A model generated the notes under the pieces. That model made no database searches. It worked only from the letters and a program-made list of their open reading frames with translations, and was not told where the DNA came from. From NCBI GenBank assembly GCA_964019055.1, contig OZ025207.1, positions 26,073,617 through 26,137,616 on the forward strand: DNA of 64,000 nt, written 5' to 3'. Shown piece by piece: positions 1 to 64,000 of the stretch (position 1 is its first letter; each line of letters opens with the position of its first letter). The stretch comes from Anthopleura xanthogrammica (Eukaryota > Cnidaria > Anthozoa > Actiniaria > Actiniidae). Made by a program: the position numbers and the translations under genes.

Positions 1-1774
1 TCATTATATATTTTCTTAATAGCCTTCTAGACAAAGAAATCACCATTTTCATGCAAGACGAACTTTATTGTTCTTATCATGACTTATCTTTGACACTTTC
101 CTTTGCTTCTATGATGAAGGATGTACAAATGAAGTGGAAAGAACTCGTAAATAAACATGTTTTTGATTTTCACCATCTTTAATTAATTCTTAATCACTTC
201 AACAGGCATTCCTTGTTTGCAAACAAAAAAAGGGGTCTGCTTTCGAATTCCTAATATGAGTTATGAAAATCACAGAGTTCCAATATGAGTTTTAGGTATT
301 TCAAGGAGTTAAAAGTACTTCAAGACAGCTTTATTTTATTCATTTATGCTATTTATATTCAACTATGGTGTACAAGACATGTAGAATGTTTGAAATGGAT
401 AATTTTTGGATCATAAAGCAACAATTTAATTTTATAGTTTTTGAGTCATGTTTATACTTAAACAACACTAGGTAATATTGTGCTATTGTGTAACGGCAGT
501 ATAAATATGACCTATCTGACTTTATCCTACAATTGACTCTGAAGATGACTTCGCTCTGGTTGTCGAAACGTACGTCAGTCACATCAAACAATAATTATTC
601 TCAGGACTACATTCAACCTGATGATCATAATACAAATATTGTTTCTTTGACAAATATTGTTACTTCGATAAATATACAAGATATCCCCCTCTCCTTCGGA
701 ATTCCTGATCTAAGAACATGCACTCCGAAACGCTGTCTGTGGTACGTAGGGATATGGATATTTTCTGGAACTACCCACTATCAAAATATGATATGAAATA
801 TTCCATAACTGAAAAGTATGATCAATATTATGAAAAATCTAAAAATTTAGTTAAAAATAATAGCCCAGTTATGGTCTGAGAGAGAAAAAACATAATGAAA
901 AATATAAAAAATATAAATATATGAAACTAACAAAATATCAATAAATAATAACCCTTCTTACAGTTCCATCCAGTGACCATGAATAATAGTTCCAAGTTGA
1001 GATTGGAGTTGCCGTGCATAGCAAAACTATAATTTATCATGCACAACATATCCAACCTCTACTTTTTGCTTTTATTGATAAAGAAAGTCAATCTGACTGG
1101 AAATTATGTTATTATTCTCATGGCTGTTAAATTTTTTGATGTTAAAGAAAGCAAGCAAGTTGCTGGTAGTTTGACAAGAGACTGTTTAATGGTTTGGGGT
1201 TGGGCTACAGTATGTGGATTTTAAGATGTTTTAAGACCCATCAATCCCATTGATAACTTTTCTTTAATTTTTGTCTACAAAGAACTTTATTCCGTAGGTG
1301 GAACTCAAAAATGAAAATGGGGGTCATCGTGGTCGCTTTTAAGGAGGGTAAACTGGGGACTAAGTTTTTTGTATATTCCACCACAAAAATTGATCAAATT
1401 TTTCAGTGTTGAACCCCCACAAATAACTATAATGGTAAAAAAGTTCTTTATCTTATATATCATTAATATTAATACTAATTAGAACCTAATGAAGCAAAGA
1501 ATATGTCAAGCAAAATAGGAATATGTATCCCTCTTGAGTGACCTTAGACATGCCCTGACTTAGATGAGCCAAGAGGTTGTTTCAGGATTTGATCTGAGTA
1601 AGCCATGCCATTACTTAGCGATCAGCATAGAGGTTGTTACAGCATATCCATAAATTTGAAGTTGATTTTCTTAGGATTTTTTTTGTTTATTTTGGATAGA
1701 CTTGGTACATGATAAATTTAAAGTTCACCAACTAAACTAGTAAACTAGAGCTTTATTTTTTTATTTTTTTTCAG
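1..1774. other. Non-coding sequence upstream of the first visible UBA2 exon
   Basis: AT-rich sequence with no exon I can support. The first visible UBA2 exon starts in mid-protein at the [15 protein letters not shown] segment, so the start codon and the Gly-rich nucleotide-binding segment (about 44 residues in human UBA2) must lie on an earlier exon. I looked for a VGAGGIGCE-type coding segment here and found none, so this stretch is probably intron sequence. It holds a possible retroelement tail near 525-650 and one copy of a dispersed 57-bp unit near 1545-1640. Confidence 0.6.
525..650 (+). repeat. Possible 3' tail of a Penelope-like or other reverse-transcriptase element
   Basis: The stretch reading ctgaagatgacttcgctctg followed by gttgtcgaaacgt resembles the GATGAC...GGTTGTCGAAACG signature often seen near the 3' ends of retroelements in invertebrate genomes. 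No reverse transcriptase domain is adjacent. Assignment is from pattern recall only. Confidence 0.3.
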
Positions 1775-17401
<15,627 letters not shown>

Positions 17402-20400
17402 TAACAGCAAAAAAAGCTATAGTTTCAGCGTAATAAGATTATTTTTATTACTGCATTGAATTTTTTTACATTGTTTCTGTTGCCTAAAGTTTGTTTTACT
17501 TTTCTGAAACTTGTTATTAACGTTTCGCAAAAGTCTTCGAAGTCTCACACACGGCCTTGACATTCAAATGGCTTCCATTCACTAACAGCCAATCAAAAAG
17601 TTTGAATAAAGCAAAGTATCCAATCACAACAAATCCGGAAGCCAGTTGAGTGTCATAGTACCGCACTTCTCTTGTCACCCACGTGATCTGACTAGGCGCG
17701 CAAAGCATGATTTCCTGATCTGAAAAAGAATCAATCCCATCATCCACCGTACGCTCAATTCACTTGAGTTTCGTGGCGGCCATCTTGAAAATAGGCTAAT
17801 TATGAGCGACTTTCTCGCCAATAAGTCTTTTCTTATTGAAAACGAAACACTCCAAATAACAGATAAAAGGATTTTCTTAAGGTTCGAAGCATTCTGGAGA
17901 TTGCCAAGGACAAAAGGGCAGCGTAAGGTGTGGAAATTTTAGTTAAATCCTGCCAAGGAATCGAGAAAGCTTTTCGGCAGCTTCTTCGAGATCGTTTCAA
18001 CGGTAATTCTTTAATAAAAAACCTTGAATATTAACCTAACCGATGAAAATATATTCTTAGTCTCATCTAGACAACATATTCTTTGAAGTAGAAACATTTT
18101 TAGCCTTAAAAATCGGCTAAATGACACTTTTCCAAGCATTATTGTACTTGTATGCTATTTGGTTTTGTTTTGATTTTACTGTTTATCCATAATTGAGCTC
18201 GAAAAGACGCATGGGATTGATTCTTTTTCGGATATCACGATTCGCAATCTGATTGGCTAATCGCTTTTCCTCAGATCACCTGGACAGTTGTCAGAGCTTC
18301 CGAGGTCTGCTTGACGTATAACTTTATGGACTGAAAGATGCCTGTAGGCTTTGATTTTAAGAAACGAGGCCAGCGAAAGTTTGAACTTCAACTAGTCATG
18401 CATTCATTACGTATTAGGTGTTTATGTTGCTCAAAATATATTAAAGATATATCTTCAACTACAGCGCGGTGATAATTACTAGTTGGGAGCTGTGTTTGTG
18501 CATTGAATATACAACAAGTGCCGAATAAGAAAAAAACTTAAATACTGTGTAAAAAAAGTTTTTAACTGTACTCTCTTAGCATCCAAAACGTCGGTACAGT
18601 TTTACTTGTAAAAGGTTGTCTACGTTTTCTACTTATTACGGCAAATACATAGTTATCACGAAAACATTTGAAAAGTATTTAAAAGCTACGGCACGTTGCC
18701 GTGTTCGTACTTTAGCTAGCATTCCAATTAATTTATTTTGTTGCGAGACAAGTTTATACTCGGGAGGAAAAACGCGCAGCAACACTTTTCAAACCGTTTG
18801 GCAGCGATGTTGCAAGACGAGTTGAGCAATTTTGTTGCTCGTATCACCGTAGCTTTAACTTGAATCGAGTTCTTGTAACCTAAAAAGGTTTTTTGCATAC
18901 CGTACTCATAAATTAAAGAGGCAACAATGTGGGATGCATGTAACTAAAGTTTCATCCAATTTTAATTTGGCGTATTGCAAATTAACGAGAAACATTCAAA
19001 ATTACTTTTTTCGGCGAGGGTAAATAACACACATCGGCACCATTTTCTGTGACGTCACATGACATGCATGCCATTGATAAAGTTCCAATACCGTAGTTAC
19101 TCAGTTCATCGTTGCATGATACGAAAGCCCACAGTTGTTTTTATGGCGAAAAAAAGTGCCTGAGTAAATTTGACTTTGTAGTATCTTCAAATGGGATGGT
19201 TTTGAGCTTTAGGTCAGTACGTGCTAGTAAATCCAGGTTTGTAAGTTTTCCGGCGTGCATGATACTAATATACTTGTTTTCTCGTAAGTTAATAAACAAA
19301 AACACGAATTTTGGCGCCTTTATTTAATAACTCGTCTGCTTCTAAGATAGGATTGAAGCAATAGCTAGCGCTTTTAGATACACAGAAGGTTCAGCACCTA
19401 ATGTTTGATTTCAGTTTTGGCTCGGTTTGACTTTGCTCTTGTAGTTTGGTTTAATTTTGGCGCCTTTTTTGGAAAGTCGACGGCGGCTTCAGATCTAGAA
19501 TCCAGTAGCGTGGCTTGGCTCGGTTTGACTTTGCTCTTGTAGTTTGGTTTAATTTTGGCGCCTTTTTCGGAAAGTGGACGGCGGCTTTAGATCTGGAGTC
19601 CAGTAGCGCGTTTGGTTTAATTTTGGCGCCTTTTTTTAGAAAGTGGACGGCGGCTTTAGATCTAGAGTCCAGTAGCGCGTTTGGTTTAATTTTGGCGCCT
19701 TTTTTTAGAAAGTGGACGGCGGCTTCAGATCTAGAGTCCAGTAGCGCGTTTGGTTTAATTTTGGCGCCTTTTTTTAGAAAGTGGACGGCGGCTTTAGATT
19801 TAGAGTCCAGTAGCGCGTTTGGTTTAATTTTGGCGCCTTTTTTTAGAAAGTGGACGGCGGCTTTAGATTTAGAGTCCAGTAGCGCGTTTGGTTTAATTTT
19901 GGCGCCTTTTTTTAGAAAGTGGACGGCGGCTTCAGATCTAGAGTCTAGTAGCGTGTTTGGTTTAATTTTGGCGCTTTTTTTGAAAGTTGACCGCAGAATT
20001 CGCGGTATAAGCGCGGGTAAGCGGCACGGGACTGAACAGTGCGGTGACAATGAAGGCGGTCTCTTACAATCCCTTTCTTTCTTTTCGGCAGAGTGCCGCT
20101 TTGACGTTCTGTCTCTTTTACTTGCCGTCCGCGGTAAGCCTGTGTAGGTCCTGGGCTATTAATTGACTTAACGATCCATTTTTATTGTACTTTTGATTAC
20201 CAAGGAGCCGCTAATTCAGTTGATAATTGCCGTGCATTAAAAACATCTCTCTGGAAAAGTTCGTGAAAGTCAAAAGTTTGCTTCAAATTGGTTTGACTGA
20301 TAAATTTTAGCGTGGCAAACTTCACTCCCCATTTGACAGAATTTGACAGTCAAAAGTGCCGTTTGATTCAAGATTCTTACTGATTTAAACAAGTAGATGC

Positions 20401-20960
20401 AAATCAGTTAACAGCGTTTAAAGTACAAACGGACGGGCTGGGCAAACCGTGCCTGGACACATGTCGGTAATGACCGCGTACGGGAACTATCCCAATGAAC
20501 ATCCCATGCTCTGGGATCCCTGATGACCATGACTGACAGTAGTTCCTTCATGCACTCAGGCTATTACTGAAACTGAACTGAGTATTTCTGGCACTGATTT
20601 TAATTCGTTAGAATTCGTTAGAAAATCGTTAAGGATTTGTAAAAACTGAAGATATTGAACTTGCTTTGATTTCTGGAAACGTAACCTGGAAAACACTACA
20701 CCGCAATTCACCATCACCACGTGACTCTTCTAAGGGTAACATTTTTCCGTTTTCTGCGACAGTATGAAGTCTTCGAATAAGAATTTAGTTGGAGTTTGTC
20801 GGGTTGAAAAGAAAAGCGGTGTAGTCTTAAGTCTTTGCCGAATTGAAGGGGGGAATGAGGTTAACGACTTAAGACAAAAGAATAAAAGAATGCACGGTAC
20901 ATGGCCGCCATTTTACCGCCCAAGCGCGCGCCTTGACTTTGATCGCCTCCCGCCACATAA
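17402..20960. other. UBA2-TRPC4AP intergenic region
   Basis: No gene seen. The UBA2 3' UTR runs from 17402; an AATAAG-like run at about 17430 may serve as the poly(A) signal. An imperfect inverted repeat joins 17680-17741 (GATCTGACTAGGCGCGCAAA..AAGAATCAATCCCAT) to 18208-18281. GGCGGCCATCTTG at 17775 matches the YY1-type promoter motif. The 69-bp array is listed separately. The rest is AT-rich unique sequence. Confidence 0.6.
19420..20000 (+). repeat. 69-bp minisatellite carrying E2F-like sites
   Basis: About eight tandem units, the central ones exactly 69 bp (for example at 19621, 19690, 19759, 19828, 19897). Each contains TTTTGGCGCC, a match to the E2F consensus TTTSGCGC, plus AGTGGACGGCGGCTT. 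An isolated TTTTGGCGCC also sits just upstream near 19308. 69 is divisible by three, so frames stay open on both strands, but there is no start context, splice signal or domain to support a protein. It lies about 1.2 kb upstream of the TRPC4AP start. Confidence 0.9.
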
Positions 20961-20969
20961 CAAGGCTTG

Positions 20970-21100
20970 TGATTGGTCAAGCGATCTCCTGCTTTCTACC
21001 ACGCTCTGCTATTGGTTGATTCTTGTAGCGGCGAAGACGCCTTTGAAAATCTGAATTAATGTAGCGCGCAAATATATAAAGACGAACATGGAGGATTCCA
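20970..21100 (+). promoter_or_regulatory. Probable TRPC4AP core promoter: two inverted CCAAT boxes and a TATA-like box
   Basis: ATTGG occurs at 20972-20976 and 21011-21015 (reverse CCAAT, NF-Y type, 39 bp apart), followed by TATATAAA at 21073-21080. The start codon of TRPC4AP is 116 bp past the TATA-like box, so a short 5' UTR beginning near 21105 fits. Confidence 0.55.
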
Positions 21101-21195
21101 CACAACATTCATTTTGATCTGAGATCTCGTGAAGCACAAGCTATTTAACGAAACTACATTCCAACGTGAAAATTATTATCACATCCCTTGTGACC

Positions 21196-24100
21196 ATGGC
21201 GTTCAGCAACTCCAATATAACGTCCCTAGTTCTTCGTTCTCAAACCAATGGCTCCAAAATCAACGTTGCTCAGGTTTGTTCAATTCTATCTCAAGATATA
21301 TCTAATAATATTTTATTTAGAAGCTGCTAAGATCTAAGACTAATATACCTTATTCTGTTTTCTCTCAGCTTCCAAAAGATTTCTTGAGGAGTGTCGATCG
21401 TCGTCTTGGTACAGAAAAAATACCTCAACTACTTCGCCAACTTCGAAAGCGTGTTTACCACAGCGATGAGATGTTCAACATGGATTTGTGTATTAAAAAT
21501 CTAGAAGTAAGTCTTCTCTTTGACTTTATGCATCTAACTATAACCTGGACGTCGTATTATTTCACATATTACGAATGTTTTTACAAGTTCTAAGTCTAGA
21601 ATATTAACTTAACTATCAAAGTAAGGCTATGAAGCTACCATGATACGACTTACTGTAGTTTTCTACTTCAATTGAAGCCAAAATATGAAGGATTAAGTAT
21701 TTTTGAAGCTGTATTTCGAGTTTATTTGCTCATATTTAACTTGTGTATTCATGTTAAGATGTAAGTCTGATATATTTTTCTTTTTATTTAGGAAATTCGT
21801 GAAACGTTAGACGCAGAGAGCCAGGCCAACCCGTCTGAGTTTCTTGGCGGCGACAGTCCAACGACATCCAAAAACCAAAGAAATAAAATCCAAATAGGCA
21901 AAGTTGTCGCTCTGTTTGGCGGAGTAGAGGTAAGTTTTTGTCTTTTATACACCTTTATAAGTGTAAGAAAAAAAGTTTTGACGGATATTGAAGAATTCAG
22001 ATCAAATTTCTGGATTGACAAGTTTTGACGACATTGAAATATTTTCTTGCTTCGTCTGATTTTAGAACCAATTTTTATATCTTCCTTGATTGTTTTCTAA
22101 CTTACAGTCAAAATATTGAAGTCTGAGAGAAGACATACAAGTGATATTTTCTATGCTAAGTATTTATTTTGTCGTCATTTTCCACGTGTGTTTATTTCTG
22201 TCATCATTTCGGTTTCATCTTGTAGATTTCAATTTATGTAAATTTCGTCTGGTCACGTGATTCAAAAGCTCTTTCAAAAATTTGCCAAAATGAGTTAAAT
22301 TGAGTGAAAAGTCAATACCAGCACTTGAAAAGCACCTTTTCTTTAGTAACCCTACAAAGATTCACTACAAATGTCAGGTGTTATATCAGTCGAGAAAACT
22401 TGGTTGAAAATTAACAAATTTACAGATATTTGGATGTTGATAGTTTTCTTACTTAAAGTTAAAATATTGAAGTCTTAGTGAAGAGATATAAGGGATATTT
22501 TCTATGCTAATTATTTATTTTGTCGTCATTTTCCATGTGTATTTCTTTCTGTCATCATTTCGATTTCATCTTGTAAATTGCAATTTATGTAGATTGCCTC
22601 TGGTCATGCGATTAGAAAGCTCTTTTAATTTTTCAAAATTTGCAAAATTCTTGTAATAGAAACCTTTAAACCTTCAAATTCAAAGATGTTTACATATGTT
22701 TGTTTGACTAGGGATATGACATTTACGTAGTTCTTTTTTCTGTCATTCCCATTTCCTCTCGTAGATTATAATTTATGTAGATTTCCTCTGGTCACGTTAT
22801 TCAAAAGCTCTTTCCATTTTCCAAAATTTGCAAAATTGTCATAATAGAAAGCTTTTAGACCTGCAAATTCAAATAAGTGTAATGAAGTTAAATTGAGTGA
22901 AAAGCCAATACAAGCACTTCGTGTAGTCACATGATTTGAAAGCTCTTTCAATTTTTTCAAAATTTGCAAAACTCTTATTGAGAATAGAAACCTTTTCAAA
23001 TTATCTTGGATGTGAGACTACATGTTTTTTTTTTGCATTAAGGGAATGGAACGGGAGGTAAGGGTTGCTTGGCTGAGCTTTGAAGTGATTGGCCAGTTTG
23101 TGTATACACCTGATAACTTACTATGGAAATGATTATACAAAGTATTAGAGGGATTTCTATAGTTACTTTAAGATACACAAATCTTAGATCTCAATTCATA
23201 TAATTTTTTAAATCCTATGTCTCAAAGTTATGTTATATTTATTTATTTTGATGCTATTGTCATACAGTAGTGTTGTAAAATAGTATTTCCTAACTAATTT
23301 TTCCATGATTTTTTTGCAGACTCTGGTAGAATTATTGTTTATCCCAACAACGCTGCAACACAGGCCAAAAAGACTAACAAGAATTGCAGCAAGTAAGAAC
23401 GCACTAAGCTACCATGATTAATGCTATGAAAATTATGATAAACGTTATCAAATGACAAGAAGTGATAGAGAAATGATCTCAGAAAAAAACTGAGTTCCAG
23501 ATGGGATTCAAACTCACTAACTTCTGTAATCTAGTCAGAAGCTCTAATCGATAAGCTATTGAGAACTTTAATGTTGAGCTACGATCAATTGTGGGTATTT
23601 CTTATATGAACTGTAATCCAGCAGTTGGTGTGACATATACAGCAAATATTATCCAGTAGTAACTAATTATGTTGATTTATTTACTTCTCGAAAGAAGTAC
23701 ACATACCTCTAAGTTCTATAAGTGAAGTTTTTGCATTAGACAATATTTGTTTGATTATGTACTTTATAAATGTAGGGGATACAATTTTATTGTAATGCCA
23801 ATAAATTTATATATTTATGTTAGCCAGGGTACCTCCTGAAATGAAAATAGTTTCCGTTGAGTTACTGAAAGAATTGCTTAGCTCTGAATTAAGAAATGTT
23901 TTCATTCATTCATCCATTCATTTTTATTTCTTCATTTTTTCTCAGGTCAGCGTACTTCCCAGATGAATGACCTTGTAGTTAACTGTTTAGATATCCTCCA
24001 TATGTTGTGTTTATCAGTAAGTAATTATAATATTTCACATTGTTATAATTAGTTTATAAAGTCAGGTGGTTATTATCCTCCCTCGCACATTGCATCCAAC

Positions 24101-27100
24101 AGAATAGTCCCCTTCACAGTTCCCTGCGCCATCTTGAAGGTAGCCTTGCCTTCGCATGGAGGAAGATCTGTTGAATTTCAAAGTGTCCACAGTGTTGAAG
24201 TTGCATATTCTTTACTTTACTGTTGATAATTGTGCAATAAATACAACTGTAATATTTGTATTCATTCATTATATTAATATTTTTTTCATATTTTTGTTTA
24301 TTCTAGGTCGAAGGTGTAGCAGCATCCTTAGCAAAGAAAACTGAACTTCTTGTTCACCTGTTTACTCTACTTTCAAACCAAAAAGTATTTATGTGAGTAT
24401 ATCATCATGTATTTCCATTAACTCTGGGCCGTAGCAAGATATCTAGATATTGATATTCTTGTTTTACTTTTCTGGGGGAAACTGAGTGGGCCACTGAACT
24501 CCCTGACTCCCTGGATGCTGTGGCCCTGTTACTTCAATTTTAATTTACAACAATTTTCATAAATTATTATGTCACTCAGCCTAGCTATAATTCGATTCGT
24601 CAGGGTTTTTGGGTTCCTTCATTCCAATTTCTATTGGTCTGAGCTAGTAATTTTTTTATCTACTGCAGCCAAGAACGCAGTGTTGGTTATGTAATTATGA
24701 AAATGGGTGGAATAAATGATTTTTTTTTTCAAACCCTGTAAAAATGATGCTGACTTGGTTATTTTATGATTTTTTTCACAAACCATTGATTACAAAAATA
24801 TACAATTCCCTTTATTTTTTGTCCTGTTTTCTTTTTTTCCATGAACTCATTTCTGTTTGATAATAATAACTCAGTTTATTGACCTTTACTTCCTTTAAAA
24901 TTATGTTGACTAACTTTAAAAATTTTCTATCTTGGCAGGAATGCTACAGCTGTACTAGAAGACCTACTTGCTGCGAAAAAGGAACTGGTAGATTTAGAAT
25001 GTCTTGGTAAGAACACTATTCAATACAAAAAATCAGTTATAATACACTGTACGTGTGTACATTAAGTATTTCCCTTAAAAAGAGTTTGAAATTATTGGGG
25101 TTCATGTGATGTCTTAGCTGGACCCTTAGCTGAAATTTTGAGTGAGGATTTGGTCTTTTTTGTCATAGATCAACCAACAATGATGGCTAAGTTTCATATT
25201 TTTTTGGTTATTCTTTACTCTCATTTTGAAGGGATTCATGCCTAACTATGCTAATGTTCATTTTTATTTCTATTTTCAGGTAACCTTAGACAATTGATAA
25301 GCAATCTTGATTCCAGTAAGTTGGCCAACTTTTGTCGAGTCTTGTCCTTCACGTTAACAGACTTGGAAGCAGTGGAAGACAGAAGCACATGTGAGTACTT
25401 AAATTAGCCCTTAAAACCTTCAAATCTGAAACAACCCTGAAACAATCTCTGGGCTGATCTAAGTCAGGGCATGGCTAACTCACAGATCAAACCCTGAAAC
25501 AACCTCTGGGCTGATCTAAGTCAGGGCATGGCTAACTCACAGATCAAACCCTGAAACAACCTCTGGGCTGATCTAAGTCAGGGCATGGCTAACTCACAGA
25601 TCAAACCCTGAAACAACCTCTGGGCTGATCTAAGTCAGGGCATGGCTAACTCACAGATAGAACCCTGACAACAACCTCTGGGCTGATCTAAGTCAGGGCA
25701 CGGCTAACTCACAGATAGAACCCTGACAACAACCTCTGGGCTGATCAAATTGGCATGGTATTAATAACTAATTGGTATTATCTTAATATTTACATATCCC
25801 AATCAAACTCTATTAGGCGCATGTGCCTTTTAATTGTAATATATAAATTTTTAATGTACAGTATTATTAATTTCCCTTTCATATTTCTAGTGCTTGCGCA
25901 AGATGAACAAGATAAAGAAGGGTCCTCACAAAAAGATCTTGCTGATCAAAATCAAGGTATTGAATTTCAAAAATCATTATTAAATATTTCATACCTTGAA
26001 TTCACAAGTTAATATTTTGTTTATATATTATATATTTTTTGTATCAAACTAACTGTTATTTTTGCTCCCCTACCCCAGGAACCTTGATCAGTTTTCCAGA
26101 ATTTTTACCACGACTTGTCCAACTTGCTTGTAAATCATTAAGTAAGTATTTCTTATAACAATTTTACATAGTATAGCATTGGGATGTTAATATGCCAACC
26201 ATTTCCACAAAAGCTCTGCACAAATTGCTTTGTTTTACCAGCCAATCGATCTCTGGTTTGCACATGAATGACAAAGTCTTACATCACATGAAATATTGCT
26301 ATTACTGTTTTTATTCCATTAATTTGTTCCTTAAATACCTTGATTATAGATGGTTGATTATTGATTATAGATCTACGGGACGGTGCACTTTATTTGGAGC
26401 CTCGCTCTGTTGTGCTGTCCCTCACCTTTTAGATTTTTTTTTTATGATTATTATATATGTTCCTTGTATTATTGTCTTTATTTATATTTTGATTCATATT
26501 TTTTTATTTCGATTTTATATATTTTTAAGGTGGAAGTTATGTAAATCAATAAATAGATCTAAGTTTTAGTATTGTCAAATTACTTACTTATTGTTTGTTT
26601 GTTTGTTTGTTTGTTTACAGCAGAGTCTCCAGTTTGGCCTACTCTTTTCGGCAACAGCAGTGATGGCTTGATGGAATGGCTTGGCTTTCATGCATTCTTA
26701 GAGGATGTCCTCATCAACATAGATGATCATTCAGGTAATTTTATGATTTTCTACTTTCTCCTGGCGATCACTCTTGTAAGCGACCAACTCCAGTTATGAC
26801 CAAGATTTTGAAACCCTGTTTGCATATTGCGGCTTATGAGAGTCCATTCTAATTATCAACCAGCTCTAGTTATGACAACTTGTTCAATATCTTGAGGTGG
26901 TCGCATAAGACAGCTGTGACTTTATATTATTATTAATAATAGTATCATGATTTGAAGTTATTTACATACATTTATTTATTTTGATGTCGCCTATGAATAT
27001 TAATGTGTCGACCAGAGCTCAACCTTATGCAAAGAAATTTTTTTTTTTGAATTTTGAACAAGAAAATATACTTGACATTAATATTTGCCAACTGTTAATA

Positions 27101-30100
27101 TCTCTATTTAACTCTTTTTTAATATTGTTAATATTGATGTGTTGACCAGAGCTCAACTAGCAACCTTATGCAAAGAAATATTTTTTTGGAATTTTGAACA
27201 AGAAAATATACCTAACATTGATATTTGCCAACTGTTAATATCTTTATTTAACTCTTTTTCTTTTCTCATATTTTAGGAGCAGAAGAACCAGCCATCCCTT
27301 CAATAACAACATCCTTAAAATTAATGCATGAGGTACAGTGTAACTACAGTATAATCCTTAGATTCAAAACACCTGTGGGATACAAATGCCTTCTCAAAAA
27401 CCATAGGCTGGGGGGGGAGTTTGAATTAAAACTAAGAATGCAAATCTGGCCCTCATGCAAACCATTAATCTTAAATTAGACCCTACTCCTTACTGTACAA
27501 GCACTTGTAGATGGTATTTTTTTAGATGTACAGTATATGAATATTCAATGATTTTTTTTTCTCTCTCTTTACAGGTCATGCATAAAGTTGAAGTATTTTA
27601 TGTTCTGTGTTTGTTCCTGACTGGCAAACATAAGCCAACTGTAAGTACTAAATATTTAATACTCTTGTGTTACTCTTTACTGCCATTCTCAATATTCTGC
27701 AAACTTGGTAGTTTTGAGATGCCTTATTTATTCTGATATCACATAGAAATGAAATGAAATTTTTGGAACCACAGGGTTCAAAATTCCCACAAGATAATTG
27801 GCTAAATGTGAGTTGAAAATTACAAATATCGGGTGAGAAAAAATTGAACTCATTTTCTAGCTGGTTCTCTTTTTAGAAAATAATCATGATATACAGCCCT
27901 GTACAAAGAAAAACAAAGTCTTTGCATCTGCATTCAATCCATTAATCTTGTAGCTGCTCGATGCACAAGATGAATTTATCCCCAGAGGTTTTGAATTGGG
28001 TGGAAATGTATCTATCAATGTATTAGCTAATTTGGTCTATTCTCGTGCGATGACTAATATAATTGTACTCAACTAACCATAACCTCTCTCACTGTTGTTT
28101 TTGTAGGTCCAGGAGCGACTATCTGAACTTTATCTGATCCCTGGTATGTGTGATCTCTTTGATCATATCATTTGGTTACGAAACAATCCCACTCCATCAC
28201 GACCAGAATTATTAGAAATAAATGAGGAACAAGAATGCACACCGGTATGAAAATAATCAAAATTATATTTTAATATTAATTGTATAGTTCCCAAAAAATA
28301 TCCATGCCACACAAAGGAGGATTTGGAAATTCCCAGGGGGTGGATGGGGGGTCTGTCAGAGAAAAAACAAAATTACAAAGTTTGTATGGAAGAAAATTGA
28401 AAAGTCAAAAATTGTTGGTGGGATCCTTTTTCAAATATCCACTGTTGGTCTTGTATGGATATTTTTTGGGACCACACATAATATATTATTAAATGATAAT
28501 TTGATAATTTCTCATATTTGTTGAAATTATCAAATCAGTTATTGCTTATGACTCACTAAAAATTATTACCCGGTCTATCATGATGATTAATAGTTATTTT
28601 AATATTTTTTTTACAGGAAACTGCATTAAAGATTCAATTTCTAAGACTTGTACATAGTTTCTGCGACCGCCATGAGTAAGTTCACATCTAGTTATCGTTA
28701 ACAATGATGCAAATATTTGTTTTATGTGTGTTTTATTGACGAGATATTTTTTTAAATGACAACTAATTATGAATATTTTTTTGTTTATGAATAGGAACAA
28801 GCATCTATTGATGACTGCGGCAGAATTAGATGAGCTTGAAGATGTTTACAGTAAGTAATGATTATTATTACATTCATTATATAAAAATAATAACAGACCT
28901 CTCATTATCATTGTCACTCTCATGCTAGAAGGCACAAGGTCTCCAAATTATTGCCAAAACAAGTTCTGTTCTGTACCACCAATTCTAACTGTTATATGTA
29001 AGAATTTCATCTTAAGTTAGAGATTGGAGAATTTTAAAACTTTTAGTAAGAGTGTTGTTGCTAATTAAATAATCTTTCTAACTTATTTTTTTCAGGACAA
29101 AATGATATAGAAATTCCCAGTGGAATCCAAAAGATTAACAGGTATGTTGCACAGTAGGATGTAACAAGGCAGGGCAGCCTAAGAATTGGACAGGAGGCAT
29201 AGATTGGGAAATATAGCAGACCAATTGACTCAAATTGGGAGGGCTTGTTGTCATGGAAACTTGAAATATTTAAAAAGTTAGATGGATAGGAAAATCTGGA
29301 GCTACCGCTCTTCTCATCTTTCTTCGCAATCCTGCATAATAAGCAGCATGTTCACAATGCACCATTATTTCAAAATCATGCATTGTGCATCGTCGCCATC
29401 ATCTTCTCTTATCTAACACATTTCTTAACTTTTTTTGCTTTTCTAGGAAGCTGTGTTGCAAAGGAGACCGTGGACTGCTATCCAAGATTCTGGAGGTACT
29501 CATCAAGACCCCGCCAACTGCTGCCATTAGATTCTGGTTGTCTCGTGCCATTGAAGGGTTCCTTAGAGGTCGTGCATCCTTTGGAAATCAGTTGTTCCTT
29601 ATCAAGCGTGGTCTTTTGCAGGTAAAACATATTTTCCTTATTGTTCCATACCCTGACATAGAAGGTTGCTTAGTATACTCCACTTTTTGTGTGTCTGCAA
29701 TTGCCACATCTTCCAAACCTCTGGGTTTTTGGCTTCCATCAATCAAAAAGTTACAACTGAGACCATGAGGTCTTTTTCTGAAGTAATCTGGATTACAGAA
29801 ATAGCATAAACTCAAAGCATTTTTTTTCTTTTGATTTCAGCATCTTGTAGAACACATTGGGGGCTCAGAAATGAAGCCAAAAGAAATCCTACAGAGCAGT
29901 TTTGATCTTCTTGGAGAATTGATGAAGTTTAATCCAATTGCTTTCAAGATTTTTAACTCTGTCATCGATGACAAAGAGGTAAGGAAAACACGCTTTCTGA
30001 ATACCAGTACTCCAGTTTCAAATTGCTCAGGTCAGCCTCAATTTTGTGTAATGAAATGCGTTCTGTGTGAATAATAGAATAAAGAATTAAGAGAAAAATA

Positions 30101-32086
30101 TATATATTTACGGTGGGTTCGAGTCCTGCCAAGGGCATATGATATTTTTCTCTTAATTCTTTATTCAATTTTGTGTAGATTATTCACATTTCCAGTAAAG
30201 GTCCAAGAATTTCAAAATGTTTGTATTGTTGAAGTTGTGCATTCTTTACTTTACCATAATTGGTATTTGTGAATATTTTGAAGCTGAAATATGGCTATCC
30301 CTAAGTAAATGAGTCCAATAGTATAGCTAGAGCCTGACTAGAAAACGTTTTTCTTTATAATGGTAAATACATTATTGTAAAAATTTAATCCACAAATGTA
30401 AGATTAATTGTGTACAAAATATGCAAAATAATTGAAGTTGATGTTGAAGCCGTAATCAAGGAACAAAACAGTTTTGTGCAAATTTTAGATTGGTCTCTTT
30501 AATGATAAATAAATAGATATGATATGTTCGGTAATTGTTGCAAACATTAATTCATCTTTTATCTTTTTCTTGTAGTTTGAAAAGTTTACACACATTTTGA
30601 CATCTAATGTGGTGGACTCCAACATGCTTATTCGCTGCCTGATCTTGAGTCAAGAACGATTCATGGAAGAAATGCCGTTTGGAGGTGAGTTATCTAACTT
30701 TTAAACAAACATGATATTTATGTTAACAAATTAACATACATTAATGCAGTATACATATTCCTAGTGCAGACACAAAATATTATCTTATATTATGATATAG
30801 AATCTTTTCCTGCACATTAGTTGTTTTGTCCAGCAAATTGAGAGAACATATACAGCAATCCAATCCACTCCAGTCAAAAAGAAACTAAGTGCTTTGCGCA
30901 TGCAAAGACATTTATTGGTTGCCATATTTAACTTCTTTTGACTTGTTTTGTTTGCAGATTGTGCGACAGGGCTCTGCCGTCTTGGTACACTGATTACTGA
31001 CTGGGACCAGAGAATGTATCTTCTGAATAAGTTGATCAACTCAATTACAGTGAATACTTTGACTCAGGTAAGAAAAATTCTTCACTACTTCTATGTAAAT
31101 GTACACTCAATAGCTTGTTATTGTTGGATATAGTAATAGTAATAGTTGCTACACACTGTGATATTAATCATTTACTTCAATTACTCTTTCAGGAGAATGT
31201 CAGTTATCTTAACACCACCCTTGTCTTCTTGATGATTGCCTTCAAGCAAGGACACCTTCCTGCCTACCTCAAGGCCTTTTTACGAGAAGAAAGACTCCAG
31301 AAAAATCCAGGATTCATTCTCAAAAATCTCAGGTAAATAAAAGTAGCAGTTTATATGGGAATCAAGTATGGCATAGTGGTAGTGCACTTGCCTCTTGGGG
31401 TCTTTGGTTCGATTCCCATATTCTGCAGCACATGTGAGTTTGTTAGGACTCTTCCTTGATTGGAAGTTTTTCTCAGGGTTCTAGAGCTGGTTTTCCTCCC
31501 TCACCTAACATGATAGATTCCAATTTGATCTTTAAATTAGCTGTGCCATGACTTTAATCAGCCTAGAGGCTGTTTCAGGTTGAATAAAATTTGAAGGGTT
31601 TCCCTTCCGGGTCCTCTACAAATGACCCTCAATCATGAGACAAACAAATAAGTATCATTTCTTTCTTTTCCCTCCCTTTCATTAAAATAATTGAAATATA
31701 TTTCTGATGTTTCTTTTTTTTCTGCAGACGTCTCTTGGAATTCTGGAAGACTCATTACTTGAAGCGAGGAAAGGATTGTTCAGCACTTGAACAGGTAGGT
31801 TTTTGAAAAATTCTGAAACATATTTCACATACAGTAGCAGTGAAAACAGTCTGGACTAAAAACCCCACTTAATTTCTCTATGCCTCTACCAACATGTTTC
31901 TTAATTAGTTTCTTAATTTAGTTTTCTAATCTCTATATTTTTGAAATTCATTTTCAGAGCTCCTGCATCAGTTTTGATCAGTGGAAGAAGGTAGTTGACA
32001 TTCTCCTACAAGATGATATTGGAAGTACATCATCTGTTATGTATTATCTGTCACCTCATACAAGCCCACCAGCCCGGCACTGCTAA
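21196..32086 (+). CDS. TRPC4AP: TRPC4-associated protein (TRUSS), complete 24-exon gene
   Basis: Scaffold first described at TNF receptor 1 and TRPC channels, and known as a substrate receptor of CUL4-DDB1 ubiquitin ligases. Start gaccATGG is a strong context. Exons: 21196-21273, 21369-21506, 21792-21929, 23320-23392, 23946-24016, 24307-24392, 24939-25006, 25280-25390, 25891-25956, 26079-26141, 26621-26734, 27277-27332, 27575-27640, 28107-28244, 28617-28675, 28795-28850, 29096-29141, 29447-29621, 29841-29978, 30576-30684, 30958-31067, 31193-31332, 31728-31794, 31958-32086. All join in frame to give 764 residues (human about 797). Recognisable segments: LFGGVETLVELLFIPTTL, FPEFLPRLVQLACKSL, KIQFLRLVHSFCDRHENKHL, FDLLGELMKFNPIAFKIFN, QENVSYLNTTLVFLMIAFK, SSCISFDQWKKVVDILL. 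The protein is helical and repeat-like with no catalytic motif. The C-terminus (MYYLSPHTSPPARHC) differs from the human end. Confidence 0.96.
22070..22990 (+). repeat. Degenerate tandem repeat, ~350 bp unit, TRPC4AP intron 3
   Basis: The block GTCAAAATATTGAAGTCT ... GATATTTTCTATGCTAA ... TTGTCGTCATTTTCCA ... TCTGGTCACG occurs at about 22108 and 22459, with shorter echoes from 22735 and 22915. Old local duplication, not coding. Confidence 0.7.
25430..25748 (-). repeat. 57-bp VNTR, six units, TRPC4AP intron 8
   Basis: Units repeat every 57 bp (CTCTGGGCTGATC at 25447, 25504, 25561, 25618, then about 25676). The sequence is the reverse complement of the array at 5050-5345. Neither a coding frame nor a tRNA-like head is present here, so this is a solo tail array. 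Confidence 0.9.
27001..27266 (+). repeat. Tandem duplication of ~130 bp in TRPC4AP intron
   Basis: GACCAGAGCTCAAC ... TATGCAAAGAAAT ... GAACAAGAAAATATACtTGACATT ... TTGCCAACTGTTAATATCT is present twice, in direct orientation, ending about 10 bp before the exon at 27277. The duplicated unit carries the polypyrimidine-like stretch. Confidence 0.8.
28287..28473. mobile_element. MITE with GTTCCCAAAAAATATCCAT ends
   Basis: Left end GTTCCCAAAAAATATCCATG and right end CATGGATATTTTTTGGGACC type sequences are inverted copies about 185 bp apart. A fragment of the same family ends at 3117-3145 in a UBA2 intron. Confidence 0.7.
30077..30166. repeat. Hairpin with a B-box-like loop in TRPC4AP intron
   Basis: GAATAAAGAATTAAGAGAAA pairs with TTTCTCTTAATTCTTTATTC. 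The loop contains GGTGGGTTCGAGTCCTGCC, which resembles a tRNA T-arm and B box. Likely a tRNA-derived MITE or SINE remnant rather than a gene. Confidence 0.65.
31355..31600 (+). repeat. tRNA-derived SINE with one 57-bp tail unit
   Basis: Clear A box TGGCATAGTGGT and B box GGTTCGATTCC spaced as in tRNA, then the SINE body, then a single unit reading GCCATGACTTTAATCAGCCT and AGAGGCTGTTTCAGG, the same unit that is amplified at 5050 and 25430. It links the SINE and the VNTRs. Intronic in TRPC4AP. Confidence 0.8.
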
Positions 32087-32800
32087 AATGACACATGACA
32101 TGCCGTGTGCAGCACACACACTCGAAATTATCTTCACTGCTCTATGGAGAGGCATTTATCTTCAAGCACGTATTGGAGACAAAGTGAATATAGAAGGAAA
32201 CTGAGAGATGATAAAATAAGAATTTGAAGCTGAAATCATTTTGATTCAAAAAGGCTTTTCTTCGAAAACGTCCAGCATGGTGCAAATTTGGTTTTTGCTC
32301 CAGCAAAAAGTCAGAGCTCAAGATAATTATCAACTACTCAAAGATGAACAATAAATTTAGCCTTATACAATATTTGTCTGGGCAAAAAATTAGCTGGGAG
32401 TAAAAGTTTATTTATCCCTAAGTTATTTTCCCATTATTTTGAGCCCTGAGAATTCAGCCTTCAATTCAACCATCTAAATTCTCGTATGGTTGTCTGTGCA
32501 GGCACAGAGGAAAAAATCTTATATTTTTATGAAGAAATTATGTAAATTATAAATATCCAATATGATAGCCCATTAGGTTGTGTGGTTCTCAAAAAGTACA
32601 TCATTAAAATTCTGTATCCTGGACAGGAATTCTGTAGGTGTTTTTACAATTATGAAATGAATAAAATATTACTTTTATTGATAGGAGTTTTTAGCTGGTT
32701 TTGCCAGGTGTTGCTAAAGCTCTGTTGGGCATATTGGAATAACTGTACAGATAAAGTAGCATTTTATAATAATATATAATGTAAATAAATGAATAAAGCA
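32087..32800 (+). other. TRPC4AP 3' UTR and poly(A) signal region
   Basis: AT-rich sequence after the stop at 32084-32086, without another gene. AATAAATGAATAAAG at 32784-32798 gives two overlapping AATAAA signals. From about 32452 the sequence is part of a segmental duplication with two more copies in the window. Confidence 0.6.
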
Positions 32801-33740
32801 GTTTGAAATATGTTTATACTGTGTGCATTGTCTTGTTTATTTTATATATATTTTTTGATTGTTCCTTGTTATATGCTAATATATTTAATATATGGCCAGT
32901 AGTTCTTCCAATTAATGTGCAGGAGCTCGAATTTCTAGCACAAAGCATGATGGGAAACTGAGCTCTTTTTTCTCCTCTAAAAATTCATCTGACAATTTTT
33001 CCTTCGACATTTTCTATTCAAATGAAAGTATTTCAACAGGCAAAAATAACAATAATTTTTTCTGATATTTCCTTTGACTTCCCTGTTTCATTTTTGCAGG
33101 GCTTGGTTTCCCAGAGTGCTTTGTGAGCTTTAATGCACATTGTCTATTGCTGGTTTTCAATCAGATAAAAGTTTTTGAATCTCATTATCTACTCCAATCG
33201 GATAGTCAAACACTGACCACCATGTGCTGTCAGCCAGAAAGAATCATATATAGAAAAGTTGACATCATTTTGCTTAGAGACAGGAAATGATGCCTTACGT
33301 GGTAATGGACAAATTTTTAACAGTTTAAAAAGTGGTAAGCATATTCCATTTACTCACAACTGTCCTATCGAAAAAAAATACTCAAACGCCAAACAAGAGA
33401 CATATGCTATCTAGGCCTTGTAAACAGTATGTGCTGGTCAAATATTTGAATGGTTAAAAAAATTGTCTGGTATCGTATAAGACCAGCCTGAAACCTTGGA
33501 ATCTGAAACTAAAATTTTTTTTTTCAGTCATGATGTCATCATGATCATGATGATGATGATAAATAAAATAATTATTATAAATTTATCTTTTTTCAATATT
33601 AATACAACTTAGAATTTTTTAGAGTAATAATAGTGATTTCATTTAAAATGGTATTACTTCAGTCCTTCAGTCTATTGTTTAGACAAACAACTTCTGAAAT
33701 GTCTTGCAAAATTTCTGTTATTTAATTAATAAGCATTATC
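32452..33740. repeat. Segmental duplication, copy A of the TRPC4AP 3' flank
   Basis: Near-identical to 38470-39955 (copy C) and 47020-48010 (copy B). It contains the AATAAATGAATAAAG signals, the dispersed MITE at 32907-33149 and the motif GTCTGGTATCGTATAAGACC. Copy A is contiguous with the intact TRPC4AP gene, so it is taken as the source. Copy C has lost about 90 bp matching 33530-33615 of copy A. Confidence 0.85.
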
Positions 33741-33769
33741 TAGAGCTCTGGTCATAGTTAATACAACTA

Positions 33770-33945
33770 TTTTCATAAACATGTGAACTCGGTAGCTACG
33801 AGCTGCACGCTGAAATTTGGTTTTCACTTCTGTCAATCAAAATAATCAGTAAAAGTGCCTTTAATAGTTTTGACTGGCAGCAGTGAAAAACAAAATTTCA
33901 TTGGGCAACTCACAACTATGTACAGAGTTCGCATGTTTATGAAAA
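33770..33945. mobile_element. Inverted-repeat element
   Basis: TTTTCATAAACATGTGAACTC pairs with GAGTTCGCATGTTTATGAAA. The interior has GCACGCTGAAATTTGG and its partner CAAAATTTCATTGGGCAACT. A cousin with different ends is at 45140-45293. Confidence 0.65.
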
Positions 33946-34190
33946 CAGCAGGAAGTAAAAGAAGTGTTATCATGCAAATGATAGTTTATTTTATTATATT
34001 AGTTTGCAAACTTTCATGCACTGTTCAGTAATAGAGTTTAAACACTATCCATGAATACAGTATGCTTGGAGAAAATCAAAGCAGAAGTTGACCACATTGA
34101 ATGCTACCCAAACTAGCTACCAACTGGAAATGATTCATTTCCGTTATTCAACAAGTCTTTTTTTTTTCAATCTAAAAATTTTTATTTTGA

Positions 34191-35769
34191 TTAATTATCT
34201 AGTTTTTTCAACAGCTTTGTACACTGTAAATTAACTCCCTGGCAACACTGTTTAGTTTCACCCACAAGATTAAATCCAAACCTTTCATAGAAAGATATAG
34301 CATTCACAGTGGAATATACAACCAGTTCTTTCGCATGCTTCTCTTTGGCCTTTTCTTCCATGCATTTCAGTAAAGTTTGTCCCACTTTATTTTTTATGTG
34401 ATCTGGGTGAACATAAAGTGCTCGTATAACACCAAATTTCCATCCATCTGCAATTAGAATAAACTACAATAAAATCCTTATAAATTCTTTCTCATGTTGT
34501 CTCAATAGACCTTTAGCTTGGGCATAATGTTTTCCCTGTTTTTTTTTAGACCATGTATCATTTCTTTGCTTAACGGTCTTGCATGAGAAGACATGAAATA
34601 ATATGGATATAACTCAAACAAAGAATTTATTCTCAAGGGAATGACAAATGGTTTGTGATGGGAAAACATTGTACCAGAACCAATAAGGAATGTTTTGAGG
34701 CTAGCAGCCCTTACCCTTAATTCCCATACATAATAAGTACCTAGTACTAATGCCAACAAATCCAACCCCCTTCCTCCTTCCAAACTCCTGCTCCTCCCAA
34801 TCCCCTTTCAGGCCTCATCTTATATGTCTTGGTGCAATCTTTACTCATTTTAGACTATGTATCATTCGCTTATAAGATTCAAGATTTGTATGAATAATTG
34901 GATCAATATATATTCCTGTGGGTCTTCTGATGTGCAACTATTAAATAAAGAAAAGAATCTTGTAAAACAATCTTTTATAAAAAAAAACCTATATTGTCTA
35001 TATCTATGTTAAAAAAAAAGAAGAATTCTTTATATAATTATATTGAAAAAGCTTCTCACTAATATTAATGCAGGTTTGATTTCCATTGGGCTAGGTGTCA
35101 TATGTGAGTAGTAAGAGTTGTTTGTTGGTACCCTCCTGTGCTTCAAGAGTTATTCTGGGTTCTCTGGTTTTTCCTCCCTCTGCAAGAATCAACTTCTAAA
35201 TTTCAATTGGAATCCAGTGGAAGAAGATCCACTACATGGAATCCACTATTACTTCCCATTTATTTTATTTATCTATTTGTTTTTAATTAACAAGACGAAT
35301 TAGGTCTATTTTCTATTTTAGCTTTTGAAGAAAAATTCCCTCCACTAGCTACCACTCCCTAGCTATTCTCCCCCTACCTAAACTTCAATCTCTCCCCCCT
35401 CCCTCCATTAGCATTAATAATAATTAGCTTTTAAAAATAAGTCCACTGTCCTGCAATCACATAATATTCCCCGAATCTCTTCCAATAAAAACACACACCT
35501 TGTTTCTCAACATTAGTAGAATTTTCTCTTGAATTTTCTCCCTCGTCGTTGGACAAATGCCCAAACCCCAGCACCTTGCTTCCCTCATCTTCAACAACCA
35601 CAATTTCTCCTTTTTCTATGAAATCAAGATATCGATTTTTGCTTTGCCGTTCAATCCAATGCTTGACCTCTTCTTCTCTGTAACATTTCGAGCAGATTTC
35701 TTTGATCGCTGAAGTATGGATGTGATAAAGTTTGTCTGCATCAGATAAGTAGGCCAAACGAACATTCAT
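34191..35769 (-). CDS. GNAT-family N-acetyltransferase, two exons, copy 1
   Basis: Joining exon 1 (35769-35499) and exon 2 (34447-34191) across a GT-AG intron gives about 175 residues in one frame. A GNAT fold is seen: MNVRLAYLSDADKLYHIH for strand 1/helix 1, GEIVVVEDEGSKVLGFGHLS for strands 2-3, motif A RALYVHPDHIKNKVGQTLL with the Q-x-x-G-x-G/A-like acetyl-CoA loop (KNKVGQ), and motif B VVYSTVNAISFYERFGFNLV. The ATG at 35769 is preferred because homology begins there; a longer frame upstream has no ATG. The acceptor substrate is unknown; family members acetylate small molecules or proteins. The intron spans 1.05 kb and includes a SINE fragment. The neighbouring promoter area has a CRE-like TTACGTCA. 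A duplicate lies at 48031-49475. Confidence 0.78.
35075..35235 (+). repeat. SINE fragment in GNAT intron
   Basis: Main-family SINE body (GTCATATGTGAGTAG..TTGTTTGTTGGTACCCTCCTG..CTCTGGTTTTTCCTCCCTC) with only the last part of the head. The same insertion is present at 48778-48935, so it predates the duplication. Confidence 0.7.
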
Positions 35770-35840
35770 GTTTGTGAACCGGAAGTAGGTATGTGGGTTA
35801 CCTGTGGTTAATGTCTGGGACACAGGGAACCCAAAATAAG

Positions 35841-35870
35841 TTACGTCATTCGATACGGTATATAGATTTT
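35841..35870 (-). promoter_or_regulatory. Possible GNAT promoter: CRE-like site and TATA-like run
   Basis: Seventy to 100 bp upstream of the GNAT start codon, AATGACGTAA (reverse of ttacgtcatt at 35841) and a TATATACC run (35858-35865) occur in the order TATA then CRE going toward the gene. The order is unusual, so one of the two may be chance. Both are kept in the duplicate at 49551-49580. Confidence 0.3.
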
Positions 35871-36162
35871 ATTTTTTAAAGAATTTTTTCTACTTTAAAG
35901 AATTTCTAGCTTAAAATTATGGTTATTGGAGACTGGGGATAAATTATAGAAGCTATTCTTAACGCTATTTTTAACCGTCTTGGGCCAAACTCGACCCAGA
36001 AATACGTCACAGCTACAAAGTTTTATGGATTTTACCACTGAAAGACTACTAACGTCCGCTATCGTTGATTTTAAAGTAATAAGAAACGTAAACAGGGATA
36101 CTGTTGGCTTCAAACTCAAGAGAATAACCATCCTCAGGGCCCGTGCTTGGACACATTAATTC

Positions 36163-36440
36163 ATGGTGGTATTACCGTCCGCTCAGGGCACCACTTACAA
36201 GTCACCAGTAGTCCGTCAATCCTCCCCCACCCCCCCCCCCCCCCCAACCTTCAAACCTACATCTAGTAGCTTTTGCCCTAACTGCTGGATAAGTCGGCTA
36301 CGTTTACGCTCCTTTCAGTTTCTCTTCCTTTCCTTTCCTTTCCTTTCCTTTTCTTTCTTTTCCTTTTCTTTCTTTTCCTTTTCTTTCTTTTCCTTTTCTT
36401 TCCTTTCCTTTTCTTTCCTTTCTAACCAAAATATAAACCA
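36163..36440 (+). repeat. Poly-C run and TTTCC/TTTCT microsatellite
   Basis: A run of about 18 C at 36228-36245, then (CTTTC)n at 36310-36425. It marks the start of the 36184-37396 stretch that is absent from duplicate B. No gene. Confidence 0.85.
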
Positions 36441-36642
36441 CTAAAGAAAGCCAACAGCACAACACGTCTTTAATATTTTCTTTTATTGCTAAAAAAAGCA
36501 GTACAGTAAAAGTTTATATAAAACATTATTATTTTAGAGTGGTTGCCTAAGAATACACGGAACTCAGCACCATTTTAATTGCAAAATGACTCCATTAATT
36601 TTTAATCATGGAAAATATGCTTTCTTTTTCTTTGACTCAGAG

Positions 36643-38383
36643 TCACTGCTGTGGCCTTGGTACCTCCTCTACGAACAGACGGCTGGTAGATTGCCAACCC
36701 GTCATTGCGTCTCCTCTGCCGGTACTGGCACAGTTCCCGACATTAAACCCCACACGGACATGTCCCTTGTGGATCTTGTCACAGTGACCTTCAATATGGC
36801 GGACACGGTGGAGGTCCTGTGTTCCTACGCCTTTACGCATATACACGATACCGTCTATTGCACGAGGAGCCTTACATTCAGCACCGTTGAACGTGAAGAA
36901 CCATCGCTTACAACAAGTGTTGCAGTCATAAAGCCTTAAGTTGCCGTTCCAGAAAACACGAAGGAATGACTCGCTGTAGTTCTTGTGAAAAACACAATCC
37001 TGCAGAAAAGATAAATTGTATTCATACATCTTTCACGAATAACAAGTTATCTTAACTTTCAAACTATAGAATCGAGACTAACTCGAACCAGACTAAGATA
37101 GAACGATCGAAGTGTTGTCTCGTTATGATATAATTGTTAAATGTATAATTACCAGGGGCGGATCCAGAAATCTGAGAAAGGAGTGGAGAGGAACGGATCA
37201 GGGAGGAGGGAGAAAGGCAACGAGAAAAAAATAGGGAGAAGGGAGAGCCAGCACAAAATGGGAGAAGGGAGAAAATCATTATCATAAAATTCAATTATTA
37301 AATCATGAGTAATTTTGTCTTTTTTGCATCCGAAACCCGATCGTTTGTTGTGACTGTTAACTGTCTTATCTCCCCGGTCTCCCCGCAGTTGGTTTTAGTC
37401 AGTTGTCACGCAATGCGTTGCGCAACGAGACCTGATGAAATCACTTCCGGTCTATATACGCTATTCGATACCTCATTACTGTTTACGTATGACCTCTAAT
37501 ACATGTTCATATACACACGTTATTTATTTACAGTAACTCGAATTCCACTATCGTATTAATTCCACTATCGTAAAAAAGCTAAAATAGCGCGCTTGATTAG
37601 GGAAAAGTAGAAAAAATCAGGGAGGAGGAAGAAACGGCCAAAAAAATATGGAGGTGGGAGAAAAACGCCATTAAAAATAGGGAGGAAGGATATTTGAAAG
37701 CATGTTCCTCTCCCCTCAGAAAGGATGATGGAAAAATTCACCGCTAGCCTAAAATAAGCCATTGATTAGAGTTTTTCTACGAAATGTATTCAAATCACAC
37801 TTATTTCTATATGACTAAGTTTGATATGTGAACACACTGGTGACAATGTTCCTCTTACAGTATAGCTAGTTATATCTTGACCGACATATTCACTTTTTTC
37901 CATTCAACGCGGTTCACTTTTAAGCGAGTCTTCGAGACGTTTCAAAAAAAAACTATTCAAATTTTAACCTTGCAGCCTCGACTGAATACTTTGTCTGTGA
38001 CCAATGAACCGATGTATGGATAATAGCAAGTCTCATTAATATATTACTCAAAATGTTACCCCTAGTAAATTTAAAAGAAAAAAAGGTATTTTACCCTGAT
38101 CAGCCCGTTGTCTTTCCCATCGTTGAGGTTGTTCCACGAACATTCTTTCCAGTTCGAATAGGATGAAAGACCTCTCGCACCTGGCTCTCCCTTCTTTCCT
38201 TCAGCTCCCCGGGAACCGGCTACACCAGGAGCTCAGGGAGGTCCTTGCTTGCCTGGAGTCCCGTCAAACCCTTGAGGACCTTGTTTACCTTGAGCGCCTG
38301 ATCTACCATCTCGCCCGTCTCGTCCAGGAGCACCAGGGGTTCCATGTTGACCAGGAATGCCGGGAAGACCAGCCAAGGAACAA
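36643..38383 (-). pseudogene. CTHRC1-like gene (collagen triple helix repeat-containing), 5'-truncated with an in-frame stop
   Basis: Family members are secreted glycoproteins with a short collagen stretch and a cysteine-rich C-terminal domain; vertebrate CTHRC1 modulates Wnt and matrix signalling. Two exons are seen: 38383-38095 and 36999-36643. The first encodes Gly-X-Y repeats ([20 protein letters not shown]...) then SSYSNWKECSWNNLNDGKD. The second encodes the C-terminal domain: CVFHKNYSESFLRVFWNG, CNTCCKRWFFTFNGAEC, LHRVRHIEGHC, VRVGFNVGNC, SRLFVEEVPRPQQ and a stop. A TGA stands at 38235-38233 where a collagen glycine (GGA) is expected, so translation would end before the C-terminal domain. 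No signal-peptide exon is found; instead a copy of the TRPC4AP 3' flank begins at 38470. A sequencing error or a heterozygous nonsense allele remains possible. Compare the intact relative at 53797-60794. Confidence 0.72.
37890..38030. mobile_element. MITE, family with TTTCCATACAT ends, copy 3 (decayed)
   Basis: CTATTCAAATTTTAACCTTGCAGCCTCGACTGAATACTTTGTCTGTGACCAATGAACCGATGTATGG matches the right half of 13401-13548; the left half is only weakly recognisable (TTTTTCCATTCAACGCGGTTCAC). It sits in the intron of the CTHRC1-like pseudogene. Confidence 0.6.
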
Positions 38384-38469
38384 CTTGTGGTGCACTATTA
38401 TATCAACATTGAAAATCGCTTCAATGGTTTTTGAAGACGAACGGGGGCGATAAACGTTTATTCCAACCA

Positions 38470-39955
38470 AATTCAGCCTTCAATTCAACCATCTAAATTC
38501 TCGTATGGTTGTCTGTGCAGGCACAGGAAAAAATCTTATATTTTTATGAAGAAATTATGTAAATTATAAATATCCAATATAATAGCCCATTAGGTTGTGT
38601 GGTTCTCAAAAAGTACATCATTAAAATTCTGTATCCTGGACAGGAATTCTGTAGGTGTTTTTACAATTATGAAATGAATAAAATATTACTTTTATTGATA
38701 GGAGTTTTTTAGCTGGTTTTGCCAGTTGTTGCTAAAGCTCTGTTGGGCATATTGGAATAACTGTACATATAAAGTAGCATTTTATAATAATATATAATGT
38801 AAATAAATGAATAAAGCAGTTTGAAATATGTTTATACTGTGTGCATTGTTTTGTTTATTTTATATATATTTTTTGATTGTTCCTTGTTATATGCTAATAT
38901 ATTTAATATATGGCCAGTATATACGTAGTTCTTCCAATTAATGTGCAGGAGCTCGAATTTCTAGCACAAAACATGATGGGAAACTGAGCTGTTTTTCTCC
39001 TCTAAAAATTCATCTGACAATTTTTCCTTCGACATTTTCTATTCAAATGAAAGTATTTCAACAGGCAAAAATAACAATAATTTTTTCTGTTATTTCCTTT
39101 GACTTCCCTGTTTCATTTTTGTAGGGCTCAGTTTCCCAGAGTGCTTTGTGAGCTTTAATGCACATTGTCTATTGCTGGGTTTCAATCAGCTGATAAAAGT
39201 TTTTGAATCTCATTAACTGCTCCAATCGGATGGTCAAACACTGACCACCATGTGCTGTCAGCGAGAAAGAATCATATATAGAAAAGTTGACATGATTTTG
39301 CTTAGAGACAGGAAATGATATGCCTTACGTGGTACCGGATAAATTTTTAACAGTTCAAAAAGTGGTAGGCATTTAGGCATTCCATTTATCCACCACTTTC
39401 ACATTCCCATAATGCTTTGCGTTTTGGGGGGCAACAATAGCAAAAAATATTCAAAAATTCAAAACTTTTCATGCAGATACTGAGTATATTTTCTATTATT
39501 ATTGAAAAATTTAGTATCAGTTGAATTAGAGTTAATTCCACACGCATGGGAGAATGAAACGTTTGGTGTTACAGACAATGTATGGACCAAAAAATGTCAT
39601 GAATTTTACTTCTAAACCTGTTCAAATATCTTTCTTTCTGATTTTTGTGGATTCTGATAGAATCTATCATAGAACTTATGCATAAGTGTTTTTAGATGTT
39701 TTTTCTTCAATTCATTATGGGAATGTGAAAGTGGTGAATACAGAACTGTGCTATCCTTGTAAACCGTACGTGCTGGTCAAATATTTGAATGGTTCAAAAT
39801 GTGTCTGGTATCGTATAAGACCAGCCTGAAACCTAGGAATTTGAAATTAAAATTATTTTTTTTAGACTTTTTAGAGTAATAAGAGTGATTTCATTTAGAA
39901 TGGTATTACTTCAGTCCTTGCAAAATTTCTTTTATTTAGTAAATAAACATTCTTT
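38470..39955. repeat. Segmental duplication, copy C of the TRPC4AP 3' flank
   Basis: Closely matches 32452-33740, starting abruptly at AAATTCAGCCTTCAATTCAA. It contains no TRPC4AP coding sequence. It carries an extra ~350-bp element (39389-39738) absent from copies A and B, and the dispersed MITE (38933-39174) shared by all three. Confidence 0.85.
39389..39738. mobile_element. TA-flanked MITE inserted in duplication copy C
   Basis: Ends CACCACTTTCACATTCCCAT and ATGGGAATGTGAAAGTGGTG are 24-bp inverted repeats. Copies A (near 33350) and B (near 47880) read straight through at the matching point (CCATTTAC..AACTGT), giving an empty-site comparison. Flanks fit a TA target duplication. Confidence 0.85.
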
Positions 39956-40045
39956 ATCTGGCTTTTGTGTACTCATACTATACCTGTACATTTCATATCA
40001 AAATTGGGATCACTGTGTCGTTATTACCATATACCTGTACTGTCA

Positions 40046-40470
40046 TATACAGTCATTTGAACAAAACGTTGTCACTGACCGTCTCCGCGACTACGCGACT
40101 AGCCCGAATGGGAGTATGGGTAAAAATCACTGAAGCAGTTGAATTCTTCACTAATTGAATATGCTTCAGGCTTACAGTACGAAAATTCGCTGACGAAATA
40201 GTATTTTAATGACTTAACAGTTCCAAAATTGGGAACATCTTTGTTTGAATATTAGTCATATAGACTTTTGTCTTCCTTTCTCAAAACTCGAAGACAAATG
40301 TTGAAAGGGTTGCTGCTTGTGTTATCTCATTAGTAAGCAAAAAAAAAAAAAAAAAAACTACTTCAGAGCGAATAATTTAAAAGCGCTTCAGCGATTTCGA
40401 ACCATGCTCCGTTTCGGTTCAGTCGCTTAGTCGCGGAACCGGTCAGTGACGTTCTTTCAAATGACTATAT
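40046..40470. mobile_element. ~425-bp MITE upstream of the RNase L-like gene
   Basis: TATACAGTCATTTGAACAAA..GTCACTGACCG..CGCGACTACGCGACT is inverted to AGTCGCTTAGTCGCGGAACC..GGTCAGTGACGTTCTTTCAAATGACTATATA. An A(19) run lies inside at about 40340. Its right end is 535 bp before the start codon at 41006, so it may contribute to the promoter region. Confidence 0.75.
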
Positions 40471-41005
40471 ACAAGTCTGAACATTCCAAGAATTCTACAG
40501 CCTACGATTTCGAAGCAAGGATTTCTACTCTAGTTTTTCTTCAAATCTCGTCCATAGCTCACCTTGAACGTGGTTAGATCTACTGTAATCTTGTCTTAGT
40601 ACAATCGTTCTGATAGGTACAGTGATGTTCAAGTGATATCAACGATCGATATGTGACTGCAATGTGCTGATTGAATAACGAAGGCGGAAGTGCCTTAACA
40701 ACAACATTACAAGACCAAGAGATCTGCGAAGAAAGACTTCTATCACGACGGTAAGACTACAAATGAACGAAAATATCGTGAAAGAACAGGGATAACCTGG
40801 TATATGACGGATTTATCGTAAGTTGAACCAATGAATTGTGATGAAAAGATGAGATCTTGTTCAAGATGTGAAATACTTATGACGAACAACTGGGCTTGAA
40901 TCAAGTAAACAGCAGTTGGATATGAATCCTTTTTATGACACTGAATTAGAAAATATACTTTAACAACATATTACAGTTGGTCATCAAGTCTTCTGACATC
41001 AAAGG
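40471..41005 (+). promoter_or_regulatory. 5' region of the RNase L-like gene, possible 5' UTR intron
   Basis: No coding frame. A donor-like CGACG/gtaaga at 40749-40750 and an acceptor-like run ending ..acatattacag at 40976 could remove a ~227-bp intron from the 5' UTR. I see no convincing interferon-response or TATA element. The start codon context at 41006 has A at -3. Confidence 0.35.
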
Positions 41006-44000
41006 ATGACTACTGATAACAGTAATGAAAAGTCTGATCTTTTGATTCGTGCCATCATTCAAAGAAACGAGAACGAGACCCGTGCATTGATTGATGCTGG
41101 TGCTGATGTCAACATAACTGGTACTTATGGCGAAGCTGCTTTCTTTTATGCTGTCCGACAAAATAACAACGAGAGTGTGGTTCGTGCATTGATTGATGCT
41201 GGTGCTGATGTCAACAAAACTGATGGTATTGGCCAAACTGTTTTGTTTCATGCTGTCCAACAAAGTAACAACGAGAGTGTGGTTCGTGCATTGATTGATG
41301 CTGGTGCTGATGTCAACATAACTAATACTTATGGCATAACTGCTTTCTTTTATGCTGTCCGACAAAATAACAACGAGAGTGTGGTTCGTGCATTGATTGA
41401 TGCTGGTGCTGATGTCAACATAACTGATGGTAATGGCAAAACTGCTTTGTTTATTGCTGTCCGACAAAGTAACAACGAGAGTTTGGTTCGTGCATTGATT
41501 GATGCAGGTGCTGATGTCAACAAAGCTGATGGTATTGGCGAAACGGCTTTGTTTCATGCTGTCCGACAAAGTAACAACAAGAGTGTGGTTCGTGCATTGA
41601 TTGATGCTGGTGCTGATGTCAACATAACTAATACTTATGGCATAACTCCTTTGTTTCATGCTGTCCGAGAAAGTAACAACGGGAGTGTGGTTGGTGCATT
41701 GATTGATGCTGGTGCTGATGTCAACAAAACTGATGATATTGGCAAAACTGCTTTGTTTTATGCTGTCCGACAAAGTAACAACGAGAGTGTGGTTAGTGCA
41801 TTGATTGATGGTGGTGATGAATACGTAAATGTGCAAGATGTTTATGGGAGAACACCATTGTTTTATGCTCTCAACCATCCAAAGTCAGCTCGTATTCTTG
41901 TTGAAAAAGGAAGAAAATATCCGTTTCGTTTGAACGATAAGTGTCATTGCAGTATTTTAGACTTTTTTGTTGACAGATGTTTACTCAAATATATTAATGA
42001 AGATGATAGTGATAATGAAGATGACCATGATAATGAAGTGCATAGTAATAGTGGAGATGATAATGATAGTGAAGATGATAATGATACTGATGACTGTAGT
42101 GAAGACTCACTTTCACAAAACATTCCTCTTGGCTTTTTTGATTTTCTTGAAGAATGTAAGGTACAGAAAACAACATTTGCTGAAGCAATTTTGAATATAG
42201 CATTTTGTAAGTTCTCTCTTATGTTCCAAAAAAGACCATTTCTTACACGGGACATCACTAGAGCCTTAAAACTAGCTTGTCACTTTATTGACGATGAGGA
42301 AATGGAAAAGCTGATTGCGCTTATAAATGAAAAATGTGAAAATGGAGAAGGAGTATCAGAAGCTTTACAACTATTGGTTAAGTTAGGTGCCGATCCTAAT
42401 AGTGTTGATTCAGATGGTAATACAGCCCTTCACTATGCGACTGGTTTAGCATCGATGGAAGTACCTCAAGAGATTGTGATGGAGATTTGTCTTCAGCTGG
42501 AGAAACATGGTGTGCAATTTAACTTGAGAAACCATGAGAATCAAACACCCCTACTGTATTGTTTGTCTACACCTATAGGGGGGTTAGGAGAAGAAAATCA
42601 GTTGTCAGACGTAAAAACCTTGGTTGAAGTCTGCACATTTTTGTCCAAACACGGATCCAGCATTGAAGAACGGACTCGAAGTGGAGAAACTGTTTTTCAT
42701 TTAATGTTACAGCTTTTCCATCAAGGACTTGGTTTACGTGATAAGACAGTAAGACAAGATATTTTGCACGAATCATTAAAACTTTTGCAATTATTTTCAC
42801 CTGAAAAAGAAGGAAAAACAGGATATATTAACATACCTGATGCTCATCTCGACTCACCACTCCACCGCTGGGCAACACTAAGATTACCATCACCTCAAGA
42901 CTATACCAGTAATGTTACGAGAGATCTCACATTTGAGGAATTCCTACAAACAATCTTTAACTACCTTATAAAGTGTGGAGCAAAACTGAATTCCAGAAAT
43001 GAAGACGATAAAACTCCTTTACATTTGTGCAGTACCTGGATAGCTGTGAAGCTGTTGCTTGATGCTGGAGCAAAGACTAACGTTGTCGATTCATCAGAAG
43101 CATCACCTCTTATTGTTGCAGCCAATAGGAGAATTTTTGATGATCACAGTGGTCTTTACCAGGATGTTTCATTAGATGACCCAAAATCATTTTGGAAAAC
43201 TACCATCGACAAAGGACTTGATCCATGGACAGCTGACAAAAAGGGTGAGTCAGTTTTAAGTATTCTCATTAAAGGAGATGCTTACGTTCTTGCAAAAGCT
43301 CTGGTTGATGTTGCTTGTGAGGAGGGCTACACTCGATCCGAGACATTTGCTGTTGGTCTTTTGAATGCGATCTGCAAAGACAAGTCAACACGAACAAATT
43401 GGAAAACGAATGTTGTCCAAGGTATTTTAAAGTCAAGGAAATGTCAAACCACTGCATCAGAACCACTTCGTCTTTGCTGTAGGAATATAATAGAAACTGG
43501 CTTATTGGAAAACAAAGCAGACGAGAAGTCTCCCTATGCAGCTATTGAAATGTCAGTTAGTGAATATCACGAAACCTTTGATGAGGAACAACCTGAATCA
43601 AAGGAAAGAAGAAGGGACACATCACACAATTCAATAGAAAGAAAGTTTGAAAAATCATCTGTGCATTGTGAAATCATTAAGATCCTTCGCTTGTATGGAG
43701 CTGATGGCAGTGCTTGCCTGGACATGGCAGACACTTCTGATGCTCTTAAAGAACTCCTCACCAAAACCTTAGATTTTGACAAAGTGTCTGTACTCATTCC
43801 ATGGACTTCTATTTCAAAGAAATATGAAGTCAAATTGGCCAAAGTTGCTAGGCGACAAGAGTGCGATGTGATCCATGAGGAATTTTGGTGCCATAAAGAA
43901 CACGTAGGAAGTGGCTCATTTGGCCATGTCTTTGTTGGAATCAATGAAAAAGATGGTAGAGAAGTGGCCATCAAGCGCATTGAGAAATTACGTATGCCGC

Positions 44001-45094
44001 GACCAGAAGACAAACGAGAGATTTCAAATCTCACTGCTCTTGCAGACTGTGAACAAATAGTTCGTTATTTGTATTACTTTGAAGAGGAAAAGTTCTCATA
44101 CATTGTTTTAGAACTGATGGAAGGAAATCTAGACGAGTACCTTACTGATGGTTCCACATTTGAGGCCAAAAAAAGTATTCTACTTTGTGAAGATGTAGTT
44201 AAGGGGTTGAAGTTTCTTCATGCCCAGGATATCATTCATCGTGACCTAAAGCCTGGGAATATTCTCTATAAAACACATCCTCAACTACGTTTGAAAATTG
44301 CTGACTTTGGTCTCAGCCGTCGCATTGATAGTGTCTCAACTACAGTGCTTTGTACTAATGCCGGAACGAGGTGTTGGATGGCTGGAGAAGTGTTGATGGG
44401 TACTCGCGATCATTCCAAGGCATCCGACATGTTATCATGTGGACTTGTTGTTCATTACATTCTTTCGGTACAAAAACACCCCTTCTCTAAGAACAATAGT
44501 CAAGTGTCTCACCAAATAGAAACCAACATTGCAAATGGGAGACTGGAAGGATGGGATGACTCTCTTTCTCCAGAAGGAACTCACATGGTCAAGAACATGC
44601 TTCGGATTGATGAAAAAGATAGACCAACTGCAGGGAAAGCTCTTGATCATCCATTGTTCTGGTCGAACGAGAAAAAAAATGATTTTCTTATTGCTGTTGG
44701 AAATCAGTCAGAGTTTGGATGCCCACGTGCGAGAAGATCAACTGGGTTAACTCCTGTGGAAACCGACTTGGAGAAAAACTTTGGTACCATAGTCGTGCAT
44801 GGAAAGTGGAAAGAACCCAGGTATAAGGACATGCCTCTTATATACGCTGAAATGACTTCACCAAAGGGAAGGTCTTACGATACTCACTCTGTAGTAGAGT
44901 TAGTACGGTTTATACGAAATGCTTACGCACACGTCTCTGAAGCCACACGACCAACAACAATCAAGAAAATGTTACTGGAAGACTTCGTGTTTCTGGAATA
45001 TTTCCCTAATCTTGTGATGGAAGTGTACAAGGTTGTGACTGATCATGGATGGGATCGAACAGTAGAAGAAATCAAGTACGTGATGAACAAGTAA
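41006..45094 (+). CDS. RNase L-like protein: ankyrin repeats + protein kinase + KEN endoribonuclease domain
   Basis: Single-exon gene for 1362 residues. Order: eight ankyrin repeats of 34 residues (about 12-300, core RALIDAGADVN); Asp/Glu/Asn/Ser-rich acidic linker (about 331-373); second divergent ankyrin block (about 450-765, for example LLVKLGADPNSVDSDGNTAL and LIKCGAKLNSRNEDDKTPLH); kinase (about 962-1219); KEN domain (1220-1362). Kinase landmarks: glycine loop VGSGSFGHV (967-975), lysine 990 in VAIKRI, HRDLKPGN (1078-1085), DFG (1100-1102), and GTRCWMAGEV where most kinases have APE. The IRE1/RNase L hallmark HPLFW (1215-1219) opens the KEN domain. FIRNAYAH keeps R1304, N1305 and H1309, matching the spacing of the RNase L nuclease residues R667 and H672; FPNLVMEVYK follows. 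No signal peptide or membrane span, so it is probably cytosolic. By family, ligand-driven dimerisation would switch on RNA cleavage; the ligand here is unknown. Alternative name: ankyrin-IRE1-like kinase. Confidence 0.92.
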   Translation: MTTDNSNEKSDLLIRAIIQRNENETRALIDAGADVNITGTYGEAAFFYAVRQNNNESVVRALIDAGADVNKTDGIGQTVLFHAVQQSNNESVVRALIDAGADVNITNTYGITAFFYAVRQNNNESVVRALIDAGADVNITDGNGKTALFIAVRQSNNESLVRALIDAGADVNKADGIGETALFHAVRQSNNKSVVRALIDAGADVNITNTYGITPLFHAVRESNNGSVVGALIDAGADVNKTDDIGKTALFYAVRQSNNESVVSALIDGGDEYVNVQDVYGRTPLFYALNHPKSARILVEKGRKYPFRLNDKCHCSILDFFVDRCLLKYINEDDSDNEDDHDNEVHSNSGDDNDSEDDNDTDDCSEDSLSQNIPLGFFDFLEECKVQKTTFAEAILNIAFCKFSLMFQKRPFLTRDITRALKLACHFIDDEEMEKLIALINEKCENGEGVSEALQLLVKLGADPNSVDSDGNTALHYATGLASMEVPQEIVMEICLQLEKHGVQFNLRNHENQTPLLYCLSTPIGGLGEENQLSDVKTLVEVCTFLSKHGSSIEERTRSGETVFHLMLQLFHQGLGLRDKTVRQDILHESLKLLQLFSPEKEGKTGYINIPDAHLDSPLHRWATLRLPSPQDYTSNVTRDLTFEEFLQTIFNYLIKCGAKLNSRNEDDKTPLHLCSTWIAVKLLLDAGAKTNVVDSSEASPLIVAANRRIFDDHSGLYQDVSLDDPKSFWKTTIDKGLDPWTADKKGESVLSILIKGDAYVLAKALVDVACEEGYTRSETFAVGLLNAICKDKSTRTNWKTNVVQGILKSRKCQTTASEPLRLCCRNIIETGLLENKADEKSPYAAIEMSVSEYHETFDEEQPESKERRRDTSHNSIERKFEKSSVHCEIIKILRLYGADGSACLDMADTSDALKELLTKTLDFDKVSVLIPWTSISKKYEVKLAKVARRQECDVIHEEFWCHKEHVGSGSFGHVFVGINEKDGREVAIKRIEKLRMPRPEDKREISNLTALADCEQIVRYLYYFEEEKFSYIVLELMEGNLDEYLTDGSTFEAKKSILLCEDVVKGLKFLHAQDIIHRDLKPGNILYKTHPQLRLKIADFGLSRRIDSVSTTVLCTNAGTRCWMAGEVLMGTRDHSKASDMLSCGLVVHYILSVQKHPFSKNNSQVSHQIETNIANGRLEGWDDSLSPEGTHMVKNMLRIDEKDRPTAGKALDHPLFWSNEKKNDFLIAVGNQSEFGCPRARRSTGLTPVETDLEKNFGTIVVHGKWKEPRYKDMPLIYAEMTSPKGRSYDTHSVVELVRFIRNAYAHVSEATRPTTIKKMLLEDFVFLEYFPNLVMEVYKVVTDHGWDRTVEEIKYVMNK

Positions 45095-45139
45095 CAAGGT
45101 ACAGGTAAGATGTTTCAATTATATATTTAATTACGGTGA

Positions 45140-45293
45140 TTCTCAATATTCTGCAAACTCAAGTATTTCAACGTATTGTTTGTTGTGAAATTGTATTTTC
45201 GCTGCCGTCAATCAAAACTAATCAGTCGGCGGCAGTGAAAAACCAAATTCTAATGGGCAACTCGCAACTACTGAGTTCGCAGAATATTGAGAA
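45140..45293. mobile_element. Inverted-repeat element downstream of the RNase L-like gene
   Basis: TTCTCAATATTCTGCAAACTC pairs with GAGTTCGCAGAATATTGAGAA. The interior CGCTGCCGTCAATC pairs with CGGCGGCAGTG. It lies 45 bp past the stop codon, so it may be in the 3' UTR. Confidence 0.75.
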
Positions 45294-45304
45294 CTGCAGT
45301 AATA

Positions 45305-45535
45305 TTACTACTGGCTGAGAACCTGTGAAAATCCTGTGAAAATCCTGTGAAAAAAACCTGTGAATTTTTTAAATTTCACAGGTTTTTCACAGGTTTTCCT
45401 AAAATTCAGACCTGTGAAAAGGGACACTTTCACAGGTTCCAAAACCTGTGAAAATCCTGTGAAAATTTTTCACAGGTTTTTCACAGGTTTTCAATACCCA
45501 AAAAACCTGTGAAAAGGGACACTGGCAGTGAAATC
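45305..45535. repeat. Alternating array of CCTGTGAAA and its complement
   Basis: Many copies of AACCTGTGAAAA and TTTTCACAGGTT occur in alternating orientation, with AAGGGACACT recurring at about 45419 and 45509. The block can fold into several hairpins. No coding frame. See findings. Confidence 0.8.
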
Positions 45536-46165
45536 AATCAATCAATCAATTAATATTTATTAGGGTTATTAACTGCAGTAAAAATTCTGTAGTATAGCGA
45601 AAATAGTCTGTGGTACTGAGCCTTGCTCACTTGCAGCACAAGTATAACAGTAAACAGTGGCCAGAGTCTTAGAGATGGGGTATAAGGGGAGTATTCGCAT
45701 TTTACCGCATTCATAAGCAGATATTGATACGATTCATGAAACCCCTATATGAAGTTGTTATTACTGCAGTATGTCATTTAACAATTCATCTGCCTTCATT
45801 GCAATCTTTTCTCTGCTATATTCGACTCAAAAGTCACATTGAATTTAATATCAAACAAAACACACGTGACATAAAAAACCATAGAAGTAATCGTAGTTGG
45901 TTTGTTTTCTTTTCACCAGGTGATGACTATTATGTACTGTGTGTAAAGGTACCAATGCCACAGGGACACAGGAGACACTGTACAACACAAGATTGTTATC
46001 AACTATCTACAAACACTGGTATTAAAGGACCATTGGTAATTGATTTAGTAGGGGAGGGGAGGGGTAGCAATCAGTAGGATAAACAAGACACAACACTGTA
46101 CGACAAGCACATTTAGATGAGATTGACTTAAGGGTATTTGAAACACATTGAATGCAGTTATAGCT
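45536..46165. other. Intergenic stretch with an unsupported short frame
   Basis: Contains (ATCA)n near 45535-45550. A frame in 45900-46077 reads GDDYYVLCVKVPMPQGHRRH... after an acceptor-like ttttcaccag and before GTAATTG. It could be one internal exon of something else, but I recognise no family and find no partner exon. Confidence 0.35.
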
Positions 46166-46169
46166 AGTG

Positions 46170-46455
46170 TTCTGGGTTGCATATCATAATCATGTACATA
46201 CAGGTTGTGGTTTGATTTTTATTGTAGTTTTCTTCATATTCAGCTGCTGAATTTTAAGCTTGAATTAATCAGTTTTTCTTGGGTTGTTTATTTGAGTACA
46301 AAAGATATTTTGTTCTGGGTTGCATATCATAATCATGTACATACAGGTTGTGGTTTGATTTTTATTGTAGTTTTCTTCATATTCAGCTGCTGTATTTTAA
46401 GCTTGAATTAATCAGTTTTTCTTGGGTTGTTTATTTGAGTACAAAATATATTTGT
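46170..46455 (+). repeat. Tandem duplication of ~142 bp
   Basis: TTCTGGGTTGCATATCATAA ... AGTACAAAA occurs twice in a row with only a few differences (TGAATTTTAAG versus TGTATTTTAAG). Recent local duplication; non-coding. Confidence 0.9.
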
Positions 46456-46576
46456 CTCATTTGTATGTAATATTTTATCCTTATGCCGAGGCGGATCCAA
46501 AAATGTTTTGTAGGAATGTTGTTGACCACCAGTCAACATACAAAAACAGTATACGTAGTATCCTATATTCAATTGA

Positions 46577-46795
46577 CCCTTCTCAAAATTATCTTGGATG
46601 TGAGGCCAACATGAAACACAAAAAAAGAAATCACACTTTTTCTCGATGGAATTTTTGGCATATCTTTTGTATTTCCATGTTAGCCTCCCATTCAAGTTAA
46701 TTTTGAGAGGGTCCATTCTCAGGAGATTAATATTCTTTTGTTTTTCCCTCCAAATTGAGCTACTTTGACGTCACATGCAACTCGGGGGTCTATAC
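46577..46795. mobile_element. Decayed composite MITE
   Basis: Inner inverted pair ACCCTTCTCAAAATTATCTT / TTAATTTTGAGAGGGT, then a right end ..GCTACTTTGACGTCACATGC..GGGGGTCTATA like 16057-16324. The outer left end is missing. It includes TGACGTCA at 46766-46773. Confidence 0.65.
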
Positions 46796-48030
46796 TGTCT
46801 TCAGTAGATAGGGTTTAAAATTGACGAAGTAGTAAATTGATGTTTTTTGACGTACGGGAGTGGGGTGAGGTGAAGAATAAACTAGCCCAACCTGGAATTC
46901 ACATAAGGCACACTCGCTATATCTATCTCAGCAAAGATTTACATGTAGCAGTTACGGAAATATGGGGAAGATATCAAATACAGTTCCAGAGTCATTTATT
47001 AGCAATATTTTTTTCAAAAACTTATACTTTTATGAAGAAATTAATATGTAGATTATAAACATCCAATATAATAGCCCATTATAGCTAGTGTGTGTGTGGT
47101 TCTCAAAAAGTACACTGCATTAAAATTCTGTATTCTGGACAGGAATTCTGTAGGTGTTTTTACAATTATGAAATGAATAAAATATCACTTTGATTGATTT
47201 TTTTAGCTGGTTTTCCCAGGCATTGCTAAAGCTCTGTTGGGCATATTGGAATGACTACATAGTAGAATGTTATAATAATATACATTAATGTAAATAAATG
47301 AATAAAGCAGTTTGAAATATGTTTATACTGTGTGCATTGTTTTGTTTATTTCATATATATTTTTTGATTGTTCCTTGTTATATGCTAATATATTTAATAT
47401 ATGGCCAGTAGTTCTTCCAATAGCCAATGTGCACAAGCACACATTTCTAGCACAAAGCATGATGGGAAACTGAGCCCTTACGCTTTTTTGGCTCCTCTAA
47501 AAATTCATCTAACAATTTTTCCTTCAATATTTTCTATAAAAATGAACGTTTTTTAACAGACGAAAATAACAGAATAGTTTTTTCTGATATTTCCTTTGAC
47601 TTCCCTGTTTTATTTTTGCAGGGCTCGGTTTCCCAGAGTGCTTTGTGAGCTTTAATGAACATTGTCTTTTCATTTGGTGGTTTTAAATCAGCTGATAAAA
47701 GTTTTTGAATCTCATTATCTGCTCCAATCAGATGGTCAAACACTGACCACCATGTGCTGTCAGCGAGAAAGAATCATATATAGAAAAGTTGACATCATTT
47801 TGCTTAGAGACAGGAAATGATGCCTTACATGGTACTGGATAAATTTTTAACCATTAAAAAAGTGGTAAGCATATTCCATTTACACAGAACTGTGCTATCC
47901 AAAAAAAATACTCAAACACCAAACAAGAGGCAGTTCCTTGTAAACAGTACGTGCTGGTCAAATATTTGAATGATATCGTATAAGACCAGCCTGAAACCTT
48001 GGAATCTGAAACTAAAATTTTTTATTTTGA

Positions 48031-49475
48031 TTAATTATCTAATTTTTTCAACAGCTTTGTACACTGTAAATTAACTCCCTGGCAATAACACTGTTTAGTT
48101 TCACCAACAAGATTAAATCTAAACCTTTCATAGAAAGATATAGCATTCACAGTGGAATATACAACCAGTTCTTTCGCATGCTTCTCTTTGGCCTTTTCTT
48201 CCATGCATTTCAGTAAAGTTTGTCCCACTTTATTTTTTATGTGATCTGGGTGAACATAAAGTGCTCGTATAACACCAAATTTCCATCCATCTGCAATTAG
48301 AATAAACTACAATAGAATCCTTATAAATTCTTTCTCATGTTGTCTCAATAGACCTTTAGCTTGGGCATAATGTTTTCCCTGTTTTTCTTTAGACCATGTA
48401 TCATTATTTTCTTTGCTTAATGGTCTTGCATGAGAAGACATGAAATAATATGGATATAACTCAAACAAAGAATTTTATTCTCAAGGGAATGACAAATGGT
48501 TTGTGATGGGAAAACATTGTACCAGAACTAATAAGGAATGTTTTGAGGCTGGCAGACCTTACCCTTCCCATAAATAATAAGTACCTAGTACTATACTAAT
48601 AAGGCCAGCAAATCCGACCCCCTTCCCCCTTCCAAACTCCTGCTCCTCCCAATCCCCTTTCAGGCCTGACATCTTATTTGTCTTGGTGCACTGAATCTTT
48701 ACTCATTTTAGACCATGTATCATTCGCTTATAAGATTCAAGATTTGTATGAATTATATTGAAAAAGCTTCTCACTAATGCAGGTTTGATTTCCATTGGGC
48801 TAGGTGTCATATGTGAGTAGAGTTGTTTGTTGGTACCCTCCTGTGCTTCAAGAGTTATTCTGGGTTCTCTGGTTTTTCCTCCCTCTGCAAGAATCAACTT
48901 CTAAATTTCAATTGGAATCCAGTGGAAGAAGAGCCACTACATTGAATCCACTATTACTTCCCATTTATTTTATTTATCTATTTGTTTTTAATTAACAAGA
49001 CGAATTAGGTCTATTTTCTATTTTAGATTTTGAAGAAAAATTCCCTCCACTAGCTACCACTCCGTAGCTATTCTCCCCCCTACCTAAACTTCAATCTCTC
49101 CCCCCTCCCTCCATTAGCATTAATAATAATTAGCTTTTAAAAATAGGTCCACTGTCCTGCAATCACATAATATTCCCCGAATCCCTTCCAATAATAACAC
49201 ACACCTTGTTTCTCGACAGTAGTACAATTTTCTCTTGAATTTTCTCCCTCGTTGTCGGACAAATGCCCAAACCCCAGCACCTTGCTTCCCTCATCTTCAA
49301 CAACCACAATTTCTCCTTTTTCTATGAAATCAAGATATCGATTTTTGCTTTGCCGTTCAATCCAATGCTTGACCTCTTCTTCTCTGTAACATTTCGAGCA
49401 GATTTCTTTGATCGCTGAAGTATGGATGTGATATATAAAGTTTGTCTGCATCAGATAAGTAGGCCAAACGAACAT
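48031..49475 (-). CDS. GNAT-family N-acetyltransferase, two exons, copy 2 with altered N-terminus
   Basis: Exon 1 (49475-49205) and exon 2 (48290-48031) join in frame, giving about 176 residues nearly identical to the gene at 34191-35769. Differences: GF to RF in the FYERFGFN motif, one extra residue (CYC for CC), and a 4-bp TATA insertion near codon 14. The insertion throws the original ATG (49479) out of frame, but an overlapping ATG 4 bp downstream (49475) puts the rest back in frame, replacing the first ~13 residues (MFVWPTYLMQTNF). The changed part is GNAT strand 1, so folding may be affected. It could be a pseudogene in the making or a viable paralogue. Splice sites and the upstream CRE-like site are retained. 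Confidence 0.6.
48778..48935 (+). repeat. SINE fragment, duplicated with copy B
   Basis: Same SINE piece as 35075-35235 at the matching place in the GNAT intron. Confidence 0.7.
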
Positions 49476-50370
49476 TCATGTTTGTGAACGGGAAGTAGGT
49501 ATGTGGGTTACCTGTGGTTAATGCCTGGGACACAGGGAACCCAAAATAAGTTACGTCATTCGATACGGTATATAGATTATATTTTTTAAAGAATTTTTCT
49601 ACTTTAAAGAATTTCTAGCTTAAAATTATGGTTATTGGACACTGGGGATAAATTATAGAAGCTATTCTTAAAGCTATTTTTAACCGTCTTGGGCCAAACT
49701 CGACCGAGAAATACGTCACAGCTACAAAGCTTTATAGTTTTCACCACTGAAAGACTACCAACGTCCGCTATCGTTCATTTTAAAGTAATAAGAAACGTAA
49801 ACAGGGATACTGTTGGCTTCAAACTCAAGAGAATAACCATCCTCAAGGCCCGTGCCACATTAATTCATGGTGGTATTACCGTCCGCTCGTCAGTTGTCAC
49901 GCAATGCGTTGCGCAACGAGACCTGATGATATCACTTCCGGTCCATATACGCTATTCGATACCTCATTACTGTTTACGTATGACCTCTAATACATGTTCG
50001 TATACACACGTTATTTATTAACAGTAACTCGAATTCCACTATCGTATTACGTAAAAAAAAGCTAAAATAGCGCGCTTGATTAGGGAAAAATAGAAAAAAA
50101 CAGGGAGGAGGGAGAAACGGCCAAAAAAATATGGAGGTGGGAGAAAAACGCCATTAAAAATAGGGAGGAAGGATATTTGAAAGCGTGTTCCTCTCCCCTC
50201 AGAAAGGGGGATGGAAACATTCACCGCTAGCCTAAAATAAGCCATTGATTAGAGTTTTTCTACGTAATTTATTCAAATCACACTTATTTCTATATGACTA
50301 AGTTTGATATGTGAACATACTGGTGACAATGTTCCTCTTACAGTTATATCTTGACCGACATATTCACTAT

Positions 50371-51963
50371 TCTGCACACATTGCTACAGTCAACAATATT
50401 AACACTATTTCTACAGTGTCTTCATTTCCACCGCCTACCGAAGTTCATCATGATGTGGAACCTTTCACCTTCACTCCTGTCACCTGCACCGAAGTTCAGC
50501 GAATCATTCTATCGATGCCGTCAAACAAGTCTCCAGGCCCTGACAAAATAAGTATGCGCGTCATCAAAGACTGCCTTCCAGTGATCCTGGGTCCACTGAC
50601 AGACATTATCAATTGCTCATTCATCACTTCTACATTCCCAGATGCATGGAAAATAGCCGAGGTCATACCACTGTTGAAAGAAGGAGATCATGAAGAGGCA
50701 TCGAACAACCGTCCTCTCTCTCTTCTCGTTGCTGCCTCAAAGATCTGTGAACGGATAGCACTCCATCAGTTTAGCTCGTATCTGCACCGTAATGGCCGTC
50801 TTAACTCTCATCAAAGTGGAAATAGGAAACATCATTCTACTGAAACCCTAAACATCTTAGTAAATGACTCTTTATTGGATGCAATGGATAATAAGAAACT
50901 GTCTGCACTTATACTATTAGATCTTTCAAAGGCTTTTGACAGTATAAGCCATTCAATCCTGCTTCAAAAGTTAAGCTGTATTGGTGCCTCTTGTGATGCT
51001 GTTAATTGGTTCAAAAGCTACCTAACTGAAAGAAAGCAGATGGTCCGTATCGGCTCATTGGTATCTACACCTCTTCCCATCACTCATGGTGTGCCACAGG
51101 GAGCAATTTTATCACCGCTCCAATTCAGCATATATATATAAACAATCTTCCATCAGTACCGAAAGTATGCAACATTGGGTCCTATGTCGACGACTCAAAG
51201 GTTCTTTTATCTTTTCCGATAAAAGATGTAGTAACTGCCAAACACAAGCTTGAGGAAGATCTTCAGCATGTGGCGGCTTGGTGTTGCAAAAATCAGGTAC
51301 TAATCAATGCAAAGAAGACCAAGTTCCTTCTGGTTGGTACGCGTCAGCTGTTACTTAGACTCCCCGAGGAAATGTGTCTGTCTTTCTTAGGAGAAGAAAT
51401 TACAGCTGTTTCAAGCGCAAAAGACCTTGGGATAATATTGGACAGCAATTTGACATATGACAATCATATAAAGGGAAGCACGGGTGGTGTAGCGGTGAGA
51501 GCGCTTCCCTCTCACCAAGGCGACCCGAGTTCGAGCCCCGCTGGGCTCGGTGTCGTATGTGAGCAGAGTTGTTTGTTGGTTCTCTCCTGTGCTTCGAGGG
51601 TTTTTTCGGGTTCTCCGGTTTTTCCTCCCTCCTCAAAAATCAACTTCTAAATTCCAATTGGAATTCAGGGCCACCTGAAAATTATCAGCCTGGTAACGGT
51701 GTACCCTGTCCAATAAAGTCGTTTTTTTTAAATGAACTGACATCTTCATGCATGTCCAAACTTTGTCAGATAAACAGGGTCAAAGACAGCTTTGATAAAG
51801 ACACACTACATTTAATAATTTCCGCTTTAGTACTAAGTAAGTTGTACTACTGTTCGTCAGTTTGGTCCAACACTTCAATTACTAACATTAAGAAACTTCA
51901 AGGTGTACAGAATTTTGCTGGTAGAATAATTACAAATACTAGAAAATATGAGGAAATTTGAAC
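50371..51963 (+). pseudogene. Non-LTR retrotransposon reverse transcriptase (CR1/L2/Jockey-like), broken
   Basis: Reverse transcriptase blocks in order: SMPSNKSPGPDKIS, WKIAEVIPLLKEGD, NRPLSLLVAASKICERI, LILLDLSKAFDSISH, THGVPQGAILSP, then, in another frame, SYVDDSKVL (the catalytic FADD/YADD-type box as YVDD) and TKFLLVGT..DLGIILDSNLTY. The 5' part, including the endonuclease and any ORF1, is absent. A 2-bp slip in a TA run at about 51129-51141 causes the frame break, and a SINE (51476-51730) splits the C-terminal part, which resumes ELTSSCMSKLCQINRVKDSF to 51961. It abuts duplication copy B exactly, so it may mark a breakpoint. Confidence 0.88.
51476..51730 (+). repeat. Complete tRNA-derived SINE inserted in the reverse transcriptase
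   Basis: Reference copy of the window's main SINE: A box GTGGTGTAGCGGTGAGAGCG, B box GAGTTCGAGCCCC, body GTTTGTTGGTTCTCTCCTGT and TTCGGGTTCTCCGGTTTTTC, tail with GTACCCTGTCCAATAAAGTC and a T run. It interrupts the retrotransposon frame at ..DNHI, which resumes right after it, with a short (A)TAAA-like target repeat. Confidence 0.88.
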
Positions 51964-53796
51964 TAAAGTGACCGATATGCCTCGTGTACTACTAAGTCAC
52001 GTGACCACAACTCCATAAAATCAAGCACCATTGTCAAAATTAACTCCGAAAGTGAAAAGAGCATCTCGATATTAGTGAGAAGGTGTAGTTTCAGCTCAAA
52101 AGGTACTTCTGACACATACAATGGCATGAATTTGTATAGGTAGATGTGCTGGATGGCAAGCTCTTGCTATGTGTAAAGGAATAAAATTCGATATATTGGA
52201 AAGATCTTAAAGAACAATAGAAGTGACATATATCAACCTAAGTTTAGTCAAAGGGAACGAGTGACGGGTTCCTGTAGCTAGTGCTGGAAACTACTTGTAC
52301 CAGTACGGTTTATTGGACTCGAACCTTGCTAAACCAATAGTCTACTTCCATATATTAAGATATCTATGGAATGCATTATAAATTATGTTACCAGTGATTT
52401 TAGTGATTGATTATTGATGGTCACATGTTACAACCTGTATATTAGAAATCTCTGACATGTAGTCATAGTTTAGTCTACCAATGATTGCTTTGACGAATGA
52501 CATGTTCTATTGTAATTCGCTATTTAGTTTAACGCATTGCTAAGCTTAGATATTTTCTTTGTGACATAAGTTCAATAAGTTAAGCTATGAATTGTTAATG
52601 AGTCTCTATAAATAAGATAGAAAAAATATTGTAAGACAGAGGGACCGTCCCGGTAAGTAGAACAGAGGGACGTTAAGCAAGAAGCTGTCTATTAAACTAC
52701 ACGCTTTTAAAGTCAGAAAGTCCGTTCTCGTCACTCCAAGTCTGGGCCGCTCGCAGGGTTTGATTACGTTATCCATGCTGACCGAGTACGGCTGCCATTG
52801 CGCTAGTTCACCCCCAAAAAGAACGAAGCTAATAACGCCAGTTAAGCCGCCAACAAAGTATACCAAAATACTTAACGAAACAGTACAAAAGTATTAACGT
52901 AACAGTATGTAGCTTATTTTCCTCTTAATTCTTAGAAAGCATCTGATTTTATATTCCATGCAATTTTATATGGGTCATACCTTTGGCCTGAAACTACACC
53001 TTATTTTAGAAAAAGTGCAGTCTATTCATTTTGAAATTCAGAGAATAGCTATTTCAAAAACAGGTTGGTTAAGATTTTGTTGTATGTTGCTTGTGGCATG
53101 CTGCATGTGATGTGATGTGATGTGATGTGAAGTCTTTATTTCGCGAGGGTACGTAACATTTAAAAGTGAAACACTTAACTTGTGGCCCTGGCATGTTGCA
53201 CGTGACATACAAAGATTGTAATATGTCATATTCATATGTAAATAAGTGTACGTCAACACAGTAGAAAATATGCTGGAAAAACGTGCAGATTGAGAAAATC
53301 TCATATTTTGACCTTTCGCTGCTTGAATTCACATTACCCATAGAGCATCTCGGGCTTGGTATACAACATGCAACATGCAACAAAAATTTCACCAGTCTTT
53401 TTTATAAATAGCTGTATATTTTAATCCCCTATAACAATTATATTGAAGAAACAGAAAACGCGCACGTGTGCTGTGTGCAGTTATAAAGCACGCAAGGATT
53501 GGCAGAAAACGAGAGAAGTGTTAGGAGAAGCATGAAGACGTGCTGTACGCTCTCATAAAACACATGTTTTGACCAATCAGAAAGCAAGATTTATTACAGT
53601 TATCTTAACAATTACATTCCAGGTATTGTCTTATATAATTTTCACATTTTAAATGTCTTACAGGTTGGTCTACATTTACTTATTTCTTAGCATTCAGGCC
53701 GATATAAATCGAGTTTTGATTTATCTTTGAATCATTTTTCTGATTATTGATAGTCTTGCATTTTGTATGGTCATTGAATTGCAAATTAAAAACCTT
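51964..53796. other. Intergenic, no gene seen
   Basis: AT-rich unique sequence. It has a short direct repeat GGGACCGTCCCGGTAAGTAG.. near 52641, a TGATG microsatellite (GTGATGTGATGTGATGTGAT, about 53107-53130) and several GCATGTTGCA-type palindromic words near 53100-53370. Open frames on the minus strand at 52606-52866 and 53038-53392 show no recognisable domain. Confidence 0.5.
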
Positions 53797-56700
53797 TCAC
53801 GACTGTGGCCTGGGTACTTCCTCTACGAACAGACGGCTGACAGTCTTCCAACCCGTGTATGCATTAGCATTGCCATACCCGGAACAGTCACCGACATTGA
53901 AGCCCACACGAACTTGTCCTTTGTGGACGTTGTTACAGTGACCTTCAATATGGCGGACACGGTGAAGCCAAAATGTACCATAACTTAAGTAGGCAAGACC
54001 ATCAATCGGGCGAGGGGCCTGGCATTCAGCACCGTTGAACGTGAAGAACCAGCGCTTACAGCAACCACTACATTGATTAACACTAAATTCGCCATTCCAG
54101 TAAACGTGAAGGGCAGAATTGCTGTGTTTCTTTATGAAAACACAATCCTGTTCAAAATAAGAAAAAAATATGCAGTTACTATGAGTAAATAACATCAGAC
54201 TGAGCAATGGACTACTTCGACGATACGGCGGCCATTTTGGTAGAGGGGAAATATACAAATCTTTGTTACACTTGTGGCGTCGATTAAAATGAACGTTTCA
54301 CCCCTAGACAACTTGACAAGAGATGAATTAAGAATATGGACACGAAAGAAAGACAAATAAACGAAACTCTCTATTTTGTCCGACATTTTTGTTTTCTTTT
54401 GCCCCCTGGACGTCCCATAATGCCTTGCGATTCAAGATGTGAAAATAATGATTGATGCTACGTAGAAAAATGAAATGCTTGTCTCTTAACCAGCATGATA
54501 GGGCTAGAGAAACCCAGGATTTGTTTTTTTCTTCATCAGATCCTACGTTTACCCCCGGCATCTCTTACACGGTTCTTTTCATAAATTCAGATTCAAGATG
54601 GCCGCCGCATCGTCGAAGAAGTCCATTAAGGACAGCGAGGATTTTGGTACTGTTGAGAAATCATAAGTTATTAATATGAACCCATTTTTTTTCACAAAAT
54701 AATACACAATTACAGTGCGGACACTCGAACCATGAACACCTCAAGGTTTTTTTGACATTTTTCATAACTATCCAATCAGCACTCTTGATAGAAAAAGGGA
54801 TCAAACATTTTTTAAGGCCTAATCCAATCACAACAAACAGCATAATTTATGTGATTTAGCAGTTCATAAGTTCACATGTACAAAAAATATTATTCATCGT
54901 GGAAATGTAATAGACCCCTTGCAGCACGTCGGAATGCAGCTCAATTTGGAGGACAAAACAATAAGTTCCAATTCTTAGGAGATTGAAATTTTTTTTTTTG
55001 ACCTCCAAAATGAGTTGCTTTGACGTCACGTGAAAGAGGTCTATAAAGAAATACTACGCATTCGTTTGTCTCGCAATTGATATCATTCATTCTTATCGTA
55101 GTATTATGTATATTAGACCTTTCTGCTTTACCACTACTTTCGACTTCGTGCACTCTAAAAACAATAGATGAGATCAAAGATTGTACGAAATTTGAACATC
55201 TTTAGAATTTGGACAATTAAGATGCTTGTATTTTTAAGGTATCAGGGTACCCCTAGCGACCGGTGTTCATTTAACTCAATATAACGCTAAACCATTTCAG
55301 CAAACCCCCAATAAAGTATACATTTTCTGAAAGCTGAATAAACGTAGAAGCTGTTCACTTCTTTAATTTTGTAAAATAAATTTATCCTTTTGAGTTAGAG
55401 CGAATTATCCAAATTTTCACATGGGTCTCTTCGCGGAGTTCGATGACAGCCGGTATTGATCTGAAACCAATGCTTATTATCTTTCTGAGATCCCGAGATA
55501 TCGCTTGTCAAAAGTATGTCTCCGATTTTTGATTGATTGCCCCGTTGCGTTTTTATACGCGCCTAAAATTGTAACACTGCTAAATTAGGTGTATCCGATA
55601 TAAAATCTACAATAACTTTTTAAAAAAACAAGATATCAAAAATCGGAGACACACTTTTGAAGAAAAACTATCTGACATAACTTTCGCAAAATTTCAGGTA
55701 AATCGGTCAAATTCCCTTTGACAACGAACTAAAAACGTAAGGGTAACTAAACGCAAATTCACTTTCGAGAAAAACGCAAAATTGTTTTTGAAGCTCAGAA
55801 GTGCCTTTGTTGACACAAGGGGATTAAGATACCACAAGATCTTGCCCGATGACAGATGAAGTAACGAGAAACCAAGATCGTATTACTTTATTATTGTTGT
55901 TTTGAGCGGAAAGTTCCGGCAAATTCTTAGTTGTTTAGTAATAATTTTTGAGGAATTAATCGATATTATCCAAGTTAGACGTTTTGATTTGCTAATGGTC
56001 TTGTTTTCATACGCCTAAGTATGGAGAAAAGCGAGGAAGCGACAAGAAAACAAAACCCATGTCTACAAGCGCCTTAAATCAAAATACAATGTTTTATAGA
56101 GACGTGACAACAAATCGTTGACAAGTGATGTCAGCAACAAATTGAAGATTATTAAAGCAAAAAAATCGTTTTTCGTTTATTACTCGTTATTAAAAATCCC
56201 CATTGGAAATATATTTTTGGAAAATAATAGCTTATTGTGTATTCTCTTGAAAAATGTAAAAACCTAAAAATTGACCTTTTGGAGCAGTTTTGGGGTACCC
56301 TGATACCTTAATTGTTTATGTACAATAGTTAAAGTCAAGTCATGCTTTTAATATATACGTCGTAAGTATTGTGCATTGATATGGCCCGACTCGTTGTTTA
56401 TTACAACAACGAGATATAAGCATCTTTTGTTCAAATTCTATAGATGTTCAAATATTGTACAATCTTTGATTTCACCTATTGCTTCTTTAGTGCACGAAGT
56501 CGAAAATAGTGCCGGATAAAGCAAAAAGGTCTAATGCAAAAAATACCCATTGTATTGTGCTGAACTTTGAATATTTTGACCCAACTGCTAGGTAGGGTCA
56601 CTCCCTTGATATATATTATTTATACAATGGTTTCGAGTGGCATACTGTGGAATATCCCACTCGTCACTTGTAGTTTCTAGTATACACACGAGCCTTTAGG

Positions 56701-59700
56701 CGAGTGTGTATACAAAGAAATTACAAGTGACGAGTGGGATATCCACGGTATGCCTCGAGAAACCATTTTATAACCATTTTATCCCACATCATAGAAAATA
56801 CAAATGCGTAGATTCAACACGCAGGGCATGTTGGGAAGGAAGAGTGAAATACCGACGAATATACAACGGCTTTCCTGCTTTCTGATTGGCTGTATTTTCT
56901 ATGGTGTGGGATAAACCCTAATATCATCTAATACATACCCTGATCAGACCATAGTCTTTGTTTTCGTTGATTGTTTTCCACGAACATTCTTTCCAGTTTG
57001 AAGACGCTGAACGGGAAACCCGTTTCTGCAATTGCGAGAAAGTCTAAAAATAGTCATTATATATCAAAGTCAAAACCATTTTGTTCAAACAATGCGAATA
57101 TTTGGAAACAAATTATTTATGAATGATATATTCAATGAAGTCGCGATGATTAAAGTGACATATATAGGAGATGATTTTCCGGCAAAATTGCGAAATTAAA
57201 GTGTCGCGAAATGTGGCCTCCAAAATTCGCGAAACCATTAAGATGTCGTGAAAATTTCATGTAAAAAGGTAGTTAAGGATACAGGATACCCCAAATTGCT
57301 TCAAAATGGCATTTTTTGAATTTTAACATTTTCTTAAAAGGAATGTTTTTTTTCTTGCATAATCAGAAAAAAAATTCTCAAAAAATTATTTTTAAAAGAA
57401 GTTATAACGAAAACACTATTTTTTGAGTCCCGTAAGTGTTGATGTGTATCTGTCAGCTTCTTTAGTTTTCTTGACCTTTGGCATCGTCCTAACATCGGAT
57501 TTATTTAAACAATCCTTTGGTTAGATATATATTTTAGGGTCGCGGTAAAACGCGGAAACTGAAACGGCGGAAAGCGGAAAGCGGAAAGCGGAAATTCGAT
57601 ACATTTCATTATACTCCAATTTCGTACAAGAATCAACATGAATTGAAATTTAATACATTTTATAATACTCAAATTTTCGTAAGAGAATCAATATCAATGT
57701 TTGAAACTTCAGAAATACTCATGTTTTACGATAAAGAATCGAAAACATATCTCTTAAATTAAACCTTTAAACATCTCTAGGGATTTTAAGATGATAAAAT
57801 AATAGGCGCTGTACTCGGGTTTATTCTATATGCCGGCGCTGACTGATGATCATCACTAAGGTCAATGTCACGAACGTACACTGTCTAATTTCTACAAAAC
57901 CCTCCACAAAAACTACGTTCACGCGGAGGGGAGATGCTTTTGATCCCGGGAAACCCATAATTTAAGTTCAACTTGTTTTTCATCCAATGAATTACTTTCT
58001 GTATTCACTTGTCTCTTTAATTCTGTCTTTGCTACTTGGACGTCACATATCGCGTGACATAAGACAAATTAACACAAAAAATTACTTAGCATTTTTCAGT
58101 TTACCGTGAAGTCATATCGTTTCTCTTCCTTGATATGGGTTTTATTTACGTCTTTAGCACACTACCACCTTTATATCGGCGATGAACTAATCAAATTAAA
58201 ATCATCAAATGTTAAAGTTAATCATAGTAGTAGTAGTAGTAGTAGTTTCGTTTTTCAATAATAAGCAGCCACGCACCAAAGGTTTACAAAGTTTGTAAAC
58301 CTTTGGTGGCTGCTTATTATTGAAAAACGAAACTACTACGCTAGCTACTACTCTACGCAACTACAACGTGAAACAGAACTTGAAAACGGGGGCAAAATCC
58401 TCATACATAGGAAGGCGTTTGGGGAAATTTGAGTAAATTGCTTAAACTGGGTTTAGAATCGAAACCACATTCAAAAACTTTTTATGATAATTTTTGCTCT
58501 ATAGCCCGGGGGGGGGGGGGACTCCCTTATAAAAGGGGGCGGGGGTCCTCGTCGTCCCTTTTAGGGTTTGAAATCAGTGTTTTGGTCCCGCTTAGGGTGA
58601 TAACGACGAGAATGCCCACTAGCTGAGTTTTGTGGTCCCACTTAGGGTATAAGATCAGCAACAATGCTTCTTTTCAAAGATTGATTTTTATTTTAATCCC
58701 ATTTTTGGATTGTGTCACTTATTGATTGGTCCCTCTTAGGGGTGAAATTTCATCACTGCCACGCCCATCATCTCAAAATACAGGTCCCTTTTAGGGGTCA
58801 TTTTCGAAATTTCCGACGAGGACCCCCGCCCCCTTTTATAAGGGAGTCCCCCCCCGGGCTCTATAGTAACTATAGGCACCTTAAAAAAGCTTTCGTACTT
58901 CGCTAATTTGTGCTAGAGTGCAAAGAGTTGAGTTGTTCCGCACAAAAACGTCAGTTGCAAATGTACAACGTGAGACCTTAGACTATGTGAATTAATGCCG
59001 AAAGTGTAAAATAAACGCGTGCAGCTTTCTTAGCATCTTCATTGTACAACTTTTCTTGTTTAGACGTCTTGTTTATAACTTCTTGATTTATTTTATTTCT
59101 ATGAAGCCTAAAGGTCGGCTTTTCTTTTCTTCTATACTGAGGATAAAACTAAAAGTAATTTTTCATTGACTGCTCAGTATCAATGAGTTAAATTGACAAA
59201 ACTGACCAATCACTTTTCTCTAAAGAATATTGATACTTGCTGTTTATCCACTCCCCTCCGCGTGAGGGTTTTGTAGAAATTAGACAGAGTGTACGTTCGT
59301 GACATTGACCTTAGTGATGATCATCAGTCAGCGCCGGCATATAGAATAAACCCGAGTACAGCACCTATTATTTTATCATCTTAAAATCCCTAGAGATGTT
59401 TAAAGTGTCCGGTTTAATTTAAGAGATATGTTTTCGATTCTTTATCGTAAAACATGAGTATTTCTGAAGTTTCAAACATTGATATTGATTCTCTTACGAA
59501 AATTTGAGTATTATAAAATGTATTAAATTTCAATTCATGTTGATTCTTGTACGAAATTGGAGTATAATGAAAGGTATCGAATTTCCGCTTTCCGCTTTCC
59601 GCTTTCCGCTTTCCGCCGTTTCAGTTTCCGCGTTTTACCGCGACCCATAGATTTTATCCTATGTTCAGTGTTTAACAGCAAAGAATTTTATTCTTCAACA

Positions 59701-60794
59701 TCTCACCTTAGAGTCGGTCCATCTGAAGCAGTAAAATATACTTTTTGAATGGCAATGTCACTGATTAGCGTACTACTTCGATGAGTTCCCGCCAAAAGTG
59801 TTTCTTTCGCGGCCGAAGTTACAGTGACCTGGTTAACATCTGTCATTTCAACTTTTGTTCCTGGTCTAAAGTATCCTGCTGCTTAATCCCCTAAGCAAAC
59901 ACAGGGGTCACACGAAAAATAAGTTTAGGCTGATTTCTTGGAGACGAAATTTCGCATAAGTGACTGTGCGTTTCGAGTTCCAGGTCAAAAGGATTTTCAT
60001 GGATTTTTATGAGACTTGGGGAAAATCATCCCATATAATTGAACTTCAAAACCGTGTCTTTTGTTTTTATTTTCGTTTAAAAGATATCGCTTGTTTGGTT
60101 GAATAGACTGCATATTTTTCATACCTTCATCTTTAGACTTGTATAGAAAAGCAACGGGACAACTTATCAAAAATCGGAGACACGGTTTTGACAAGTGATA
60201 TGTCGTGAACTCAGAAAAGTGATTAGCAAACAATATCAATAAATTCCGGCTGACCTGGAACTCGGCGTTTGAAGGTATATGAAAATTATTATTACTCGAG
60301 TTTTTAGAAATGCCTTAAATTATTTTACAAAAGAGATAATATTCTGATGCTCCATTTATTCAGCTTTCAGAAAATATATACTTTATTGGGGTTTAAAGTG
60401 ATATTTTTCGCGCTAGAGCGCTTTGAATACAAGGCGGTCGTTTGGGGTATCCTGTATCCTTAAAGAAATGATACTTATTCGTTTGTCTCACGATTGAGGA
60501 TCATTTGTAGGAGACCGCGACGTTTTGACTGCATGCCGCTAGTCTTCATCATCCTGCCTGATGAAGACTAGTAAAGTCCTCTAGAAAATGACCCTCAATC
60601 GTGAGACAAACAAATAAGTATCATTTCTTTAATACTATTCCACGATGAATAATATTTTTCTTTCTAATGAGGTAGTTGATGCAACTTACATGTTCCATTG
60701 GTTTCCTGTTCATTTTGCTGGGCGCTGATCCAGCTTCTGGCAAAACAGTCCAACAAAGCAACAACACGATCGCGTAGATGGCGAAGAGCCTCAT
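53797..60794 (-). CDS. CTHRC1-like secreted protein without visible collagen repeat
   Basis: Three exons join in phase 0: 60794-60690, 57025-56939 and 54147-53797, giving 180 residues. Exon 1 encodes MRLFAIYAIVLLLCWTVLPE, a signal peptide with likely cleavage after SA near residue 24. Exon 2 gives SSNWKECSWKTINENKDYGL. Exon 3 is the C-terminal domain: CVFIKKHSNSALHVYWNG, CSGCCKRWFFTFNGAEC, WLHRVRHIEGHC, VRVGFNVGDC, SRLFVEEVPRPQS. It is the closest intact relative of the broken gene at 36643-38383. That copy has Gly-X-Y repeats in the same exon as NWKECSW with a different intron phase; here the exon starts just before NWKECSW, and I find no collagen coding in the 3.66-kb intron 1. The C-terminal domain probably trimerises and acts outside the cell. 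The introns are almost entirely transposons. Whether a small collagen exon was missed is the main uncertainty. Confidence 0.72.
54196..54640. mobile_element. Inverted-repeat element in CTHRC1-like intron 2
   Basis: CAATGGACTACTTCGACGATACGGCGGCCATTTTGG and CAAGATGGCCGCCGCATCGTCGAAGAAGTCCATTAAGG are inverted copies about 360 bp apart. The right copy begins ATGGCCGCCGCATCG, which looks like a start codon in good context with a donor (GATTTTG/gtactg) after about 50 bp, but the matching inverted copy argues for a mobile element. Confidence 0.55.
54911..55043. mobile_element. Short MITE, TAGACCCCTTGCA family
   Basis: Left TAGACCCCTTGCAGCACGTC..CTCAATTTGGAGG and right CCTCCAAAATGAG..GACGTCACGTGAAAGAGGTCTA pair as inverted repeats. 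It contains TGACGTCA at 55021-55028. Family as at 14928-15062. Confidence 0.75.
55234..56311. mobile_element. TTAA-flanked non-autonomous DNA transposon, 1.08 kb
   Basis: Ends TTAAGGTATCAGGGTACCCC and GGGGTACCCTGATACCTTAA are exact inverted repeats. The TTAA at each side fits a piggyBac-type target, although the adjoining GG is not the usual CCY end. The interior has its own inverted words (AAAAATCGGAGACA and TGTCTCCGATTTTT). No transposase frame. Confidence 0.8.
56622..56771. repeat. Palindromic hairpin MITE
   Basis: ACAATGGTTTCGAGTGGCAT..GATATCCCACTCGTCACTTG-type arms pair with CAAGTGACGAGTGGGATATC..GCCTCGAGAAACCATTTTAT around GAGCCTTTAGGC. Arms are about 65 bp. Confidence 0.8.
56781..56912. 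mobile_element. Short MITE, ATCCCACA(T/C)CATAGAAAATAC ends
   Basis: ATCCCACATCATAGAAAATACA pairs with TGTATTTTCTATGGTGTGGGAT. It ends 27 bp before CTHRC1-like exon 2, on the downstream (donor) side of that exon. Confidence 0.7.
58242..58337. repeat. Near-perfect 45-bp-arm hairpin after (AGT)n
   Basis: GTAGTTTCGTTTTTCAATAA..CCAAAGGTTTACAAA pairs with TTTGTAAACCTTTGG..TTATTGAAAAACGAAACTAC with almost no loop. One 3-bp bulge (GCA). Nested in the long-armed element. Confidence 0.85.
58504..58859. mobile_element. G-rich-ended MITE with 6-bp target duplication
   Basis: GCCCGGGGGGG..ACTCCCTTATAAAAGGGGGCGGGGGTCCTCGTCG is inverted at the other end. TCTATA flanks both sides (58498-58503 and 58860-58865). 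The interior repeats TCCCACTTAGGG-type words (CCCTTTTAGGG) four or five times. Innermost insertion of the nest. Confidence 0.85.
60463..60632. mobile_element. MITE, AAAGAAATGATACTTATTCG ends
   Basis: AAAGAAATGATACTTATTCGTTTGTCTCACGATTGAGG is inverted as CCTCAATCGTGAGACAAACAAATAAGTATCATTTCTTT, about 39 bp each. GACTAGT..ACTAGTC-type words pair inside. A single end of the family occurs at 31620-31672, adjoining the SINE there. Confidence 0.85.
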
Positions 60795-61480
60795 AATTAT
60801 CTTTGGGAATCAACTAAATGTGTAAAAATAGTTTTAAAAGGTTAATAAATCCAAGCTAGCGCGGTACCATCTTGGGACTAAAAAGTCATTCACTTCGGCG
60901 CGTTGTTTCTGATCTATACATAAAGGTGGCTGACTACATCAGTTAGAAAACGTACTAAATTAAAAAGAAATTTGAATCATCGATATTGTCCTCGCAAGCT
61001 AGGATCAATTTCATTCTGTAAATTCCACCCAATTTTGCAAAAATCTCTTTATTGAATGGAGGCAAACATTTGGGAATTCTAATTGCTTTGAATTAAAATT
61101 GTCAAAATTTTCATGGAACTTTTTTAACCCCCTATGCTTTCTAAGTAGGTAGATGGTATTAAGGCTGGATTGTTTTCATCTCCTGAGTTAACTAAGATGT
61201 AGACTAAATGTGAACCTAAACACTCATGATGGATTGACGGAATGATTCGTGATTTAGTGATACTTTCTTGAAATTTATTATAAAAACTAAAACAGTCAAA
61301 GCGGTTAACTTTTTTTCCTTGAATGAAAACTCTTTAAAAAATTGAATTTCAAAAAACTAGTGACTTACCTGCTACGAATTCAAGTGGTTTCTTTGCTTGT
61401 TGTCTCATTTGCATCTCATTTGCATCTCATTTGCCTGCACCCATAATAGCAGCTGTTATCAAATTCTTAGTATCTCAAGG

Positions 61481-61580
61481 ATTACCCTGCGAGCAGAGGT
61501 TATTTTTCTTCCCCTCCTTAGGGTTTAGCGGCAGGAAACGAGGGCAGAAAAAGACCTCTGCTGCAAGCAGAGTACTCAAG
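61481..61580. mobile_element. MITE with CCTGCGAGCAGAGG end
   Basis: ACCCTGCGAGCAGAGGTTAT and GACCTCTGCTGCAAGCAGA are inverted relatives, with CTTCCCCTCC..AGGGCAGAAAAAG inside. A frame read through 61431-61769 is built on this element and is not taken as a gene. Confidence 0.6.
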
Positions 61581-62341
61581 GAATATCTGAATGTAACTTT
61601 GACACACTGGTTATTCATGTACCTCAGAGCCACATTGAGAAAGTCCGCCGGAAAAGAACATTTTATGAATCATTTATCCGGGTCGGACCTAGACTACACA
61701 GATTCACTTGGTAAACTAAATAGGAAAAAAAGACAAAAGCGTATCTACAGACCAGAGCAAACTGCATGACTTGCTTCTCTATTAAGCACCACAAAACTAC
61801 GATTTAGACATATACCTTATTTATGTTTACCCACCGCACCTGATAAAGCGTATGTTATTCAAACTGCATTTTCCGAGCTCGTTTACTGGGCAATGAGGAC
61901 AACATTCAATTTGGCGTAAAATGGCTGGGGTTATGGGAACCCCAGCCGCTTTTTAATTATTTATCAATAAATCAAGTATGTACAATTGTATAAATGGGAA
62001 TATCACGAGTTCTAATAACGCCCAGTAAAGGTGAGGGCAACTAAACCGCCCACTAACTGGCTTATAACAAATAAAAGCAAAAAGCGGACAGGCGAGGGGA
62101 GGAGGTTGCGCAAAATTCACAAACGTCTGTCGAGACAAGATGCTTGAAAGAAGCGACGCTATCACGCAGAGCTGTGGCATCATAACCCTTGGAAGGGGGT
62201 TTCAATTGAATGCCACAAGACCCCCTCCTCACGTGTCCAGGAAATGATTACATAACTAACCTCGCGTGACTCATAGGTCCGAGAAATGATTAACAAAATC
62301 GGACTTCCACAGGAAACCCAATGACCAGTGTGCAAATATAT

Positions 62342-62570
62342 CATTTTATCATATGACCGTATTTCACTGTACGCGTAGTTCTAAAAAACACCTTTGGGGA
62401 AAATGTCGTCAGCAAAAAAAGTACGCTTTTCCGAAAAGTGTAATAATTTCCCGTTCGGACTCGCCGTTCGGACTCGCTGCCGTCAATCATGTAAAAACTA
62501 CGCATTTTGATTCGCATTTATTAAAAACGCTTTGAAATCGATTTTTTATATGTGGTCATATGATAAAATG
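62342..62570. mobile_element. MITE, CATTTTATCATATGACC ends
   Basis: CATTTTATCATATGACC (62342-62358) and GGTCATATGATAAAATG (62554-62570) are exact inverted repeats. Inner pairs: GTAGTTCTAAAAA / AAAAACTACGC. It directly abuts the next hairpin. Confidence 0.8.
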
Positions 62571-62711
62571 CTTATTGACTGAGTTAAGGTCGGTCCGAAC
62601 GGGAAAATATTTGGCTCTCGGTCCTTGGCACGGAACTCGCTGCGCTCGTTCCGTACTTCAGGACCTCGAGCCAAATATTTTCCCGTTCGGACCTCCCACT
62701 CAGTCAATAAG
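62571..62711. repeat. Hairpin MITE, CTTATTGACTGAG ends
   Basis: CTTATTGACTGAG..GGTCCGAACGGGAAAATATTTGGCTC pairs with GAGCCAAATATTTTCCCGTTCGGACC..CTCAGTCAATAAG. The GC-rich centre contains GGAACTCGCTGCGCTCGTTCC, itself a palindrome. Confidence 0.85.
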
Positions 62712-63409
62712 TACATAATAGGAAATAAACGCTCCACGAAATTAAAGTATTAGAAATAAGCACGACTTAAATTAACGCGAATTGAGAGCAAAAATACTTT
62801 CAAATGAAGAAAATTAAGGCGAAAGAGAAGCCAAAATTCCCATTTAAATGAAATTAACGCGATGGACACAAAGATAACTCATCTGAAAGTGAAAATGAAG
62901 AGCTTGTAGAATGAAAAACGAAAATATAATTTCCGGCAAAAAGTGAGATGTTGTTGTTATTAAGCGACTAGCTGTAATGTTAAGTTTAAAAATAAATATT
63001 TTTTCAAAAGTTTATAGAGATAAAATTACTAGAAATTGATATCGTGAAAATTAACGTTCCCCTTTATTAATGATATGGAAATTAACATTAAAAGAAATTA
63101 ACACGACTTGAATTAACGCTTGATATCATCTCACTCATAAACGAGAACGGTGACCCCCATTTTTTATTTGCTCAGGCTAGTGAACTTTTATGATGGTCTT
63201 ATTTCACCATGCGAAGTTTGAAGAAAAAAAAAAATAAGAATCAACTTTGCCCGCGAAAACATGGTGAAATACACGCATGCGTAAACGTTTATTACTGGTG
63301 TCCACGTCATCTTAGTTATGTTTGCTCTGCTGTGGACGCCACTATGAAGTATTAATCTAGGTTTGAGTCGCTCTTTTCCCAGTAGGTTAAAAAAACTAGG
63401 ATTTCGACG

Positions 63410-63760
63410 ATGGCATCTTCTTTAGTAAGTCTCAAGAAGGACGTCCAGTGTCCTTTGTGTAATGATACACTTATCGAACCCAAGATCCTGACGTGTTTTC
63501 ATACATTTTGTAAGCCTTGCATCAAAAGACATGCCGAGCTGATCGAGGAAGTCAACGTGTTCAAGTGTCCTCAGTGTAAATCTCTAACTCCTCTGCCAGA
63601 TCTAAACAGCGTCGAAGATCTAAAGCCAAGTCTTCTACATTCAAGAATTTTAAAAATTCTAGACTTTATTGAAGAAGAGAAGATTTGTTCTGTTTGTACG
63701 AGTCATTCGACAGCGACTCAACAATGTTTTGACTGTGATCGCTCGTTGTGTGACGAATAA
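63410..63760 (+). pseudogene. TRIM-like RING finger protein, stops inside the B-box
   Basis: ATG in good context (gacgATGG). The 116-residue frame has a RING finger: CPLCNDTLIEPKILTCFHTF, CKPCIKRH and CPQC give the C3HC4 ligands. Then CSVCTSHSTATQQC and CDRSLCDE start a B-box of the type found after the RING in TRIM proteins, which act as ubiquitin ligases in immunity and cell regulation. A TAA falls where B-box ligands (Cys/His) should follow, and no coiled coil or NHL/SPRY part is seen in the remaining 240 bp. The sequence after the stop does not continue a B-box in any frame, which suggests an insertion or deletion. A RING-only product is possible; the missing part could also lie beyond the window. 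Confidence 0.65.
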
Positions 63761-64000
63761 GCCACTTCACGGTTTCGTCCGCCATCTTGAAATTGGGGCA
63801 AACGCGGCAAAATATATAGAAATCTGGATCACTTTGACTTCCCGTAACTCCGCTCATTTTTAATGGATTTTCAAAATTTAAACTTCAATTATCAGCAGCC
63901 ATGTATACCAGTTGTCGGACTGAAAATAAAACCAATGTAGGTCTTTTAACTAGTTTTGCGACTCATCATACTTTTACAATTTTTTCATATTCACGTGCCC
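63761..64000. other. Window end, no feature recognised
   Basis: Contains CCGCCATCTTGAAATTGGGG, a word also common near promoters and MITEs in this window (17775, 54226). A short + strand frame here overlaps the TRIM-like gene in another frame and has no domain. Confidence 0.4.

Follow-up and report, generated by a model that had tools for sequence, protein, structure and literature searches.

An ankyrin-kinase-KEN protein of a sea anemone from a large anthozoan family of probable common descent with RNase L

The window, which is the whole 64-kb stretch of DNA analyzed here, carries a complete frame on the forward strand (41006-45094) that runs from ATG to TAA with no internal stops and codes for a protein of 1362 residues. 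The features assigned to it are as follows.

41006..45094, +, complete frame of an ankyrin-kinase-KEN protein, 1362 aa (ORF call and Pfam; the end includes the stop codon)
41120..41833, +, seven 34-aa tandem ankyrin units, aa 39-276 (tandem repeat; near-identical copies with diversified finger positions)
41995..42091, +, low-complexity linker rich in Asp, Glu and Asn, about aa 331-362 (tandem repeat; low pLDDT)
42263..43705, +, second, diverged ankyrin-type helical region, about aa 420-900 (helix pairs of the model; conservation in the family)
43895..44659, +, protein kinase domain, aa 964-1218, with K990, D1080 and D1100, and T1113 in the column of IRE1 S726 (Pfam and alignment)
44681..45052, +, KEN (Ribonuc_2-5A) domain, aa 1226-1349, with R1304 and H1309 (Pfam, alignment and predicted structure)
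45092..45094, +, stop codon (Actinia P0003 terminates at the aligned residue)

In the 1362-aa protein, Pfam profiles match Ank_2 in six stretches (E 1.2e-65), Pkinase at residues 964-1218 (E 6.6e-57) and Ribonuc_2-5A/KEN at residues 1226-1349 (E 2.3e-11; 44.3 bits versus a cut-off of 23.3), and the motifs HRDLKPGN, ADFG, HPLFW and FIRNAYAH are all found. An earlier note on this DNA had read ankyrin repeats, a kinase, the HPLFW junction and a KEN domain in this order and in one uninterrupted frame; profiles and motifs both bear this out, and the KEN match falls within residues 1220-1362, where the note had placed that domain. The KEN pair, numbered by counting back from the stop codon, is R1304/H1309. 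No membrane span is evident, because no 19-residue window of the 1362-aa protein exceeds a hydropathy of 1.45. Since proteins from Actinia (P0003) and Dendronephthya (P0012) align along the same frame, it is no chance product. Two features go beyond the note: the seven 34-residue ankyrin units (aa 39-276) derive from a 102-nt tandem repeat, and a second, diverged ankyrin-type region at about residues 420-900 consists of helix pairs in the predicted structure and is kept across the anthozoan family in an alignment of relatives. The part of the predicted model that aligns with RNase L extends onward from model residue 103-177, equivalent to aa 392-466 of the window protein.

Several other elements lie around the gene. 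Frames for a CTHRC1 C-terminal domain are located on the reverse strand, one on each side (36643-37032 and 53797-54297; E 2.5e-45 and 1.8e-45), and are 74-80% alike across two ungapped stretches. Direct repeats (38528-39863/47017-48028 and 35078-37861/48783-50344; about 77-98% alike) bracket the gene in the order A-B-gene-B-A, and could represent mobile elements or the remains of a segmental duplication. A broken LINE-type reverse transcriptase at 50308-51650(+) extends over two overlapping frames (RVT_1, E 9.4e-17 and 3.5e-4), and a RING finger at 63386-63760(+) (zf-C3HC4, E 5.2e-9) belongs perhaps to a TRIM-like protein. A splice-donor-like CAG/GTAAGA stands ten bases past the stop codon (45095-45110) and an acceptor-like TTACAG 5′ of the ATG; introns in the untranslated regions of the gene are possible. 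Scans of the window with Rfam at gathering scores and for tRNAs gave no matches, and no further family copies turned up in its 64 kb by tblastn, for which the queries were residues 290-1362 and a portion of P0012.

A protein search with residues 940-1362 as query gave 901 matches, of which 120 were listed. Among these 120, an ankyrin accession accompanies 117 and a KEN accession 114 (both counted by eye), and the labels, where present, are mostly ‘uncharacterized’. Organism names are given for 23 of the 120 (ten Actinia tenebrosa, four Exaiptasia, four Actinostola, two Dendronephthya and three Sparus aurata), all of them Anthozoa save the three rows of one S. aurata gene. The nearest organism-named relatives, both among the matches listed and in the tree, are sea anemones, in accord with the cnidarian origin that had been suspected; the idea that such a protein is rare finds no support, as a large family is already in databases and an RNase L homolog is named in Nematostella in the available part of PMC8476169. 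Among the matches listed, the nearest relative is Actinia P0003, with 82% identity over residues 940-1362 (kinase part 84%, KEN 78%), 70-84% from residue 421 on and 58% with gaps across the linker 291-420, and with fewer N-terminal ankyrin units than the window protein. The soft-coral Dendronephthya P0012 is collinear, with 50% identity over 899 aa. By its architecture, its conserved inner ankyrin-type region and its tree grouping, the window protein is a member of this family, which, judging from P0003, P0012 and the row counts of Actinia, is of old standing in Anthozoa and has many copies in Actinia at least. Ten of the 120 listed rows are on a contig of identical size (656,158), a hint of a gene cluster.

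Active sites were compared in 129 kinase-KEN modules, namely that of the window and 128 from the 120 listed matches (of 901). The kinase K/D/D residues are all retained in 120 of the 129, and the KEN R and H in 124 of the 127 modules with letters at both positions. In 124 of 129 modules, S or T occupies the column of human IRE1 S726, which we take to be one of the activation-loop residues S724/S726/S729. The APE motif is AGE in the window kinase, its middle P being present in 116 of 129 modules. In sequence comparison, mammalian RNase L has HQD and DFD, with most of the activation loop missing. Since K/D/D, R/H and the activation loop are intact, the window protein should, as far as residues tell, work like IRE1, through a kinase that autophosphorylates its loop and a KEN domain that cuts RNA.

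The copies of the N-terminal array differ with an excess of amino-acid changes. When the off-register tail of the last unit is left out, pN is 0.133 versus a pS of 0.024, and of the variants relative to the majority codons 27 are nonsynonymous and 2 synonymous (P 0.009 under random single-base change, an approximate value because the units share ancestry, from a small sample of one gene and seven units). At positions 2, 3, 5, 13, 14 and 33, presumably those randomized for ligand contact in DARPins, pN is 0.34 versus 0.087 at other positions, and the window array also varies at positions 1, 10 and 34 outside this set. Family-wide, variability was assessed at the level of protein, not codons, in 16 arrays from 13 of the 120 listed proteins: it is highest at positions 3, 13, 2, 32 and then 5 and 22 in the 14 arrays of 33-residue units, and at 2, 3 and 14 in the two arrays of 34-residue units. 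Repeated duplication together with selection for changed binding would leave such a trace. Should diversifying selection truly act on the array, this may be an invertebrate example of fast-changing recognition fused to an RNase effector.

Descent was analyzed in two trees. The first (52 rows) had human and yeast sequences as its only IRE1, which were split from all other rows at 100/99. The second (77 rows of kinase-KEN) has IRE1 from fungi, nematodes, vertebrates and others; relative to the first tree, twelve rows of the family, six of RNase L and two of fish modules were removed, and 37 IRE1 and 8 short family rows, a selection from the matches listed, were added. Rows whose record had no organism (97 of the 120 listed) were assigned to the family by sequence and tree position, ‘animal’ and ‘fungal’ IRE1 rows were assigned by record name where given and otherwise by tree position, as for many of the 37 added, and none of the rows is known as a cnidarian IRE1. 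In the 77-row tree, a branch supported at 100/99 has on one side the anthozoan family together with mammalian RNase L and the fish modules, and with yeast as root these are sister to animal IRE1 (95/96). The grouping holds when each group is dropped in turn, when kinase and KEN are analyzed apart (99 and 96), and when the columns are restricted to the slowest 70, 50 or 35% (99, 99 and 97). With the two smaller column sets (50 and 35%) the sister position is no longer seen, and therefore the duplication could be older than animals. When a single non-IRE1 group is kept, the family or the fish modules stand beside animal IRE1 (78 and 79), and RNase L is not placed with animals at all. No branching order among RNase L, fish and family is singled out (p 0.37 and 0.27).

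AU tests, with groups defined after the first tree had been seen, rejected the union of RNase L with vertebrate IRE1 (p 0.0014), that of RNase L, fish and animal IRE1 to the exclusion of the family (p 0.0064), and that of the family with animal IRE1 to the exclusion of RNase L and fish (p 0.0064); RNase L with animal IRE1, fish and family being left out, was not rejected (p 0.076). Long-branch attraction is possible because the branches of RNase L (2.1), fish (1.05) and family (1.2) are long. Where RNase L and the family both leave a residue shared by IRE1, they have an identical one in 8 of 23 columns, versus 1.4 expected by a shuffling that takes no account of site preferences; two or three of the eight are, we assume, also common in other kinases. 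By pairwise score the kinase-KEN part is closest to IRE1, with RNase L absent from the 60 best PDB matches, and IRE1 is also the best structural match of the predicted structure. Short RNase L forms were sought in invertebrates by profile search, and the species-named rows among the 120 listed of 329 matches are mammals. We place the probability of a common origin of the family and RNase L, with IRE1 excluded, at about three in four, because of the long branches and a set of IRE1 rows of which none is known to be cnidarian. The earlier note had left open whether the architecture is older than vertebrates or arose twice, and had proposed a kinase-KEN phylogeny with IRE1 and RNase L; the trees, in which the protein groups with RNase L at 100/99, favor ‘older’. 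The grouping suggests that enzymes of the ankyrin-kinase-KEN kind are older than vertebrates.

With a probability of roughly 0.6, the window protein is a cytosolic IRE1-type kinase and KEN endoribonuclease with an ankyrin stack as input, from a large anthozoan family that shares with RNase L an ancestor not shared by IRE1. The present results establish its frame, domains, catalytic residues, predicted fold, family and tree grouping and the excess of amino-acid changes in its array; its latency, oligomerization, phosphorylation, RNA cleavage and immune role we infer by analogy with IRE1 and RNase L. The ankyrin region would keep the protein latent and bind a ligand, which would be contacted by the fast-changing N-terminal array and the conserved inner region, and binding would bring copies together. 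The intact kinase would then trans-phosphorylate the activation loop in the region of T1113, the kinases would pair back to back, as those of IRE1 do, and the KEN dimer (R1304/H1309) would cut single-stranded RNA in response to stress or viruses.

Ankyrin repeats are promiscuous, and they might have been joined to an IRE1-type kinase-KEN twice, in anthozoans and in vertebrates, so that the likeness to RNase L would be architectural only. Such convergence would fit the nearness of the kinase-KEN part to IRE1 in score and predicted structure, the long branches and the one form of separate origin at p 0.076, but we consider it unlikely in view of the support of 95-100 that unites RNase L, fish and family in data cuts with two or three groups, the rejection of RNase L with vertebrate IRE1 (p 0.0014), the 8 of 23 shared non-IRE1 residues, and a fish isoform (P0090) that likewise has N-terminal ankyrins. 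A protein that signals mainly as a kinase or scaffold, with KEN as a dimerization relic, would also have intact kinase motifs, and PF06479 is missing in 6 of the 120 listed rows (by eye; some may be cut gene models); the retention of R and H in 124 of 127 modules makes this quite improbable. The surroundings are repetitive and the gene is flanked by direct repeats of about 1 kb, as might be expected of an assembly chimera or pseudogene, for which the chance is negligible; a chimera is ruled out by the 1362-aa open frame, the conserved catalytic residues and the collinear relatives in Actinia and Dendronephthya records.

Very unlikely, too, is a true 2-5A receptor working exactly as in vertebrates, in which cnidarian OAS makes 2-5A and the window protein is its target. 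The parts of the literature available do give it some ground: PMC6307210 reports OAS from early animals that include Nematostella, Acropora digitifera and Orbicella, OAS1 occurs in Nematostella immune cells in a paper whose available part has a single mention of RNase L, there a vertebrate gene (PMC13319465), and RNase L and OAS1 are named together among homologs in the Nematostella poly(I:C) response, a label that may rest on KEN or only on ankyrin similarity (PMC8476169). However, an aromatic of the type of W60 and F126, which stack on 2-5A in the ANK R2/R4 pocket of RNase L, occurs in none of the nine recognizable ankyrin motifs of the window protein (the diverged inner repeats lie outside the register). 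Among 117 family proteins (the 120 listed matches minus three fish rows), such an aromatic is present in 48 of 1201 motifs, and three of the proteins have a pair two repeats apart. The near-homogeneous N-terminal array with its variable number of units also speaks against such a receptor. The inner ankyrin repeats could not be aligned in register, so that 2-5A might be sensed by another pocket. In the part available, PMC6307210 describes RNase L as absent from the same early animals, and infers that their OAS is without the downstream part of the vertebrate pathway; Aplysia is described as having neither OAS1 nor RNase L in that of PMC9334734. The part seen of PMC3710099 describes, for some eukaryotes, a fusion of KEN to a kinase ‘along with ankyrin repeats’, and expansions of KEN in both Oikopleura and monocots, with no mention there of cnidarian KEN, and nothing is added on RNase L or KEN by the available parts of PMC11797021, PMC6085071, PMC11672174 and PMC8204762. 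No dedicated study of the anthozoan ankyrin-kinase-KEN family was found among the papers listed from open-licence full text, which omits most subscription papers and all bioRxiv preprints.

An RNase L-related family in Anthozoa would date the ankyrin-kinase-KEN design before vertebrates, and its size, set against the absence of RNase L described in the available part of PMC6307210, reopens the role of OAS products in these animals, a question that can be tested because Nematostella is genetically tractable. A wider and tentative reading, which we would not yet favor, is that ankyrin-kinase-KEN nucleases predate the split of cnidarians and bilaterians and expanded in anthozoans into cytosolic sensors, with arrays homogenized in the backbone and diversified at ligand contacts, RNase L being a reduced, single-ligand, pseudokinase survivor. 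If true, this would be a receptor family that couples changeable recognition directly to RNA destruction.

Among known systems, RNase L (PDB 4oau, 4o1o) shares with the window protein the ankyrin repeats before a kinase fold, the C-terminal KEN Arg and His (R-x4-H), and the tree grouping against IRE1, for which the AU tests and shared residues also argue, with the one alternative and long branches noted above. RNase L differs in its catalytically inactive pseudokinase, its length of about 740 aa and its 9 repeats, whereas the window protein, of 1362 aa, has K990, D1080, D1100 and an activation loop, and a near-homogeneous array followed by a second ankyrin-type region. Because its kinase motifs and activation loop are intact and the 2-5A aromatics are absent from its recognizable ankyrin motifs, the window protein is not to be regarded as RNase L itself. 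IRE1/ERN1 has a luminal sensor and a membrane span, where the window protein has ankyrins and no hydrophobic segment, and differs from it in the eight columns shared with RNase L. The two have in common the active-kinase motifs, the S/T column of the activation loop, the HPxFW junction and the KEN catalytic pair (PDB 2rio, 3fbv, 5hgi). S. aurata LOC115590285 (P0013/P0090) resembles the window protein in its kinase-KEN modules, in the ankyrins of one isoform and in grouping with RNase L and the family, and differs in having three to four such modules in succession. P0002 of Exaiptasia, which bears the annotation ‘Ankyrin repeat domain-containing protein 50’, is of the same family as the window protein and differs from it by two tandem kinase-KEN modules.
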